Assembly (NCBI GenBank): GCA_021647205.1
Contig: JAKIVD010000009.1
Location: forward strand, 62,001-126,000
Length of the DNA: 64,000 nt
Origin: Bacteroidales bacterium
Lineage (GTDB): Bacteria > Bacteroidota > Bacteroidia > Bacteroidales > F082
Direction of reading: 5' to 3'
In this document: positions 1 through 64,000 of the stretch, piece by piece
Numbering within the stretch: position 1 is the first letter of the stretch
Layout: every line of letters begins with the position of its first letter
Notes under the pieces: model-generated
What the model saw: only the letters and a program-made list of their open reading frames with translations
Told to the model about the DNA's origin: nothing
The model's database searches: none
Translations under genes and position numbers: made by a program

Positions 1-28
1 AGGGCCAAATTAAACAAAGGAGGTTAAT

Positions 29-325
29 ATGAGAGTTAACATCAATTCGGTTCATTTTAAAACCGACACCAAGCTGGAAAACTTCATCGAACGGAAAATT
101 GGTAAGCTTTCGGGCATGTTTGAAGGCGTAATTGGCTCGGAAGTGACGCTCAAAGTGGAGCAATCTGAGAAAAAAGACAACAAAATTGCCGAGATCAGGC
201 TCCTGATCAAAGGCTACGATTTGTATGCAAAGAAACAAAGCAAAACCTTTGAAGAGGCAACGGACACTGCCGTTGACGCACTTAAAAAACAATTGGAGAA
301 ATACAAAGGAAGGCACAAAAAATAA
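29..325 (+). CDS. hpf: Ribosome hibernation-promoting factor, short form (HPF/RaiA family)
   Basis: A 98-residue protein of the HPF/RaiA family, which binds the 30S decoding region in slow growth and favours inactive ribosomes. The N-terminal strand (MRVNINSVHFKTD) and the lysine-rich C-terminus (KKQLEKYKGRHKK) fit the family. No long-form dimerisation domain follows, so this is the short type. The ATG is preceded by AAAGGAGG at 16-23, a strong Shine-Dalgarno match that is unusual in Bacteroidota, where most genes lack one. It lies directly upstream of the tRNA/tuf block, consistent with a translation-related neighbourhood. Any gene before it is outside the window. Confidence 0.93.
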   Translation: MRVNINSVHFKTDTKLENFIERKIGKLSGMFEGVIGSEVTLKVEQSEKKDNKIAEIRLLIKGYDLYAKKQSKTFEEATDTAVDALKKQLEKYKGRHKK

Positions 326-349
326 TAATTGGCTTTTTTTTTCAAAACC

Positions 350-381
350 TTTGGTTATTCCACCTAAAGTATATATTTTTG
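350..381 (+). promoter_or_regulatory. Bacteroidota-type promoter for the tRNA-tuf block
   Basis: TTTG at 350-353 and TATTTTTG at 374-381 are separated by 20 bp. This matches the known Bacteroidota housekeeping promoter (-33 TTTG, -7 TAnnTTTG, spacer 19-21). It sits between hpf and the first tRNA gene. The hairpin at 382-411 begins immediately after the -7 box, so initiation would fall inside a terminator-like structure. Confidence 0.6.
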
Positions 382-411
382 CAGACCTTTTTCGCGAGAG
401 GTCTGTTTTTT
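382..411 (+). terminator. Terminator-like hairpin between hpf and tRNA-Thr
   Basis: CAGACCT (382-388) and AGGTCTG (399-405) form a perfect 7-bp stem around a 10-nt loop, followed by six T (406-411). It can end hpf transcription. Because it directly abuts the -7 box at 374-381, the two signals overlap functionally. Confidence 0.6.
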
Positions 412-481
412 ATGTCGGCTCGTTCTGAAAGTATTGAAAACAAGGCTCAGCAAGAGTTTCGAGCCAGTTAAAATTGAGTAT

Positions 482-555
482 GCCAACATAGCTCAGTTGG
501 CCAGAGCAGCTGATTTGTAATCAGCCGGTCGGGGGTTCGAATCCCTCTGTTGGCT
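482..555 (+). tRNA. tRNA-Thr (anticodon TGT)
   Basis: A full cloverleaf: acceptor GCCAACA pairs with TGTTGGC, anticodon stem GCTGA/TCAGC encloses loop TTTGTAA, and the T arm reads GGTTCGAATCC. Anticodon TGT reads ACA (Thr). The 3' CCA is not encoded: the discriminator T is followed by CA. Confidence 0.95.
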
Positions 556-583
556 CAAGTTCTTAAAAAATATTGAAAAACCG

Positions 584-665
584 GGGGAGATACCGAAGCG
601 GTCAAACGGGGCAGACTGTAAATCTGTTGGCTCAGCCTTCGGAGGTTCGAATCCTCCTCTCCCCA
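584..665 (+). tRNA. tRNA-Tyr (anticodon GTA)
   Basis: Acceptor GGGGAGA pairs with TCTCCCC. Anticodon loop CTGTAAA gives GTA (Tyr). The 82-nt length and long variable arm are as expected for bacterial tRNA-Tyr. CCA is not encoded: discriminator A is followed by CA. Confidence 0.95.
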
Positions 666-734
666 CAGATTAGTTGAAAGTGCTGAGTTAAAAGTTAGAA
701 AGATTGCTTTAAACTCGAAACTCAAAACTGCTTT

Positions 735-807
735 GCGGGAGTAGCTCATTTGGTAGAGCGATAGCCTTCCAAGCTATAGGTGGTCGGTTCGAGCCCGATC
801 TCCCGCT
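735..807 (+). tRNA. tRNA-Gly (anticodon TCC)
   Basis: Acceptor GCGGGAG pairs with CTCCCGC. Anticodon stem ATAGC/GCTAT holds loop CTTCCAA, giving TCC, which reads GGA (Gly). CCA is not encoded: discriminator T is followed by CA. Confidence 0.95.
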
Positions 808-815
808 CAGGTTTT

Positions 816-887
816 GCCGGGGTAGCTCAGGGGTAGAGCGCTTCCTTGGTAAGGAAGAGGTCACGAGTTCAATTCTCGTCCTCGGCT
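816..887 (+). tRNA. tRNA-Thr (anticodon GGT)
   Basis: Acceptor GCCGGGG pairs with CCTCGGC with one G-U pair. Anticodon stem CTTCC/GGAAG holds loop TTGGTAA, giving GGT, which reads ACC (Thr). It is the last tRNA before tuf, 56 nt from the tuf ATG. CCA is not encoded. Confidence 0.95.
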
Positions 888-943
888 CATGAAGAAAATT
901 ATTTATTAATTTACATTAATCGTTTTTAAAACAATCTTTTGTT

Positions 944-2131
944 ATGGCTAAAGAAAAATTCGACCGTTCCAAACCGCATGTAAACATTGGAACAATTGGA
1001 CATGTTGATCACGGAAAAACAACTCTGACAGCTGCCATCACGCTTTCATTACAAGACGCGGGTTTGGCAGAATTTGCATCTTTTGATTCCATCGACAATG
1101 CTCCAGAAGAAAAAGAAAGAGGTATTACTATTAATACTGCGCATGTAGAATACGCAACCGAGAACCGTCACTACGCCCACGTTGACTGTCCCGGTCATGC
1201 TGACTACGTAAAGAATATGGTAACCGGTGCTGCCCAGATGGACGGTGCCATCCTTGTTGTTGCCGCTACTGACGGCCCCATGCCACAAACCCGCGAGCAC
1301 ATCCTGCTGGCACGCCAGGTAGGTGTACCACGTCTGGTTGTTTTTATGAACAAAGTGGACATGGTTGACGACGAAGAACTGCTCGAACTGGTTGACATGG
1401 AAATCAGGGACCTGCTCAGCTTCTACGATTTTGACGGCGACAACACTCCCGTAATCCAGGGTTCTGCACTTGGTGCCTTGAACCAGGAAGCAAAATGGGT
1501 AGAAAAAGTGAAGGAATTAATGGCTGCTTGCGACGAGTGGATTCCACTCCCAACACGCGACCAGGACAAGCCTTTCCTAATGCCGATTGAAGATGTTTTC
1601 TCGATTACAGGCCGCGGAACAGTGGCCACCGGAAGAATTGAAACAGGGGTGATCAATACAGGCGACCCTGTTGACATTATTGGAATGGGTGCTGAGAAAC
1701 TGAAATCAGTTGTTACAGGTGTTGAAATGTTCCGTAAGATCCTTGACCGCGGTGAAGCTGGTGACAACGCCGGTTTGCTGTTGAGGGGTATCGACAAAAA
1801 CGAAATTAGAAGGGGAATGGTCATTGCCAAACCCGGTAGTGTAACCCCTCACAAAAATTTCAAAGCCGAGGTGTATATCCTGAAGAAAGAAGAAGGTGGC
1901 CGTCACACGCCATTCCACAATAAATATCGTCCGCAGTTCTATTTCAGGACAACCGACGTAACAGGTGAAATCATGCTTCCCGACGGTGTTGAGATGGTGA
2001 TGCCTGGTGATAACTTAACAGTTGAGGTTAACCTTATCGCCGAAATTGCCATGAACAAAGGTCTTCGTTTTGCTATCCGCGAAGGTGGACGTACAGTTGG
2101 CGCCGGTCAGGTAACCGAGATTATTGAATAA
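944..2131 (+). CDS. tuf: Translation elongation factor Tu
   Basis: EF-Tu of 395 residues, full length. It carries aminoacyl-tRNA to the ribosomal A site with GTP. G1 P-loop GHVDHGKT is at about 19-26, DCPGH (G3) near 80, NKVD (G4) near 135 and a G5 motif near 174, followed by domains II and III ending in [12 protein letters not shown]. It lies between tRNA-Thr and tRNA-Trp and is probably co-transcribed with the upstream tRNAs, as in many Bacteroidota. No second tuf copy is in the window. Confidence 0.99.
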
Positions 2132-2160
2132 TATTAACCGTGTTTGACGCAAGGCTTGAG

Positions 2161-2191
2161 AGGTATTGCGGATTTGAAACCCGCAATACCT
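2161..2191 (+). terminator. 11-bp perfect hairpin after tuf
   Basis: AGGTATTGCGG (2161-2171) and CCGCAATACCT (2181-2191) form a perfect stem with a 9-nt loop, followed by only TT then AACG. The short U tract suggests a leaky terminator or an RNA-processing site between tuf and tRNA-Trp/secE rather than a full stop. Confidence 0.55.
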
Positions 2192-2214
2192 TTAACGTCT
2201 TAATCCAAATACAA

Positions 2215-2287
2215 ACGGGTGTAGCTCAATTGGTAGAGTAGTGGTCTCCAAAACCATTGGTTGTGGGTTCGATTCCTACCACCCGTG
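2215..2287 (+). tRNA. tRNA-Trp (anticodon CCA)
   Basis: Acceptor ACGGGTG pairs with CACCCGT. The anticodon loop CTCCAAA gives CCA, reading UGG (Trp). It lies 17 nt upstream of the secE ATG, the usual tuf - tRNA-Trp - secE order. The 3' CCA is not encoded: discriminator G is followed by CA. Confidence 0.96.
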
Positions 2288-2304
2288 CAAAATAAATACC
2301 TAAA

Positions 2305-2502
2305 ATGGCAAAGTTCAGTATCGCAAATTATTTTAAAGAAAGTTACGACGAATGGATGCAAAAAGTATCCTGGCCAACTTGGAGTGAGCTGCAGAACAGT
2401 GCAATCGTAGTATCCGTTGCTTCCCTAATCATCGCTTTTGTGGTTTTTATGATGGATAACTCGTTTCAGTTCGTGTTGGAAAAATTTTACGAAATGTTTT
2501 AA
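2305..2502 (+). CDS. secE: Preprotein translocase subunit SecE
   Basis: A 65-residue single-span SecE, which clamps the SecY channel in the inner membrane. The amphipathic segment with WMQKVSWPTWSELQ (about 17-30) is the SecE signature, followed by one transmembrane helix at about 33-55. The length matches the short form usual outside Gammaproteobacteria. It lies between tRNA-Trp and nusG, the conserved order, so it is probably in the same transcript as the ribosomal-protein genes. Confidence 0.95.
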   Translation: MAKFSIANYFKESYDEWMQKVSWPTWSELQNSAIVVSVASLIIAFVVFMMDNSFQFVLEKFYEMF

Positions 2503-2580
2503 TTTTTCCGCCTTCGGCATTGTTCGAATCAATTATATTTTATAAACTGTTTATTACTAATCCCAATCCCCCTGTGCACA

Positions 2581-3126
2581 ATGAGTGAACAATCGACTAA
2601 CAAATGGTATGTTGTTAGAGCTATCTCTGGAAAAGAGAAAAGGGTGAAGGAGTACCTCGAAAGTGAGATCAAAAGAATGAAGATCGAAGACAAGATCAGC
2701 CAGATTTTGATCCCCACTGAGAATGTTTACCAGATTCGCAAAGGGAAAAAAGTGAGCAAAGAACGCAACTATTTTCCCGGTTATGTTTTAATCGAAGCTG
2801 ACCTCTCGGGTGAGATTCCCCACATCATCAAGAACGTGCCCAATGTTATCGGCTTTCTTGGTACACGTGGCGAGCCCGAACCCATGAGGGAATCGGAAGT
2901 AAAACGTATTCTTGGAAAAGTTGACGAACTGGCCGAACAGGGAGAAGAGGTTAATGTACCCTATTTAGTTGGCGAATCGGTCACCGTAATTGATGGCCCT
3001 TTCAACAGTTTTAGCGGTATTATCGAAGAGATCAACGAAGAGAAGAAAAAGTTGAAAGTGATGGTGAAGATCTTTGGGAGAAAAACCCCGCTTGAACTCA
3101 ATTTCATGCAGGTAGAAAAGGAATAG
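2581..3126 (+). CDS. nusG: Transcription termination/antitermination factor NusG
   Basis: NusG of 181 residues, which binds RNA polymerase beta' and links it to Rho or the ribosome. The NGN domain starts at [15 protein letters not shown] and contains FPGYVLIEA and the loop [10 protein letters not shown]. The C-terminal KOW domain has the [18 protein letters not shown] motif near residues 135-152. It follows secE by 78 nt and precedes rplK by 38 nt, the classic secE-nusG-rplK order. Confidence 0.98.
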
Positions 3127-3164
3127 TGTAAACGTATTCTTTAATTTTAAACATTTGGTTTAAA

Positions 3165-3614
3165 ATGGCAAAAGAAGTAAGTGGATTAATTAAACTACAG
3201 ATTAAGGGAGGAGCTGCAAACCCCTCGCCACCGGTGGGGCCCGCTTTGGGCGCCAAGGGTGTGAACATCATGGAGTTTTGCAAACAGTTTAATGCACGTA
3301 CGCAGGAGCAGGCCGGCAAGGTCATCCCCGTAATCATTACTGTTTTCAAAGATAAATCTTTTGATTTCATCATCAAACAACCGCCGGTTGCTGTGCAAAT
3401 TATGGATGCTGCAAAACTGAAAAAAGGTTCCCCGGAACCCAACCGTTTAAAAGTAGCAACTATTACCTGGGACCAGGTTCGGTCAATCGCTGAATCAAAA
3501 ATGTCTGACTTAAACGCTTTTACAGTTGAGTCAGCCATGCAAATGGTAGCAGGTACTGCGCGCAGTATGGGTGTGAAGGTTAAAGGCAAATTCCCTGCAG
3601 AAATCAATAGTTAA
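3165..3614 (+). CDS. rplK: 50S ribosomal protein L11
   Basis: L11, 149 residues, part of the GTPase-associated centre with 23S rRNA helices 43/44. The N-terminal domain holds the proline-rich [11 protein letters not shown] motif that contacts translation factors. The C-terminal RNA-binding domain includes [10 protein letters not shown]. It is full length, starts at [16 protein letters not shown], and precedes rplA by 24 nt in the conserved rplKAJL cluster. Confidence 0.99.
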
Positions 3615-3638
3615 CAAAATCTGTTAACAGAGAAGAAA

Positions 3639-4337
3639 ATGGCAAAATTGACAAAAAAACACAAAGAAGCTTTAGCCAAATTCGATCAGGAGAAACAATA
3701 CTCATTAGCCGAAGCTGTTGAAATTGTGAAGGACATTACCTACACCAATTTTGACGCCTCCGTAAATGTGGATGTTAAACTGGGCGTTGACCCCCGTAAA
3801 GCTAACCAAATGGTTAGGGGATCGGTCACCCTGCCTCACGGCACGGGTAAAGATGTACGGGTACTCGTCCTCTGTACTCCCGATAAAGAAGAAGAAGCTA
3901 AAGCCGCTGGCGCCGACCATGTTGGTTTGGACGAATACGTTCAAAAAATCAAAGATGGCTGGACCGATATCGATGTGGTGATTACCATGCCTAGCGTTAT
4001 GCCAAAAGTTGGCGCTTTGGGAAGGGTTCTAGGGCCGAGAGGCTTGATGCCCAACCCGAAAACCGGAACCGTTACGATGGAAGTTGGCAAAGCGGTGAAC
4101 GCTGCCAAAGCTGGTAAGATTGATTTTAAAGTTGACAAATACGGCATCATCCATTCGGCTGTTGCCAAAGTAAGTTTTGAAAATAGCAAAATCGCTGAAA
4201 ATGCGGCCGAGCTGCTCAACAATATCATCAAGCTCAAACCTTCGTCGGCAAAAGGTACTTACGTACAAAGTATTTACCTCTCCAGCACCATGAGCCCCGG
4301 AATTCAGATAGATCCCAAATCATTAATCACTGCTTAA
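3639..4337 (+). CDS. rplA: 50S ribosomal protein L1
   Basis: L1, 232 residues, the mobile stalk protein at the E site. In other bacteria it is a translational repressor of the L11-L1 mRNA. The family signature is visible at [25 protein letters not shown] (about 115-140), together with the flanking [24 protein letters not shown] segment. It is full length and ends 12 nt before rplJ, leaving little room for an independent rplJ leader. Confidence 0.99.
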
Positions 4338-4349
4338 AGATTCAAACCC

Positions 4350-4877
4350 ATGAGAAAAGAGAATAAAAAAGAGCTCATTGAGTCCTTGACGCAGCAATTG
4401 ACAGATGTTAACAATTTTTACCTGGCCGATATTTCAACACTCAATGCAGAAGACACCAGCAATCTGAGAAGACTCTGCTTTAAGTACGGAATTAAACTTC
4501 AGGTAGTAAAAAACACCTTGCTCAAAAAAGCAATGGAAGATGTTGACAAAGATCTTGATGGATTTTACGAAACGCTGAAAGGAAACACTTCGGTGATGTT
4601 TGCCGAGGCCGGAAACGGCCCCGCAAAACTCATCAAAGAGTTCAGGAAGAAATTCAAAACCGACCGTCCCGTACTTAAAGGTGCGTACATCGAAGAAATG
4701 ACGTACATCGGGAACGACCAACTTGACTTTCTTGTGGCAATTAAATCGAAAGATGAACTTATTGCCGATGTTATTGCCTTGTTGCAATCACCTGTCAAAA
4801 ATGTTGTTTCAGCATTACAATCCGGTGGAAATACACTTTCCGGAATCCTTACTACCTTATCGGAAAAATCCGAATAA
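4350..4877 (+). CDS. rplJ: 50S ribosomal protein L10
   Basis: L10, 175 residues, the base of the L7/L12 stalk. The N-terminal RNA-binding half contains LRRLCFKYGIKLQVVKNTLLKKA. The C-terminal helix (PVKNVVSALQSGGNTLSGILTTLSEKSE) matches the region that carries L12 dimers. The gap to rplA is 12 nt and to rplL 62 nt. An L10-leader-type structure was not recognised in the short upstream gap. Confidence 0.98.
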   Translation: MRKENKKELIESLTQQLTDVNNFYLADISTLNAEDTSNLRRLCFKYGIKLQVVKNTLLKKAMEDVDKDLDGFYETLKGNTSVMFAEAGNGPAKLIKEFRKKFKTDRPVLKGAYIEEMTYIGNDQLDFLVAIKSKDELIADVIALLQSPVKNVVSALQSGGNTLSGILTTLSEKSE

Positions 4878-4939
4878 GGGTTATATTTTATTACAGAATT
4901 TTTTTCAGAATATTATTCATAAATTAAATTGATACAAAA

Positions 4940-5317
4940 ATGGCAGATTTAAAAGCATTTGCGGAACAATTGGTTAACCTTACTGTTAAAGAGGTAAACG
5001 AACTTGCAGATATCCTTAAAGAAGAATATGGCATTGAACCAGCTGCTGCGGCAGTTGCCGTTGCCGGTCCCGCCGTAGGTGGAGACGAAGCCGCTGCTGA
5101 GGAACAAACAGCATTTGATGTTATCCTCAAGTCGCACGGCCAGTCGAAACTCGCCGTCGTAAAACTGGTCAAGGAACTCACCAGCTTAGGATTGAAAGAA
5201 GCAAAAGAACTGGTTGACTCCGCACCGAAAGCCGTTAAAGAAGGCGTTTCGAAAGACGAAGCAGACGCACTGAAATCACAGCTCGAAGAAGCCGGTGCTG
5301 AAGTAGAAGTTAAATAG
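4940..5317 (+). CDS. rplL: 50S ribosomal protein L7/L12
   Basis: L7/L12, 125 residues, the multicopy stalk protein that recruits translational GTPases. It shows the N-terminal dimerisation helices (about 1-33), an Ala/Gly-rich hinge around 36-53 ([14 protein letters not shown]) and the C-terminal factor-binding domain with [24 protein letters not shown]. It is followed by a 139-nt gap with a hairpin before rpoB. Confidence 0.98.
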
Positions 5318-5342
5318 TACTTCTATAAATTATTTGGCCTTA

Positions 5343-5370
5343 CCTCTAACCCGATTTTCGGGTTTAGGGG
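5343..5370 (+). promoter_or_regulatory. Hairpin in the rplL-rpoB spacer
   Basis: CCTCT plus AACCCGA (5343-5354) pairs with TCGGGTT and AGGGG (5358-5370) across a 3-nt loop with a single bulged T: 12 pairs, one of them T-G. Only a broken T-rich stretch follows. The position is that of the E. coli rplL-rpoB attenuator/RNase III site, which lowers polymerase expression relative to ribosomal proteins. A similar role here is inference. Confidence 0.5.
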
Positions 5371-5456
5371 TTTGTGCCTGTTTTGTTCTTTTATTTCATT
5401 CTTTCTCTTTCCTGGCCTCAAAAACCAGATTTGTTTTAACTTAAAACCATTAAGCT

Positions 5457-8400
5457 TTGGCTGACATTAAATCCGAAAGAATCAGTTTCGCATCAGCGAA
5501 AAACCAACTGGCCTATCCTGACTTTCTCGACATCCAATTGAAATCGTTTCAAGATTTCTTTCAGTTGGAAACAAACCCGGAGAACAGAAAAAATGAAGGC
5601 CTCTTCAGAGTTTTTTCCGAGAACTTTCCAATCACCGATGCAAGAAACAACTTCGTGCTCGAGTTTCTCGATTATTTTATTGATCCCCCACGCTACTCCA
5701 TCGAGGAGACGCTGGAACGCGGATTGACCTACAGTGTGCCCTTAAAAGCAAAACTGAAACTGTACTGCACCGATCCCGATCACGAAGATTTCGAGACCAT
5801 TGTGCAAGACGTCTATCTGGGCATGATACCCTACATGACACCGAAAGGAACCTTTGTAGTTAATGGTGCTGAACGTGTTGTGGTTTCACAACTTCACCGT
5901 TCTCCCGGTGTTTTCTTCGGACAGCACCGGCACGCCAACGGCACCCAGCTTTATTCGGCCAGGATTATTCCTTTTAAAGGCTCCTGGATGGAGTTTTCTA
6001 CCGATATCAACAGCGTGATGTACGCGTATATCGACAGAAAAAAGAAAATGCCCGTAACCACCCTGCTGCGTGCCATCGGCTACGAAACTGACCGCGATAT
6101 TTTAGAGATATTTAACCTTGCCGAAGAAATTAAAGTCAGCAAGGCCGGACTGAAAAGGGTAATTGGCCGAAAACTGGCCGCGCGCGTCGTAAGATCGTGG
6201 TTCGAAGATTTTGTGGACGAAGATACCGGCGAAGTGGTAACCATCGAACGTAACGATGTCATCCTCGAGAGGGAAACAACCATCGAAAACAGCCACATCG
6301 AACAAATCATCGAAGCCGGGGCAAAAACCGTGCTGCTGCACAAGGACGACCCCAGCGCTGCCGATTATTCGATTATCTTCAACACCCTGCAAAAAGACAC
6401 CACCAACTCCGAAAAGGAAGCGGTTGAATACATCTATTTCCAGTTGCGCAACGCCCTTCCCCCCGATGAAGAAACAGCACGTGGTATTTTTGAGAAACTG
6501 TTTTTCTCCGACAAGCGCTACGACCTCGGTGAAGTCGGCCGTTACCGGATTAACAAGAAACTGGAGATCAACACATCTTCAGATGTACGGGTTTTGACGA
6601 AAGATGACATTATCCTCATCATTAAATACCTGATTAAACTCATCAACAACAAGACGATTGTTGACGACATTGACCACCTGAGCAACCGCCGGGTAAGAAC
6701 AGTCGGGGAACAATTGTACAACCAATTTGGTGTCGGCCTTTCAAGAATGGCCAGGACCATCCGCGAGCGAATGAATGTCCGCGACAATGAGGTGTTTACA
6801 CCAACTGACCTCATCAATGCCAAAACACTGTCTTCGGTTATCAACTCCTTCTTTGGAACCAACCAGCTTTCGCAGTTCATGGACCAAACCAATCCACTGT
6901 CCGAGCTGACCCACAAACGCCGTATTTCGGCTTTGGGACCGGGGGGACTCTCGCGCGAGCGTGCCGGGTTTGAGGTGCGCGACGTACATTACACCCACTA
7001 CGGACGGCTCTGCACCATCGAAACCCCTGAGGGACCGAACATCGGATTGATTTCTTCGCTCTGTGTTTACGCCAAAATAAACCGGCTTGGATTTATCGAA
7101 ACACCTTACAGGGAAGTTGCTGAAGGAGTAGTTCAGTTTAAGAAAAAACCAATTTACCTGAGTGCAGAAGAAGAAGAAGACAAAATTATCGCCCAGGCCA
7201 GTACACTGGTGGCTGAGGATGGACAATTTGTCAACGAAAAAGTAAAAGTGCGCTACCAGGCCGACTATCCCATCACACCACGTGAAGAAGTGGGCATGAT
7301 TGATATTGCACCCAACCAGATAGCCTCCATCGCGGCATCGCTGATTCCGTTTTTGGAGCATGACGATGCCAACCGTGCCCTGATGGGCTCGAACATGATG
7401 CGCCAGGCTGTTCCCTTGCTCAATGCCGAAGCCCCCATCGTCGGGACAGGCATCGAAGGAAATGTGGCCAAGGATTCGAGGGTGCTGCTGAACGCCGAAG
7501 GCGAAGGTGTTGTTGAATACGTTGACGCCGATAAAATCACCATCAAATACCAGCGCGACGATACAGAAAAACTGGTCAGTTTTGAAGAGGATATCAAAAC
7601 TTACGTTTTAACCAAGTTTAAAAGGACCAACCAAAACACCTTCATCAACCTGCGCCCCATCGTACGAAAAGGCGACAAGGTGAAAAAAGGGCAGGTGCTC
7701 TGCGAAGGCTACGCCACAATGAACGGAGAGCTTGCGCTGGGCCGTAACCTCATGGTCGCTTTCATGCCCTGGAAAGGCTACAATTTTGAAGATGCGATTG
7801 TTATTTCTGAAAAAATTGTGAAGAAAGATATCTTCACCTCCATCCACATCGAAGAATTTTCGCTCGATGTTCGCGATACCAAACGGGGTATCGAGGAATT
7901 GACAAACGACATTCCGAACGTGAGTGCTGAAGCCACCAAAGACCTTGATGAAGACGGCCTTATCCGTATTGGCGCCGAAGTAAGAGAAGGGGATATCCTG
8001 ATTGGAAAAATTACCCCGAAAGGGGAAAGTGACCCCACACCCGAAGAAAAACTGCTTCGTGCCATCTTTGGTGACAAAGCCGGTGATGTTAAAAATGCTT
8101 CGCTGAAGGCACCGCCTTCGATGCGCGGTGTTGTTATTGGAAAAAACCTGTTCTCAAGGGCAGTGAAGGACAAAAAGTCGAAAGCCAAGGAGAAAGATGT
8201 CCTCACCGGACTCGAAGAACAGTACGATAAATATTTTGCCGACCTGAAATCCAAACTGAATGACAAACTCATCACACTGGTCAGCAACCGGACCTCGCAG
8301 GGCGTACAAAACAACTATGGCGACCTTGTGGTTCCGACAAAAACCAAGTTCACACAAAAAATCCTGGCCGGCATCGACTACACTACTGTCAACCCGGATA

Positions 8401-9263
8401 AATGGACAACCGATAAGGAGAAAAACGAGCTGATTAAACAGCTCATCAACAACTACAACATTAAATATAAAGAACTCCTTGGTGTATTTAAACGCAAACA
8501 GTTTGTAGCTTCGGTTGGTGATGAACTTCCCAACGGGGTTGTCCAAATGGCAAAGGTTTACGTTGCGAAAAAACGGAAGCTGAAAGTCGGGGACAAAATG
8601 GCCGGCCGTCATGGAAACAAAGGAATTGTTGCACGTATTGTGCGCGAAGAAGACATGCCTTTCCTCGAAGACGGAACACCGGTTGATATTGTACTGAACC
8701 CGCTGGGCGTACCCTCGCGAATGAACCTCGGGCAGATTTATGAAACCGTATTGGGATGGGCCGGAAAAAAACTGGGGCAGACTTTTGCCACACCAATTTT
8801 TGATGGCGCCACGGTCTCACAAATCAACGAATACCTTGAAAAGGCTGAACTTCCCGAAAACGGAAGCACCTTCCTTTATGACGGGGAAACCGGCGAACGC
8901 TTCGACCAACCAGCAACCGTGGGATATATCTACATGCTCAAACTGCACCACATGGTTGACGACAAAATGCACGCCAGGTCAATCGGCCCTTACTCCCTTA
9001 TTACACAACAACCACTCGGTGGTAAAGCCCAGTTTGGGGGACAGCGTTTTGGCGAGATGGAAGTCTGGGCACTCGAAGCTTTTGGCGCCGCCAACATCCT
9101 TCAGGAGATCCTCACGGTTAAGTCCGACGATGTGGTCGGTCGCGCCAAAGCCTACGAAAGCATCGTGAAAGGCGATGTGATGCCAACACCAAATGTTCCC
9201 GAATCATTTAATGTTCTCGTAAACGAGCTCCGTGGCCTTGGCCTCGAAATCTCTTTTGAATAA
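5457..9263 (+). CDS. rpoB: DNA-directed RNA polymerase subunit beta
   Basis: Beta subunit, 1268 residues, full length. Recognisable parts include the rifampicin region ([25 protein letters not shown]), [18 protein letters not shown], and the C-terminal [46 protein letters not shown]. The rifampicin-region residues look wild type. The start must be TTG: an in-frame TAA lies two codons upstream (5451-5453) and the first internal ATG is over 100 codons in, after conserved sequence. It precedes rpoC by 33 nt. Confidence 0.98.
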
Positions 9264-9296
9264 TCTTTTTTTTTGATAACAATTAATTAACGATAT

Positions 9297-12200
9297 ATGG
9301 CTTTCAGAAAAGACAGCAAAATCCCCAGTTCTTTCGATAAGATTACCATCAGCCTTGCTTCACCCGAGACGATCCTGGACCGTTCGCACGGCGAAGTACT
9401 GAAACCTGAAACCATTAACTACCGCACCTATAAACCGGAGCGCGATGGTTTGTTTTGTGAACGGATTTTCGGCCCCACAAAAGATTACGAATGTCATTGC
9501 GGCAAATACAAACGCATCAGGTACAAAGGTATTGTTTGCGATCGCTGCGGTGTTGAAGTTACCGAAAAAAAGGTCAGGCGTGAAAGAATGGGGCACATCC
9601 AACTGGTGGTGCCCGTGGTCCACATCTGGTTCTTCCGTTCGCTGCCAAGTAAGGTTGGCGCCTTGCTCGGACTGCAAACCAAAAAACTCGAAATGATAAT
9701 TTATTACGAGCGTTATGCCGTAATCAACCCGGGTATTTTACTGAAAAAAGACAAAGATGATGAGGAAGGGCTTGAATTTATGCAATTCCTTACTGAAGAA
9801 GAATATTTTGATATCCTCGAGAAGCTCCCACCAGAGAACCAATATCTCGATGATGACAATCCGGATAAATTTATTGCGAAGATGGGTGCCGAAGCGGTAC
9901 ACGATTTACTCGCCAAACTTGACCTGGATAAAACTTCTTACGAACTGCGCCACAAGGCAAATACCGAAACATCGCAACAGCGTAAAGCCGACGCTTTAAA
10001 ACGCCTGCAGGTTTTCGAAGCTTTCCGCGATGCCAGAAACCGGGCAGAAAACCGGCCGGAATGGATGATTGTTAAAATTATTCCTGTCATCCCGCCCGAG
10101 TTAAGGCCACTTGTCCCACTGGACGGTGGACGTTTTGCCACTTCCGACCTGAATGATTTGTACCGTAGGGTGATCATCCGGAACAACCGCCTGAAAAGAC
10201 TCATTGAAATCAAAGCTCCTGATGTCATCATGCGCAATGAGAAACGGATGCTCCAAGAAGCCGTTGACTCCTTGTTCGATAATTCCAGGAAATCGAGTGC
10301 GGTAAAAACAGAATCGAACAGGCCGTTAAAATCGCTGAGCGACAGCCTGAAAGGAAAACAGGGACGTTTCCGCCAGAACCTTCTCGGAAAACGTGTTGAC
10401 TACTCTGGCCGTTCGGTTATTGTTGTCGGCCCCGAACTGCGGCTCAACGAATGTGGTTTGCCAAAAGAAATGGCATCTGAATTGTTCAAGCCGTTTATCA
10501 TCAAAAAATTGCTCGAACGCGGGATTGTTAAAACCGTAAAATCGGCCAAAAAGATTGTTGAGAAAAAAGATGCCATTGTTTGGGACATCCTCGAAAATAT
10601 ACTCAAAGGCCATCCTGTCCTGCTTAACCGTGCTCCTACACTTCACCGTTTGGGCATTCAGGCATTTCAGCCGAAACTCGTTGAGGGGAAAGCCATTCAG
10701 CTTCACCCACTGGTTTGTACGGCCTTCAACGCCGACTTTGATGGTGACCAAATGGCCGTGCATGTCCCGCTGGGACACGCCGCAGTACTGGAAGCACAAA
10801 TCCTGATGCTGGCCTCACACAACATCCTCAACCCTGCCAACGGTGCTCCGATTACAGTACCTTCCCAAGACATGGTTTTGGGACTTTACTACATCACCAA
10901 GGCCCGCAAAAGCACAAAAGAACATCCGGTGAAAGGGGAAGGGATGAGTTTCTATTCCCCCAACGAAGTAAACATTGCCTACAACGAAAAAATTGTTGAC
11001 CTGCATGCCATTATCAAGGTGAAAGTTGATGTAAAAGAAGAAGGAAAAATCGTCAACAAGCTGATTGAAACCACCGTGGGTCGTGTGATGTTTAACCAGT
11101 TTGTCCCGAAAGAGTATGGTTACATTAACGAACTGATGACCAAACGTGCCCTGCGCGACATTATCGGCGAGATATTGAAAGAAACCGGCACCGAAGTGAC
11201 GGCCAATTTCCTCGACAACATTAAATCGCTTGGGTTTAAAATGGCTTTCAAAGGTGGTTTATCCTTTAACCTCGGAAATATTCTTATCCCCGAAATCAAA
11301 GAAAAACTGATTGAGAATGCCAACAAAGAAGTTGATGAAGTGCTGAACAACTACAATATGGGATTCATCACCAACAACGAAAGGTACAATCAGATTATCG
11401 ACATCTGGACACACACCAACTCCCACCTTACCAATACGGTTATGAAGGAGTTGTCGCAGAACGACCAGGGGTTTAACCCGGTTTACATGATGCTCGATTC
11501 AGGTGCCCGGGGCTCGAAAGAACAAATCCGTCAGCTTTCCGGCATGAGGGGACTGATGGCGAAACCGCAAAAATCAGGTGCAACAGGTGGTGAAATTATT
11601 GAGAACCCCATTTTGTCCAACTTTAAAGAAGGACTCTCCGTTCTTGAGTATTTTATTTCAACACACGGTGCGCGTAAGGGTTTGGCCGATACAGCCCTGA
11701 AAACTGCTGATGCCGGTTACCTGACAAGAAGGCTCGTTGATGTGGCCCAGGATGTCGTGATCAACATTGAAGACTGCGGTACTTTGCGCGGGCTTACCAC
11801 TTCTGCACTTAAAAAAGGGGAAGATGTTGTTGAGACCTTGTTTGACAGAATACTGGGGCGCGTTACCCTTCACGATGTGTACGACCCCCTTACAGAAGAA
11901 CTGGTAATTGAGGCCGGAAACGAAATTACAGAATATCATGCCCGCATCATTGAGGAATCACCCATCGAATCTGTGGAAATCAGATCGGTACTGACCTGCG
12001 AATCGAAACGCGGGGTTTGTGCCAAGTGTTACGGACGTAACCTGGCATCGGGCCGCATGGTCCAAAAAGGGGAGGCTGTTGGTGTTATTGCCGCCCAGTC
12101 TATCGGTGAGCCGGGAACACAGTTGACCCTGCGAACTTTCCACCAGGGGGGTACCGCTTCAAATATTGCGGCAACTTCAAAAATTGAGGCAACCTTCGAC

Positions 12201-13637
12201 GGTACAATTAAAATTGAAGAATTACGGACTGTTGACTTTAAGAACGACAAAGGTGAGAATTATGAAGTCGTTGTCGGACGTTCGGCAGAGATGTGGATTC
12301 TCGACAAACAAACCGGGGTCGTACTTTCATCGGCAAATATTCCTTATGCTTCCAACCTGTATTTCAAAAACGGGGCAAAAGTCAAAAAAGGTGATGTGAT
12401 TGCCGAATGGGATCCTTACAACGCCGTTATCCTTTCTGATGTACAGGGCAGTATTGCTTTCGAGAATATTATTGAAGGTGAAACCTTCCGGATGGAATCG
12501 GATGAGCAAACCGGTTACGAAGAAATGGTGATTAGCGAAAACCGCCAAAAAGCAAAAAACCCGATCATTAAAGTCTTGTCGGAAGACGGTACGCTGATAC
12601 GCAGCTATGACCTGCCAACCGGCGCCCATATCCTTGTTAAAGAAGGCCAAAGCATTAAAGCCGGTAGCCTGTTGGTGAAAATCCCCCGTGCCTTTGGCAA
12701 ATCGGGAGACATTACCGGTGGCCTGCCACGTGTTACCGAATTGTTTGAAGCAAGAAACCCTTCGGAACCCGCTACAGTTTCAGAGATTGACGGTGTCGTC
12801 AGCTTTGGGAAAAAACTGAAACGCGGAAACCGCGAAGTCATCATCACCTCAAAAACAGGTGAAGAGAAGAAATACCTGATTTCGACGAAAAAGCAAATCC
12901 TGGCACAGGAAGGCGATTTTGTGAAAGCAGGTACTTCACTTTCTGACGGCGTGATGACCCCCTCGGATATTCTTGCCATCAAGGGACCGATGAAAGTTCA
13001 GGAGTACATCGTCAACGAAATTCAGGAAGTTTACCGTCTGCAAGGCGTAAAAATCAACGACAAACACTTTGAAACCATTGTTCGTCAGATGATGCGCAAA
13101 GTGCAGGTCGCAGATTCGGGCGACACCCGTTTCCTCGAAAATGAACTGGTCAGTAAAATCGAATTCCAGGAAGTCAATGATGAAATCTTCGGAATGAAGG
13201 TGGTGGTCGAAACCGGGGATTCGGAAAACTTCACACCCGGACAAATTGTGAGCGCACGTAAACTTCGCGAAGAAAACTCTGCGCTGAAACGCCGGGACAA
13301 GACCCTGGTAGAAGCAAGAGACGCCCAGCCGGCCACCGCGCGCCAGGTGCTTCAGGGTATCACAAAAGCCTCGCTGCAAACCAACAGCTTTATTTCTGCG
13401 GCCTCTTTCCAGGAAACCACAAAAGTACTTACACTGGCATCTATTGCAGCCAAGTCGGACAGCCTGCTTGGTTTGAAGGAGAATGTTATTGTAGGCCATA
13501 AAATCCCTGCGGGTACAGGCCTTCGTGAGTACGAGGATATTATTGTAGGTTCGAAAGAAGAATACGATACTATTATGGAATCAGCTGCTGCTGACACCGA
13601 TGTTGCCAGTGAAGAAGGCGAACTTAACAAACAATAA
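9297..13637 (+). CDS. rpoC: DNA-directed RNA polymerase subunit beta'
   Basis: Beta' subunit, 1446 residues. The N-terminal zinc-binding site [20 protein letters not shown] (about 66-85) is intact. The catalytic [15 protein letters not shown] motif starts at residue 478 with the three Mg-binding aspartates at 480, 482 and 484. The second zinc site ([13 protein letters not shown]) and the trigger-loop/bridge-helix region ([23 protein letters not shown]) are present. It ends in an acidic, variable tail. It is probably co-transcribed with rpoB and the small DUF3467 gene that follows. Confidence 0.99.
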
Positions 13638-13641
13638 TTTA

Positions 13642-13668
13642 GGTACCGGCCTTCGCCGGGCCGGTATC
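13642..13668 (+). terminator. GC-rich hairpin after rpoC without a U tract
   Basis: TACCGGCC (13644-13651) pairs with GGCCGGTA (13659-13666), extended by G-T and G-C pairs on the outside. No T run follows and the next gene begins 18 nt downstream. It is therefore more likely a processing or stability element than a full terminator. Confidence 0.4.
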
Positions 13669-13685
13669 ATATTAATACAGACAGC

Positions 13686-14000
13686 ATGGAAGAAAAGAAA
13701 AAAAATCAAATCAACATTGAGTTGAGTGAAGAAGTGGCAGAGGGAACCTATTCAAACCTTGCCATCATTACCCATTCTCATGCCGAATTTATTATCGATT
13801 TTGTAAAATTGATGCCGGGGGCGCCAAAAGCAAAGGTGAAGTCGCGCATTATTTTAACGCCCGAACATGCTAAAAGGCTATACAAAGCACTGCATGACAA
13901 CCTCAGGAAATTTGAGTCGCTGCACGGCCCAATCAAAGAAACCAAAACGGATGGTACGATTCCCCCGTTTTCTTTTGGGGCGCCAACTGCGCAAGCTTAA
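13686..14000 (+). CDS. DUF3467 family protein downstream of rpoC
   Basis: A 104-residue protein of the DUF3467 family, which in Bacteroidota is regularly encoded just after rpoC. The core is recognisable: IELSEEVAEGTYSNLAIITH, then FIIDFVKLMPG, then KSRIILTPEHAKRLYKALHDNL. No catalytic motif, signal peptide or membrane segment is visible, so it is a small cytoplasmic protein. Its function is not known to me. Position suggests a link to transcription or the ribosome. It is the last gene of the + strand block and is followed by a strong terminator. Confidence 0.9.
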   Translation: MEEKKKNQINIELSEEVAEGTYSNLAIITHSHAEFIIDFVKLMPGAPKAKVKSRIILTPEHAKRLYKALHDNLRKFESLHGPIKETKTDGTIPPFSFGAPTAQA

Positions 14001-14005
14001 TTAGG

Positions 14006-14030
14006 AACCCTGCAATCGCAGGGTTTTTTT
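14006..14030 (+). terminator. Rho-independent terminator of the tuf-rpoC block
   Basis: AACCCTGC (14006-14013), loop AATC, GCAGGGTT (14018-14025), with a T run at 14024-14030: an 8-bp perfect stem, small loop and seven T. It lies 6 nt after the DUF3467 stop and marks the end of the operon. Confidence 0.9.
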
Positions 14031-14044
14031 GTGGGATGATATTT

Positions 14045-14989
14045 TTACAACAACGCGTGCTTTCGAAGGAACTCCCGCATCGCATTGTAAGCAACTTCAC
14101 GCACATGCTTTGTTGACAGGAGTAAATCGTGGAGCCCATCCTCAACAACGGCGACTTCTGTGTTTTTCCCGATAACTCTGGCAAACCTGGCGATGTCCTC
14201 TACATTCAATACCGCATCGGCAGTTTTCATTTCGGGAGAATATTTTCCGGGTTTTACACTTCTTGAAGCATGCATTACCAAAACAGGGACAGCAATCTTT
14301 AGTCCTTTTTGCAACTCTTGTTGCGCCGTATGGATCGCATTGATCCAGCCAAAGTTCAACGGGAAGCCTTCGATGGGTTTGTAGCTGAGGTCAAAATCCC
14401 ATTCCCCTGAGTAATCTTTGTGCAAACTGATGGGATAGCCGGGTTTTAAACCCTCCGGAGAAGGGAGGTCAGGAAAATGCTTTCCGATAGCTGCCGTTAA
14501 CGGTAGCAACAGTTTTTTGACCAAAGCCGGCATATTAAAATCAAAAAACGGACTGTTGAGGATGAGTGCATCAATAGTCCCTTTATCCCTGCGGTGGTGG
14601 GCATACAATGAGCCGATCAACCCGCCGGTTGAGTGACCCATTAACACCAGCATTTCGTTGCCGTCATTTTTCCTGATGGTATCAACAGCCAAATCCAGTT
14701 CCTCAAAATATTCGGTATATTCCCTGAAATTATTTGGTTTTTGGTGGGGAAGTATTGAGCGTCCGTATTTTCTCAGTTCGATAGCATAAAAATCAAAGCC
14801 CAGACAGTTGGCCCATTCAGCCAGCGCTATCTGAAAAAAATAATCGACAAATCCATGAATATAAAGTATTGCTTTCCCCCTGCCTTTTTCGAGCTTGCTT
14901 TCAATTAAGGTTGCTACTGCCCTACCCTCGTAATCTTCTTTTAGTTCCAGGCTGGAAACTACACATTGTTTTTCCCTGAATTTTCCCAT
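14045..14989 (-). CDS. Alpha/beta hydrolase (lysophospholipase/serine aminopeptidase-like)
   Basis: A 314-residue soluble alpha/beta-hydrolase. Motifs in order: HGF oxyanion loop at 45-47, nucleophile elbow GHSTGG with Ser120, a candidate acidic residue in the TADAVLNVEDI segment (about 264), and a C-terminal His in DGLHDLLLS (about 290). This is the layout of the Hydrolase_4 (monoglyceride lipase/lysophospholipase-like) families. No signal peptide is seen, so it is probably cytoplasmic. The substrate cannot be told. It is minus strand, convergent with the rpoC operon, and 115 nt downstream of the S41 protease gene with a terminator between, so probably its own transcript. Confidence 0.85.
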   Translation of the reverse strand: MGKFREKQCVVSSLELKEDYEGRAVATLIESKLEKGRGKAILYIHGFVDYFFQIALAEWANCLGFDFYAIELRKYGRSILPHQKPNNFREYTEYFEELDLAVDTIRKNDGNEMLVLMGHSTGGLIGSLYAHHRRDKGTIDALILNSPFFDFNMPALVKKLLLPLTAAIGKHFPDLPSPEGLKPGYPISLHKDYSGEWDFDLSYKPIEGFPLNFGWINAIHTAQQELQKGLKIAVPVLVMHASRSVKPGKYSPEMKTADAVLNVEDIARFARVIGKNTEVAVVEDGLHDLLLSTKHVREVAYNAMREFLRKHALL

Positions 14990-15039
14990 TGCATAATTGT
15001 TTTGTACAAAAGTAAAGAATTCGCCAAAGGCGACCTTAC

Positions 15040-15081
15040 CATAAAATAAATGGGGCTGTTTCCGTATCTGAAAACAGCCCC
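15040..15081 (-). terminator. Terminator of the S41 protease gene
   Basis: Read on the minus strand, AGGGGCTGTTT-type arms (15072-15081 with 15052-15061, 10 bp perfect) enclose a 10-nt loop and are followed by an AT-rich tail (15040-15051). It lies between the stop at 15105 and the hydrolase start at 14989. Confidence 0.75.
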
Positions 15082-15104
15082 TAATTAGCTCTCCTGTTAA
15101 ACCC

Positions 15105-18100
15105 CTACTTTGACTTATCGGGATAATCTGGGATTTTCGGGGGTGATTTAAAATCTTTCAACTGTTCCAAAATCACTTCAATGGCTTTGTTCAGTTGCTG
15201 ATCTTCGCCGGCATATTCTTTAGCCGGGTCGTTATCAACCACAATGTCAGGTTCCACACCATAGCCCTCAATTGTCCAATTGCCGTCGGTATCGAAAGGG
15301 GCAAATTCGGGCCGGCGCAAATCGCCACCATCTACAAAGGGCAGCGAACCACGGATGCCCACTACGCCTCCCCAGGAACGTAGCCCGATAATTGTTCCCA
15401 TCTTCAGTTTTTTAAACTGATAAGGAAACAAATCGCCGTCGGAGGCGGAATAATTGTCGATGAGCATCACTTTCGGGCCCAGAATCATTTGCGCCGGTTT
15501 GGTATTGACACCGTTATTGCGCGACATGCCGTAAAGCGTGAGTTCGCGCCTTAAACGCTCGATGAGCATAGGTGAAACGTTTCCGCCGCCATTGCCACGA
15601 TCGTCAATAATCAGTGCTTTTTTGTTAAGCTGGGGATAAAAATGCTTGACAAATTCATTCAATCCGCCCGGCCCCATGTCAGGAACATGAATATAACCCA
15701 CTTCACCATTGGTGGCTTTGTTGACTTTATCTGTGTTTTCCATCACCCATTTGTAATAATACAAACCCGATTCGTCTGCAATGGGTTTCACCAGAATATC
15801 GTGTGCCCCAGAAGTTGCTGCACTGGAATTTACAGTAAGCTGAACGGTTTTACCGGCAGTACCCAGCAGCAAAAAATAAATATCATTTACTTCGGTAACT
15901 GACTTTCCATTTACGGCAATGATAAAATCACCTTCTTTCACATCAACACCAACTTCAGTTAATGGCGACCTTGTTTTTTTCACCCAGTTTTCGCCGGGCA
16001 GGATTTCGTCAATTCTGAAATAACCCGAAGCATCGCGACTGAGCCTGGCACCCAGCAATCCGGTTTTAATGCGTTTGGGTTTGGGCTTGTCGCCACCCAA
16101 AACATAGGCATGGCCCACACTCAGTTCACCAATCATTTCACCGATCACATAATTCAAGTCGTTGCGGTTTTTAACGTAGGGAAGCAATACTGCATATTTT
16201 TCATTTATAGCAGGCCAGTCCAAACCATGCATATTGGGGGCGTAAAAGAAATCGCGCATTTGCCGCCACGATTCGTTAAAGATTTGTGCCCATTCTTCAT
16301 TCAGGTCAATCCTTACTTTCATCCCGCTTAGATCGATAAATTTTTCCGGTTTTACTTTTCCTTTTGGTAAATCAATAATGGCTCTTTTCCCGGAAACACT
16401 CACCAACATTTTTTTATGGTTGGCCGAAATCACAAACGAACCCACTTTCCCCAGATCTTTTTCTTTTTGGGTTTTCAGGTTGTACAATTTCATTTGGGGC
16501 CCCTGCGACTTCGATGAAGAAAAAACATAATAAATGTTGTTTCCAATCGGACTCAAATTCCAGTAGCTACCGGGTTTTCCGGGCAGTTTAATAACCCTGT
16601 CCAGTATCCCGTCAAAATCAATATTTACAGCTTTATCATCTTTTTTAGCTTCTCCATCTTTGTTGTTACCCTTATCCTTCTTTTTCTTTTTATCAGCTTC
16701 CGCTGATTTTTCTTCCTTTTTCACTGAAACCTCATCATTTACCGCCTCGAAAGGAGAGGGTGTTCCTTTCTGAAGGGTAACAAAATAAATGGCCGTCATA
16801 TCCCGGTATGCATGGTTCCATTCGGTCCAGCTGTAAATGGGGTTGAAATCACGGGCGGAAGTAAAAAACAGGTACTTGCCATCTGTATCAAAAACAGGAT
16901 TTGAAGCATTGTACCAATCGTCGGTTATCTGATGGGTCTCCCCACTTTGTGTATCAAAAACCATGACTTTGCTCACCGTATTCTGGAAAGGCAAAGTGTA
17001 GGCTATCCAGCGGCTGTCGGGCGACCAGTTGTAATCGCGGATTTCCCACGATTTTGAGTCTTCCACAACAAGCGAAACATTTTTTGAATTGACATCAAGA
17101 TAGCTCAGCCTTCCCATTTTATCAGACCAAAGCAGGTATTTGCTGTCGGGCGACCAGATGGGATTGTATTTATAAGTATCTGAATTGGTTGTCAACTGAA
17201 TGGCTTCTTCACTGCCGTCCTGTAGCTGGATATAAATTTCATCTTCCCCGCTACGGTCACTGATAAAAGAGATGTATTTACCGTTGGGTGACCATTCAAC
17301 ATTACGGTCGTGCACACCGGATGATTGGGTCAGGTTGCGGGTAATCCCCTTTTCGGCCGGTACGGTAAAGACTTCACCACGGGCACCAAAAGTTGCCCGT
17401 TTTCCATCGGGCGAAACAGCCCACGAATCGATAAATTTACTGGCATCCTTAAAACCACTCCTGGCAGTAAGCAGGTCGTTTTCAATATTCACCGTTACTT
17501 TTGTTATTGCACCGGTACTTAACTCATAATTGTAAATATAGCCACCGTTTTCGTAGGCGATGGAATGGTCGCCAAGCGAAGGAAATTTTATATCATATAA
17601 AGTATAATCTGTCAGTTTGGTTTCTGTTTTTGTATTTAAATCGTAAACAAACAGGTTCATGGTACGATCGCGGTCGCTCAGAAAATAAATTTTGTCGCCT
17701 GCCCACATCGGAAAAATATTCTGGTTGTCGTTGTTGGTGATATTGATGGTTTCCTTGCTATCAAAATCATAAACCCACACATCGTCGGCCATGCCGCCTT
17801 TGTAATATTTCCAGGTTCTGAACTCCCTGAAAACCCGGTTGTAGGCCATCTTTTTCCCATCGGGGGAGAATGAACACCAACCCCCAAAGGGCAGGGGCAA
17901 CTCTTCGGAAAGCCCGCCTTCGGTCGAAACTGTAAACAATTGCCCCTTAAAAGAATTAAAGGATTGCTTGCGCGATCGGTACACAATATTATCATTATCG
18001 GGCCAGGTCATCACGATATTATTCGGCCCCATGCGGTCGGAAATATCATCGCGGCCCAAGGTGGCTGTGTAAGTCAGGCGTTTCGGACTACCGCCTTCCG

Positions 18101-18383
18101 CCGGCATCAGAAAAACTTCGGTATTGCCATCGTACTGCCCGGTGAAAGCAATACTTTTTCCGTCAGGGGAAAAACGGGCAAACATTTCGTAGCCGTTCTG
18201 GTCGCTCGTCAAACGACGGGCTGTCCCTCCTTTTAAAGCCACCTCGTAAAGGTCACCGGCGTAGGTAAATACAACTTTGTCGCCGTGTACATTTGGAAAG
18301 CGGAGCAAACGGACATCCTGTTGGGCACTGAGCAATGTAGTAAAACCAACAATCAGCGCAATGATAACTAATGATTTTCTCAT
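15105..18383 (-). CDS. Secreted tricorn-like S41 peptidase with beta-propeller and PDZ domains
   Basis: A 1092-residue exported protease resembling tricorn. Signal peptide MRKSLVIIALIVGFTTLLSAQ, then TolB/WD40-like propeller repeats with many SPDGK-type motifs (about 30-540), a Lys/Asp-rich low-complexity linker near 550-590, a C1-type helical segment, a PDZ domain with GDFIIAVNGKSV, and the S41 catalytic domain. Candidate catalytic residues are the His in SVGHAY (about 770) and the Ser in NYSASDGD (about 985), with VEPDIVVDNDP near the end. It probably degrades peptides in the periplasm or outside the cell. Such proteins are common in Bacteroidota. It is monocistronic by context. Confidence 0.9.
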   Translation of the reverse strand: MRKSLVIIALIVGFTTLLSAQQDVRLLRFPNVHGDKVVFTYAGDLYEVALKGGTARRLTSDQNGYEMFARFSPDGKSIAFTGQYDGNTEVFLMPAEGGSPKRLTYTATLGRDDISDRMGPNNIVMTWPDNDNIVYRSRKQSFNSFKGQLFTVSTEGGLSEELPLPFGGWCSFSPDGKKMAYNRVFREFRTWKYYKGGMADDVWVYDFDSKETINITNNDNQNIFPMWAGDKIYFLSDRDRTMNLFVYDLNTKTETKLTDYTLYDIKFPSLGDHSIAYENGGYIYNYELSTGAITKVTVNIENDLLTARSGFKDASKFIDSWAVSPDGKRATFGARGEVFTVPAEKGITRNLTQSSGVHDRNVEWSPNGKYISFISDRSGEDEIYIQLQDGSEEAIQLTTNSDTYKYNPIWSPDSKYLLWSDKMGRLSYLDVNSKNVSLVVEDSKSWEIRDYNWSPDSRWIAYTLPFQNTVSKVMVFDTQSGETHQITDDWYNASNPVFDTDGKYLFFTSARDFNPIYSWTEWNHAYRDMTAIYFVTLQKGTPSPFEAVNDEVSVKKEEKSAEADKKKKKDKGNNKDGEAKKDDKAVNIDFDGILDRVIKLPGKPGSYWNLSPIGNNIYYVFSSSKSQGPQMKLYNLKTQKEKDLGKVGSFVISANHKKMLVSVSGKRAIIDLPKGKVKPEKFIDLSGMKVRIDLNEEWAQIFNESWRQMRDFFYAPNMHGLDWPAINEKYAVLLPYVKNRNDLNYVIGEMIGELSVGHAYVLGGDKPKPKRIKTGLLGARLSRDASGYFRIDEILPGENWVKKTRSPLTEVGVDVKEGDFIIAVNGKSVTEVNDIYFLLLGTAGKTVQLTVNSSAATSGAHDILVKPIADESGLYYYKWVMENTDKVNKATNGEVGYIHVPDMGPGGLNEFVKHFYPQLNKKALIIDDRGNGGGNVSPMLIERLRRELTLYGMSRNNGVNTKPAQMILGPKVMLIDNYSASDGDLFPYQFKKLKMGTIIGLRSWGGVVGIRGSLPFVDGGDLRRPEFAPFDTDGNWTIEGYGVEPDIVVDNDPAKEYAGEDQQLNKAIEVILEQLKDFKSPPKIPDYPDKSK

Positions 18384-18870
18384 GGTAATTTTATCTGTTT
18401 ACAAAAAAGCTTAATCGTTTTTGGCAGCCAAATTTATGCCACGCTGATAAATATTTGGCTTGAAGCATTGTAAGCGTGAACAACTTCACAGTAACGTTCA
18501 TTTTTGTCCGAATACAGACAGGGGTTGTTCAGTTACGGACAGGGGATAGAGAGTTGACAACTACTCTGGTTCTTTTCAATATGTGTCAATGAACTGTCGG
18601 ATTAGAATTACTCTAAATTCCTGAAATATGGAATGAATTTGACGATGGTAGGCTAAGATTTGTCCCAAGTAGATTTCCCCTCCATCCGCTTGTCAAAATA
18701 ACATGGGGGTCTTGGGTCTTTCTTTAGTCCGGGCAGGAAGTTGGCTCACGATTTGTGCCTCAGGATAAACTATGCGATATATCATATTTTAACTTCTTGA
18801 GCTTATTTTTATTTAGTCTAAATTAGCCGCAACTTTAAAACACACATTATTCACTATTCTCTTATTGTTT
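18384..18870. other. 487-nt divergent intergenic region
   Basis: This separates the divergent S41 protease and SCO genes. Apart from the candidate -7 box above I see only a short direct repeat (GACAGGGG, near 18520 and 18539). No convincing ORF, tRNA, terminator or riboswitch was recognised. It may hold both promoters and decayed sequence. Confidence 0.5.
18429..18436 (-). promoter_or_regulatory. Candidate -7 box for the S41 protease gene
   Basis: On the minus strand the sequence reads TAAATTTG, a match to TAnnTTTG, about 45 nt upstream of the ATG at 18383. No TTTG at the expected -33 spacing was found, so support is partial. Confidence 0.35.
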
Positions 18871-19689
18871 ATGAGGCACTTAACCCTTAGGCATCTTTCA
18901 GCACTCTTTCTTATCGTTCTTTTTTTGGTTGAAATCCCATCTGCTTTTGCACAGGAAGAATTGGGCATTTACGAGCATTTGGACGAATACATTTCGGATG
19001 ACCTGGTTTTTACCGATGAATTGTACAACGAAATCAACCTGAAAGAAGCCATCGACAAACCCACCGTTATCTGCCTGGTTTATTACGAATGCCCGGGCAT
19101 TTGCAGTCCGTTACTGAATGGGCTGGCCGAAGTTGCCGACAAAAGCGAAATGGAACTCGGCACCGATTACCAGATTTTCACCATCAGTTTCAACCCTGCC
19201 GAAACCCCTCCCCTGGCGGGGAAAAAGAAAAAAACTTACAGCAAATTGGTTTCGCATGGCGACCTTGAAAACGGCTGGAAATTTTTTACCGGCGACAGTA
19301 CAACCATTGATCAGTTGTTGGATGAAGTAGGATTTAAAGTAAAAAAGGAGGGAAAGGAATTTATCCATCCCGCCTCTTTAATCATGTTGAGCCCCGATGG
19401 AAAAATAACCCGCTACCTGCATGGCAGCACCTATTTCCTCCCCTTCGATTTAAAGATGGCCATTGTGGAAGCTGCAAAGGGAAAGTCGGGGCCAACCATT
19501 AACAAAGTCCTGAATTTCTGTTTCAGCTACGATGCGGAAGGAAAAAAATATGTGTTTAATGTAACCAAGGTTTCCGGGACAATCATCCTTGTGCTGGCCC
19601 TGAGCCTCTTGCTGAGCCTTGTTGTGAAAGGAAATAAAAAAAGAAAGACAGCCCATTTTGAAAAACCAGAGAGAGAGAGGGAAAAATAG
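18871..19689 (+). CDS. SCO1/SenC family copper chaperone
   Basis: A 272-residue SCO family protein with a thioredoxin fold that delivers copper to the CuA site of cytochrome oxidase. Signal peptide to about residue 28 (AFAQ), copper-binding CPGIC with Cys74 and Cys78, and the partner His166 in EFIHPASLI. A C-terminal transmembrane helix (TIILVLALSLLLSLVV) followed by basic residues anchors it, an arrangement seen in Bacteroidota. I chose ATG 18871; an in-frame TTG two codons earlier is less likely. It lies upstream of ctaD, fitting oxidase assembly, although one unrelated gene intervenes. Confidence 0.9.
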   Translation: MRHLTLRHLSALFLIVLFLVEIPSAFAQEELGIYEHLDEYISDDLVFTDELYNEINLKEAIDKPTVICLVYYECPGICSPLLNGLAEVADKSEMELGTDYQIFTISFNPAETPPLAGKKKKTYSKLVSHGDLENGWKFFTGDSTTIDQLLDEVGFKVKKEGKEFIHPASLIMLSPDGKITRYLHGSTYFLPFDLKMAIVEAAKGKSGPTINKVLNFCFSYDAEGKKYVFNVTKVSGTIILVLALSLLLSLVVKGNKKRKTAHFEKPEREREK

Positions 19690-19769
19690 ATAATTGAAAT
19701 GGGTATAGATAAGAAAAATGTAAAGATAGAATTTTACAAAACAAGAATCAATTTGACTAATTTAAAACT

Positions 19770-20657
19770 ATGAAAACACGTTTGTTTTTTACAGTAATAC
19801 TGGCAACCTTATTGACTTTAAACGGGCTTGCGCAGGTGGCCATCAATACTGACGGGAGTAATCCGGATGCATCTGCTATGTTGGATGTAAAAAGTACAGA
19901 TAAAGGTTTTTTACTTCCACGCATGACCGAAGCAAATAGAAATACCATCAACGGAGGAAGCCTGGCAACAGGTTTAATGGTGTATCAAACTGATAATGAA
20001 CCCGGCCTATATTACTATGATGGCTCAAAGTGGGTAGCTTTAGCCACCTCTTCATATTCAGGTTCAATCTATCGATGGGCAGTCTTTTCTACCTATAATC
20101 AGTATATTGGATGGTATGCAAATGACAGTTCTACTTTGTTTGGAGGTGTTGCTCCATCTGATTGGTCAGATGGTGGTGCTATCGCAGCAAATATGAGTTC
20201 GGATAAACAAATACTATTGGCATTGTTTTCAAATAAAGGGTATGCCGGTAAAAATGCGATGGTATATGCTGATGAATGGTATTCGTATTCTACAACAAAT
20301 GGCAAATCTGCTGCAGCTTTGTTTCGAATTGAAAATGAAACGAATAATGACATTGACTGGGTTGTTGATTGGTATTGCACTGCTTATGGTAGCTGGGGTG
20401 AAAAAGCCAGTATAACTGTTAACGGAGCTGACACATGGAACAGCTCGTATTTCGGTTATGGAGCCAATCATCATGAGACGATTACTTTATCAATCCCTGC
20501 AAATCGTAAAAGCACTATTATTTTTGTATCAGGTTCAACACCAATTAATAATACGCGTGGGTTATTTCTTGGTTTCGATAATAATTGTTTGGATCTACCT
20601 GTGGGGATTAAGTTTATTGACGATCTTGATACTGCGCCTAATGGCTGGGGTTACTAA
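19770..20657 (+). CDS. Secreted protein with tail-fibre-like N-terminal module
   Basis: A 295-residue exported protein of unknown function. Signal peptide MKTRLFFTVILATLLTLNGLAQ, then the Bacteroidota cell-surface module VAINTDGSNPDASAMLDVKS..KGFLLPRMTEANRN and GLYYYDGSKW (about 22-90), also seen in the protein at 36489-38357. The rest, rich in Tyr, Trp, Ser and Asn, matches no domain I recognise. There is no S74 chaperone or T9SS tail. The gene looks more AT-rich than its neighbours, and it separates SCO from ctaD, which suggests an insertion. A role in the oxidase is not implied. Confidence 0.7.
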   Translation: MKTRLFFTVILATLLTLNGLAQVAINTDGSNPDASAMLDVKSTDKGFLLPRMTEANRNTINGGSLATGLMVYQTDNEPGLYYYDGSKWVALATSSYSGSIYRWAVFSTYNQYIGWYANDSSTLFGGVAPSDWSDGGAIAANMSSDKQILLALFSNKGYAGKNAMVYADEWYSYSTTNGKSAAALFRIENETNNDIDWVVDWYCTAYGSWGEKASITVNGADTWNSSYFGYGANHHETITLSIPANRKSTIIFVSGSTPINNTRGLFLGFDNNCLDLPVGIKFIDDLDTAPNGWGY

Positions 20658-20765
20658 TGTTCGTCACTTTGAATTTGGTGTTTAAAGACGCCCAACGCCT
20701 CACATACTCACCAATGGCTGTAAGAAGAATTATTAAAATTAATAAAGTAACAAAAACACATTAAA

Positions 20766-22379
20766 ATGGCAGAAGTTACTGTTGCTCACCCCAATTTTTT
20801 CCAGGTAAAAAAAGGCCTGTTTTCGTGGATATTTACCCTCGATCACAAACGCATCGGATTGTTATATCTGTATTCGGTAGGTTCTTTTTTTCTTGTCGGA
20901 TTAACCCTCGGACTGCTGATGCGATTCGAACTACTGAATCCCGGTCGCGATCTGGTAGAGCCCCAAACCTACAACCAGATGTTTACCCTGCACGGGGTCA
21001 TCATGATATTTTTATTTATTATCCCCAGTATCCCGGCGGTTTTTGGAAACTTTTTCCTTCCGCTTTTAATTGGAACCGATGATGTGGCCTTTCCACGGCT
21101 CAACCTTTTTTCGTGGTGGCTGTACGTACTCGGCGCCTTGTTTGCCCTGTCGACACTGGTATTTGGTGATGGCCCCGCCGATACGGGCTGGACTTTTTAT
21201 GCACCCTATAGCGTAAACACCACAACCAATGTAACCACTTCGGTACTGGCAGCCTTCATATTGGGTTTTTCATCTATCCTTACCGGGCTGAACTTTATTG
21301 TCACCATCCATCGCCTGCGCACACCCAAAATGGGCTTCAACCAGATGCCCTTGTTTGCCTGGTCGTTGTACGCTACGTCCTGGATTCAATTACTTGCCAC
21401 ACCGGTTATCGGCATTACCCTGCTGATGATTGTGGCCGAACGTGTTTTTGGAGTGGGACTTTTTGACCCTTCTATTGGCGGCGACCCGATTTTGTACCAG
21501 CACATGTTCTGGATTTATTCGCATCCGGCGGTGTACATCATGGCGTTGCCGGCCATGGGCATCGTTTCCGAAATCATACCCACTTTTGCACAGCGCACCA
21601 TATTCGGCTACAAAGCCATTGCGTATTCCAGTATGGCCATTGCTTTTATCGGCTATTTTGTATGGGGACACCACATGTTTACATCGGGAATGAGCGGCCC
21701 GGCAGCCATCATCTTCTCCATCCTGACTTTTATGGTGGCCATTCCGACTGCTATTAAAGTATTTAACTGGGTGGCCACGCTTTACAAAGGGTCCATCAGT
21801 ATTGAAGTACCGTTATTGTTTGCGCTGGCTTTCATTTTTAACTTCCTGATCGGGGGATTGACCGGTCTGGTACTGGGCGCGCTGGCAGCAGATGTCCATG
21901 TTCACGATACCTATTTTGTGGTAGGCCACTTTCACTATGTGATGTTTGGCGGAACCGGCTTTGCTTTTATGGGCGCCATGCATTATTGGTTTCCAAAAAT
22001 ATGGGGCAGGATGTACAACAAATTGTGGGCAAACATTGCTTTTGCCTTCATTTTCATCGGATTTAATGTATTGTATTTCCCGATGTTCATCCTCGGCATC
22101 ATGGGTATGCCCCGGCGTTATTACGATTACTTACCCGAATTTCATCCCTTAAATATGATTTCCACTTATGGTTCGTGGATATTGGCCACAGGTATTATCA
22201 TCATGATTGTCAACCTGATTGTTTCGAGAAAAAACGGACCGAAAGCCGATGCCAATCCCTGGAACGGAATTACGCTGGAATGGCAAACGACTTCGCCACC
22301 ACCACTGCACAACTTTGACAAAATGCCGGAAATTCCGGAAGGCGGGCCGTATAATTATCCGAATGCGATGAATGAGTAA
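20766..22379 (+). CDS. ctaD: Cytochrome c oxidase subunit I (A2-type, caa3)
   Basis: A 537-residue polytopic heme-copper oxidase subunit I that reduces O2 to water and pumps protons. CuB/heme ligands are visible: His253 within YSHPAVY, the HH pair in GHHMFTSG, and GHFHYVMFGG with His388 and His390. Helix VI carries the YS pair (251-252) instead of the Glu of mitochondrial-type enzymes, which defines the A2 subfamily, as in Thermus and Rhodothermus caa3. That agrees with the cytochrome c fused to subunit II downstream. It heads a ctaD-ctaE-ctaF-ctaC-ctaB run. Confidence 0.97.
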   Translation: MAEVTVAHPNFFQVKKGLFSWIFTLDHKRIGLLYLYSVGSFFLVGLTLGLLMRFELLNPGRDLVEPQTYNQMFTLHGVIMIFLFIIPSIPAVFGNFFLPLLIGTDDVAFPRLNLFSWWLYVLGALFALSTLVFGDGPADTGWTFYAPYSVNTTTNVTTSVLAAFILGFSSILTGLNFIVTIHRLRTPKMGFNQMPLFAWSLYATSWIQLLATPVIGITLLMIVAERVFGVGLFDPSIGGDPILYQHMFWIYSHPAVYIMALPAMGIVSEIIPTFAQRTIFGYKAIAYSSMAIAFIGYFVWGHHMFTSGMSGPAAIIFSILTFMVAIPTAIKVFNWVATLYKGSISIEVPLLFALAFIFNFLIGGLTGLVLGALAADVHVHDTYFVVGHFHYVMFGGTGFAFMGAMHYWFPKIWGRMYNKLWANIAFAFIFIGFNVLYFPMFILGIMGMPRRYYDYLPEFHPLNMISTYGSWILATGIIIMIVNLIVSRKNGPKADANPWNGITLEWQTTSPPPLHNFDKMPEIPEGGPYNYPNAMNE

Positions 22380-22434
22380 GAAATGAACAGTATAATTAAA
22401 CGATGAAACCACTCCAAAAACTAAAGAAATGCGC

Positions 22435-22546
22435 CATTGCGAACATCGCGGGAGAGCCAGTGGGCAAGCGTGAAGCAATCTCAATTTCACTCTCCCTGAG
22501 ATTGCTTCGCGCTAACGCACAAGGCCAACGCGCCGTGCTCGCAATG
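22435..22546. repeat. Nested inverted-repeat element in the ctaD-ctaE spacer
   Basis: Outer arms CATTGCGA (22435-22442) and TCGCAATG (22539-22546) enclose inner arms GCGTGAAGCAATCTCA (22468-22483) and TGAGATTGCTTCGCGC (22497-22512), which pair with one wobble. The middle is short and noncoding. The sequence type (attgcgag...gaagcaatctc) is a dispersed noncoding repeat found in many bacterial genomes. Here it splits the oxidase cluster by a 230-nt spacer and could affect the ratio of ctaD to ctaEFC. Confidence 0.75.
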
Positions 22547-22609
22547 ACGTGAACAAGTTTTAAATTGCTCTAACCATCAAACAATAGAACCATTAACAAT
22601 TGATACAAT

Positions 22610-23233
22610 ATGAACCACACCTTTACCTTACCCAATTCGGGCCATAACTTCGATGCCAAGGCTTCCAAGCTGGGCATGTGGCTGTTTCTGTACACCGAAC
22701 TGCTGTTGTTTGGCGGCTTGTTTCTTGTTTATATGGTTTACCGGTATTTGAACCAGGAAGCATTTTTAGAGGCTTCCTACGAACTCAATGTCTGGATGGG
22801 CACTATCAATACGGTTGTGCTGCTTACCAGTAGTATGACGGTGGCCATGTCGATCACCGCACTGCAAAAAGGCGATAAAAAATTATCCCTTATCCTGCTT
22901 TGGGTAACCATTGCCGCAGCCCTGGTTTTTTTAGTCATTAAATACTTTGAATGGAGCGCCAAATTCGAGCATGGTTTATTCCCCGGAATGGAGCACTATG
23001 ATTCTCTTCAACTTGGCGAACGCCTCTATTTCTACCTCTATTTCTTTATGACCGGCCTGCACGCCCTGCACGTAATTGTGGGTGGGGTATTTATCCTGGT
23101 TGTCGTAAAAAAAATCGGGAATGGCAGTGTCAACAAAGAGCGGTATTCCTTATTGGAAAACTCAGGTTTGTACTGGCACTTGGTCGACCTCGTCTGGATT
23201 TACCTTTTCCCCTTGTTTTACCTCATACATTAA
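22610..23233 (+). CDS. ctaE: Cytochrome c oxidase subunit III
   Basis: A 207-residue subunit III with about five transmembrane helices, the short bacterial form. Family hallmarks are KLGMWLFLYTELLLFGGLF near the N-terminus, FFMTGLHALHVIVGG, and the end YWHLVDLVWIYLFPLFYL. It stabilises subunit I and supports proton uptake. It follows ctaD after the repeat-containing spacer and precedes ctaF by 4 nt. A second subunit-III-like gene, common in other Bacteroidota oxidase loci, is absent here. Confidence 0.95.
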   Translation: MNHTFTLPNSGHNFDAKASKLGMWLFLYTELLLFGGLFLVYMVYRYLNQEAFLEASYELNVWMGTINTVVLLTSSMTVAMSITALQKGDKKLSLILLWVTIAAALVFLVIKYFEWSAKFEHGLFPGMEHYDSLQLGERLYFYLYFFMTGLHALHVIVGGVFILVVVKKIGNGSVNKERYSLLENSGLYWHLVDLVWIYLFPLFYLIH

Positions 23234-23237
23234 ACCC

Positions 23238-23534
23238 ATGGAAAATACACATCAAGAAGAACACATCAGCAGCTATGCCGAACATTTTGGCACTTGGGTA
23301 GCATTAATCATGCTTACTTTCATGACCGTTTTTGTTTCGGTTTATGGCAGCGGCCTCCAAACCTTAACCGTAGCAATGGCATTGCTGATTGCATCTGTAA
23401 AAGCCACCGTTGTCGGACTTTATTTTATGCACCTGAAATATGACAAAAAAATGTACCGCCTGATGATGGTAGTCGTCATGGCGCTGTTCACCTTCTTTCT
23501 TTTCATGGTCATACTTGATTATTTAACCAGATAA
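23238..23534 (+). CDS. ctaF: Cytochrome c oxidase subunit IV family protein
   Basis: A 98-residue small membrane subunit with three predicted helices. The VALIMLTFMTVFVSVY segment, then LLIASVKATVVGLYFMHLKYDKK, then a final helix ending DYLTR, is the bacterial subunit IV pattern; the LYFMHLKY motif is characteristic. I take the ATG at 23238, 4 nt after the ctaE stop. A longer in-frame opening upstream overlaps ctaE and is not credible. It is an accessory subunit of the same caa3 oxidase. Confidence 0.92.
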   Translation: MENTHQEEHISSYAEHFGTWVALIMLTFMTVFVSVYGSGLQTLTVAMALLIASVKATVVGLYFMHLKYDKKMYRLMMVVVMALFTFFLFMVILDYLTR

Positions 23535-23543
23535 ACCAACATT

Positions 23544-24443
23544 ATGAATGCTTCCAATTTCGTAGAAGGCGTCGATTTTTCATTGTACCTGATTCTTGCC
23601 ATTTCGGTATTTTTCCTGGTAGGTATTACGGCGGTAATGATTTACTTCCTGTTTAGGTACAGCAAGAAAAATAACCCGGTTGCTACGAACATCACACACA
23701 ATAACACCCTCGAAATTATCTGGACAGTCATCCCGGCAATATTGGTGGTCATCATGTTCTGGTACGGATGGACAGGCTACCGGCCCATGTTGAAAGCCCC
23801 CGATGGCGCTATGGAAATTGATGCCATCGGCCAGATGTGGAAATGGAGTTTCGAATATCCCAATGGGAAAGTTTCCGATACTTTGGTCGTTCCCGTTGAC
23901 GAACCGGTTAAGCTGAACCTTTTTTCGAAAGACGTTCTGCACAGTTTGTATATTCCGGCTTTCCGGATTAAGCAAGATGTGGTTCCGGGCAGTGAAAAAA
24001 TGATGTGGTTTACTGCACAGAAGCTGGGTTCTTACGATATTCTCTGTGCCGAATATTGCGGACAGTTACATTCCTATATGCTCAGCACCATTAAAGTTGT
24101 TGACCGGCCAGCTTACGAAACCTGGCTGGAAACCTCTCCCGATCCGGGCGACGAACACCCCGGCCTGACATTGATGAAAAGAAATGCCTGCCTGTCGTGC
24201 CACACCCGGGACGGGGCTAAACTGGTAGGGCCCAGCCTGAAAGGTTTGTTGGGCAAAAAAGAAACGGTACTTGTTGACGGAAATGAAAAAGAAGTGACCA
24301 TCGACCGGGCCTACCTCATCAATTCAATTAAAAATCCCAATGCCGAGATTGTAAAAGGCTTCCTGCCCAACCTGATGCCGAAACTGCCTCTCACAGATGA
24401 AGAATTGAATCACATTGCCGATTATATCGAAACGATAAAATAA
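23544..24443 (+). CDS. ctaC: Cytochrome c oxidase subunit II with fused cytochrome c domain
   Basis: A 299-residue subunit II. Two N-terminal helices (about 13-37 and 58-76) are followed by the CuA cupredoxin domain with His133, Cys168, Cys172, His176 and Met179 (CAEYCGQLHSYM). A C-terminal cytochrome c domain follows with heme motif CLSCH (216-220) and a likely axial Met278 in LPNLMPKLP. This fusion makes the enzyme caa3 type, with the internal heme c taking electrons from a carrier. No lipobox is seen. It lies last among the structural genes, whereas ctaC is usually first. Confidence 0.96.
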   Translation: MNASNFVEGVDFSLYLILAISVFFLVGITAVMIYFLFRYSKKNNPVATNITHNNTLEIIWTVIPAILVVIMFWYGWTGYRPMLKAPDGAMEIDAIGQMWKWSFEYPNGKVSDTLVVPVDEPVKLNLFSKDVLHSLYIPAFRIKQDVVPGSEKMMWFTAQKLGSYDILCAEYCGQLHSYMLSTIKVVDRPAYETWLETSPDPGDEHPGLTLMKRNACLSCHTRDGAKLVGPSLKGLLGKKETVLVDGNEKEVTIDRAYLINSIKNPNAEIVKGFLPNLMPKLPLTDEELNHIADYIETIK

Positions 24444-24468
24444 AAGACCTTCCAGCGTGCGTAAGCAC

Positions 24469-24536
24469 CTGGAAGAGTCTTGTCTCCTAAGACTCCTGGA
24501 AGAGTCTTGTCTCCTAAGACTCCAGAAAGGGTCTTG
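24469..24536. repeat. Tandem 27-bp hairpin repeat between ctaC and ctaB
   Basis: Two perfect 27-bp copies (24469-24495 and 24496-24522) are followed by a degenerate partial third (24523-24536). Within each copy GAGTCTT and AAGACTC pair across a 7-nt loop. A related GACCTTCCAG segment at 24446-24455 precedes them. The core CCTGGAAGAGTC recurs at 58752-58763, so this belongs to a dispersed family. Confidence 0.8.
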
Positions 24537-24581
24537 TACATAAAAAAGCCACCTTGTTTTTACACACATATAAAATTTGAA

Positions 24582-25451
24582 ATGCGCTTTAATAACAGCT
24601 TGAAAATACTTCTCGAACTCAATAAAGTGCGCATTACTTTTTTGGTAATGCTGACTACTTTGGCAGGATATGTGTTGGCAAAGAACACCATTGATACCGA
24701 AGTCATTCTGCCCTTACTGGGCATTTTTATACTTGCCTGCGGTGGTGCAGCCCTCAACCATTTTCAGGACAGGGACAAAGACGGATTGATGGAACGCACA
24801 AAAAACCGTCCCATCCCTTCCGGAAAAATTACCGGCAATTGGGTGTTGTTTATTGCCGTTATTGAAATTATAACCGGTACTGCGCTCATTTATCTCGGAA
24901 GCAATTTCCTGGCAGCTCAACTGGGGTTGCTGGCCTTGCTTTGGTACAATGGTTTTTACACCCCCTTAAAAAGGAAAACGGCTTTTGCTGTAATTCCCGG
25001 AAGTGTGATTGGAGCTATTCCTCCCCTGGTGGGATGGGTGGCCGGTGGGGGAAGCCTTGCCGATCCGCACGCCCTCATCCTGGCTTTTTTCTTCTTTATC
25101 TGGCAGGTACCCCATTTCTGGCTGCTGATGCTGAAATATGGTCGTGAATACGAAGCGGCGGGTTACCCCTCCATTACTGCCATGATTGGCGAACGCCAAA
25201 TTAAAGTAGCTACTTTTATGTGGACGGCTGCCACAGCCATTTCAGCTTTGATGGTTGCTGTTTCGGGATTGGTTTCCCTTTTATTTTTTAAGGTCTGCAT
25301 CCTGATTGCCGCCATTTGGCTCATTGTAGTATTTTCCAGATTACTCTGGGACAACAAAACAGATTTCAAACCCTTTCACTATTTCATGCGCATCAATTAT
25401 TTTGTTTTGGTGATGATAATAGTTTTAAGTATCGAGCCATTGTTGAGGTAG
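24582..25451 (+). CDS. ctaB: Protoheme IX farnesyltransferase (heme O synthase)
   Basis: A 289-residue UbiA-type prenyltransferase that adds farnesyl to heme b to form heme o, the first step to heme a for the oxidase. The polyprenyl-diphosphate binding motif NHFQDRDKDGLMERTKNRP (about 61-79) is intact, and a second aspartate-poor loop motif (KYGREYEAAGYPS) follows. There are about nine predicted helices. I use ATG 24582, after the hairpin repeats; in-frame codons further upstream run through the repeat and are unlikely. No ctaA (heme a synthase) lies in the window. Confidence 0.95.
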   Translation: MRFNNSLKILLELNKVRITFLVMLTTLAGYVLAKNTIDTEVILPLLGIFILACGGAALNHFQDRDKDGLMERTKNRPIPSGKITGNWVLFIAVIEIITGTALIYLGSNFLAAQLGLLALLWYNGFYTPLKRKTAFAVIPGSVIGAIPPLVGWVAGGGSLADPHALILAFFFFIWQVPHFWLLMLKYGREYEAAGYPSITAMIGERQIKVATFMWTAATAISALMVAVSGLVSLLFFKVCILIAAIWLIVVFSRLLWDNKTDFKPFHYFMRINYFVLVMIIVLSIEPLLR

Positions 25452-25567
25452 GGGTTTTCAATTTACGTCATCGCGACCAAAGTGGGAGGGTCTGTATGGT
25501 GGAGCTAATTATTTATCCATGCATCCGCAGCATCAATTTTAACTATGTTTGAAAAAAATTTAAAAAC

Positions 25568-26449
25568 ATGACCTACCAACAACCTATGTTCAAAAATGAG
25601 GAACTGAAAGACAAAGTAATTGTTGTAACCGGAGGCGGTTCCGGACTCGGCGAAGCCATGACGCGTTACTTTCTGCAACTGGGTGCCAAAGTCGTGATTA
25701 CTTCACGCAAGCTGGAAAAATTGACCGCTACTGCCGAAAAACTCCAAAAGGAAACCGGAGGAGAAGTGTTGACCGTTGCCTGCGATGTGCGCGAATACAA
25801 GGCTGTCGAAAATATGCTGGCCGAAACCCTCAAACGTTTTGGCAAAGTGGATGTATTGGTAAACAATGCCGCCGGTAATTTCATCAGTCCCACCGAACGC
25901 CTCTCGGCACGTGCCTTCGACATCATTATCGACATCGTCCTGAAAGGCAGCAAAAACTGCACCCTCGCCTTCGGCAAACACTGGATTAAAGAAAAACAAG
26001 CCGTCTCAACCGTGCTGAATATCGTCACCACTTACGCCTGGACGGGCAGTGCTTACGTCGTGCCCTCGGCCACAGCCAAAGCCGGCGTGCTGGCCATGAC
26101 CCGCTCGCTGGCAGTTGAATGGGCCAAATACGGCATCCGGATGAATGCCATTGCCCCGGGACCTTTCCCGACAAAAGGGGCATGGGACCGATTACTACCC
26201 GGCGAGCTGAAAGAAAAATTTGACATCAAAAAGAAAGTGCCCCTGAAACGTGTGGGCGAACACCAGGAACTGGCCAACCTCGCTGCTTACCTCGTGTCCG
26301 ATTATTCGGCTTATGTGAATGGCGAAGTCATTACCATTGATGGGGGCGAGTGGTTGCAAGGGGCCGGCGAGTTCAATATGCTGGAAGCCGTTCCGCAGGA
26401 GCTGTGGGACATGCTGGAGATGATGATCCGGGCGAAGAAGAAGGAATAA
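25568..26449 (+). CDS. 2,4-dienoyl-CoA reductase-like SDR oxidoreductase
   Basis: A 293-residue short-chain dehydrogenase with the Rossmann motif TGGGSGLGEA (about 21-30) and NNAAGNF. The usual YxxxK is replaced by SATAK. The flanking segment TTYAWTGSAYVVPSATAKAGV followed by MTRSLAVEWAKYGIRMNAIAPGP closely resembles mammalian mitochondrial 2,4-dienoyl-CoA reductase, in which the catalytic Tyr sits earlier and the Lys is in an SxxxK motif. The Tyr of TTYAWTG is the matching candidate. It probably reduces dienoyl-CoA intermediates with NADPH in unsaturated fatty acid oxidation. No other beta-oxidation gene is adjacent. Confidence 0.85.
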   Translation: MTYQQPMFKNEELKDKVIVVTGGGSGLGEAMTRYFLQLGAKVVITSRKLEKLTATAEKLQKETGGEVLTVACDVREYKAVENMLAETLKRFGKVDVLVNNAAGNFISPTERLSARAFDIIIDIVLKGSKNCTLAFGKHWIKEKQAVSTVLNIVTTYAWTGSAYVVPSATAKAGVLAMTRSLAVEWAKYGIRMNAIAPGPFPTKGAWDRLLPGELKEKFDIKKKVPLKRVGEHQELANLAAYLVSDYSAYVNGEVITIDGGEWLQGAGEFNMLEAVPQELWDMLEMMIRAKKKE

Positions 26450-26486
26450 TGAAATCACAAAAAAACAAATCGTAAAAACGAAACCC

Positions 26487-26828
26487 ATGAACAAATCCTC
26501 ATTAACAGAAAACCTGCAATACGGTGAACAAAAACCAGACATCAAACTCTTGTTTGAAAGCAATTCCACCAAAGAAATCCGCATCGTCTTCCGTAAAGGA
26601 CAACTGATGAAAGAACACAAAACCGGTTTCCCGATTACCGTCGAAATTTTTGAAGGTGCTATTGATTTCGGCGTGGCCGGGAACATCTCCCATTTAGTAA
26701 AAGGCGATGTCGTTGCCCTGCCTGCCGGCGTACCCCACGACCTGCATGCAATGGCCGACAGCATCGTCCGTTTGTCGCTTTCAAAAAGTGATACCGTGCA
26801 AAGGGTGAAGAGCGTGCTGGAGAAATAG
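26487..26828 (+). CDS. Small cupin-domain protein
   Basis: A 113-residue single cupin. Strands with GQLMKEHKTGFPITVEIFEGAIDF and GDVVALPAGVPHDLHA match the two cupin motifs; His (KEHK) and His (PHDLH) are possible metal ligands. The function of such small cupins cannot be read from sequence. Candidates include metabolite binding or a small dioxygenase/isomerase. It lies 37 nt after the SDR gene and is perhaps in the same transcript. A palindromic repeat follows immediately. Confidence 0.75.
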   Translation: MNKSSLTENLQYGEQKPDIKLLFESNSTKEIRIVFRKGQLMKEHKTGFPITVEIFEGAIDFGVAGNISHLVKGDVVALPAGVPHDLHAMADSIVRLSLSKSDTVQRVKSVLEK

Positions 26829-26832
26829 CACT

Positions 26833-26865
26833 TACCTTTTTCAAAGTTTAAAACTTTGGAAAAGG
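26833..26865. repeat. Near-perfect 33-bp palindrome
   Basis: ACCTTTTTCAAAGTTT (26833-26848) and AAACTTTGGAAAAGGT (26850-26865) form a 16-bp stem with one wobble and almost no loop. It starts 4 nt after the cupin stop. It may act as a transcription end, but the form is that of a dispersed intergenic palindrome. Confidence 0.7.
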
Positions 26866-26893
26866 TTTATTTCTAAAACTTAAGTAATCTGCA

Positions 26894-27166
26894 ATGGAAT
26901 ACAAACTCATTGAAAATACTGACGGCAACCGATTCGAGATGCACATTGACGGATTTGTGCCCTACATCGAATACACCCTCAAAGCCGACAAAATCTACCT
27001 GAACCATACCATCGTTCCAAAAGAATTGGGGGGCAGGGGAATAGGTTCGGCATTGGTGAAACAAACGCTGGAAATCCTCCAAAATCGTAAAATGAAGGTG
27101 GTGCCCGTTTGTTCTTTTGTGGAGGCATACATCAACAAGCATCCGGAATGGAAGGTAGTGTTGTAA
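26894..27166 (+). CDS. Small GNAT-family N-acetyltransferase (YjdJ-like)
   Basis: A 90-residue minimal GNAT domain. The acetyl-CoA loop is seen as IVPKELGGRGIGSALVKQTLEI (about 42-63), and the C-terminal VVPVCSFVEAYINKHPEW is typical of the short family that includes E. coli YjdJ. The substrate is unknown. It starts 65 nt after the cupin gene, separated by a palindrome, and is followed by another inverted repeat. Confidence 0.85.
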   Translation: MEYKLIENTDGNRFEMHIDGFVPYIEYTLKADKIYLNHTIVPKELGGRGIGSALVKQTLEILQNRKMKVVPVCSFVEAYINKHPEWKVVL

Positions 27167-27201
27167 ATAATTTACCATCTGTGGATGCGGATTCAAAGGA
27201 A

Positions 27202-27239
27202 CCGACCCACCGGGTTAATAAAAAGAACCGTCGGGTCGG
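27202..27239. repeat. Interrupted inverted repeat after the GNAT gene
   Basis: CCGACCC (27202-27208) pairs with GGGTCGG (27233-27239), and inside it GGTT (27213-27216) pairs with AACC (27226-27229). No T run follows. It looks like another intergenic palindrome rather than a clear terminator. Confidence 0.5.
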
Positions 27240-27332
27240 GCTAAACGGCTCGCACTAAATATTCAAACCTCTACGAAATATTTGTTTGTCAGGGGATAAA
27301 CTAAGGTTGGTCGAATTTTGAAGAAATGAAAT

Positions 27333-28313
27333 ATGAATTTCAAAAAGACTACTATAAAGTGGGGCATCACCTTGTTGACACTTGCCCTAATCTCCAGCAT
27401 CGCTTTTTATCCACTTCCCCAACAGCCCCCAATAAAATATGTGGACAGGGCAAGCGGAGAAGTAAAAACTGAAAAAGTGGCCGGCGAAAAATGGCTGGAG
27501 TGGCTATACAATAATCCATTGGGAGAACTTAGCTTGTGGGCACTGGCCAAACGAAAAGTGGTTTCGTCGGTTTATGGCAATATGATGGACAGTCCTTCTT
27601 CGGCAGAAAAAATACAGCCCTTTGTTGAGGACTTTAACATCAACTTAAGTGAAGCCCAAAAGCAGGAGTTTGATTCCTTCAACGATTTTTTTACCCGAAA
27701 GCTGAAAGCCGGGACCAGGCCGGTTGATACCGCTTCGCTGGTGGTTATTTCCCCTGCTGACGGGAAGGTGCTGGCTTACACCGATATTTCAAATACCGAT
27801 TTCATCATCAAGGGTTTTCGTTTCGATGTGTATTCTTTTTTAGATGATTCAATCCTTGCGCAAAATTATGTTGATGGCAGCCTGATTGTCATCCGCCTGG
27901 CCCCCAACGATTACCACCGTTTTCATTTCCCGCTGGGCGGGAAGGCCTCTCCCCTTCACCGAATTAAGGGTGATTATTATTCGGTCAATCCCATCGCTTT
28001 GCGCAAAATGGTTGAAATATTTGTTTTGAACAAAAGGGAATTTATCATCCTTTCAAATCCCGTTTTTGGAGATGTGGTGATGATGGAAGTGGGTGCCACC
28101 ATGGTGGGCAGTATTGTCCAGACTTATCAGGGGGAGGAAGTGATAAAAGGTCAGGAAAAAGGGTTTTTTAAATTTGGCGGTTCTACCGTGGTGCTGCTTT
28201 TTGAGAAAGGTGAAATACAAATTGATACCGACTTAGTGGCAAATACAAAGAATGGTTTTGAAACCAGCATTCTTGCCGGGCAACGGATTGGGGGTGTCAG
28301 TCAGAACAATTGA
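27333..28313 (+). CDS. psd: Phosphatidylserine decarboxylase proenzyme
   Basis: A 326-residue phosphatidylserine decarboxylase, which makes phosphatidylethanolamine at the inner membrane. An N-terminal hydrophobic segment (about 9-27) anchors it. ISPADGK (Asp143), YHRFHFP (His195/His198) and the self-cleavage motif GGST (282-285), whose Ser284 becomes the pyruvoyl group, are all present. GGST replaces the common LGST. The segment between 30 and 110 is longer than in E. coli and resembles the eukaryotic/plant-type branch. No pssA (phosphatidylserine synthase) is adjacent. Confidence 0.92.
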   Translation: MNFKKTTIKWGITLLTLALISSIAFYPLPQQPPIKYVDRASGEVKTEKVAGEKWLEWLYNNPLGELSLWALAKRKVVSSVYGNMMDSPSSAEKIQPFVEDFNINLSEAQKQEFDSFNDFFTRKLKAGTRPVDTASLVVISPADGKVLAYTDISNTDFIIKGFRFDVYSFLDDSILAQNYVDGSLIVIRLAPNDYHRFHFPLGGKASPLHRIKGDYYSVNPIALRKMVEIFVLNKREFIILSNPVFGDVVMMEVGATMVGSIVQTYQGEEVIKGQEKGFFKFGGSTVVLLFEKGEIQIDTDLVANTKNGFETSILAGQRIGGVSQNN

Positions 28314-28331
28314 CTCTTTACCTCTTTAATC

Positions 28332-28592
28332 TTAAACTATCTTCCTGTATTTAAATACATTGTACAGGATTCCTATCGTAAAAAGAATTGTCAGTAAAAT
28401 CAAATTACGGGAAGGGTTCAATATGGTTTGTGAAAAGAAATAACCAGCCGCAATGCTACTGACAACAATCATTGCCATTCTAACATTCGTGCCGGCAGCC
28501 CTGGTTTTTAGGTACTTTGCTCCAAAGACAGAGATTATCGCCCACAAAGCCAGATAGATTAAAATCGAGCCAAGCAATATTGCTAAATTCAT
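28332..28592 (-). CDS. Small integral membrane protein, unknown function
   Basis: An 86-residue hydrophobic protein with about three predicted helices (2-22, 38-58, 64-80), ending in basic YNVFKYRKIV. No family was recognised. It is convergent with psd, with 18 nt between stops, and faces away from the lipoprotein gene at 28709. Composition and hydrophobic pattern support a real gene, though without a family match this remains tentative. Confidence 0.55.
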   Translation of the reverse strand: MNLAILLGSILIYLALWAIISVFGAKYLKTRAAGTNVRMAMIVVSSIAAGYFFSQTILNPSRNLILLTILFTIGILYNVFKYRKIV

Positions 28593-28708
28593 ATCATTTA
28601 CATTCCTGTTACAATGGTAAAGATAAAAAAATAGTTTAAAGTAGGGTAAAATCTTTTTCGTGCGGTATGCTGGTGTTCAAACCAATTTTTCACTTAAACT
28701 TTCAAATC

Positions 28709-29539
28709 ATGAAAAAATTAAATGTAACAACAGCAATAATCGCAATGGTTAGTTTCGGTTTGCTGTTTAGCTCTTGTAAAAAAGACAACGTGCAAAGCGC
28801 CGACACTTCCTTTTCGAGTGACAATGCCTTTGCCGAATCCGTTTATGGAAATGTAAGCAACATTGCCGACGAAGCATACGACCTGAGTGCCGGCGGTTTA
28901 AAATCGGGGAACGATTCCAACATCTACCTGGGTCCTTGTGCTACCGTTACACTCGACACTACGGTGTACCCTTACGAGCTGATTATTGACTTTGGCGAAG
29001 TCAACTGCCTGGGCAACGACGGGCGCTACCGTCGTGGAAAAATCATCGTTACCTTCACCGGAAGGTACCGTCATCCGGGCACGGTTATTACCCACGGCTT
29101 CGACGATTACTATGTAAACGACAACAAAGTTGAAGGCACCAAAGTGGTTACCAATATGGGTTTAAACGATGCCGGAAACATGTACTACTCTATCGAAATT
29201 GTTGGTGTTATTTACAAAGCCGACAATAGCGGCACTGTTAGCTGGAACTCATCGCGTGAACGCGAGTGGGTGGAAGGAAGGAGCACCCCCAGGCTGCGCG
29301 ACGATGTCTATCACATTACAGGAACGGCAAGCGGCATCAGGCCCAACGGAAGCACCTGGGATGCTGAAATCATCAACGCTTTGCGTGTTGAACTGAATTG
29401 CCGCTGGATAGTGAAAGGAACAATTAATATTCAACCCGAAAACCGTCCGCTGCGGATACTCGACTTTGGCGATGGCGAATGCGACAACATTGCAACCGTA
29501 CTTATCAACGGCGTTACCTACACCATCTACCTGCACTAA
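28709..29539 (+). CDS. Lipoprotein of unknown function
   Basis: A 276-residue predicted lipoprotein: MKKLNVTTAIIAMVSFGLLFSSC with lipobox Cys23. Beyond that it is a beta-rich protein with repeated G-x-I/V-x-V/T strands (GKIIVTFTGRYRHPG, YHITGTASG, CRWIVKGTINI) and ends in DGECDNIATVLINGVTYTIYLH. No domain is recognised; similar lipoproteins occur across Bacteroidota. I use ATG 28709; a longer frame opening 14 codons earlier would spoil the signal peptide. The next gene, an ECF sigma factor, starts 138 nt later, but a functional link is not shown. Confidence 0.75.
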   Translation: MKKLNVTTAIIAMVSFGLLFSSCKKDNVQSADTSFSSDNAFAESVYGNVSNIADEAYDLSAGGLKSGNDSNIYLGPCATVTLDTTVYPYELIIDFGEVNCLGNDGRYRRGKIIVTFTGRYRHPGTVITHGFDDYYVNDNKVEGTKVVTNMGLNDAGNMYYSIEIVGVIYKADNSGTVSWNSSREREWVEGRSTPRLRDDVYHITGTASGIRPNGSTWDAEIINALRVELNCRWIVKGTINIQPENRPLRILDFGDGECDNIATVLINGVTYTIYLH

Positions 29540-29677
29540 TAGTGAATAAAAACCCCTGCACCTGCATCGCGTGGACCGAAATTGGGTTCGCGCTTTGCAG
29601 CTTACCGGAAACAGGCCTGAGAAACCCAACCCGAAGATATTGATTAAATTTAGCCCATAATTTAAAAACCAACTTAC

Positions 29678-30163
29678 TTGACGCGCGATCAGTTTAAATA
29701 TATTTTCGACAACTATTTTGATACTGTACGAAACTACATCTACTACCGCTCGGGCGATGATGAACTGGCAACCAATATTGCACAGGAAACCTTCATGCGC
29801 CTTTGGGAAAAACAACTGGAGGCCGGGCCGGGAAAAGTAAAAGGGCTGCTGTTCAAAATCTCCGGCGATTTGTTCGTCAGCAACTACAGAAAGCAAAAAA
29901 CCATCCAACGCTTTCGTTTAAACAGCAAACCGGAAATAAACCACCATTCGCCTGAAAAACAACTCGAATTTAAAGAACTCAAAAAAAGTTATGAAACTGC
30001 ACTGGCCGGATTGTCCGAAAAACAGCGAACCGTATTTTTAATGAGCCGGATGGAAAACCTGAAATACCACGAAATAGCCGCCACGCTTGGGCTGAGCGTG
30101 AAAGCCGTTGAAAAAAGAATGAAGCATGCCCTGGCCGCATTGAGGCAAATAATGCACAATTAA
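29678..30163 (+). CDS. ECF RNA polymerase sigma factor
   Basis: A 161-residue sigma-70 ECF factor. Region 2 is FDNYFDTVRNYIYYRSGDDELATNIAQETFMRLWEK, and region 4 contains LSEKQRTVFLMSRMENLKYHEIAATLGLSVKAVEKRMKHAL. The start must be TTG at 29678: an in-frame TAA lies five codons upstream (29663-29665) and the first ATG is inside region 2. It ends directly before the FecR gene (stop and ATG adjacent), which itself overlaps the receptor gene, forming a sigma/anti-sigma/receptor signalling unit. Confidence 0.93.
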   Translation: MTRDQFKYIFDNYFDTVRNYIYYRSGDDELATNIAQETFMRLWEKQLEAGPGKVKGLLFKISGDLFVSNYRKQKTIQRFRLNSKPEINHHSPEKQLEFKELKKSYETALAGLSEKQRTVFLMSRMENLKYHEIAATLGLSVKAVEKRMKHALAALRQIMHN

Positions 30164-31030
30164 ATGAACATAAAAAATAAAAATATTGACGCGGGCACAA
30201 ACCGCCCCGACGCAGAGAGCAACTTTTTCAACAAAGTTGAAATCGCTTACGCTAAAAGCAAAGCTGAAGTCTGGGAAATGATGGCTGCACGACTGGATGA
30301 AAAGCCAAAAAAGCGTACCGTCAAAATGCTTTCCAACCGGCTTTGGATTGGTTTGGCAGCGACCATCCTGGTGCTTGCCGGTATTTTTTCGGTGATGCGC
30401 TTTTATACCACCACCATCCACAATCCTTCCGGCCAACATCTTACGGCATATCTGCCTGATGGTTCCGGGGTTGAACTTAACGCCCAATCCACAATTAAAT
30501 TTCATCCGCTTTGGTGGCGCATTTCGAGGGAAGTGGGGTTTGAGGGTGAAGCTTTCTTCAAAGTAAAAAAGGGCAAGGCTTTTCAGGTTATTTCTACCAT
30601 GGGCAAAACCATTGTGCTGGGAACCAGCTTCAATATTTTTTCGCGCGAAGACGAATACAAGGTCAATTGTTTTACCGGGAAGGTTAAAGTGGTTTCTGTC
30701 ACAAAAAATGAAGCTGTCCTTAGTCCCGGTTACCATGCAGAAATTGAAAAAGGAGGTGCGATTAAAGTGTTTAAAAACAATGCTGCAAAAAACACAGCCT
30801 CATGGCGCAATGGCCTGTTCAGTTTTACTTCCACGCCACTGGCACTTGTTGTTCAGGAAATTGAACGGCAGTACGCCGTAAATATCAGGTTAAATGTCCG
30901 GGCAGATTACTATTACACCGGATACTTCAGCCGAAAAAAAACCGTTGAAGAAGTATTGGCTTTACTTTGTAAAACTTTTGGGCTTACTTTTGAAAAGAAA
31001 TCAGGGAACGACTTTCAAATCAACGAATGA
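30164..31030 (+). CDS. FecR-family anti-sigma factor
   Basis: A 288-residue anti-sigma factor. A short cytoplasmic N-terminus that would hold the sigma factor is followed by one transmembrane helix (about 59-77, RLWIGLAATILVLAGIFSVM), the FecR domain (YLPDGSGVELNAQSTIKFHP to the STMGKTIVLGTSFNIFS segment) and a C-terminal DUF4974/STN-binding domain (NGLFSFTSTPLALVVQEIERQY). It transmits the state of the receptor encoded next to the sigma factor encoded before it. It overlaps the receptor start by 4 nt (ATGA). Confidence 0.93.
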   Translation: MNIKNKNIDAGTNRPDAESNFFNKVEIAYAKSKAEVWEMMAARLDEKPKKRTVKMLSNRLWIGLAATILVLAGIFSVMRFYTTTIHNPSGQHLTAYLPDGSGVELNAQSTIKFHPLWWRISREVGFEGEAFFKVKKGKAFQVISTMGKTIVLGTSFNIFSREDEYKVNCFTGKVKVVSVTKNEAVLSPGYHAEIEKGGAIKVFKNNAAKNTASWRNGLFSFTSTPLALVVQEIERQYAVNIRLNVRADYYYTGYFSRKKTVEEVLALLCKTFGLTFEKKSGNDFQINE

Positions 31031-33543
31031 AGACTGACAAATTTGTTTTCTTACTTACAATACTACTAACTGCAACCGTGTCCTTCGCCCAGAAAGTCAC
31101 GGTTGACGCTGTTAACATGCCGGCAAACGAAATACTGACAAAGCTTCACAACACTTACCACATTCCCCTTTCGTTTGACGATCGTAAATTATCCCGGTAC
31201 AAAGTTACATTGCAATCAGACTTTCAATCGCCCGCAGTAGCCATCGGAAAACTGCTTGAGGGACTCCCTTTTAGCCTCGAAATACAAGACGATGTGTTTG
31301 TTATTTACCCCATCCGCAAAACAAAAAAAACGAAACTTTTCACCCTGTCGGGGAAGGTTTTGGAAAAAGGAAGCGGGGAGCCCCTGCCCTATTCACATGT
31401 CATCATCAACGGTAAGGGTATGGTTTCGGACCGGAATGGCAGCTTTGCGTTTAGCTCTTCTGTCGACAGCATTTTCAAACTGAGAGTATCGCATTTGGGT
31501 TACTACATCCTGGATACGGTTTTTCTGCCCAAACAAAGTCTGCAAATAATGTTGAGCCCATCCAGCATTGGCTTGTCAGAAATCGTCATCAAAGATCAGC
31601 GGATTGAGACCGGAACACAAATCGGGATACAGGCCGGTGTGGAAAAACTCAACCACAAGATTGCGAATTTCCTTCCCGGTTACGGCGACAACTCCATATT
31701 TAATTTGCTCAGGCTTCAACCCGGTATTCTGGCCTCGGGCGAGCAAACCAACGAACTGATTATCTGGGGAAGTTACGAAGGGCACAGCAAAGTTACTTTT
31801 GATGGTTTCACTGTTTACGGCCTGCGGAATTTCAACGACAACATCAGCACTTTTAACCCCCTGATGGCCAAAAATATTGAAGTCATGAAAGGGGGATACG
31901 ATGCTCGCTGGGGCGAACGTGTGGGTGGGGTTGTGAACATCAGCGGGAAAAACGGGAATATGGAAAAACCATCCTTTACCCTGGTGGCCAATAACATGAC
32001 ATTGAATGGGCTGGTGGAATTTCCCTTGTTTAAAAACGGTGCTTTGGTTATTGCTTTCCGGCATACTTATTACAACCTTTACAATCCTGAAGACATGAAT
32101 TTCTGGATTAGGGAAAATGACGACACCGACTCAGCAACGCGCGTTGATTACACCCTGGTTCCCGATTACCGCTTTCGCGACTTCAATGTGAAATACTCTG
32201 CAAAGATCAAAGATTCCGATCTGTTTTACATCAGCCTTTATGGTGGCAGCGATAAGTTTTCCTATTCCATCGACGAACCCATACAAAATGTAATTCTGGA
32301 CAAAAAAACCAGAGAAGAAAACACACAACTGGGGACTTCTGTTTTTTACGGGAAAACCTGGAACAAGGGTAATACTTCCAACCTGAATGTAAGTTATTCG
32401 GGGCTGGGCTCATCTTTTAGCGATGATTTAACAGTCAGGTTTCCAAATCCCAAATACAACAACAACCTAAAAAACCTTGAAAGCAATAACCTCATCCGGG
32501 AATATACTGTGGAGTTGGATAACCGTCTTTCGCTGAACCAGACCCATACGCTGGAGGGAGGTATCGGTTTTAAATTCAACGAAGTAATCCTGAAGGAAGA
32601 CACTTTCAATATCAGCCAGGTGGACATCCGGTCCAGGGCGCAGCGCATCAACCTCTTTTTGCAGGATGTGATGGCCATCGGCAAAAAGCTGACCCTAAAA
32701 GCGGGATTCCGCTACACTTATGCCTTTAACCTGAGGAAAGCTTATCCCGAACCCCGCTTGTCGTTGTCGGTAAAAGGCGGGGAATATTGGAAATTTAACC
32801 TGGCCTGGGGGCTGTACAACCAGTTTATTGCCAAAAGTGCCATTACCGACAACCTGGGAAATTACCGCTACCTGTGGGTGATTGCCAACAACGAGGACAT
32901 TCCTGTTTTACAGGCTTCCCATTTTGTGATCGGCACTTCCTTTCACCGGAACCGTTTTACGCTGAGTCTTGAAAGTTATTTTAAACACACCACCGGACTG
33001 ACCCGTTTTATTAATTTTCCGGACAAAGAGGTTCGTGAAATATCGCAGGGTGAAGGCTACAGTATCGGCCTCGATTTACTGCTGAAGAAAGATTTTAAAA
33101 AACACTCGGCCTGGATTTCTTATTCGCTGAGCAAGACCATCGAACGTTTCGATTATTTTCTGTACTTTGATTATGATGGCTACATCCGTGCACCCCAGGA
33201 CCAGGTACATGAATTAAAACTGGCGTTGTTGTTGAACTTCGACCCGTTTTTTCTTTCGACAAACTATGTTTACGGTTCGGGTTTCCCTCCCGGTTATGTT
33301 ACGCCGGAGACAAAATCGCCGGCCGAACTGACGTACAGCCGTCTTGACATTTCATTTATTTACAAATTCCTTGACAGAAAATGGAAGGGCGAGGCCGGTT
33401 TGTCCATCCTCAATTTGCTGAACACCCAAAACATCAAATATTCCAATTTCGAGCGCATCCCGGCTTACCTGACCAACACCATTAACATTTACGCCGAAGC
33501 CATCCCGTTTACGCCCACACTTTATGTGAAGATTGCGCTGTGA
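31027..33543 (+). CDS. TonB-dependent transducer/receptor with STN domain
   Basis: An 838-residue outer-membrane receptor. Signal peptide MKTDKFVFLLTILLTATVSFAQ, an N-terminal STN signalling domain (about 23-97), a carboxypeptidase-regulatory-like beta domain (LSGKVLEKGSGEPLPYSHVIINGKG), a plug (IFNLLRLQPGILASGEQTNELIIWGS...IEVMKGGYDARWGERVGGVVNI) and a 22-strand-type barrel ending ...TPTLYVKIAL. The STN domain makes it a transducer that controls the ECF factor upstream. No SusD-like lipoprotein follows, so the ligand is more likely a siderophore, metal or peptide than a SusCD glycan, but this is inference. Confidence 0.9.
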   Translation: MKTDKFVFLLTILLTATVSFAQKVTVDAVNMPANEILTKLHNTYHIPLSFDDRKLSRYKVTLQSDFQSPAVAIGKLLEGLPFSLEIQDDVFVIYPIRKTKKTKLFTLSGKVLEKGSGEPLPYSHVIINGKGMVSDRNGSFAFSSSVDSIFKLRVSHLGYYILDTVFLPKQSLQIMLSPSSIGLSEIVIKDQRIETGTQIGIQAGVEKLNHKIANFLPGYGDNSIFNLLRLQPGILASGEQTNELIIWGSYEGHSKVTFDGFTVYGLRNFNDNISTFNPLMAKNIEVMKGGYDARWGERVGGVVNISGKNGNMEKPSFTLVANNMTLNGLVEFPLFKNGALVIAFRHTYYNLYNPEDMNFWIRENDDTDSATRVDYTLVPDYRFRDFNVKYSAKIKDSDLFYISLYGGSDKFSYSIDEPIQNVILDKKTREENTQLGTSVFYGKTWNKGNTSNLNVSYSGLGSSFSDDLTVRFPNPKYNNNLKNLESNNLIREYTVELDNRLSLNQTHTLEGGIGFKFNEVILKEDTFNISQVDIRSRAQRINLFLQDVMAIGKKLTLKAGFRYTYAFNLRKAYPEPRLSLSVKGGEYWKFNLAWGLYNQFIAKSAITDNLGNYRYLWVIANNEDIPVLQASHFVIGTSFHRNRFTLSLESYFKHTTGLTRFINFPDKEVREISQGEGYSIGLDLLLKKDFKKHSAWISYSLSKTIERFDYFLYFDYDGYIRAPQDQVHELKLALLLNFDPFFLSTNYVYGSGFPPGYVTPETKSPAELTYSRLDISFIYKFLDRKWKGEAGLSILNLLNTQNIKYSNFERIPAYLTNTINIYAEAIPFTPTLYVKIAL

Positions 33544-33552
33544 GGCACATAA

Positions 33553-33579
33553 AAAAAGGTGACCTGAAGCCACCTTTTT
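33553..33579. terminator. Bidirectional terminator between convergent genes
   Basis: AAAAAGGTG (33553-33561) and CACCTTTTT (33571-33579) form a 9-bp perfect stem with a 9-nt loop. The T run serves the receptor gene on + and the A run (33551-33557) serves the 33613 gene on the minus strand. Confidence 0.85.
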
Positions 33580-33612
33580 ACTTTTCGGAATTTATTCTGT
33601 CCGATATTGTTT

Positions 33613-36489
33613 TTATGGGATGTACAATTCCTGCAAATGATTTACCTCTTTGTTTACACCAAGGTATAAATAGTACATTCCGGGCTTAAGTCCGTCAGTG
33701 GCAAAGGCATATTCAGATTCTCCTTTCGCTCCTTCAAATTGGGCAATATCCTGAATAAACTTACCCATTTCATCAGTCATAAAGACTTTTATCTTGGCTG
33801 TTTGCTCATCAAACAAGCGTACAATTGCCTTTTTCTTTGTGACCGAGACATCAGCAATTTCCAAAGTCCCCAGGTTTCTGTTTAGGGTGAACTTGAAATC
33901 AGTATTGATGTTATTGGTATCAGATGGATTACCAAAACTGAAATCGGGGGGTATGCCCGAGCCACAGTTTCCGATATAGGCCTGGTATTCGTTACCCACA
34001 CTTCCATCAGCCTTGAAACCCGGTTTTAAATCGACATAGTTACCAGCCCTCATATACACCTGTGTACCTTCTCCACCAACAATATTCCCGGTCATGGTGA
34101 TGCTGTTGGAAGCAGAGCGGAAATCATGTCCGTCAATATCAACCAAAATGGTTCTGTCAGCGGGACAGGGATCACGCAAAGTACTTTTCCAGATTCCACG
34201 GCCAAAGGTTGACGCGAGTAATTGGTCACTTCCCTCATTTATGGCCAGTTCAGTAACCGGCACATTGGGCAATTGATTATAATAGGGCTCCCAGTTGGTC
34301 GAACCCGAAGCCAGATAGAAAACGCCATAATCGGTTCCAATATAAACATTGTTATTTGCATCAACTTCAACCGACCAGACAGGAATATTGGGCAGATCAT
34401 AACTTCTGTCGTACCAGTTTGATCCGGAATCATTGGAATAATACACCTTCACCCCATCCGTATAACCGCTAAAGGTGACCCAAACCCTTGTGGAGTTTGT
34501 TGGCCTGACGCCAATATCTGATATCCGGTTGTAGGATGCCGGCCAGCCGGTGTTATTGGAAACCGTTGACCAGCTTACTCCACCATCAGCAGACATAAAC
34601 ATGTCACCTGTAGCATCATCGAAACTATCACCTCCTGCGGCATAAATTTTATTGGAGTTACTGGGGCAGGTCTTCAGTGCCCACCAACCTTTGATACCCG
34701 TTCCTCCGAGGAGTCCCTGGTCAACACCAGCATTAAATTTGCGAATTCTTGAATAACCCACATACATAATATCCGGGTTGCTGCTATTCATTTCAATTTC
34801 GGGGAAATAGCCTGGTTGAAAAATAAACGAAGGTGACGAACCCGTAAAACTGGTATATCTTAAAACCCAATTGTTTACAACAGCATAGCCTTTTGTTACA
34901 TCATTATAATTGATGATCGCATCGGCAGCATCGCAACAATAAATATGTTTAAATGCTGAGCCACTTCCTGTTTTGTACTTTACCCCATTATCCTGGCAGC
35001 CTGCCAAAATAGCGTATTGGTTAGCATCGTAATCATCCATCCCATAAAATTGCGATGTTTCTACACCGTTATAAATGTCGGTGTAACTAACCCCGTCATT
35101 AGTGCTTTTGTGAATACCCCCATCGCCAAATGCGTATAAATTTCCACCGGTAGGGTTGTATTCAACACCATGAATGTCGGGGTGGATATAGGGATCGACT
35201 CCGTTTTCCCGGTAAATGGTTGCATTTGTAAAGGTGGAGCCACTGTTTGTTGACCTGTAAGTCACCAGCCCGGCAGCAATGACAATATTCTGGTTGGTTG
35301 GTGAAACAGCCAGCCCCATGTCGTAACCGGATTGATCGCCAGTACCATCTTCTTTGCCAAGCACGTTCGGGCTGTTGCTTTGACGTGTAAAGCTGAGCCC
35401 GCTGTCATAAGAAAGATAAAAACCGCAGAAGGTATTTCCTATTGTTTTGGGCCCTGCCAGCAGATATACCCTGTGGGGGTAACCAGAGGCCTGGGTTACA
35501 GCGATCTCCACGCGTCCGCCCGCACACAGTGCGTAATCGAATGTGGCATTCGTATTCCATGTGTTCCCGGTATCGGTTGAGTAAACAAATTCGCCAACAC
35601 CGCTGGCGTAAATCCTGGACGGGTCACCGGGTTTAAACTCAATGTCATAATGTTTACCCGTACGTTCCCGTACCCAGGTATCGCCACCGTTTGTTGTTCT
35701 GTAGATTCCCTCCGAAGTGGCCGCCAATAGAATATTGGCATCGGTGGGATGCTGTACCAGCCGGTAACCTGCATAATCACCGTTGAACAGTTGTCCGGTT
35801 TGTTCCCAGGTATCTCCACCATCGTGTGATACAAGTACACCAACAGAGAGCTTATGATATCCGGCGCGAACAACGAAGTAACCAGCATTATAAGCATCTC
35901 CATCTCCGGTAAGCACATAAATGGTGTTAGGGTCAGCATGGCTCACCACAATGCCCGAAATAGCAATTGAAGGGATAAAATCAGCAAGCGGTATCCAGGT
36001 GCTTCCGCCATTAGTTGTTTTCCAAAGTCCACCGGCTGGTGTGCCAATATAAAAAATACTGGCGTTTGATGGATGAAAAGCAATTCTGTCAACCCTTCCA
36101 AGGCCGTTAATATCGGCACCCGGGTTGTCGATATTTGTTGAGCTGGGTCCAATAAAACTCCAATTGCCATTCCAGGAAAGGCTGGGGTCAAACACTTCTT
36201 CCTTCGTTGCAACCGCATCGAAAGTCCGTTGGGCAACGTTTACAAATTCACCCTCGGGGCCCAGGTGCAAAGAGGTGTAATAGGCCCAGCGGGCAAACCT
36301 TTTCTGGTACCGCTCCTTTTCATAGCTGTCAGGAATGGTTGCCATGTATTGCTCGACTGTCGCTGTAATTTCGCTGAATTTTTCTTTGCCCTCAAGAAGT
36401 GTGCTCAGGTCCTCGAACTGGGCAAAAGAAATAAGTGGTAAAAACCAGACCGAAACAGCGAACAGTTTTAAGATTATTCGTCGTTTCAT
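33613..36489 (-). CDS. Secreted BNR/VPS10-like beta-propeller protein
   Basis: A 958-residue exported protein. Signal peptide MKRRIILKLFAVSVWFLPLISFAQ, then many sortilin/BNR-type repeats (for example GGLWKTTNGGSTWIPLADF, TSEGIYRTTNGGDTWVRE, TDYGVFYLASGSTNWEP) from about 130 to 775, forming one or two propellers. A region like the 3-coathanger stack domain (GTQVYMRAGNYVDLKPGF, about 835-865) and a C-terminal T9SS-type sorting-like beta domain (LKPGMYYLYLGVN) follow. It is a surface or extracellular protein; glycosidase or adhesive roles are both possible and no catalytic site was identified. Its ATG overlaps the stop of the upstream gene in TAATG. Confidence 0.82.
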   Translation of the reverse strand: MKRRIILKLFAVSVWFLPLISFAQFEDLSTLLEGKEKFSEITATVEQYMATIPDSYEKERYQKRFARWAYYTSLHLGPEGEFVNVAQRTFDAVATKEEVFDPSLSWNGNWSFIGPSSTNIDNPGADINGLGRVDRIAFHPSNASIFYIGTPAGGLWKTTNGGSTWIPLADFIPSIAISGIVVSHADPNTIYVLTGDGDAYNAGYFVVRAGYHKLSVGVLVSHDGGDTWEQTGQLFNGDYAGYRLVQHPTDANILLAATSEGIYRTTNGGDTWVRERTGKHYDIEFKPGDPSRIYASGVGEFVYSTDTGNTWNTNATFDYALCAGGRVEIAVTQASGYPHRVYLLAGPKTIGNTFCGFYLSYDSGLSFTRQSNSPNVLGKEDGTGDQSGYDMGLAVSPTNQNIVIAAGLVTYRSTNSGSTFTNATIYRENGVDPYIHPDIHGVEYNPTGGNLYAFGDGGIHKSTNDGVSYTDIYNGVETSQFYGMDDYDANQYAILAGCQDNGVKYKTGSGSAFKHIYCCDAADAIINYNDVTKGYAVVNNWVLRYTSFTGSSPSFIFQPGYFPEIEMNSSNPDIMYVGYSRIRKFNAGVDQGLLGGTGIKGWWALKTCPSNSNKIYAAGGDSFDDATGDMFMSADGGVSWSTVSNNTGWPASYNRISDIGVRPTNSTRVWVTFSGYTDGVKVYYSNDSGSNWYDRSYDLPNIPVWSVEVDANNNVYIGTDYGVFYLASGSTNWEPYYNQLPNVPVTELAINEGSDQLLASTFGRGIWKSTLRDPCPADRTILVDIDGHDFRSASNSITMTGNIVGGEGTQVYMRAGNYVDLKPGFKADGSVGNEYQAYIGNCGSGIPPDFSFGNPSDTNNINTDFKFTLNRNLGTLEIADVSVTKKKAIVRLFDEQTAKIKVFMTDEMGKFIQDIAQFEGAKGESEYAFATDGLKPGMYYLYLGVNKEVNHLQELYIP

Positions 36490-38357
36490 TATTTCCGGTT
36501 TTTATTGATTTGATTTTTCAGTTCATCAATCTCTTTTTGCTGCTGAATGATGTAAAGGGAGAGTTCCTCAATTTTTTCCATCATCAGTCTTTGCATTTCA
36601 CCCACTTCCAATCCTGATTCCTTTATTTCTTCGGCAGCAGGGATATTGGGTAAATGCCCGTTGGTTTCAATAAAGGCATCCAACTCTTTCAGTGGCATCA
36701 GTTTGTAATCCTTCCCGAAAACATAGTCGGGCCAGCCGGCGATCAGGTCCACCCGCAACTCTTCACAAATGATTTTTCCGGCCACCGAAAGTTTGTAACC
36801 GGTGGCGAAAGTTTGTCCGCCAATGGCAACATTTCCGGAATTGCGTTGCACTGTAATGTGCGGCCCATAGGTCGTTGCTGAAGCTTTTCCCCAAAGCTCC
36901 ATATGGTTGCCAACTCCGTCATACATCCAGTACATGCCGAAGGTTGCATCGCTGTCTTCAGCAAGGAAGATGCGTGAGCTGTCTTCGCTGCCAGCTGTAA
37001 CGGGATTTACATAAACAGACGCCAGTTCATTGGTTCCATCGTAAATGGTTAAAGGTGCCATCAGCCTGTTTACGGTAACATCACCGCTGAAGTCGCCGGC
37101 GACACTGTATAGATTACTCCAGCGTTTACTACTTGTCCCGAGCGTTTTCACATTATTCGTCCAGGGATAGAAGCTGGAAGTGCTGAAGTAATACTCATCG
37201 GTTTTGCTTGAAAAATTGTCGGTGCTGCTCATTAAAAGCATGTTGCCGTACCAGGTTGAGATCGCCCAATCATCCTGAGTTGTACTTACGAACTCCAGTG
37301 TTGCTCCAGAAGCAGCTGAACTAATTCGTGCCGTCTGCCAGGGCCCCCTAACCTCAAGTGTTCGGGCAGGAGTATCAATTCCAATACCGGCTTTACCTGT
37401 TACTTTTAACGTATCGCCAATAGTTACATTTTCTGAGAAGTCTCCATCAACACTGTACACATTACTCCATCGATAAGGACTCAATCCCAGCGACCTTACA
37501 TTGCTGGAAGCAGGGTGAAAGAAGCCAGCGCCAAAGGTATACTGAAGCGTTGTTGTTGCAAATCCATCCGAGGATGATTGCATGCGCATTGAGCCAATCT
37601 CACTTCCAATGGCCCAATCGGTTGTATTTGTATTGACAAATTCAAGATATGCGGCACTTGTGGAAGAAGTAATCCTTGCGGTGCGCTCACCTCCTTTTAC
37701 CTCAAGCGTACGTTGGGGGGTTATGGTACCAATTCCTATATTTCCCGAAATACTGTCGATATAGAAGGTGCCGTCAGATGTAATTGAATTTCGGCTGATG
37801 GTAAAGTCGTTGTTATTTATCATTCCAACATACCATCCCTTATTAAACTCTCCCCCGAGACGATAAATGATATAAGCATTACTAGATTCTGATGCCTTGT
37901 TGATAATAATTCCTGCATAACCGATGGTTGACTTGACTCTTAAAAAAGCAGATCCGGTCGATGATCTTACATCAAGATTGTAGCCGGGAAAGGTCGTACC
38001 TATTCCAACCTTGTCTCCCGAATTTGAAAGGTAAGTATAGGAGCCACTTCTTGTCCACAGGCCACCGGTCGAACCCTCATCCCAGGTAACTCCGTTAAAA
38101 AAGAAGAATTTGTCGAGGTCGGTGTCGTAAACCATCAATCCGGCAACAGCCGTTGCGGCCAGTGTATTTCTGGCGGCAGTGGTCAAACGTGGGATCAGCA
38201 ATCCCTTGTCAGAAGATTTTACGTCCAGCATGGCTGAAGCATCGGGAGTGGACCCGTCAACGTTGACAGCTACCTGAGCTGTAAGAAAATTTACCGTTAC
38301 AAAGAGTATGGTCAGTGTAAGCAGTAATCCGCGTTTTGTAAGTAAATTTGTGTTCAT
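36489..38357 (-). CDS. Secreted tail-fibre-like protein with S74-type C-terminal chaperone segment
   Basis: A 622-residue exported protein. Signal peptide to about residue 27 (LTAQ), then the module VAVNVDGSTPDASAMLDVKSSDKGLLIPRLT shared with the 19770 gene. Two tandem copies of a roughly 105-residue unit begin PQRTLEVKGGERTARIT and PARTLEVRGPWQTARIS. The C-terminus (VFGKDYKLMPLKELDAFIETNGHLPNIP, then a coiled coil MEKIEELSLYIIQQQKEIDELKNQI) resembles the intramolecular chaperone/trimerisation segments of phage-like fibres. It is probably a trimeric surface fibre. TAATG coupling with the 33613 gene suggests the two products act together. Confidence 0.82.
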   Translation of the reverse strand: MNTNLLTKRGLLLTLTILFVTVNFLTAQVAVNVDGSTPDASAMLDVKSSDKGLLIPRLTTAARNTLAATAVAGLMVYDTDLDKFFFFNGVTWDEGSTGGLWTRSGSYTYLSNSGDKVGIGTTFPGYNLDVRSSTGSAFLRVKSTIGYAGIIINKASESSNAYIIYRLGGEFNKGWYVGMINNNDFTISRNSITSDGTFYIDSISGNIGIGTITPQRTLEVKGGERTARITSSTSAAYLEFVNTNTTDWAIGSEIGSMRMQSSSDGFATTTLQYTFGAGFFHPASSNVRSLGLSPYRWSNVYSVDGDFSENVTIGDTLKVTGKAGIGIDTPARTLEVRGPWQTARISSAASGATLEFVSTTQDDWAISTWYGNMLLMSSTDNFSSKTDEYYFSTSSFYPWTNNVKTLGTSSKRWSNLYSVAGDFSGDVTVNRLMAPLTIYDGTNELASVYVNPVTAGSEDSSRIFLAEDSDATFGMYWMYDGVGNHMELWGKASATTYGPHITVQRNSGNVAIGGQTFATGYKLSVAGKIICEELRVDLIAGWPDYVFGKDYKLMPLKELDAFIETNGHLPNIPAAEEIKESGLEVGEMQRLMMEKIEELSLYIIQQQKEIDELKNQINKNRK

Positions 38358-38559
38358 AATTATGAAATTTGTTAGTAATGAGATGTTTATAAATATCGAT
38401 TATAAGTATTTCTAAATGGCAAAGCCCCCTGGTTTCTTGTTAACGCTTAACAAAACTAATTAGAAATTACACAAATCAGAAGATTTTCAATAAAATATGA
38501 TTTATTGTAGCAAATAAGCTTGCTTGTTTTTCCATCGGTTTACGCGAGATGGCCGTCAG

Positions 38560-38567
38560 TATTTTTG
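38560..38567 (+). promoter_or_regulatory. Candidate -7 box for mnmA
   Basis: TATTTTTG matches TAnnTTTG, 34 nt upstream of the mnmA ATG. A near match (GACCTTTG, 38569-38576) follows directly, so the exact start site is uncertain. No TTTG at a clear -33 distance was found. Confidence 0.35.
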
Positions 38568-38601
38568 CGACCTTTGCATCCTGAAACGAAGATTTGTCCA
38601 T

Positions 38602-39663
38602 ATGAAAATTGCTGCATTGGTTTCGGGCGGGGTGGACAGCTCAGTAACCATTCCTTTATTAAAGGAAAAAGGTTACGACCCCCATATTTTCTACATCCGT
38701 ATTGGGATGGAAGAAGATGATGCGTTTATGGATTGCCCTGCCGAAGAAGACATTGAGATTACAACCTGGATTGCCAAAAAATACGGCTGCAAATTCGACA
38801 TCGTTGACCTGCAAAATGAATACTGGTCAACAGTAGTTAAATACACCATCGATACGGTAAAACAAGGGCTGACCCCCAACCCGGATATCATGTGCAATGT
38901 ACTGATTAAGTTCGGGGCTTTTAATGAAAAACACGGACAAAAATTCGACAAGATTGCAACTGGCCACTATGCCTCAACAACTGAAAACAAGGAAGGCACT
39001 TTTCTGGCCACTGCCAAAGACCGGACAAAAGACCAGACCTACTTTTTGGGACAAATTACTTATCCGCAACTGCAGAAAGTGATGTTTCCCATCGGGCATT
39101 TGCCCAAGCCGGAAGTACGACGAATGGCCGAAGAAATGAAACTGCCCAGCGCCCACCGTCCCGACAGTCAGGGCATCTGCTTTTTGGGGAAAATCAATTA
39201 CAACGATTTTATCCGCAAGCACATTGGCGAAAATCCGGGATTGGTGGTCGATCTGGAAACCGGAAAGACACTTGGCGAACACAAAGGGGTCTGGTTTCAC
39301 ACCATCGGGCAGCGCCGCGGACTGGGACTGAGTGGCGGTCCCTGGTTTGTGGTAAGAAAAGACATGGCCAATAATATCATTTACGTTTCTAACGGTTACG
39401 ACCCGGTTGCACAGTATGGAAAAAAGATTCCACTGGATGGTCTTCATTTCTTCAACCCAAACCATGATTACGGCAGCTTAGAAAAAATCAAGTTTAAAAT
39501 CAGGCACCAGCCGGAGTTTAATTCCGGGAAATTAGTGAGAAATGCAAATGGGATATCCATTGTTTCCGATCAAAAAATATCGGGTATTGCACCGGGTCAG
39601 TTTGCCGTATTTTATGATTTGGAAGAAAAAACTTGTTTGGGAAGTGGGGTTATTTCTGATTAA
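38602..39663 (+). CDS. mnmA: tRNA-specific 2-thiouridylase
   Basis: A 353-residue MnmA, which makes the 2-thio group of U34 in tRNA-Lys, Glu and Gln. The PP-loop ATPase motif SGGVDSS lies at the N-terminus. Catalytic cysteines are the ones in NPDIMCNVLIKF (about 92) and GICFLG (about 190), and GQRRGLGLSGGPWFV marks the central domain. I use ATG 38602 (MKIAALVSGG). An upstream in-frame TTG would add an unconserved 26-residue extension. The stop directly abuts the stop of the next, convergent gene. Confidence 0.96.
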   Translation: MKIAALVSGGVDSSVTIPLLKEKGYDPHIFYIRIGMEEDDAFMDCPAEEDIEITTWIAKKYGCKFDIVDLQNEYWSTVVKYTIDTVKQGLTPNPDIMCNVLIKFGAFNEKHGQKFDKIATGHYASTTENKEGTFLATAKDRTKDQTYFLGQITYPQLQKVMFPIGHLPKPEVRRMAEEMKLPSAHRPDSQGICFLGKINYNDFIRKHIGENPGLVVDLETGKTLGEHKGVWFHTIGQRRGLGLSGGPWFVVRKDMANNIIYVSNGYDPVAQYGKKIPLDGLHFFNPNHDYGSLEKIKFKIRHQPEFNSGKLVRNANGISIVSDQKISGIAPGQFAVFYDLEEKTCLGSGVISD

Positions 39664-40602
39664 TCAGTCCTTCACACAGCGGACACTTGCCCCTACCGTT
39701 TTAAAGAAGCTATCAAACCGATACACTCCATCTTCTTCGTAGCTCAACATCCGTCCCACAGCTGCTTCGTTGCTAAATTCTGTTGCCGACCACCAGACAC
39801 CTTCACCTCCTTTGCTGTAATAATTACCATAGGGGTTACGGCTTCCGCCGGGAAGTCCTGAAAAACCACTCAGGTTGTTACCGTTGCCATCATTAGCCCA
39901 ACCCGCAGTTGTTTTCATCTTTTTTCCTTCGTCGGTGCCCCGCCAATCAATATCATCTGCTTCGCTTTGGCTCATACCCAAATACATTTCCAGTTGTTTC
40001 CATTCGTTATCAGAAGGCAAATGCCATCCTGCAGGACAAACGTTCTTGGCCAATTGCCAATTGTACAAACGGCCGTAGGTTTCACAATTTACCGGATCGT
40101 CATCATAGCACCAGCTACCGCTTGCCGGATAATTCAGGTTTTCAGAAAACCAGGTTTGGTTGCCCAATTCGATGGTGGTGTAGGTTTGGTCGTCACGGGG
40201 GTCGGTAATTGTGCCGGTAACTCCTCCGCCTCCGTCACTCACAGTTACATCTTGCGAACTTTGCCCGGTTGAACCCTGAGTATCTTTTACTTCCAAAAGC
40301 GCCGAATAAGTACCCCCGGCCGAGTAGGTTACCTGTGTGATTTTTGTAGCCAGCCAATCGCTGTCCCAATTGCCATCCCCATCAAAGTCCCAGCGGACTT
40401 GCAACATATCTACCGAGTCTTCCTGATCGGTGCTGGCCGAAGCGTTAAATACAAAAAGGGTTTCGATGCTCCCGCTATTGGGAGTGACCGTAAATGATGC
40501 AGTCGGGGCAAAATTATCATCATCTTTTTTACATGCCTCAAATAAAAAACTTACAGTAGTTATCAGCGCAATTGACACAATTAAAAGTGATTTCTTCTTC
40601 AT
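39664..40602 (-). CDS. Lipoprotein with PKD and FISUMP domains
   Basis: A 312-residue predicted lipoprotein: MKKKSLLIVSIALITTVSFLFEAC gives lipobox Cys24. A PKD domain (about 34-125, with VRWDFDGDGNWDSDW and GGTYSALLEVKD) is followed by a Fibrobacter-succinogenes major paralogous (FISUMP) domain: TYTTIELGNQTWFSENL, GRLYNWQLAKNVCPAGWHLPSDNEW, WWSATEFSNEAAVGRML and a final GASVRCVKD. Proteins of this type are exposed on the cell surface; no enzymatic role is known to me. It has its own transcript, as trpB upstream ends in a terminator. Confidence 0.87.
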   Translation of the reverse strand: MKKKSLLIVSIALITTVSFLFEACKKDDDNFAPTASFTVTPNSGSIETLFVFNASASTDQEDSVDMLQVRWDFDGDGNWDSDWLATKITQVTYSAGGTYSALLEVKDTQGSTGQSSQDVTVSDGGGGVTGTITDPRDDQTYTTIELGNQTWFSENLNYPASGSWCYDDDPVNCETYGRLYNWQLAKNVCPAGWHLPSDNEWKQLEMYLGMSQSEADDIDWRGTDEGKKMKTTAGWANDGNGNNLSGFSGLPGGSRNPYGNYYSKGGEGVWWSATEFSNEAAVGRMLSYEEDGVYRFDSFFKTVGASVRCVKD

Positions 40603-40686
40603 CGGTTTTGGTTTTTGGTTTGAAAGACGGCAATTTACAAAATATTTATGAAAAAAAATACGACTTAAACCCAAACCGGGCACACC

Positions 40687-40718
40687 AAAAACTCCCGAAG
40701 GAAATTCCCCCGGGAGTT
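40687..40718 (-). terminator. Terminator after trpB
   Basis: On the minus strand AACTCCCG (40718-40711) pairs with CGGGAGTT (40697-40690) around a 13-nt loop, followed by a U run (A run at 40687-40691 on +). It lies 25 nt after the trpB stop and isolates trpB from the gene downstream. Confidence 0.8.
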
Positions 40719-40743
40719 CATCACTTATTACTCAATTAAAAAC

Positions 40744-41943
40744 CTACAATAGTTTTCGTTCTACATCTTTATCGCCTCTTCCGGAAAGGTTGATGATACT
40801 GATTTGATTCTCCTTCCCTTTTAGCATTTGAAGTGCAAGTGCCACGGCATGAGATGATTCGATGGCGGGGATAATCCCCTCACTTTTTGACAGTAACTTA
40901 TAAGCTTCGATGGCCTCAGCATCGGTAACCAGGTGGTAATCTGCCCTTCCCGTATCCTTCAACAATGCATGTTGCGGGCTAATGCCCGGATAATCCAAAC
41001 CGGCAGCTATGGAATAAGTGGGGTAAACATCTCCATTCTCATCAGAAAGCGCATAGGAAAAAGTGCCCTGGAAGACACCGGGTTTTCCCATGCTTAAAGT
41101 TGCGGCGGTTTTTCCAAAAACAGCACCTTCGCCGCCGCCTTCGGCACCATGAATGGCCACCGCTTCATCATACAAAAAATCGGCAAACAGCCCAATGGAG
41201 TTTGAACCGCCGCCCACGCAGGCAAACAGGTGGTCGGGCAGGCGGCCTTCTGCTTCCAAAAACTGCTGCTTTGCTTCCTTCCCGATAACACGCTGGAAAT
41301 AACCGACCATCGTCGGGTAAGGATGCGGCCCTACCTGCGAACCCAGCAAATAATACACATCGGGGTTTTCGATATAATACCCCAGTGCGGCATCCACAGC
41401 ATCTTTGAGCGTTGCCCGCCCCTCGTTGGTCAATACCAATTCGGCACCCAGCATTTCGATACGGCTTACATTCATCTTTTGCCGTGCGGCATCGGTTGCC
41501 CCCATAAATATTTTGCACTTCATCCCAAACAAAGCAGCAGCCGTTGCTGTAGCTACACCATGCTGACCGGCACCGGTTTCGGCAACAATTTCGGTAGCGC
41601 CCATGCGTTTGGCAAGTAATATTTGTCCGATGCAATTGTTGATTTTATGCGAGCCCGTATGGTTGAGGTCTTCCCGTTTCAAATATATTTTCGACCCTGC
41701 AATTTCAGACAGATTGCGGGCATAATACAAAGGGGACGGCCGGCCCACAAAGGTTTTCAGGTAATGGATGTATTCTTCCTCAAAATCAGGTTGCGATTTC
41801 GTTTGCTCAAAAAATGCAGCCAGGTTAAGGAGTTTCCCCTCCAGAACCGGTGGAACGTACATCCCTCCGTACTCCCCGAACAAGCCGTTTATTGATTCAT
41901 ATTTGTTTGTCTTAATTCCATTTTCAATTATTGATGTCTTCAT
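40744..41943 (-). CDS. trpB: Tryptophan synthase beta chain (orphan)
   Basis: A 399-residue TrpB1-type subunit that joins indole with serine to give tryptophan, using PLP. The PLP lysine is Lys100 in REDLNHTGSHKINN, and the phosphate-binding GGGSNSIG and the COMM/active-site segment ETGAGQHG are intact. It stands alone: no trpA or other trp genes are nearby and a terminator follows it. In many Bacteroidota trpB is the first gene of a trpB-E-G-D-C-F-A operon, so this may be a detached first gene. Upstream lies a Trp-codon leader with attenuator (42080-42210), which implies control by charged tRNA-Trp. Confidence 0.97.
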   Translation of the reverse strand: MKTSIIENGIKTNKYESINGLFGEYGGMYVPPVLEGKLLNLAAFFEQTKSQPDFEEEYIHYLKTFVGRPSPLYYARNLSEIAGSKIYLKREDLNHTGSHKINNCIGQILLAKRMGATEIVAETGAGQHGVATATAAALFGMKCKIFMGATDAARQKMNVSRIEMLGAELVLTNEGRATLKDAVDAALGYYIENPDVYYLLGSQVGPHPYPTMVGYFQRVIGKEAKQQFLEAEGRLPDHLFACVGGGSNSIGLFADFLYDEAVAIHGAEGGGEGAVFGKTAATLSMGKPGVFQGTFSYALSDENGDVYPTYSIAAGLDYPGISPQHALLKDTGRADYHLVTDAEAIEAYKLLSKSEGIIPAIESSHAVALALQMLKGKENQISIINLSGRGDKDVERKLL

Positions 41944-41987
41944 GTTTTCTGATTTTAAAATTATTGTTTTAAAGTTTACTCATCTTT

Positions 41988-42062
41988 TTATTTTTCATTT
42001 TCGGCAGCCTTTCCCTGCCATCGGAATATTGTCCGTTTTATCCAGTCTTGTACACCATTCAT
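41988..42062 (-). CDS. Possible 24-codon small ORF between attenuator and trpB
   Basis: An ATG at 42062 opens a 24-residue frame (MNGVQDWIKRTIFRWQGK..., ending TAA at 41988) with two Trp codons at positions 7 and 15. It lies 17 nt after the attenuator U tract and 44 nt before trpB. It is preceded by AAAACTGAAAAG without a strong Shine-Dalgarno. It may be a second regulatory uORF or chance. No family match is claimed. Confidence 0.3.
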   Translation of the reverse strand: MNGVQDWIKRTIFRWQGKAAENEK

Positions 42063-42079
42063 CTTTTCAGTTTTTAAGT

Positions 42080-42116
42080 AAAAAAAAAGCCGCCCCAAAT
42101 TAATGGGACGGCTTTT
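42080..42116 (-). terminator. trp attenuator terminator
   Basis: On the minus strand AAAAGCCGTCCC (42116-42105) pairs with GGGGCGGCTTTT (42096-42085), a 12-bp stem with one G-U pair and an 8-nt loop, followed by a U tract of nine (42088-42080). It lies 22 nt after the leader peptide stop and 137 nt before trpB. Part of its 5' arm plus loop, TCCCATT (42108-42102), is perfectly complementary to AATGGGA inside the leader ORF (42161-42155), giving a competing antiterminator. Confidence 0.88.
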
Positions 42117-42138
42117 GTATTTTTGTTCAATCAGTCAA

Positions 42139-42210
42139 TTACACAGCAAGCTCTTCCCATTGGAAAAAATCGTTGTGCCACCACCAATTGTTATTTGTTG
42201 CAAAAATCAT
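42139..42210 (-). CDS. trpL: trp leader peptide with Trp-Trp-Trp
   Basis: A 23-codon ORF starting ATG at 42210 and ending TAA at 42139. The peptide begins MIFATNNNWWWHND and continues FFQWEELAV, so four of 23 residues are Trp, three in tandem at codons 9-11 (42186-42178). It lies directly downstream of a Bacteroidota promoter and upstream of a strong terminator and trpB, the exact layout of a transcription attenuator. Stalling at codons 9-11 leaves AATGGGA (codons 17-19) free to pair with the terminator arm. A ribosome reaching the stop covers it. The product is assumed to act only in cis. Confidence 0.85.
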   Translation of the reverse strand: MIFATNNNWWWHNDFFQWEELAV

Positions 42211-42214
42211 ACGG

Positions 42215-42247
42215 CAAATGTAGAAAACATTTTAATGGTTTGACAAA
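42215..42247 (-). promoter_or_regulatory. Promoter of the trpL-trpB transcript
   Basis: On the minus strand TTTG (42247-42244), 21 bp, TACATTTG (42222-42215): both Bacteroidota elements at an accepted spacing. The -7 box ends only 4 nt before the leader ATG, so the leader mRNA would be leaderless or nearly so. The -33 box is 3 nt beyond the hldD stop codon. Confidence 0.8.
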
Positions 42248-42250
42248 TTG

Positions 42251-43216
42251 CTAATAATAATTTCCATCGACCAGGTAATTCTGCACATAATCGCCAATCC
42301 CTTCTTCCAGGGAGTGAAAAGCATTTCCGTAACCGGCATTTTTCAATTTACTCATATTGGCTTCGGTAAAATACTGGTATTTGTCGCGGATGTCTTCAGG
42401 GGTGTCGATAAATTCGATATCGGGTTTTAATTCGAGGGCTGCAAAAGTTGACTTTGCCAAATCAAGAAAGGTTCGGGCTTTTCCGGTGCCCAAATTGTAC
42501 AGACCACTATCGGGTTTGGCAGCCATTAAAAACAGGATAACATCCACTACATCTTTTACATACACAAAATCGCGCAGTTGACCGCCATCTTTGTATTCGG
42601 GGTTATGGGAACGGAACAAGCGTACTTTCCCGGTATCTTTTATCTGACCGAAAGCGTGAAAAATTACCGAGGCCATCCTCCCTTTGTGGTATTCGTTGGG
42701 GCCGTACACATTAAAAAATTTCAGTCCTGCCCAGAAGGGAGGTTTGCTGTCCTGTTGCAATACCCATTTATCGAAATCATTTTTTGATTCACCGTAGGGA
42801 TTCAATGGCTTTAATTTTTCGACGATGGTGTGGTTGTCGTCGTAACCGAATTCCCCCATGCCATAAGTAGCCGCCGAGGAAGCGTAAATCACCGGGATTT
42901 GATGCCTTGCACATCGCTGCCAGATTTGCTTGCTGTAATTCAGGTTCAGCACATCAAAGACTGCTTTGTCGAATTCTGTTGTGTCAGTCCGGGCACCGAT
43001 GTGCAGTACGGTTTCCACCTCACCGGGATGTGCATCAAACCATTGAAAAAAATTATCGCGTTGTATTTTATCAGCAAACAACTTGCCCGTCAGGTTTTTC
43101 TCTTTTTCCGTCTTTGAAAAATCATCCACCAGGATCAAATCTGTAAAACCGGCCTCATTCAGTCTGCCGGTAAGCACACTGCCAATAAAACCTGCTGCCC
43201 CTGTAACTACTATCAT
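42251..43216 (-). CDS. hldD: ADP-L-glycero-D-manno-heptose 6-epimerase
   Basis: A 321-residue extended SDR epimerase making the L,D-heptose donor for lipopolysaccharide inner core. The NADP Rossmann motif TGAAGFIGS is at the N-terminus. The catalytic Tyr/Lys pair is in NPYGESKNDFDKWV (about 140), with Ser in SSAATYGMG and the family segment FNVYGPNEYHKGRMASVIFH. It is of usual length. No other heptose-pathway gene is adjacent. Its stop lies only a few bases from the trpL promoter, so the end of hldD and the trp control region are tightly packed. Confidence 0.95.
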   Translation of the reverse strand: MIVVTGAAGFIGSVLTGRLNEAGFTDLILVDDFSKTEKEKNLTGKLFADKIQRDNFFQWFDAHPGEVETVLHIGARTDTTEFDKAVFDVLNLNYSKQIWQRCARHQIPVIYASSAATYGMGEFGYDDNHTIVEKLKPLNPYGESKNDFDKWVLQQDSKPPFWAGLKFFNVYGPNEYHKGRMASVIFHAFGQIKDTGKVRLFRSHNPEYKDGGQLRDFVYVKDVVDVILFLMAAKPDSGLYNLGTGKARTFLDLAKSTFAALELKPDIEFIDTPEDIRDKYQYFTEANMSKLKNAGYGNAFHSLEEGIGDYVQNYLVDGNYY

Positions 43217-43233
43217 TTTTATTATCTTTTCGG

Positions 43234-43241
43234 CAAAGGTA
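43234..43241 (-). promoter_or_regulatory. Candidate -7 box for hldD
   Basis: On the minus strand TACCTTTG, a good TAnnTTTG match followed by CC, 17 nt upstream of the hldD ATG. No clear -33 TTTG was found at the expected spacing. Confidence 0.45.
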
Positions 43242-43376
43242 GAAAATACATGATTAAAAATAACGAACTTCTGACAAGCCCGGGAATACTGTTTTATAAA
43301 GGTACTCCTTTGCCCTCAGCATGAAAAAACAGCCATTCTTTTACATTCACTTTTTACATTTTCTGTTAATATTCTG

Positions 43377-43384
43377 TAAATTTG
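43377..43384 (+). promoter_or_regulatory. Candidate -7 box for the first protease gene
   Basis: TAAATTTG followed by CC, 40 nt upstream of the ATG at 43425. The -33 element is not obvious (T-rich sequence without G at the expected place). Confidence 0.4.
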
Positions 43385-43424
43385 CCTGATTTCAACAAAG
43401 TAATAAACCAAAACCCCTTTCAAA

Positions 43425-45608
43425 ATGAAAAGATTTACAATTCTGTTTATGCTCGCTTTTGTCCTTATGCCAGGGTTGAATATGCAAGCACAGGTAAGCC
43501 ACGGTGGCAGTCCTTACAGTATGGTGTTTCAGCTTGCTGATGAGTACCAGCACATAAACTTGCAGCAACCCGACATGAAAAGTATTCATGATGAGGACCT
43601 GATTAATGATGCTGATCGTGGCCCTGCCCCGCGCAGGATGGGGGTTTCGGTAGTTACCGACCTCAACACACATAACGCCGGTACCTGGACAGCAATTCCC
43701 GGATTGGGAAAGGTCTGGCGGCTCCAGATTGAAATTAAGGAGGCACTGGCACTCGGCGTATATTACAGCGACTTTTACTTGCCCGAAGGTGGTGAATTGT
43801 TCCTTTACAACGCAAACAAAAAGCAAATCCTGGGTGCCTACACCCACGAAAACAATCCTACCGCAAACCTGTTTTCCACAGAATTTGTACAAGGTGATAA
43901 AGTAACCCTGGAGTATTTTCAGCCCGAAACGGTAGCCGAAGAAGCCCGGATTCATATTTCAGAACTGGCCTACGCCTATCGCGATATCGATTTTTCTTTT
44001 AGCAGCGGCGAACGCGAGGCCTGGTGGTGCATGATTGACGTTGCCTGTTCCGAAGGCGATAACTGGCAGAATCAAATAAAAGGCGCCGCTCGGATTTCCA
44101 TCAAAATCGGGTTCAACTATTACTGGTGCTCCGGTTCATTAATTAATAACACGGACAACGACAGGAAGAACTATTTTCTGACAGCCTCACACTGTGGTGG
44201 CAGTGCCAACGCCGGCGATTTAAACCAGTGGATTTTTTATTTCAATTACGAAGCTGCTACCTGTGGTGGAAGTGCCAGTGGGTACAACTCTAAAACCGGC
44301 TGCAGCCTGAAAGCCAAAGACCCCAGCCAGGCTGATGCGGGTTCCGATTTTTATCTGGTTGAGATCAATGGTTCGATTCCAAATTCCTACGATGTTTTTT
44401 ACAATGGATGGAACCGGACAAATGACAATACTGAAGCTGACAGTGGTGTTGGCATCCATCATCCGGCAGGAGATATCAAAAAAATATCCACCTACAAAAC
44501 GCCACTACAGTCTTCTACTTTCTGGAACGGCATCCCCGGCGGGACCCACTGGAAACTGCTTTGGGCTGAAACGGAGAATGGTAAATCAATCATGCAGGGG
44601 GGGTCTTCCGGCTCACCGGTCTTCGACGAATATGGCCGCATCATGGGTGACCTGACAGGTGGTTACACCTCCAATTCGTGCACTAACCCATCACCCGCCT
44701 ATTACGGTAAGCTTTGGTATTCATGGGATAAAAACGGCACGACGCCCTCCACACAGCTGAAGGGATGGCTCGACCCGGAAAATACAGGCATTGAAAAACT
44801 TCCCGGTATTTCATGGGAAATTATTTTGCCCACAGCTGATTTCAGTGCCGACACGACCGAATTAATCCAGGGGGACACGGCCTGGTTCACCGACGAATCG
44901 GAACCCGGAATCATGGCATGGAGCTGGAACTTCGATGGTGCCCTGCCCGACACTTCAAGTGAGCGCAACCCCTGGACCATCTATTCCGACACGGGCTATT
45001 TCGATGTTTCCCTTAAAGTAGTAAATGCCGACGGGGAAGATTCGACCATGAAGACAGCCTACATCCACGTCAACCAATTGTTGCCACCAGATGCACAGTT
45101 TACAGCCGACATTACCGAAATCCAGGCGGGAGAAACAATACATTTTTCTGACACCTCTGCCAACGAGCCCACATCTTGGTACTGGGAATTTGAAGGTGGT
45201 TCACCCCCCAGTTCTACCCAGCAAAACCCTGCAATCAGGTTCAACAGTGCCGGAGCTTACGACATCAAACTTGTGGCCACCAACCTGGGGGGCTCCGATA
45301 GCCTGGTGAAGGAAGAATACATCCTCGTGGGCTGGGTTGGTGTGGAAGAACTGGCCGGACCAACCGATTTCAGGGTTTACCCCAATCCCGGAACCGGTAT
45401 TTTTGTGCTGGAGTTTTCGTCGGACATCAACGAACCGCTTGTTCTGGAAGTAAGCGATACTTACGGAAAACTCATCCGCAGGCAAACACTCGAAAACTTG
45501 GGAAAGACTTTTGTGCTTGATTTAAGCAGGGAAAACGAAGGTGTTTATTTTGTGAAAACGATCAGTGGGAATCGGCAGGCCGTGAAGAAGGTTTCACTGG
45601 TAAAATAA
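43425..45608 (+). CDS. Secreted lysyl-endopeptidase-like serine protease with PKD domains and T9SS tail
   Basis: A 727-residue exported trypsin-fold protease. Signal peptide MKRFTILFMLAFVLMPGLNMQAQ, an N-terminal propeptide-like domain (about 70-190), then the catalytic domain with His256 (FLTASHCGG), Asp308 (AGSDFYLVE) and Ser395 (GGSSGSPVF), the order and spacing of lysyl endopeptidase (S1). Two PKD domains follow (WSWNFDGALPDTS and WYWEFEGGSPPSS), then a T9SS type A sorting domain beginning FRVYPNPGTGIFVLEF. It is probably secreted to the surface or medium. Lys specificity is not provable from sequence alone. A paralogue lies at 46737. Confidence 0.9.
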   Translation: MKRFTILFMLAFVLMPGLNMQAQVSHGGSPYSMVFQLADEYQHINLQQPDMKSIHDEDLINDADRGPAPRRMGVSVVTDLNTHNAGTWTAIPGLGKVWRLQIEIKEALALGVYYSDFYLPEGGELFLYNANKKQILGAYTHENNPTANLFSTEFVQGDKVTLEYFQPETVAEEARIHISELAYAYRDIDFSFSSGEREAWWCMIDVACSEGDNWQNQIKGAARISIKIGFNYYWCSGSLINNTDNDRKNYFLTASHCGGSANAGDLNQWIFYFNYEAATCGGSASGYNSKTGCSLKAKDPSQADAGSDFYLVEINGSIPNSYDVFYNGWNRTNDNTEADSGVGIHHPAGDIKKISTYKTPLQSSTFWNGIPGGTHWKLLWAETENGKSIMQGGSSGSPVFDEYGRIMGDLTGGYTSNSCTNPSPAYYGKLWYSWDKNGTTPSTQLKGWLDPENTGIEKLPGISWEIILPTADFSADTTELIQGDTAWFTDESEPGIMAWSWNFDGALPDTSSERNPWTIYSDTGYFDVSLKVVNADGEDSTMKTAYIHVNQLLPPDAQFTADITEIQAGETIHFSDTSANEPTSWYWEFEGGSPPSSTQQNPAIRFNSAGAYDIKLVATNLGGSDSLVKEEYILVGWVGVEELAGPTDFRVYPNPGTGIFVLEFSSDINEPLVLEVSDTYGKLIRRQTLENLGKTFVLDLSRENEGVYFVKTISGNRQAVKKVSLVK

Positions 45609-45864
45609 ACTATCATCCTTAACTGCCTCAGCCTTTGTTTTTTTAACTTTTTTAGTGCTTGGAGGTTGTCTCAAAAGTTCTCCGAATACATTCATGTCTA
45701 TTTGCTGCCGTTTTGTGAAATAGTTTTTATGTACAATTACACAGGACTGGCTGCCTTCCGGAAGATGAGAACTTTCAGGGAAAAGCGCCACAAGGCATTT
45801 TACAGCACACATTCGTTTACAACAAGGCTTTAGAGTCGGTCTTGTTATGGCTGCCTTTGCCAGT
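45609..45864. other. 256-nt spacer with possible insertion-sequence end
   Basis: Between the first protease gene and the DUF922 gene. It holds TGGAGGTTGTCTCAAAAG near 45659-45676, similar in form to terminal inverted repeats of several IS families. A minus-strand frame with Cys-rich sequence (PTLKPCCKRMCAVKC) reads through it but has no recognised family. No second inverted-repeat end or transposase was found. Confidence 0.25.
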
Positions 45865-46506
45865 TTAAAACTCATGGTAACCAGCAAACTCTGCCAATTC
45901 ATCCAGTTCTTTTTTTATTTTCTCATTCCATTTTCGCTGCTCACCCCCCCTGGTACTGTGGTTGGTTTCTTTATCGTATTTATCCTGATAATTGGCATAT
46001 TGTTTCTCGAATTTCGCATGGAGGCGCTGAATGGTCCGCTTGTTCAGCCTATCCGCATTGCGCAGTGACAGTACTTCTTTGTAGAGTTTACGCCCAAACA
46101 ATTCACAAATATCAAAATGCAGTTGTTCGTGTTCCAGTACTTCGTCCATGATAAAATTCGGGTTCCACCAGGACTCCTCACAGTAAAAGCGGACAAAAAT
46201 ACTGCCGCTGACTTCACTTCCATCATCTTGAATACGGTAACCAAAAGCGCTCGAAGTAGTGGCAACCGCAAAACCGGGACTGCCCTTGCTTTGCGCTTTA
46301 AAATCGGAGTACTTAAGTTTTAATCTGCTGTACCAGTCAATCACCGGGCCTTCCCCGGTCTGGTGGCATGTGGAATACTCACCGGCCTCCGGAAACGGCG
46401 GAGGGTTTTTAAGCGGTTCCGGATCCCCTTGCGGAAAGAGGTCAATTGAAAACAATGAGGCCGCCGCAAGCAGCAGGAAGTAGAACAAGCTTATAAATCT
46501 GTGCAT
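45865..46506 (-). CDS. DUF922 family putative secreted zinc protease
   Basis: A 213-residue protein starting MHRFISLFYFLLLAAASLFS, a likely signal peptide. The DUF922 core is seen as WYSRLKLKYSDFKAQ...SAFGYRI and SWWNPNFIMDEVLEHEQLHFDICELFGRKLYKEV. The HEQLHFD segment is a plausible metal site, consistent with the family's annotation as predicted secreted Zn-dependent proteases. I chose ATG 46506; a longer frame lacks a signal peptide at its start. It lies on the opposite strand between two paralogous serine proteases, suggesting an extracellular proteolysis island. Confidence 0.8.
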   Translation of the reverse strand: MHRFISLFYFLLLAAASLFSIDLFPQGDPEPLKNPPPFPEAGEYSTCHQTGEGPVIDWYSRLKLKYSDFKAQSKGSPGFAVATTSSAFGYRIQDDGSEVSGSIFVRFYCEESWWNPNFIMDEVLEHEQLHFDICELFGRKLYKEVLSLRNADRLNKRTIQRLHAKFEKQYANYQDKYDKETNHSTRGGEQRKWNEKIKKELDELAEFAGYHEF

Positions 46507-46708
46507 GAGTTCTCTTTTTTTTTTTAAACACCCTTTCAAAACGGAAGAATTCTTATAAAGTTGTGGGCAAACCGCATCTTTTCCTCGTGGTAAACTGACG
46601 ATTGTTCGTTTAGGGTGATTGGTTTTCTGAGCCCTTGTCTGCATATCAGCCTCTTTCTTATTCGTTTCGCAAGCATTTCATTTCCAAATAAAATAAGCAC
46701 TATTTTCT

Positions 46709-46716
46709 TATTTTTG
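46709..46716 (+). promoter_or_regulatory. Candidate -7 box for the second protease gene
   Basis: TATTTTTG followed by CTGACG, 20 nt before ATG 46737 and 8 nt before an in-frame ATG at 46725. The closeness to 46725 favours 46737 as the real start. No clear -33 element. Confidence 0.35.
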
Positions 46717-46736
46717 CTGACGAAATGCCGCCGTTT

Positions 46737-48602
46737 ATGAAAAACCACCTGCTGTCTTTTGTTTTGTTTTTTACTTACCTGCTTGTCAACGCTCAGGCGG
46801 ATAGCAAACACAAACCGGTAAGTTTCCGGTTCAATTTCATCAAAGAGGCAGCGATTGTGGACATCCCGACACGAGCAGTTCCATTGCAAAGGCCTACAAC
46901 AGAACCACAACCTCTGCCGGCCGGCTACACTGTTCCCCTGAACGAAAACATTGCCTCACAAGGAAGTTGGGAACAGCCTGTTAGCGGTGTGTTTATCTGG
47001 CGGCTGAGTTTGAAAGCCAGCCGGGCTGCCGGGCTCAACCTTTATTTTAAGGATTTTAAACTCCGTGAAGGTGATCGCCTTTTCATTTACAACAAAGAAA
47101 AATCGGTGCTCAGGGGTGCCTTTACGGAAAGGGAGAACGGAAAATATTTTGTTACCGACTTTATATCCGGAGACCAACTTACCGTGGAATTGAATACTGA
47201 CATCCCCGGCAATATTCTCCCGTTTCACCTCAGCGAACTGGGTATTTCTATCAGCAACCCGGAGTGGGGGGGCAGGGACTTTGGGGAGTCGGGCTTGTGT
47301 GAGGTCCCTGTAAACTGCCCCGAAGGCGATGATTGGCAACATGAAAAACGGGCAGTTGCCCGCATACTGGTCAAGCAGGGCAGCAGTCTTTTTTGGTGCA
47401 CAGGTACTTTGGTCAACAATACAAGGAACGACAAAACACCTTATTTTTTGACGGCAAATCACTGCGGCCAATCGGCCAGCGAAGCCGATTACGCATCCTG
47501 GCAGTTCTATTTCAATTATGAATCAGCTGATTGCGAGCGTCCGCTTACCGAACCCGGAAGTGTGCGACTAACAGGTGCTGCGCTTCTGGCCAAAAGCCCT
47601 GACAATACGAGTACAGGAAGTGATTTCAAATTGCTGTTACTGACCGATGAAATGCCGGAGGGTTTTTTTCCGTGGTACAATGGCTGGGACTGGTCGGGTG
47701 AAGTGTCACCCGGTGGCGTGTGCATCAATCATCCCGAAGGCGATATTAAAATGGTCTCAACCTATTCACAAGCTGTTGTTTCGGTTCGTTACAACAACCC
47801 TGCACCTGACGAAAACGGACTGTACTGGAAAGTCAACTGGACAGAAACGCAAAGTGGTTTCGGTGTAACGGAGGGCGGTTCGTCGGGTTCACCCCTGCTC
47901 AACCCGGCAGGAAATATTATCGGCAGCCTCACCGGTGGCCAGGCCTCCTGTACATTTCCGGAAGAACCGGATTATTACGGTAAGTTCAGCTACTCCTGGG
48001 AATCCAATGGCAGCGACTCCACCCGACAGTTAAAGTATTGGCTCGACCCCGACAATACCGGGGTGCCCAGTCTGAAAGGTGCTGATTTCGACACCTCCGC
48101 TTTTTATGCAGACTTTACTGCCGATGCCAGAAAAATCAAAATTGGGGAAACGGTTCAGTTCACAAACCGTTCTTCGGGGAACATCAACAAGTACGAATGG
48201 TTATTTTCCGGTGGGGAACCTGCTTCATATTTGGGCGAAAACCCGCCCCCAATCCGATATACCAGTGCTGGAAACTTTGATGTGAAACTTAGGGTGAACA
48301 GTTCTTCGGGCAATAGCGATGTCAAATTCGACAAGGCTTACATCCGGGTAACACCCGATATTTACCCCAACCCCTCCACGGGAAAATTCAACATCTCCTT
48401 TGGCAAGGAAGGTGCCATTCCGGAAACCCTGCAAGTGTATGCTTTTGACATTACCGGCCGCGAAATCAATTTCGTCGCCCTAGAGGATGAGAACAGTGGT
48501 GGTATTATCATTGACCTGGGTACGCAAAGACGGGGCATGTATTTGCTAAAGATCATTACCGATGGGAAAGCACAGGTTTTAAAAGCGATGGTGGCAAGGT
48601 AA
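46737..48602 (+). CDS. Secreted lysyl-endopeptidase-like serine protease with one PKD domain and T9SS tail
   Basis: A 621-residue paralogue of the 43425 protease. Signal peptide MKNHLLSFVLFFTYLLVNAQ, an N-terminal prodomain (to about 175), catalytic His242 (FLTANHCGQ), Asp296 (TGSDFKLLL) and Ser383 (GGSSGSPLL). One PKD domain (YEWLFSGGEPASY) follows, then a T9SS sorting domain starting IYPNPSTGKFNISF. It differs from the first copy by having one PKD domain rather than two. An alternative ATG lies 12 nt upstream (46725). Confidence 0.9.
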   Translation: MKNHLLSFVLFFTYLLVNAQADSKHKPVSFRFNFIKEAAIVDIPTRAVPLQRPTTEPQPLPAGYTVPLNENIASQGSWEQPVSGVFIWRLSLKASRAAGLNLYFKDFKLREGDRLFIYNKEKSVLRGAFTERENGKYFVTDFISGDQLTVELNTDIPGNILPFHLSELGISISNPEWGGRDFGESGLCEVPVNCPEGDDWQHEKRAVARILVKQGSSLFWCTGTLVNNTRNDKTPYFLTANHCGQSASEADYASWQFYFNYESADCERPLTEPGSVRLTGAALLAKSPDNTSTGSDFKLLLLTDEMPEGFFPWYNGWDWSGEVSPGGVCINHPEGDIKMVSTYSQAVVSVRYNNPAPDENGLYWKVNWTETQSGFGVTEGGSSGSPLLNPAGNIIGSLTGGQASCTFPEEPDYYGKFSYSWESNGSDSTRQLKYWLDPDNTGVPSLKGADFDTSAFYADFTADARKIKIGETVQFTNRSSGNINKYEWLFSGGEPASYLGENPPPIRYTSAGNFDVKLRVNSSSGNSDVKFDKAYIRVTPDIYPNPSTGKFNISFGKEGAIPETLQVYAFDITGREINFVALEDENSGGIIIDLGTQRRGMYLLKIITDGKAQVLKAMVAR

Positions 48603-48719
48603 GTTATACCCCTGGTTTTTCTTGATTTCCGTGATCGCCCTTTACTGAACTCCGGACGTCGGCTTGCCAATTTCCATCGGGCATAATCCGGGATTACGCC
48701 TGCCGGGGCCTGCTTTCAA

Positions 48720-49763
48720 TTATACTTCTCCCGATTCCCTCTGGTAAGTGTATTTTTCCCATTTGTCGAGGACTTGCTCCAGGTCGTCAGGATAATCTGA
48801 GGTGAAGGCCATTTTCCTGCCGGTAACAGGATGGACAAACCCCAGTGTCCGGGCATGCAGGGCCTGGCGGGGGATCAGCTTGAAACAGTTTTGCACAAAC
48901 TGCTTGTATTTTGTGAAGGTAGTGCCCTTCAGGATTTGGTGACCACCGTATCTCTCGTCGTTGAAAAGGGGGTGGCCAATGAACCTGAAATGCGCCCTGA
49001 TCTGGTGTGTCCTCCCTGTTTCCAGTTGGCATTCCAGTAGGGTAACGTAAGCAAATTTTTTCAATATTGCATAGTGCGAAACTGCTGCTTTTCCATATTC
49101 CCCGTCAGGAAAAACAGTCATTACACGCCGGTCTTTTAAACTACGTCCAATGTGCCCCGTGATGGTTCCCGATTCTTCCTCCGGTTCACCCCACACCAAA
49201 GCATGGTACGTCCGTTCCACCTCGTGATCAAAAAACTGTTTGGCCAGTTTGGTCTGTGCATCTTCATTTTTAGCTACCAAAAGCAGACCACTGGTGTCTT
49301 TATCAATACGGTGGACGAGGTAGCCAAAACCATTTTCAGGTTTGCCTTTTTTTGTTTCCCGGAAATAGCGGGCAAGGGCATTTAACAGGGTTCCTGTATA
49401 ATTGCCATGGGCAGGATGAACTACCATTCCTGCCTTTTTATTAACAACAATAACATGCTCGTCCTCGTAAACAATCTGCAGTGGAATGTCTTCGGGCAAG
49501 ATTTCAACTTCCCTCGGCGGGTAGGCCATGACCACCGAAATGACATCGCCCGGACGAATACTGTAGTTGGACTTAACGGGTTTTTCGTTCACCAGCACAT
49601 TGCCGGCCCTGGCAGCCTGTTGTACTTTATTGCGTGAGACATTTTCGATACGGTTAAACAGGAACTTGTCAATGCGCAACGGATCCTGTCCGGGATCAAC
49701 AACAATCCTGTGATGTTCAAAAAGCTCAGCACTTTCCTCCTTGATTTCCGTTTTTTCTACCAT
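48720..49763 (-). CDS. RluA-family 23S rRNA pseudouridine synthase (RluD-like)
   Basis: A 347-residue pseudouridine synthase. An N-terminal S4 RNA-binding domain (about 30-90, IDKFLFNRIENVSRNKVQQAARAGNVLVNEKPVKSNY) precedes the catalytic domain with HRIDKDTSGLLLVAKN, which contains the catalytic Asp, and the LETGRTHQIRAHF motif. The layout matches RluD, which modifies helix 69 of 23S rRNA, but RluC/RluA-type targets cannot be excluded. It follows the T9SS gene by 2 nt in a PASTA - T9SS - Rlu operon, an order often seen in Bacteroidota. Confidence 0.9.
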   Translation of the reverse strand: MVEKTEIKEESAELFEHHRIVVDPGQDPLRIDKFLFNRIENVSRNKVQQAARAGNVLVNEKPVKSNYSIRPGDVISVVMAYPPREVEILPEDIPLQIVYEDEHVIVVNKKAGMVVHPAHGNYTGTLLNALARYFRETKKGKPENGFGYLVHRIDKDTSGLLLVAKNEDAQTKLAKQFFDHEVERTYHALVWGEPEEESGTITGHIGRSLKDRRVMTVFPDGEYGKAAVSHYAILKKFAYVTLLECQLETGRTHQIRAHFRFIGHPLFNDERYGGHQILKGTTFTKYKQFVQNCFKLIPRQALHARTLGFVHPVTGRKMAFTSDYPDDLEQVLDKWEKYTYQRESGEV

Positions 49764-49765
49764 TT

Positions 49766-51928
49766 CTACCGGTTTATCAGCAACTTTGCAGCGTACATTT
49801 TATTTTTACTTTTCAGCCTGACTACATACATACCCCGGGAGAGCCTGCTTACATCAACACGTTTACGAGATACATTCTGTTGAAGGACAAGTTGACCGTA
49901 AATGCTGTAAATTTCAAGGGAAGCCGACGGGCTATCTGCCAGTGCCGCCACATCCAGTTCAAAATAATCCCTGGCAGGGTTCGGGTAAAGAGCCAGTACT
50001 TCGAGTCCGGTTTTATCTTCAGGTTCTTCCCGCCCCAAAATAAGGTCACTCCCAATCATCGGCCTGATGAGCAGGCTGCCGCTCCGGTTACTGATGTACC
50101 ATTCATCTTCAGCATAGTACATGATGTTGTTCGCATGGTCGTTGTTCGCATCAAATCCCACATTGAGGCTTCCGTTTTCGTATTGCAACCAGCCAACATA
50201 AAATGTTCCGGTCATCACGAGGGGTTCTTCAAAAAGATAAGGATAAAACCGGTAAAGGCCCTTGTCTGCCCATTTAACCTCCTGATTTTCCATCACATAA
50301 ACTACCTCACCCGGCTTACCGTTGTTGTCGCGCCAAACCATCAGGTCGAAAGGCAGCTCGTTGGCATGATTCTCCGTCCGGTTAAAATACATCTGAACAC
50401 CAAACAGTGTGTCGGGAACGGTCATTGTGAAACGGTACGCCATCATCGCCCCGGCGTTTTCAATTCCGTAACCTGCTTCGGGCGAGCCATCATCGTAAGC
50501 ATAGTAATTGTAAAATCCCTGTCGGTAAATGACAGAATCCACAATGATGTCGATGGTTGACGAATCGCTGATGTAATGCCGGATGATGTAAGAAGTAGTG
50601 TCCAAATCGTAATCGAGCGAAAACAGGGAGTTAACCGGTGGCATGGCCTGTTCCCGACACGATAAGGTGTCCTGGAAAGTGTTTCCCGGATAAAACGGGA
50701 GCAGGTTGCAAACCCCGCCGTCATACCAGTAACGGAAATTACCGTTTACTTGATCGACAGTGTATAAATAGCTGGCATCGTGTGTTTCCTCAGGTTTGTC
50801 AAGGTTGACGATGTACATAGGGAACTCATCGCGCACCGAGTTAAAAGGATCGGCCAGGTATTGCTTATAGGGGATAACCTGGTAATCTTTCAGAAAAGAA
50901 GGTGCCCGCTGAGAAAAAGTAAGTACACGGTAGGTTGTGTCACTCCGCTCACGGTTGTAATTGAGGTAAACATAATCCACATTCCACTGATCGTCGTTAC
51001 TTCGAAACGAAGGAATGATGTCGTTGGCGATGCTGGCATAATTCCTGAACCGAAAGTGAAAGGAAGCGGTAAAGTATTTCGGGTCCAGAACTGGCACCAT
51101 CACCTGCACAAAGTAGCGCTCGTTTTCCTGGAGAAAATCATTAAGCGACTGGCCGTCAACCTGCCAGACTTTATCCCATTCGGTAGTTGGCAGCATCACC
51201 GAGTCGCATGGCAGCCAAATCCAGTCCTCCCAGCCATAAGTGAGAAAGCTGATTCGGTAGAGGTTGGTATCGCATCCGTAATCTTTGGGCACCCAGATGG
51301 TGTCTCCCGGATGAATGGTATCAAGCGGGCTGGGAAGGATTTCGTTAAAAGGAACCAGGACGGTATCGTAATAAGCAAAAGCCGTATCGCCAAGGTAGCT
51401 GAATTCGAGGATGAGCGTATCCCATTCTTCAGGTTTACGGCCATACCCCTGGGGTTGATAGAAAAAACTGAGGTAGAGGGAATCGGCCGGGCTCAATGCA
51501 CGGACAACCGGATCAAAAACAGAATCGAGCCTGATGGCATTGCTTGTCAGCTTGTCAGCTTCAAAAGGAACCCAGTCGGCGTTGGCATAGATTTTACCCG
51601 TGCTGTCGAGCGCGTCGAAAGTAGCCGCCCCGATGTTGGTCGGGAAATAGGCAAAACTCTGGTTGACATAAACTGCCCGGTCTTTCCATTTCGATTTATC
51701 TGGAAAGATGTTTGCCGTTGAAAAATCATCAAAAAAAGGTAAGGTAAGCGCTGCTGTATTTTCCTGCTTAACACCGGACAGCTTTTCCTGCCCGGCGATG
51801 CGTGCGGCTTCCCTGCTCACGGCTTCGTTAAAACTCAGTCCTGTCAAAACTTCCTGCGACATCGCTACAGTTGCGAGGCACATTAATAACAAGCCGGTAA
51901 AATATTTAGAACCCTTCATCATCTTCAA
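49766..51928 (-). CDS. Secreted T9SS C-terminal target domain protein
   Basis: A 720-residue exported protein of unknown function. A signal peptide within MKMMKGSKYFTGLLLMCLATVAMSQ (ATGs at 51928, 51922 and 51919 are all possible), a large beta-rich ectodomain with repeated WNVDYVYLNYNRERSD and AGAMMAYRFTMTVPDTLFGVQMYFNR-like segments, and a C-terminal T9SS type A sorting domain (LALYPNPARDYFELDVAAL to MYAAKLLINR). No enzyme motif was seen. Its start overlaps the 3' end of the PASTA gene by 23 nt, implying translational coupling; it sits in an otherwise housekeeping operon. Confidence 0.85.
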   Translation of the reverse strand: MKMMKGSKYFTGLLLMCLATVAMSQEVLTGLSFNEAVSREAARIAGQEKLSGVKQENTAALTLPFFDDFSTANIFPDKSKWKDRAVYVNQSFAYFPTNIGAATFDALDSTGKIYANADWVPFEADKLTSNAIRLDSVFDPVVRALSPADSLYLSFFYQPQGYGRKPEEWDTLILEFSYLGDTAFAYYDTVLVPFNEILPSPLDTIHPGDTIWVPKDYGCDTNLYRISFLTYGWEDWIWLPCDSVMLPTTEWDKVWQVDGQSLNDFLQENERYFVQVMVPVLDPKYFTASFHFRFRNYASIANDIIPSFRSNDDQWNVDYVYLNYNRERSDTTYRVLTFSQRAPSFLKDYQVIPYKQYLADPFNSVRDEFPMYIVNLDKPEETHDASYLYTVDQVNGNFRYWYDGGVCNLLPFYPGNTFQDTLSCREQAMPPVNSLFSLDYDLDTTSYIIRHYISDSSTIDIIVDSVIYRQGFYNYYAYDDGSPEAGYGIENAGAMMAYRFTMTVPDTLFGVQMYFNRTENHANELPFDLMVWRDNNGKPGEVVYVMENQEVKWADKGLYRFYPYLFEEPLVMTGTFYVGWLQYENGSLNVGFDANNDHANNIMYYAEDEWYISNRSGSLLIRPMIGSDLILGREEPEDKTGLEVLALYPNPARDYFELDVAALADSPSASLEIYSIYGQLVLQQNVSRKRVDVSRLSRGMYVVRLKSKNKMYAAKLLINR

Positions 51929-52766
51929 TCCTGAATTGTTTCATTGCAGTATCAATGGCGACCGTATCCTGTTTGAACTGGTTCAGGTAAGCTGCAAAAT
52001 CAAATTGTTCATCGGAACGGTACCACACATTCACTTTCTGTCCCAGGCGGAGCATTTCTTTCGTTAATGCTTCGGGTTTGGTTTTAAAAACCCGTGCATG
52101 GTCCGGATCTTTGTCGTCAAGATAATATTCCCTGCCCATATTAAGCGAAGCAAGGTTCAGCGCTTTTTTGGCTTCAGCGGGTGTCATGGCAATCAGCAGG
52201 GGAAGCCGCACTTTGGCTTCTGTTTTTCCTTTGCCGACCATCAAATCGATGGCTGTACCTTTGCTGATTTCGGTACCAGACTCTATCGGTTCATTTTTTA
52301 CCAGTTGATCAACAACAGCATTGCGCGCAAAATACTCGACGTACTCCAGCCTGCCAACAGGCAAATCGTTGGCCTCCAGGGTAACCAGCGCCTGGCGGAG
52401 CGACAAGTTCTTCAGGTTGGGCATCAAAACTTTTTCCGGTGTTTCGGCAACAATGGTCAGGTATACATTCCTTCCCTGTTTTACTTTTGCCCCCGGCAAC
52501 GGGTTCTGAATAATGATGGAACCTTTTTCGTTCCGCTTGTCGTAAATAGAATCAATTACCTGCAAATCGAAAAACTCATCATAGTTGTCATCCAACAGTT
52601 GTTCAACGGTTTTTCCTTTAAAATCAGGGATAATGTACACATCACCGTGCCGGGTAAATAAATCCAGCGACATGAGCACCAACCAAAGCAGCACAAACGA
52701 AAAGACAATGGCAATGAGCAGATGGATATAAAATTTCTTTCGACCCAAAAAATAAAAGAAACCCAT
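51906..52766 (-). CDS. PASTA domain membrane protein
   Basis: A 286-residue protein: a short cytoplasmic start, one transmembrane helix (about 15-37), then three PASTA repeats (VYIIPDFKGKTVEQLLDD, VLMPNLKNLSLRQALVTLEAND, RLPLLIAMTPAEAKKALNLAS). PASTA domains bind peptidoglycan fragments or mediate envelope contacts. There is no kinase or penicillin-binding domain here, unlike in Gram-positives. Divergent ddl 228 nt away links it to cell-wall synthesis. It is the first gene of the PASTA - T9SS - Rlu operon. Confidence 0.9.
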   Translation of the reverse strand: MGFFYFLGRKKFYIHLLIAIVFSFVLLWLVLMSLDLFTRHGDVYIIPDFKGKTVEQLLDDNYDEFFDLQVIDSIYDKRNEKGSIIIQNPLPGAKVKQGRNVYLTIVAETPEKVLMPNLKNLSLRQALVTLEANDLPVGRLEYVEYFARNAVVDQLVKNEPIESGTEISKGTAIDLMVGKGKTEAKVRLPLLIAMTPAEAKKALNLASLNMGREYYLDDKDPDHARVFKTKPEALTKEMLRLGQKVNVWYRSDEQFDFAAYLNQFKQDTVAIDTAMKQFRIEDDEGF

Positions 52767-52853
52767 TTGTTGTTATTTTAGTGCCTTGAAGCCTTGCAGG
52801 CCAAACTTAAAAACATAACTTTGTTTGATGGAATATATTGTAATTCACGGCGG

Positions 52854-52861
52854 CAAAGGTA
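52854..52861 (-). promoter_or_regulatory. Candidate -7 box for the PASTA operon
   Basis: On the minus strand TACCTTTG followed by CC, a good -7 match, 88 nt upstream of the PASTA ATG. It lies in the ddl-PASTA divergent spacer. No clear -33 TTTG at 19-21 bp was found. Confidence 0.4.
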
Positions 52862-52994
52862 AAAATTATTGCCAGCCCGTTTTAAACCTATCAACAGGAA
52901 AATACAAGACAAAAATTTTACGGGATGGACAATATTCAATTCAAGGGCGGGCTCAATCATCTGTCCAAACAAAGCAGTAAATATTTCTAAAACT

Positions 52995-53987
52995 ATGCAG
53001 ATGAAAAACATTGCCATCGTTTGCGGTGGAAACTCTGGAGAGTATGATATTTCCATGCAGAGCGGAAGGGTGGTTGAAAAGCAGCTTGACCCGGCCAGAT
53101 ACACAGCTTTCCTCATTGTAATCAGGAAGGGGGATTGGTACTTTGAAAGCAATACAGGTGAAAAACACCCCATTGACAAGAGCGGTTTCAGCCTGAATAT
53201 TGAAGGGGGGAAAGTAAGGTTTGACGGCGTTTTTATTGCCATTCACGGTACGCCCGGCGAAGACGGGAAACTGCAGGGCTATTTCGACCTGCTGGGTATT
53301 CCTTACACCTCCTGCGGGGTGGCTGCTTCGGCCCTCACTTTCAACAAGTATTTCTGCAACCGTTTTGTGAGCGCTTTCGGTATCCGTGTGGCCGATTCGG
53401 TGTCCCTGCGAAAAGGGGAGTCTTTTGATCCGCAAAAAATAGTGGAACAACTGGGATTACCCCTGTTTGTCAAGCCCTCGGGAAGCGGTTCCAGCGTGGG
53501 AATTTCGAAGGTGACTGAGACCGTAGAACTGGACAAGGCCATCGAAACGGCTTTCATGGAAGACGACCGCATCCTCATTGAAGCGTTTATGGATGGCAGG
53601 GAAATCGCCTGCGGGATGATTGAAAAGAAGGGTGAACTCATCGTTTTCCCGCTGACGGAAATCATCAGTAAAAATGACTTTTTCGATTACGAAGCCAAAT
53701 ACACTTCCGACAAGGCCGATGAAATTACCCCTGCCGATATTCCCGAAGAAGCGGAACTGGACATCAAAACCACTTCCTCTTTTCTTTACCGGCAAATGGA
53801 TTGCAGGGGCTTCGTGCGTTTCGACTACATTCTTGCCGAAGACGGCCTGTACTTTCTGGAAGTGAACGCCGTGCCCGGCATCACCGAAGCCAGTATTCTT
53901 CCCCGGCAGGCTGCGGCTTTCGGAATGAGCATCAGGGAGCTGTTTACCGTTGCGGTGGAGGAGATGTTTAGCAGGGAAAACGCCTGA
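52995..53987 (+). CDS. ddl: D-alanine--D-alanine ligase
   Basis: A 330-residue ATP-grasp ligase making D-Ala-D-Ala for peptidoglycan. The N-terminal domain has AIVCGGNSGEYDISMQSG and IAIHGTPGEDGKLQGYFDLLGIPYTSCG. The ATP-grasp region has LFVKPSGSGSSVGISKV, and the Mg-binding end has FVRFDYI...FLEVNAVPGITEASILPRQ. I use ATG 52995 (MQMKN); 53001 is equally possible, and upstream codons in frame are unconserved. Divergent from the PASTA operon, a wall-linked pairing. Confidence 0.96.
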   Translation: MQMKNIAIVCGGNSGEYDISMQSGRVVEKQLDPARYTAFLIVIRKGDWYFESNTGEKHPIDKSGFSLNIEGGKVRFDGVFIAIHGTPGEDGKLQGYFDLLGIPYTSCGVAASALTFNKYFCNRFVSAFGIRVADSVSLRKGESFDPQKIVEQLGLPLFVKPSGSGSSVGISKVTETVELDKAIETAFMEDDRILIEAFMDGREIACGMIEKKGELIVFPLTEIISKNDFFDYEAKYTSDKADEITPADIPEEAELDIKTTSSFLYRQMDCRGFVRFDYILAEDGLYFLEVNAVPGITEASILPRQAAAFGMSIRELFTVAVEEMFSRENA

Positions 53988-54079
53988 CTTATAAGATGGT
54001 TCGAACACAGTAACGGATAAATGAGAATTCTTTCCGCTTGCACTTTGTCTGTGTTAGTTTTTCTACACTTCGGTTTACT

Positions 54080-56449
54080 TTATAAAACTATCATCGTACC
54101 TGTGCCGATGACAACTCCCCGGTCGCGCACCCAAAAAAAGTAAGCTCCTTTTGTTAAATTTCGTGTTTCAATAATTATTCTGTCTGCCTCAAATTCTATC
54201 GCACAATCCACTTTTAATCCGTTTACATTGACCATAGAAAAGTTCGGGCTGGTGTAATCTTTACCTGGCAAAAGTATGTATCCATTTGAGCGAATAGGGG
54301 TTGGAACAACCTTTAGGTTTGTAATTGCCGGGGCTGGCTGGTTAACTACAGAAACCGTTCCATCGCAATCAATATCATTCGTCCCAACTGTCAGGAATAA
54401 ATCATCAAAATATGAATCATTATCCGTTCCTGCGTTCCTGGTTCCCCTGAGTTCAACTTGAATAGTTCTTGTTAGTTCAGGAATAATTTGCCATTCGCTG
54501 AATTGTGTCCATGAGTTATTTAATGTTGAAATCGTATTGCTTGTATCAAAGGCAATATTATTCTGGTCTAAGAATACCAGTCTCATTTCCGGTAAATCGT
54601 AGCCTGCATAATCGGAAAGGAAACCCCCAAAGTTGACGGGGAAATTACCACCGTCAATAGAGTCGGAATAAGCTGAAACATCAATATTTTGAATACACCT
54701 GGCAAATGCGCTATGTTCACAAAGGCCTCCAACTGCAAAGTACCGGTCTCCTGAATGCGGACTAATCCCATTGCAAATACTATCAGTAAGAGATTCTACC
54801 ACCCCTTCAATAACTACCCAATTGTTTAAGCTGTCCTCGGCACCCGGATTGGTCAGCAGGTTGGGTAAAGCGGCAGATTCTCCTGTTGTAAAAGAAACAG
54901 GGATTGACCAGTCGCTCCAATTAAGTTCCCGGTCCCTGTACCGAACCCTCCACCAATAAGTTGAATTTTCATCCAGCCCCAACATTTCCTCATCGGTCAG
55001 GTCGTCGTCTGCCTGTGTATTTTCTTCAAAGTACCAGTTCTCAAAATTTTTCCAGCTTTCAGCTATTGGTGACGAAAAGTCGTTTTTATCAAGGGATACC
55101 TGCCAATGGCTTTGTCCGTGTAATGCGTTAGGGTTAGGGGAAGAAAAACCCATCGCTTTCAACTTTACACATTCAGGTATCACTTCTTCGTTAACAGGAA
55201 AAAAAGCAAGCGGTGTATTCACCTCCGACGGGTTAAGCCTGATTGTTAAGCTATCGGTTACCACATTGTCTTTAATGCTATCCTGGTCGCCTCTGCTAAT
55301 CCTTTTAATTACTATTTTTGGATCGGTATCATCGGTAATTTCTACTGATACAAAGCCATACTCATCTTGAGAAACAGAAAATTCATCATAGTCGAAATTT
55401 GGATATTCACCCCAATTGTCAATAGCGCCTCCTGCAGTGGCCACATTAATCCAAAGATGCTTTTGTTCTCTTGAGTTCCCCCTTGAATAGGCGTGGGTAT
55501 GGCCAAAGAAATGCACACTTGGTTTTGCGCAATCCGTGCTGAACTGTTCCAGTCTTTCAATCACATCCCCCGTATAGTCAGATTCTCCGGGCGTCCAGAG
55601 TTCAGACTTATAGGGATGATGCAACTGGGCGAACACAAAGTCAATTGAATCCGAAAGGCAAGCAGCATCCAATACCATATCCAGCCAGTCTAATTGTTCC
55701 TGGTTATTAAAAGGGTCATTAGAATCCAATCCGATGATTCTGACATTACCATAGTCTTTATACCACCAATGCTCTTCATAAGCTGTTGTTCCATTTTCAG
55801 GCATTTTGAAATACTGGAAAAAATAAACTGCGTTGTATTCATGATTTCCAGGTACAGGATAAACAGGTACATAATTAAATAAATCCTGAGAGGGAGAAAA
55901 AAAATCTGATTCCCACGAGGAATAATTGTTTCCATTCACGACCAGATCCCCCGGAACGAGCACAAGGGCAAGTTTATCAATTATATCTCCGCCAGATTCA
56001 TCTTCTAAATAATCAAGAATTCCATCTTGAATAATTTCATAGTACTTATTGGGGAATGCACCATCTTTTTGCATATCACTTATCGCAATTATCCGAAATG
56101 CTTCATGACTGGAGGCATGAGGAGGAGTTTTGAAATGGTATGTTTCCGAAACCGCATTCCCTGTCCTGACCCTGTAAAAATATCTGGTGAAATGCTCAAG
56201 GTTTTCCAGTTTAACTTCATGTATTCTTGCTTCACCAACTGAAATATGTGCTGTACCTACAGATATACTTCCGAGTGCTTCGGTGAATCCCCATTCAACA
56301 ATGCTTTCGTCATCCGAATCAGTTTCCCATAAAATAAATATGGAATTTGGGGAAGCATCCTGAAGGTAAGGCTGAACCTTGATGGTTTGAGCACTCAACT
56401 GAGGGAATACACATACTGAGAAGATTATAAAAATGGTGAGTCTATTCAT
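54080..56449 (-). CDS. Secreted purple-acid-phosphatase-like metallophosphoesterase
   Basis: A 789-residue exported metallophosphoesterase. Signal peptide MNRLTIFIIFSVCVFPQLSAQ, an N-terminal fibronectin-like purple acid phosphatase domain (about 22-115), then the dimetal motifs in order: IAISDMQKDG, VPGDLVVNG, YPVPGNHEYN, AQLHHPYKS and FFGHTHAYSRG. After it come Fn3-like and carbohydrate-binding-like segments (LTNPGAEDSLNNWVVIEG) and a C-terminal T9SS-like domain (LKVVPTPIRSNGYILL). It probably releases phosphate from esters outside the cell. It looks more AT-rich than flanking genes, possibly acquired. Substrate unknown. Confidence 0.88.
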   Translation of the reverse strand: MNRLTIFIIFSVCVFPQLSAQTIKVQPYLQDASPNSIFILWETDSDDESIVEWGFTEALGSISVGTAHISVGEARIHEVKLENLEHFTRYFYRVRTGNAVSETYHFKTPPHASSHEAFRIIAISDMQKDGAFPNKYYEIIQDGILDYLEDESGGDIIDKLALVLVPGDLVVNGNNYSSWESDFFSPSQDLFNYVPVYPVPGNHEYNAVYFFQYFKMPENGTTAYEEHWWYKDYGNVRIIGLDSNDPFNNQEQLDWLDMVLDAACLSDSIDFVFAQLHHPYKSELWTPGESDYTGDVIERLEQFSTDCAKPSVHFFGHTHAYSRGNSREQKHLWINVATAGGAIDNWGEYPNFDYDEFSVSQDEYGFVSVEITDDTDPKIVIKRISRGDQDSIKDNVVTDSLTIRLNPSEVNTPLAFFPVNEEVIPECVKLKAMGFSSPNPNALHGQSHWQVSLDKNDFSSPIAESWKNFENWYFEENTQADDDLTDEEMLGLDENSTYWWRVRYRDRELNWSDWSIPVSFTTGESAALPNLLTNPGAEDSLNNWVVIEGVVESLTDSICNGISPHSGDRYFAVGGLCEHSAFARCIQNIDVSAYSDSIDGGNFPVNFGGFLSDYAGYDLPEMRLVFLDQNNIAFDTSNTISTLNNSWTQFSEWQIIPELTRTIQVELRGTRNAGTDNDSYFDDLFLTVGTNDIDCDGTVSVVNQPAPAITNLKVVPTPIRSNGYILLPGKDYTSPNFSMVNVNGLKVDCAIEFEADRIIIETRNLTKGAYFFWVRDRGVVIGTGTMIVL

Positions 56450-56586
56450 TATTAATTGTTCTGATTTTTGATTTATTTTTTCTGATGTTGTGTATTCGTT
56501 CTGCCCCGTTTGGTCTGTTAATGGGCCGAATCCAATCTTTAAACTTTAAAAACTAATAACGATGGGCGTAAAATCACCATTGCACT

Positions 56587-57366
56587 CTACATCATCGTAA
56601 ACAAATTAAGGAGCACTAACAAAACGCCGAGTACCAGCACGGGGATGTTCAGGATTTTCCACCCGATGCCCTGTAATTTCAGCCCCATGCTGCTGAACAC
56701 AATCGCCAGTGCACCAAAGGCAAGGCTGACGAATACGCTCGCCAGTCTCCCGTGTAAAAAGGAAGGAAGCAGGCTGCGGTAAACTTCCAGACTTTCGGCG
56801 TGGTTGCTTCCTTGTTCGGCAGCGAAGATCCACAATCCAAAAAGCGAAAGCGGTACAAACATGCATAACAAACCGGCAATTGAAAGCTTTCTCGAAACCT
56901 CCGGCTTTAAAAACGGTGATGTTTTTACCTCGTCCGGCTTAAAATAGTTTTTGCTGATGAGGAAAACCCATACAAGCAAAGCCAGGTCTGTCGCCGGACC
57001 CGTCAGTGCGAAAAAGCCGTAGCTGAATCTTAATTTGAAGAATGGCAAGTCAACCGGGTTCACCGTAAAAATGATCACCGGGATGATGGCGAACAAAATA
57101 CTGATGACCAGTGCGGCATACATCAGGTTTAGGGAGAACGGCTTTTTCAGCAGAAAGAATATGCCGCCCCCAAGGTAGAATGCAGCCACCAAAACCCCGG
57201 CAACAGCATGGATGTTAAGCAGCTTTTGAAGTTCGGGTGCAATTTCGGCTAAAGGGTCTGCATCCGTTGTTTTTAGTAAAATGAACAAAGCATTTTCAGT
57301 TAAACCCCAGATGCCAAAAATGATACATAAAATTCCGATAAGTTTGACAGAAACGGATGTTTTCAT
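56587..57366 (-). CDS. Polytopic membrane protein, unknown function
   Basis: A 259-residue hydrophobic protein with about seven predicted helices (approximately 7-28, 48-72, 78-101, 112-138, 157-177, 207-225, 231-257) and a hydrophilic loop near 140-155 (YFKPDEVKTSPFLKPEVSRK). No family or functional motif is recognised. I use ATG 57366 (MKTSVSVKLIGILC), which places the first helix near the N-terminus; an in-frame ATG 14 codons earlier is less likely. No operon partner. Confidence 0.7.
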   Translation of the reverse strand: MKTSVSVKLIGILCIIFGIWGLTENALFILLKTTDADPLAEIAPELQKLLNIHAVAGVLVAAFYLGGGIFFLLKKPFSLNLMYAALVISILFAIIPVIIFTVNPVDLPFFKLRFSYGFFALTGPATDLALLVWVFLISKNYFKPDEVKTSPFLKPEVSRKLSIAGLLCMFVPLSLFGLWIFAAEQGSNHAESLEVYRSLLPSFLHGRLASVFVSLAFGALAIVFSSMGLKLQGIGWKILNIPVLVLGVLLVLLNLFTMM

Positions 57367-57585
57367 GAGTGCAGGGTTTGGGTTAAATTTAAGTGAATAT
57401 TTTATCAAATTTCAGACGTCACGTTAACTGCGTGCCGAATGGCACAGGCAATACTCACTTCAGCCCTGCATCCGGGAATGCCATGTTGGTACAGCATTCT
57501 TAAAGTGTTATCCGTGCTTGCTACAAAATAGCATTACCCATTACAATCAGTTAAAAGCCAACTGTCAGACTTCTTTTCGCTCCCG

Positions 57586-57593
57586 CAAATGTA
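57586..57593 (-). promoter_or_regulatory. Candidate -7 box for the membrane-protein gene
   Basis: On the minus strand TACATTTG followed by CG. It would leave a 5' untranslated region of about 215 nt before the ATG at 57366. No -33 match. Weak evidence. Confidence 0.25.
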
Positions 57594-57687
57594 CCCATTA
57601 ACAAAGATTTAACAGCCGATGGCCAAAAATTCGTTAAATTAACTTTATCTTTACCCGTCATACTAATCATTTAAAAAACAAATAACC

Positions 57688-58722
57688 ATGTCAGAAAACA
57701 CTAAATTAACACGCATCCTGTCTATTGACGGCGGGGGCATCAGGGGCATACTCCCCGGGCAAATACTGGTGAAACTGGAAGAAAAACTCCAGGAACTTGA
57801 CAAAAACAAAAATGCACGCATTGCAGATTATTTCGACCTTATTGCCGGCACCAGTACCGGTGGCATTTTAACCTGCATGTACCTGAGCCCTTCCGAAGAA
57901 GACCCTGCCAGACCACGCTTTACGGCGCAAAAAGCCGTTGACCTTTACCTGGACCGCGGAGATGAGATTTTCGATATTTCATTCTGGCAGAAAGTGAGGA
58001 GTGGAGCAGGCATAACCGATGAAAAATACAGCGAAAAGGAACTGGAAGAAGCCCTTGACGACTACCTGGGCGAGATGAAACTGAGCGAACTGCTCAAACC
58101 CTGCCTGGTGACTTCCTACGACATCAAAAGGCGGAAGGGGCACTTCTTCAGGTCGCACAAGGCCAAGGTGGATGTGTCCTATGACTTTCTTGTAAAAGAG
58201 GCGGCCAGAGCCACTTCTGCTGCGCCCACTTATTTTGAAGTTGCCCGTGTAAAGGCTATGGATAAACAGGTTTACCCGCTGATTGACGGAGGCGTTTTTG
58301 TGAACAACCCCACATTGTGCGCCTATTCGGAAGCCCGGACCTGGAAATTCGACGACTACCGCGAAAGGCCCATGGCCGCCAATATGGCTATCCTCTCAAT
58401 CGGTACGGGTGGCACCGATAAAAGCTACGAGTACAAGAAGGCCAAAGACTGGGGCGCCCTGCAATGGATAGCCCCCATCATCGATATCATGATGTCGGGG
58501 GTGGCCGAAACGGTGGACTACCAGCTCCGGCAGATTTATGATGCCGTGGGAAAACCGGATCAATACATTCGAATTGACCCTGAACTGGGAAATGCCAATT
58601 CGGACATGGACGATGCCTCCATGAAAAACCTGAAAGCCTTGAAAGAAGCCGGGGAAAAAAGTGCCGGCAAACATGAGGAAGAGCTTACAAGGCTGGCTGA
58701 AATGCTTATTGCGAATAAATAA
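57688..58722 (+). CDS. Patatin-like phospholipase
   Basis: A 344-residue patatin-fold acyl hydrolase. The oxyanion motif DGGGIRG (14-20), nucleophile elbow GTSTG with Ser56 and catalytic Asp200 in DGGVFVNN are complete, so it should be an active Ser-Asp lipase. No signal peptide is seen, so the protein is cytoplasmic. Such proteins can act as housekeeping lipases or as CBASS (CapV) effectors, but no nucleotidyltransferase or other defence gene is adjacent. The conserved SxGTG element (LSIGTGG) after the catalytic region fits the general patatin family. Confidence 0.92.
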   Translation: MSENTKLTRILSIDGGGIRGILPGQILVKLEEKLQELDKNKNARIADYFDLIAGTSTGGILTCMYLSPSEEDPARPRFTAQKAVDLYLDRGDEIFDISFWQKVRSGAGITDEKYSEKELEEALDDYLGEMKLSELLKPCLVTSYDIKRRKGHFFRSHKAKVDVSYDFLVKEAARATSAAPTYFEVARVKAMDKQVYPLIDGGVFVNNPTLCAYSEARTWKFDDYRERPMAANMAILSIGTGGTDKSYEYKKAKDWGALQWIAPIIDIMMSGVAETVDYQLRQIYDAVGKPDQYIRIDPELGNANSDMDDASMKNLKALKEAGEKSAGKHEEELTRLAEMLIANK

Positions 58723-58732
58723 TCTCTCCATG

Positions 58733-58761
58733 CTCTTCCAGGTGCGTAGTTCCTGGAAGAG
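58733..58761. repeat. Hairpin repeat related to the ctaC-ctaB repeat
   Basis: CTCTTCCAGG (58733-58742) and CCTGGAAGAG (58752-58761) form a perfect 10-bp stem with a 9-nt loop. The segment CCTGGAAGAGTC (58752-58763) is identical to sequence in the repeats at 24469-24536. A further cttccaggtctttc segment lies near 58796. It sits between the stops of the convergent patatin and rdgB genes. Confidence 0.7.
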
Positions 58762-58825
58762 TCAGAATTTTGAGTGGAACATTTAGAAAACAACACTTCC
58801 AGGTCTTTCAGACGCTTGAAGGTTG

Positions 58826-59404
58826 TTAAAGACCATTGAGAAAAGCGACAAGTTTGGCTACTGCTTTTCCACGGTGGCTGATCTTGTTTTTGAGTCCGGC
58901 AGGCATTTCGGCGAAGGTTTGTTCGTAGCCATCCGGCAGAAAAACAGGGTCATAACCGAAACCTTTGCCGCCGCGCTTGTCTTTAGTAATCACGCCTTCT
59001 GCCCTGCCCTCGAATAAATGTTCAGTTCCATCAACGATTAATGAAATGACTGTTTTAAAGCGGGCAGTCCTGTTTTCTACACCCTTCAGTTCGTTCAACA
59101 GTTTGTCCACATTTTGTTCGTAAGTGCTGTTTTCGCCGGCATAACGTGCCGAATAAATGCCGGGTCGTCCATCAAGGGCATCTACTTCCAGGCCGGTGTC
59201 GTCTGAAAAACAATCAAGCTGAAAACGGTCAAAAATATGATGTGACTTTTGCGATGCGTTTTCAGCCAGCGTATTACCCGTCTCAGGGATTTCCTCCCCA
59301 AAACCGATATCCGACAAACCAAGTACCCGGAAGTCAGCGGAAAGGATAAATCGCAGCTCTTCCAGTTTGTGCACGTTATTTGTAGCAAAGACAATCTTTT
59401 TCAT
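58826..59404 (-). CDS. rdgB: XTP/dITP diphosphatase (RdgB/HAM1)
   Basis: A 192-residue HAM1-family nucleotide pyrophosphatase that removes non-canonical purine triphosphates (dITP, XTP). The motif [11 protein letters not shown] at the start, [26 protein letters not shown] and [22 protein letters not shown] are characteristic. I use ATG 59404 ([10 protein letters not shown]); upstream in-frame ATGs would add an unconserved extension. Downstream of it lies the repeat at 58733; convergent with patatin. Confidence 0.95.
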
Positions 59405-59439
59405 TGGCATGTTATTTATAAAATGTAGCACCCAGACAA

Positions 59440-59480
59440 AATAAAAAGGCGGAACGAACAATCATCCCACCTTTTTATTT
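59440..59480 (-). terminator. Terminator after the SGNH lipoprotein gene
   Basis: On the minus strand an AATAAAAAGGTGG arm pairs with a CCGCCTTTTTATT arm (59440-59452 with 59467-59479, one wobble), loop about 14 nt, with T-rich sequence beyond. It ends the fadL-like/SGNH transcript just before rdgB. Confidence 0.75.
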
Positions 59481-59494
59481 AATAAAGTCTGAGC

Positions 59495-60898
59495 TTATGG
59501 CAGTACAGCCGGGGGATAATCACTCACATTCACTTTCGGAATATTTGCCCCATATGTTGAATTAATTGCGTCGATATAAAAATTGGCAACGATTGCATTT
59601 CCCTGTGGGGTGAGATGAATTCCATCCAGCGAGAACAGATTTCCCGTGATAAAAGCATTGGTAAAAGTAATACCGTCAGCAACCATTCCTGTTGAACTCA
59701 CTTTTTTCATCAGGCTGTTAAAGTCGGCAAAAGCAAGGCCATAGTCGCTGGCACTTTCTTTAATAAACTTGTTAAACTGCCAGGTGGCATTTTTCACGTT
59801 ATTTATTTCTTTGGCAGTTAAAATATACTCGTCGGGAATGGGTTTCTGGGTTCCCCAAAATGCACATTTAATAGAATCCTGCGGGATGGTAAGCAAAACC
59901 ATTTCGTCGCTTTCAATCTGCCTGATGTTCAGCGCAAGTACAGGGATTCCCATATCCAGATCGGCAATAACCATGGGGTTGGGCCCCAGTTTCCATTCAA
60001 TGCGGTAAGGCAGGCCAAATTGCGCCATTGCCCCGTTATAAGGAGCATAAGCCGCATTCAAAAGGTCAACCTGCGCCTGGTCGTCAAGCACTATCGGGTT
60101 GTAAGGAACCGTGGTGAAAAAAGCGGCGGAAGTAATGTCCGGGATATTCGCAATAACACCTTTGTCGGCCGATGCCAGCAAACTTTGCAGTACCGCTGTG
60201 TAAGAGGCGGCAAATCCGACACCTGCCGGTCCGTCAAATGGCGTAATATCTTCGGTTCCACCAGAAGAAGCATACCCCAGCACATCATTGTTTCCTATCC
60301 ATAGGCTAAAAAAGGTGGGGTTAACTTTAGCTGCTTCACCAATCAGGGCATCAGTTGCAGGGTTTGCTGCAAAGCGGCCGTAATATGGGTTCAGCATACC
60401 AAGTCCGGGGGCCAGTAAATGGCCGACTTTTACACCGGGAACCCCAATATTATTGAAAGGGCCATCGGCGGCGACCGAGGTGGTCAGCTCGGCACCCAGT
60501 TTTGCCTGATCGGGGTTAGGCACAGCAGGAACCGGCGCCAGTGAAACATTGCCGATGCAATCGGTTGAATACCCAACAACCAGTTTGGTCGTAAAATACA
60601 GACCATTGGGTGTAAGATGCGGTGACACACCATCTTCGGTGGGCATCATTGGAATTTTAAAGGTCCCGTTACCTCCTGCATAAGCAAATTGCTGCGCCAG
60701 GATGTTGGCAAAACCGTATTCTTGCCCTGATGCATACAAAGAAGCATCGGCGTAGCCGGCGGTAAGTGAATTTCCAACAGCAACATAGCTTGTCAAATCA
60801 GCGCTTCCGGATTCCGGAGTAAAATCGTCAACTACCGGCTTACACGAGCCGGCCAAAAAAAGAACGATTGCGAAATATAAAATATATTTTGTCTTCAT
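59495..60898 (-). CDS. SGNH/GDSL-family hydrolase lipoprotein
   Basis: A 467-residue predicted lipoprotein: MKTKYILYFAIVLFLAGSC with lipobox Cys19. SGNH blocks are visible: GNSLTAGYAD (block I, catalytic Ser), a Gly in GVPGVKVGHL, GNND (block III, Asn) and LDGIHLTPQG (block V, Asp and His). It is probably an outer-membrane or surface esterase/lipase acting on acyl esters. It directly follows the FadL/OmpP1 gene (19 nt), so hydrolysis of lipids and uptake of the hydrophobic product are probably linked. Such pairs recur in Bacteroidota. Confidence 0.88.
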   Translation of the reverse strand: MKTKYILYFAIVLFLAGSCKPVVDDFTPESGSADLTSYVAVGNSLTAGYADASLYASGQEYGFANILAQQFAYAGGNGTFKIPMMPTEDGVSPHLTPNGLYFTTKLVVGYSTDCIGNVSLAPVPAVPNPDQAKLGAELTTSVAADGPFNNIGVPGVKVGHLLAPGLGMLNPYYGRFAANPATDALIGEAAKVNPTFFSLWIGNNDVLGYASSGGTEDITPFDGPAGVGFAASYTAVLQSLLASADKGVIANIPDITSAAFFTTVPYNPIVLDDQAQVDLLNAAYAPYNGAMAQFGLPYRIEWKLGPNPMVIADLDMGIPVLALNIRQIESDEMVLLTIPQDSIKCAFWGTQKPIPDEYILTAKEINNVKNATWQFNKFIKESASDYGLAFADFNSLMKKVSSTGMVADGITFTNAFITGNLFSLDGIHLTPQGNAIVANFYIDAINSTYGANIPKVNVSDYPPAVLP

Positions 60899-60917
60899 GA
60901 TATTTCTGTTTTAGAAT

Positions 60918-62132
60918 TTAAAATTTAAAGCTTAATCCTAAGCCCGGAATAATGGCACTTGTTTGATAAGTTCCGCCGAAATTATCAGGCTGGTAAGTCT
61001 TGTCTGATTTTAAACCGAAGGTTTGGAGGAATGAAAGATCCAGACCAAAATGCTCGTTTGGATACCACGAAAGGCCAAGGGTATAGGCAAAAGTATTCAG
61101 TGTAACCGTTTCCGGTGTAAAATACCTGTCGTTGGCCGGTGAGGTGTCGTAATAAGCTCCGCCCCTAATCTGGAACTTTTCTGAGAAAGCATATTCCATT
61201 CCAAGACGCGGGATAAAAGTATTGCTGTACTTTCTTGGGTTTTTTGAATCCAGAAGGTCTCCGGCTTCTTCAAAAGTAAAGCTCAACGTATCGTAAACAC
61301 TCCAGAACACCCAGTCAAATTCCACGGCAAGCATAAACTTTTCGGTAATCTGAACAGCAACACCCAAATCAAGGTTTGCCGGGAGTGGCAGTTCGGCATT
61401 GAATTTATTATTGGTCGGTATCACACCCTGTAACGAAGAGGGTACTGTAAAGGTGGCATCACCGCCTTCGACGCTCATAATAATTTCCGACCTGTAGTTG
61501 AGGCCGATAGACCAGTTCTCAACAGGCCTGAAAAAGATACCGACATTGTAGCCAAAGCTGGTGGCATCACCTTTCAGGTTTACACCGGCATCACCACTGT
61601 AGTTTAAGCCTTTATTTAATTCAACACCTCCGATGGTGTAGACAAAACCGAGGCCAACCCCAAACTTCTCATTAAAGTTAAAAGCGATGGTTGGCTGCAC
61701 ATAAATCGCTGTCAGGCTGATATCCTGAATGAGGTTTTTTCCTGCCCAATCCGACTCCCATTTGGCGGAGTTTCCGTAAGGTGTGTACACGCCCAGTCCC
61801 AGCGTAATCAATTTGCCGAGTTTACCGGCAAAGTAGAAGTAAAAAGGCGTGCCCAGCGGATTGTCAGTTTCTGCCTGGTAGTTACTGCCGGCTTTTTGAA
61901 ATGCAGCAGTTGACAAGATGGCACTACCACCAAACTCGAAGTCAATCTTGCTTTCCATAAAACCAAGTGCACCAGGGTTGTAGAACATGGCACTGGAACC
62001 AACACTCAATGGGGTCCCAACCAGTCCAAATCCGTTTTGCTTATTTCCCTGAAGGCGTACCTGGTAACCTCCGGCAAATACTGTCATTGATAAAAATACG
62101 GATGACAGCAGCAAAAATGTAAATTTTCTCAT
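60918..62132 (-). CDS. OmpP1/FadL/TodX family outer-membrane transporter
   Basis: A 404-residue outer-membrane barrel for hydrophobic compounds. Signal peptide MRKFTFLLLSSVFLSMTVFA, then the N-terminal hatch GGYQVRLQGNKQNGFGLVGTPLSVGSSAMFYNPGALGFME, the family signature, followed by amphipathic strands and a terminal Phe (SFKF) for barrel assembly. I use ATG 62132; the longer in-frame extension has no signal peptide logic. It is the first gene of a two-gene transcript with the SGNH lipoprotein and ends in a terminator after it. Confidence 0.9.
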   Translation of the reverse strand: MRKFTFLLLSSVFLSMTVFAGGYQVRLQGNKQNGFGLVGTPLSVGSSAMFYNPGALGFMESKIDFEFGGSAILSTAAFQKAGSNYQAETDNPLGTPFYFYFAGKLGKLITLGLGVYTPYGNSAKWESDWAGKNLIQDISLTAIYVQPTIAFNFNEKFGVGLGFVYTIGGVELNKGLNYSGDAGVNLKGDATSFGYNVGIFFRPVENWSIGLNYRSEIIMSVEGGDATFTVPSSLQGVIPTNNKFNAELPLPANLDLGVAVQITEKFMLAVEFDWVFWSVYDTLSFTFEEAGDLLDSKNPRKYSNTFIPRLGMEYAFSEKFQIRGGAYYDTSPANDRYFTPETVTLNTFAYTLGLSWYPNEHFGLDLSFLQTFGLKSDKTYQPDNFGGTYQTSAIIPGLGLSFKF

Positions 62133-62294
62133 AAATAAATAGTTTAAATTCAATACAAAGAAACAAAAAATAAGAGTACAACCAAAAAATACATTATTCA
62201 TTAAATGATGTAAGTTTTGGCAGTAATCTCAGTTGGCAGCCGGCAATCTCAACTTTCAATTACCAAACTTCAGGCTTTAAGCTGTAAATTAGCC

Positions 62295-62978
62295 TTACGG
62301 CAACAAGCTCCAATCAATTTCCCCCAAGCCGTTTTCTTTGAGCAATTGATTTGTTTTTGAAAAGTGTTTGCACCCGAAAAACCCGCGGTTCGCCGAAAAA
62401 GGTGAAGGGTGGGGTGCTGAAAGAATAAAATGTTTACGCTGATCGATTAGTTGATGTTTGGCTTGTGCATACTTTCCCCAGAGCAAAAAAACAACCCCGG
62501 CACGCAGGTCGGAAATGGCACGAATAACCTGGTCAGTAAATGTTTCCCAGCCTATTCCCTGGTGTGATCCTGCATTTGCCGCCCTCACGGTCAAAGTAGC
62601 ATTCAAAAGCAAAACGCCCTGTCCGGCCCATTTTTCCAGGTTGCCCGTACCGGGAACCGGAATACCCAAGTCGTTGTTCAATTCCTTAAAAATATTTTGC
62701 AGCGAAGGGGGTGGTTTTGTAGCGTCGGGCACAGAAAAACAAAGGCCGTGTGCCTGGCCTGGCCCATGGTAGGGGTCCTGGCCTAAAATCACAACCCTGA
62801 CGGCCGTCAGCGGGGTCAGGTTAAAGGCGGAAAATATCCGGCTTCCCGGAGGGTAAATGGTGTAACTTTCCTTCTCCCTTTTTAAAGTTTCCTTTAACTT
62901 ATTGAAATAGGAAGCGGTAAATTCAGGCTGTAGCGCAGTGCGCCAGCTCTCTTCTATAATTGGGGTTTGTTGTGTCAT
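62295..62978 (-). CDS. ung: Uracil-DNA glycosylase
   Basis: A 227-residue family-1 uracil-DNA glycosylase that removes uracil from DNA. The water-activating motif GQDPYHGPGQAHGLCFSV (Asp68) and the uracil-binding/leucine-loop HPSPFSANRGFFG motif are intact. VLLLNATLTV completes the set. It is full length and starts MTQQTPIIEESW. Monocistronic by context, divergent from the small lipoprotein gene. Confidence 0.97.
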   Translation of the reverse strand: MTQQTPIIEESWRTALQPEFTASYFNKLKETLKREKESYTIYPPGSRIFSAFNLTPLTAVRVVILGQDPYHGPGQAHGLCFSVPDATKPPPSLQNIFKELNNDLGIPVPGTGNLEKWAGQGVLLLNATLTVRAANAGSHQGIGWETFTDQVIRAISDLRAGVVFLLWGKYAQAKHQLIDQRKHFILSAPHPSPFSANRGFFGCKHFSKTNQLLKENGLGEIDWSLLP

Positions 62979-63087
62979 TCACAAAACTTTAACAAATGAA
63001 ATAGTAATAAAAAGCGAAAATCCTTGTTATTTAAGTAAAATCTCACTTTCTTTGCCTATTCCAAAAAAACCATTTTATTGTAAAGAT

Positions 63088-63216
63088 ATGAAAAAAATCC
63101 TGGTTGTGATTTCAGCGGTACTTCTCCTGGTTGTTTTTGCAAGTTCGTGCAAATCTTCAAGCAAATGTGCAGCATACGGGGAATCGCATAAGTTTCAAAA
63201 AGAAATAAAATATTAA
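63088..63216 (+). CDS. Small lipoprotein, unknown function
   Basis: A 42-residue predicted lipoprotein, MKKILVVISAVLLLVVFASSC with lipobox Cys21, then SSSKCAAYGESHKFQKEIKY. The mature peptide is only about 22 residues. Short lipoproteins with a CAAYGE-type motif occur in other Bacteroidota, usually next to envelope genes. I use ATG 63088; longer frames upstream have no signal sequence. The next gene begins 73 nt downstream on the same strand and may be co-expressed. Confidence 0.7.
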   Translation: MKKILVVISAVLLLVVFASSCKSSSKCAAYGESHKFQKEIKY

Positions 63217-63289
63217 TTGGTTACTTTGACCTTTCAAATGGTGTCAAATTCGTTTTTCGGCCAGTACCGGAATCTTTCTGTAAACATGT

Positions 63290-64000
63290 ATGTTCCGATT
63301 CGTAAATATATCCTTGTTTGTCTTGCTGATGTATACCAGTCTGGCAGCTTACAGTCAATTTGAAACAGAAGAGTTTGACAGCATTGAGAATAAAATCCTT
63401 TACAATCGCCAAAAAACCTTTGGCGTAATCGTACACAACCTGGGGCTCGGGGTGCAATTCCGCAGCGGAAAGCGCCTGTCTATTTTCAAAACAAGAATGT
63501 GGGAGTTCGAGTTTGTTACCATGCGGTCGTACAAACAGATAAGGTTGCAAAATTACTATCCCAATTCGCGCAGTTTTATTTACGGAAAACTGAACAGTGC
63601 TTTCTTTTTGCGGGCCGGGATTGTCTGGAAGAAACTGCTGAACCGGAAACCTTACTGGGACGGTACCGAGATAAGGGGCGTTGAACTAAGGTTTATCTAC
63701 GGGGGTGGTTTTAGTTTGGGAATTGCCAAGCCCTATTATTATTACATTATTTATCCAAACCCTGACGGGGTTACCGGCCGTTTACAACTTGAAAGGTTTG
63801 ACCCAGGTTCGCAATCCATTGATTATATTTACGGCAGGGGGCCCTTTTCGAAAGGTTTAAATGAGATTACCTTGCATCCGGGCATCTATTTAAAAACAGG
63901 CCTTAATTTTGAATACGGGTCCAGAAATACCAAAATAAGGTCGCTTGAGGTGGGTGCCGGGATTGATATTGTCCCGATGGGCTTAAGCATTATTACTACT
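63290..64000 (+). CDS. Exported protein, partial at window end, unknown function
   Basis: An open frame from ATG 63290 to the window edge, 237 codons without a stop. It begins MFRFVNISLFVLLMYTSLAAYSQ, a likely signal peptide. The remainder (for example FGVIVHNLGLGVQFRSGKRLS, FFLRAGIVWKKLL, VELRFIYGGGFSLGIAKPYYYY, IYLKTGLNFEYGSRNTKIRSLEVGAGI) shows alternating, aromatic-rich strands typical of outer-membrane beta-barrels. No family is recognised. The 3' end is missing, so the tail and length cannot be judged. Confidence 0.75.
   Translation, partial: MFRFVNISLFVLLMYTSLAAYSQFETEEFDSIENKILYNRQKTFGVIVHNLGLGVQFRSGKRLSIFKTRMWEFEFVTMRSYKQIRLQNYYPNSRSFIYGKLNSAFFLRAGIVWKKLLNRKPYWDGTEIRGVELRFIYGGGFSLGIAKPYYYYIIYPNPDGVTGRLQLERFDPGSQSIDYIYGRGPFSKGLNEITLHPGIYLKTGLNFEYGSRNTKIRSLEVGAGIDIVPMGLSIITT

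Follow-up and report, generated by a model that had tools for sequence, protein, structure and literature searches.

A probable tryptophan-codon transcription attenuator, followed by a second peptide gene, upstream of an orphan trpB in Bacteroidales

Transcription attenuation of the trp/his type is a classical mechanism, known from E. coli, and the switch described here is of this known kind. Bacteroidota, to our knowledge, use promoters of their own and no classical Shine-Dalgarno sequences. Leaders of this phylum could be mentioned in the survey by Lopatovskaya, Seliverstov and Lyubetsky or in an overview by Merino and others of how trp operons are regulated. The former, a comparative survey, is cited in PMC4833913. 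In the available sections of their article, Naville and Gautheret (2010; PMC2965389) give leader-peptide systems as known only in Proteobacteria and Actinobacteria, and add Firmicutes. For B. thetaiotaomicron, Ryan et al. (2020; PMC7366714) found some 5' UTR ORFs reminiscent of attenuator leader peptides, which were not validated; the words tryptophan and trp are absent from the available portion of that article. Our literature search, run mostly outside subscription journals, returned no characterised leader-peptide case in Bacteroidota. A second point of reference is TnaC, the leader peptide of the tryptophanase operon, in which W12, D16, I19 and P24 are the key residues (PMC10941005).

We analysed a stretch of 64,000 nucleotides from a Bacteroidales genome (the window), in which a ribosome-coupled transcription attenuator of the trp/his type very probably switches an orphan trpB whose product probably salvages indole. 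The case for the attenuator draws on the anatomy of the locus, its conservation, covariation of the pairing arms, modelled exclusivity of the folds, the lack of TrpA and IGPS matches and selection on a second small ORF. An initial annotation had interpreted the locus as a tryptophan attenuator, which our results support, and all the features that it listed were confirmed on the minus strand where it had placed them. The promoter (42247-42215) is of the Bacteroides type, with TTTG at 42247-42244 and TACATTTG at 42222-42215, separated by a 21-nt spacer. ORF1 (42210-42139) encodes the leader peptide MIFATNNNWWWHNDFFQWEELAV, with Trp at codons 9-11 (WWW, 42186-42178) and at codon 18. The putative antiterminator arm (region 2), AATGGGA (42161-42155), was assigned from complementarity and from the state model described below; as had been claimed, it is the exact complement of TCCCATT (region 3, 42108-42102). 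The latter lies within an intrinsic terminator (42116-42080), with a stem at 42116-42085 and nine T at 42088-42080; its place and T-tract agree with the initial annotation, but our scan counts 13 pairs in the stem instead of 12. Between this terminator and trpB lies ORF2 (42062-41988), overlooked previously, which from its coding signature and position would encode the peptide MNGVQDWIKRTIFRWQGKAAENEK, with Trp codons at 42044-42042 and 42020-42018. All these elements precede trpB (41943-40744), which codes for 399 residues without a single Trp. The window also contains a tRNA-Trp gene (anticodon CCA) at 2215-2288, about 40 kb from the trpB leader.

In the window, the ATG of ORF1 is only 4 nt past the -7 box. 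Among the 26 loci having a consensus -7 box, this gap measures 4-6 nt in 9 (window included) and 7-43 nt in the rest; at the loci with 4-6 nt, the transcript that carries ORF1 is probably leaderless or nearly so. The promoter type TAnnTTTG/TTTG is published for Bacteroides, and in B. thetaiotaomicron only ~3.7% of 5' UTRs are shorter than 10 nt (PMC7366714).

The trpB clade that we compared has 52 members: 12 came from a search of 61 genomes, three (L031, L032 and L035) were among the matches listed from named genomes, and 28 new loci plus 9 further regions were obtained from 393 genomes of the order, which gave 40 matches at an E-value of 1e-140. Three loci with too little upstream DNA (L006, L128 and L207) were left out, leaving 49 evaluable members. 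An attenuator was counted when the stop codon of a Trp-rich ORF lay 10-60 nt before a terminator. This arrangement precedes trpB in 45 of the 49, 44 of them from the first scan and L114 after more upstream DNA had been read; it is absent at L119, L129 (455 nt readable), L031 and L032. The tandem Trp codons expected of a peptide-leader attenuator (WWW, WW or WxW) are likewise found in 45/49, the WWW columns being common to 15 of 16 typed leaders and WW to all 16. As a ground for abandoning its reading, the initial annotation had named related genomes in which the Trp codons, or the pairing, are not kept. This was not the outcome: the leader persists at these loci and, as described below, its pairings covary. 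The 61-genome search also gave 18 further trpB loci (L013-L030), five of which (L013, L022, L024, judged by eye only, L025 and L027) show a similar leader; no leader was found outside the order in narrow tests. One named member of the clade, a Draconibacterium orientale MAG (L035), has the leader, the terminator and ORF2.

Three clade loci depart from the common arrangement. In L136, two attenuators, both complete with Trp ORF and terminator, stand in tandem between 512 and 173 bases before trpB; they are followed by an ORF2 that stops at the would-be second Trp. In L114, attenuator and ORF2 lie together between 664 and 519 bases before trpB, ~400 bases farther than usual. L004 (genome G001) has WRW instead of WWW in the leader, an in-frame stop in trpB and a stop at the second Trp of ORF2, which may reflect either decay of the whole locus or errors in the draft genome.

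A heptose-epimerase gene adjoins the trpB locus and ends at 42251, just upstream of the promoter. The whole element could on this account be taken for the ordinary terminator of the epimerase gene accompanied by a chance Trp-rich ORF, a reading that we regard as wholly improbable: a phylum-type promoter lies between the two, the element is kept in 45/49 loci, including, by visual inspection, loci with a different upstream gene end, and a control for chance matches yielded only three poor ones. This control searched for ORFs with WW or WxW that end 10-60 nt ahead of a terminator. The pool searched, 709,000 bases over the two strands, comprised the window and loci 139-239, some of which overlap, and included 12 regions around trpB of other genomes (L199-L210). 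The search returned 12 matches, eight from L199-L210, the window's own site and the three poor ones (L155, L169 and L170). In the window's genome TGGTGGTGG occurs at 119 places, against 99 for the control, and a scan of the loci, including 30 made from these places, gave only the three poor matches; TGGTGG with a T-tract occurs at 40 places in the genome against 42 for the control. Across the class, 23 of 295 genomes contained TTYTGGTGGTGGCAC, at 24 places altogether, and no attenuator was present at any of these places. Upstream of operon-type trpB, an attenuator was found in 0 of 40 genomes (out of 168 matching genomes), supposedly because trpB is not the first gene there.

We examined the terminator and its pairing with the leader. 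Only one terminator was detected in 41900-42300, where shuffles average 0.1, and it is intrinsic and situated between leader ORF and trpB, as in an attenuator. The leader folds with a z of -5.05 relative to its own shuffles, 0/200 being as good. Against shuffled leaders, the window's 7-base pairing by itself falls short of significance (z -1.05, p 0.14), and the window's own terminator ranks 17 of 44 terminators for its leader; support for this pairing comes from the family of loci. The duplex z relative to shuffled leaders averaged -1.62 over 49 attenuators (44 of the clade, four operon-type and L033), with p <0.05 in 33%. When own partners were compared with swapped partners in 44 loci (L033, L201 and the near-copies L005, L112 and L123 being dropped), 0/5000 permutations, uncorrected for kinship, were as good, and the own terminator fell within the best third for 32 of the 44 leaders. 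Leader and terminator sequences diverge widely across loci yet still pair, as seen in L131 (AGGGGATT/AATCCCCT), L121 (AGGAGAAA/TTTCTCCT), L205 (GCAGGAGGG/CCCTCCTGC) and L025 (GTCGTGAG/CTCACGAC).

In a state model of RNA made up to the terminator loop, regions 2 and 3 pair with a probability of 0.95 when a ribosome sits at any of codons 9-11, 0.01 in ribosome-free RNA and 0.00 with a ribosome at codon 18 or at the stop. Once the whole hairpin is made, the terminator reaches 0.94-0.95 in every state, that is, it wins at equilibrium, and antitermination would thus have to be kinetic. The proposal that a ribosome stalled at WWW causes antitermination consequently holds in the model before the hairpin is complete, but not thereafter. 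Similarly, a ribosome at the stop codon, proposed to cover AATGGGA, does abolish the antiterminator, but masks five of the seven bases under the assumed footprint. A ribosome at the fourth Trp codon also abolishes the antiterminator, which excludes codon 18 from the control codons. Model and covariation together point to an exclusive antiterminator freed by a ribosome on the control codons, a signal that is weak in the window alone.

For the transcription start point, the tRNA-Trp signal and the kinetic antitermination, we infer the following course. Transcription would begin only a few bases ahead of ORF1. With charged tRNA-Trp in short supply, a ribosome would stall at WWW and cover the stretch that otherwise occupies AATGGGA; the freed AATGGGA could then pair with the 5' half of the terminator while the 3' half is still to be made, allowing read-through into trpB. 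With plenty of Trp, the ribosome would continue to the stop and the terminator would form. After read-through, another ribosome could enter at ORF2, ~20 nt behind the T-tract. If the switch works in this way, it would imply tight transcription-translation coupling in Bacteroidota, on a transcript seemingly beginning almost at the start codon.

The identity of TrpB was established by a match to TIGR00263 of 532 bits (curated cut-off, 392.45). No match to TrpA or IGPS (TrpC) was obtained in the window's genome, which is 98.5% complete, while both were matched in all 14 control genomes; the earlier description of trpB as an orphan is thus borne out. A trpB at least 72% identical is present in ten genomes of the family, counting the window's own: none of the ten matches TrpA or IGPS, and nine have tryptophanase. 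In the window's genome tryptophanase is encoded at L313 (G000:C46:16685-18055; 688 bits to NF009709), and the 700 bases upstream of it contain no terminator and no convincing TnaC-like ORF. Because TrpA and TrpC are without a match and tryptophanase is present, TrpB probably salvages indole, perhaps recapturing the cell's own. If the switch works, bacteria with tryptophanase and without TrpA could limit indole recapture to times of Trp shortage. Tryptophanase proved uninformative as a mark of orphan trpB, being present in 53 of 61 relatives. In a tree of 50 TrpBs, the clade stands apart from eight operon-type trpBs with a support of 100/100. Genome G060 has a clade trpB in addition to TrpA and IGPS beside a second trpB, showing that a trpB of the orphan clade is not always alone.

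An ORF2-type peptide, typically M-x6-W-x7-W, is encoded in 28 of the 45 attenuated loci (27 aligned and L114). Eight loci have another Trp-bearing ORF at this place (L011, L012, L115, L126, L130, L131, L133 and L137), and nine are without a counted ORF2; six of these nine have the terminator directly before trpB, and one of the nine, L201, has a longer Trp-bearing ORF of a different kind. On the TrpB tree, for which L200-L206 are too short to be placed, ORF2 is found on most clade branches and is absent in the two deepest rows (L135 and L199) and in a supported group formed by L118, L119, L122, L123 and L125. Among the 27 aligned peptides, Trp occupies the first anchor in 25, the second in 25 and both in 23; the anchors are 8 apart and the second falls at codon 13-17, codon 16 in 15 of the 27. 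The first is Ser in L112 and L035, the second a stop codon in L004 and L136, and the tail beyond the second is variable. The Trp codons of ORF2 are conspicuous because TrpB itself is Trp-free in 40 of 42 near-full-length clade members. Ten close pairs of ORF2 differ by 31 synonymous and 27 nonsynonymous codon changes, with 18, 15 and 44 base differences at codon positions 1, 2 and 3, which indicates that the peptide is under protein-level selection. On these sequence comparisons, we take ORF2 to be a real coding unit and part of the switch. In L121, ORF2 lies 123 bases upstream of trpB and runs into it in frame with no stop. L011, L131 and L133 encode a different post-terminator peptide, which contains APWWWRG, with a strong hairpin right behind.

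The distance from the T-tract to the ORF2 start is 20.0±5.7 nt (7-32) in 28 loci, and that from ORF2 to trpB ranges from 104 to 519 nt, four loci making most of the spread (122±14 nt in 23 loci; 181-519 nt in L113, L117, L136 and L114). Our first guess, a reasonable possibility if somewhat short of an even one, is that ORF2 is a recoupling gene, at which a ribosome would enter behind the polymerase past the terminator and shield the ~120 nt to trpB from Rho; its Trp residues may in addition respond further to Trp shortage. The near-constant distance from the T-tract, kept even in the four loci where trpB is remote, and the variable tail suit this function. Plain recoupling, however, does not account for the conservation of the peptide or for the fixed spacing of its Trp, and the distance to trpB is also fairly even, the argument for tethering to the T-tract drawing mainly on the four loci.

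The bolder guess, unlikely but worth considering, is that ORF2 encodes a nascent regulatory peptide sensing Trp or indole, or serves as a second Trp-codon sensor, with a ribosome held near codon 16. The spacing and position of the Trp anchors, the share of synonymous changes and the Trp-free TrpB would fit such a peptide, whereas the stop at the second Trp in two loci would not. Likewise, counting from the first Trp, all 27 aligned peptides are without D at +4 and I at +7, the equivalents of D16 and I19 of TnaC, and the window peptide is also without P at +12 (P24), hence without three of the four key residues. Translational control through the trpB start was rejected, general sequestration not being seen: over 34 loci its mean access barely shifts, from 0.63 free to 0.72 with ORF2 masked, although it rises by 0.18-0.38 in L011, L126, L131, L138 and L200. 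A hairpin behind the second Trp was too weak (mean z -0.8).

It is improbable that the finished ORF2 peptide acts as a small working protein, for instance an amphipathic membrane-bound or TrpB-binding one. The protein-level selection and the in-frame arrangement in L121 would agree with such a role, but the peptide is very short, has a variable tail, matches nothing in Pfam at E up to 1 and is tied to the attenuator. A stricter ORF2 pattern matched in 8 of 61 genomes, against 1 for the reversed control; six of the matches are at the trpB leader and the others in G022 and G053. The CGATGG motif was not retained: NTNTTYCGATGG occurs at 93 places in the genome against 26 for the reversed control, an excess that may stem from coding sequence in another frame, and the FRW frame in 30 of these loci, mostly short open stretches, is unlike ORF2. 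By eye, an overlapping ATG frame inside CGATGG gave no conserved product. Returning to the sensing peptide, a broader though unlikely reading would be a two-peptide switch for the orphan TrpBs of Bacteroidota, in which a near-leaderless WWW attenuator reads charged tRNA-Trp while M-x6-W-x7-W, placed immediately past the terminator, represents a new class of regulatory nascent peptide gating read-through transcripts via Trp or indole. Whichever its function, ORF2 offers a conserved peptide that is directly testable.

How does this locus compare with described systems? At the leader no Rfam family reached its cut-off, the best being STnc240, an enterobacterial sRNA (44.5 bits, cut-off 55), and a T-box leader was found neither at gathering score, where the window scan gave five tRNAs only, nor among the weak matches listed. 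Trp_leader (RF00513) scored 18 bits against a gathering cut-off of 41; the enterobacterial trp mechanism invoked by the initial annotation therefore applies as a type of mechanism, but not as a match to the enterobacterial family. The short ORFs in long 5' UTRs of B. thetaiotaomicron resemble the present leader in having been likened to attenuator leader peptides and in sharing the promoter type. ORF2 resembles TnaC in being a short, regulatory-looking peptide with key Trp before an indole/Trp enzyme; in contrast to TnaC, it lies behind an attenuator and precedes a Trp-making enzyme. With the enterobacterial trp attenuator (trpL, RF00513), the locus shares an ORF with tandem Trp codons and mutually exclusive antiterminator and terminator before a Trp biosynthesis gene, but it differs by its three Trp codons, its near-leaderless start, its single orphan trpB and the additional peptide encoded past the terminator. 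What appears to be new here, with no claim of priority, is the occurrence in this phylum, the near-leaderless ORF1 and the peptide that follows the terminator.
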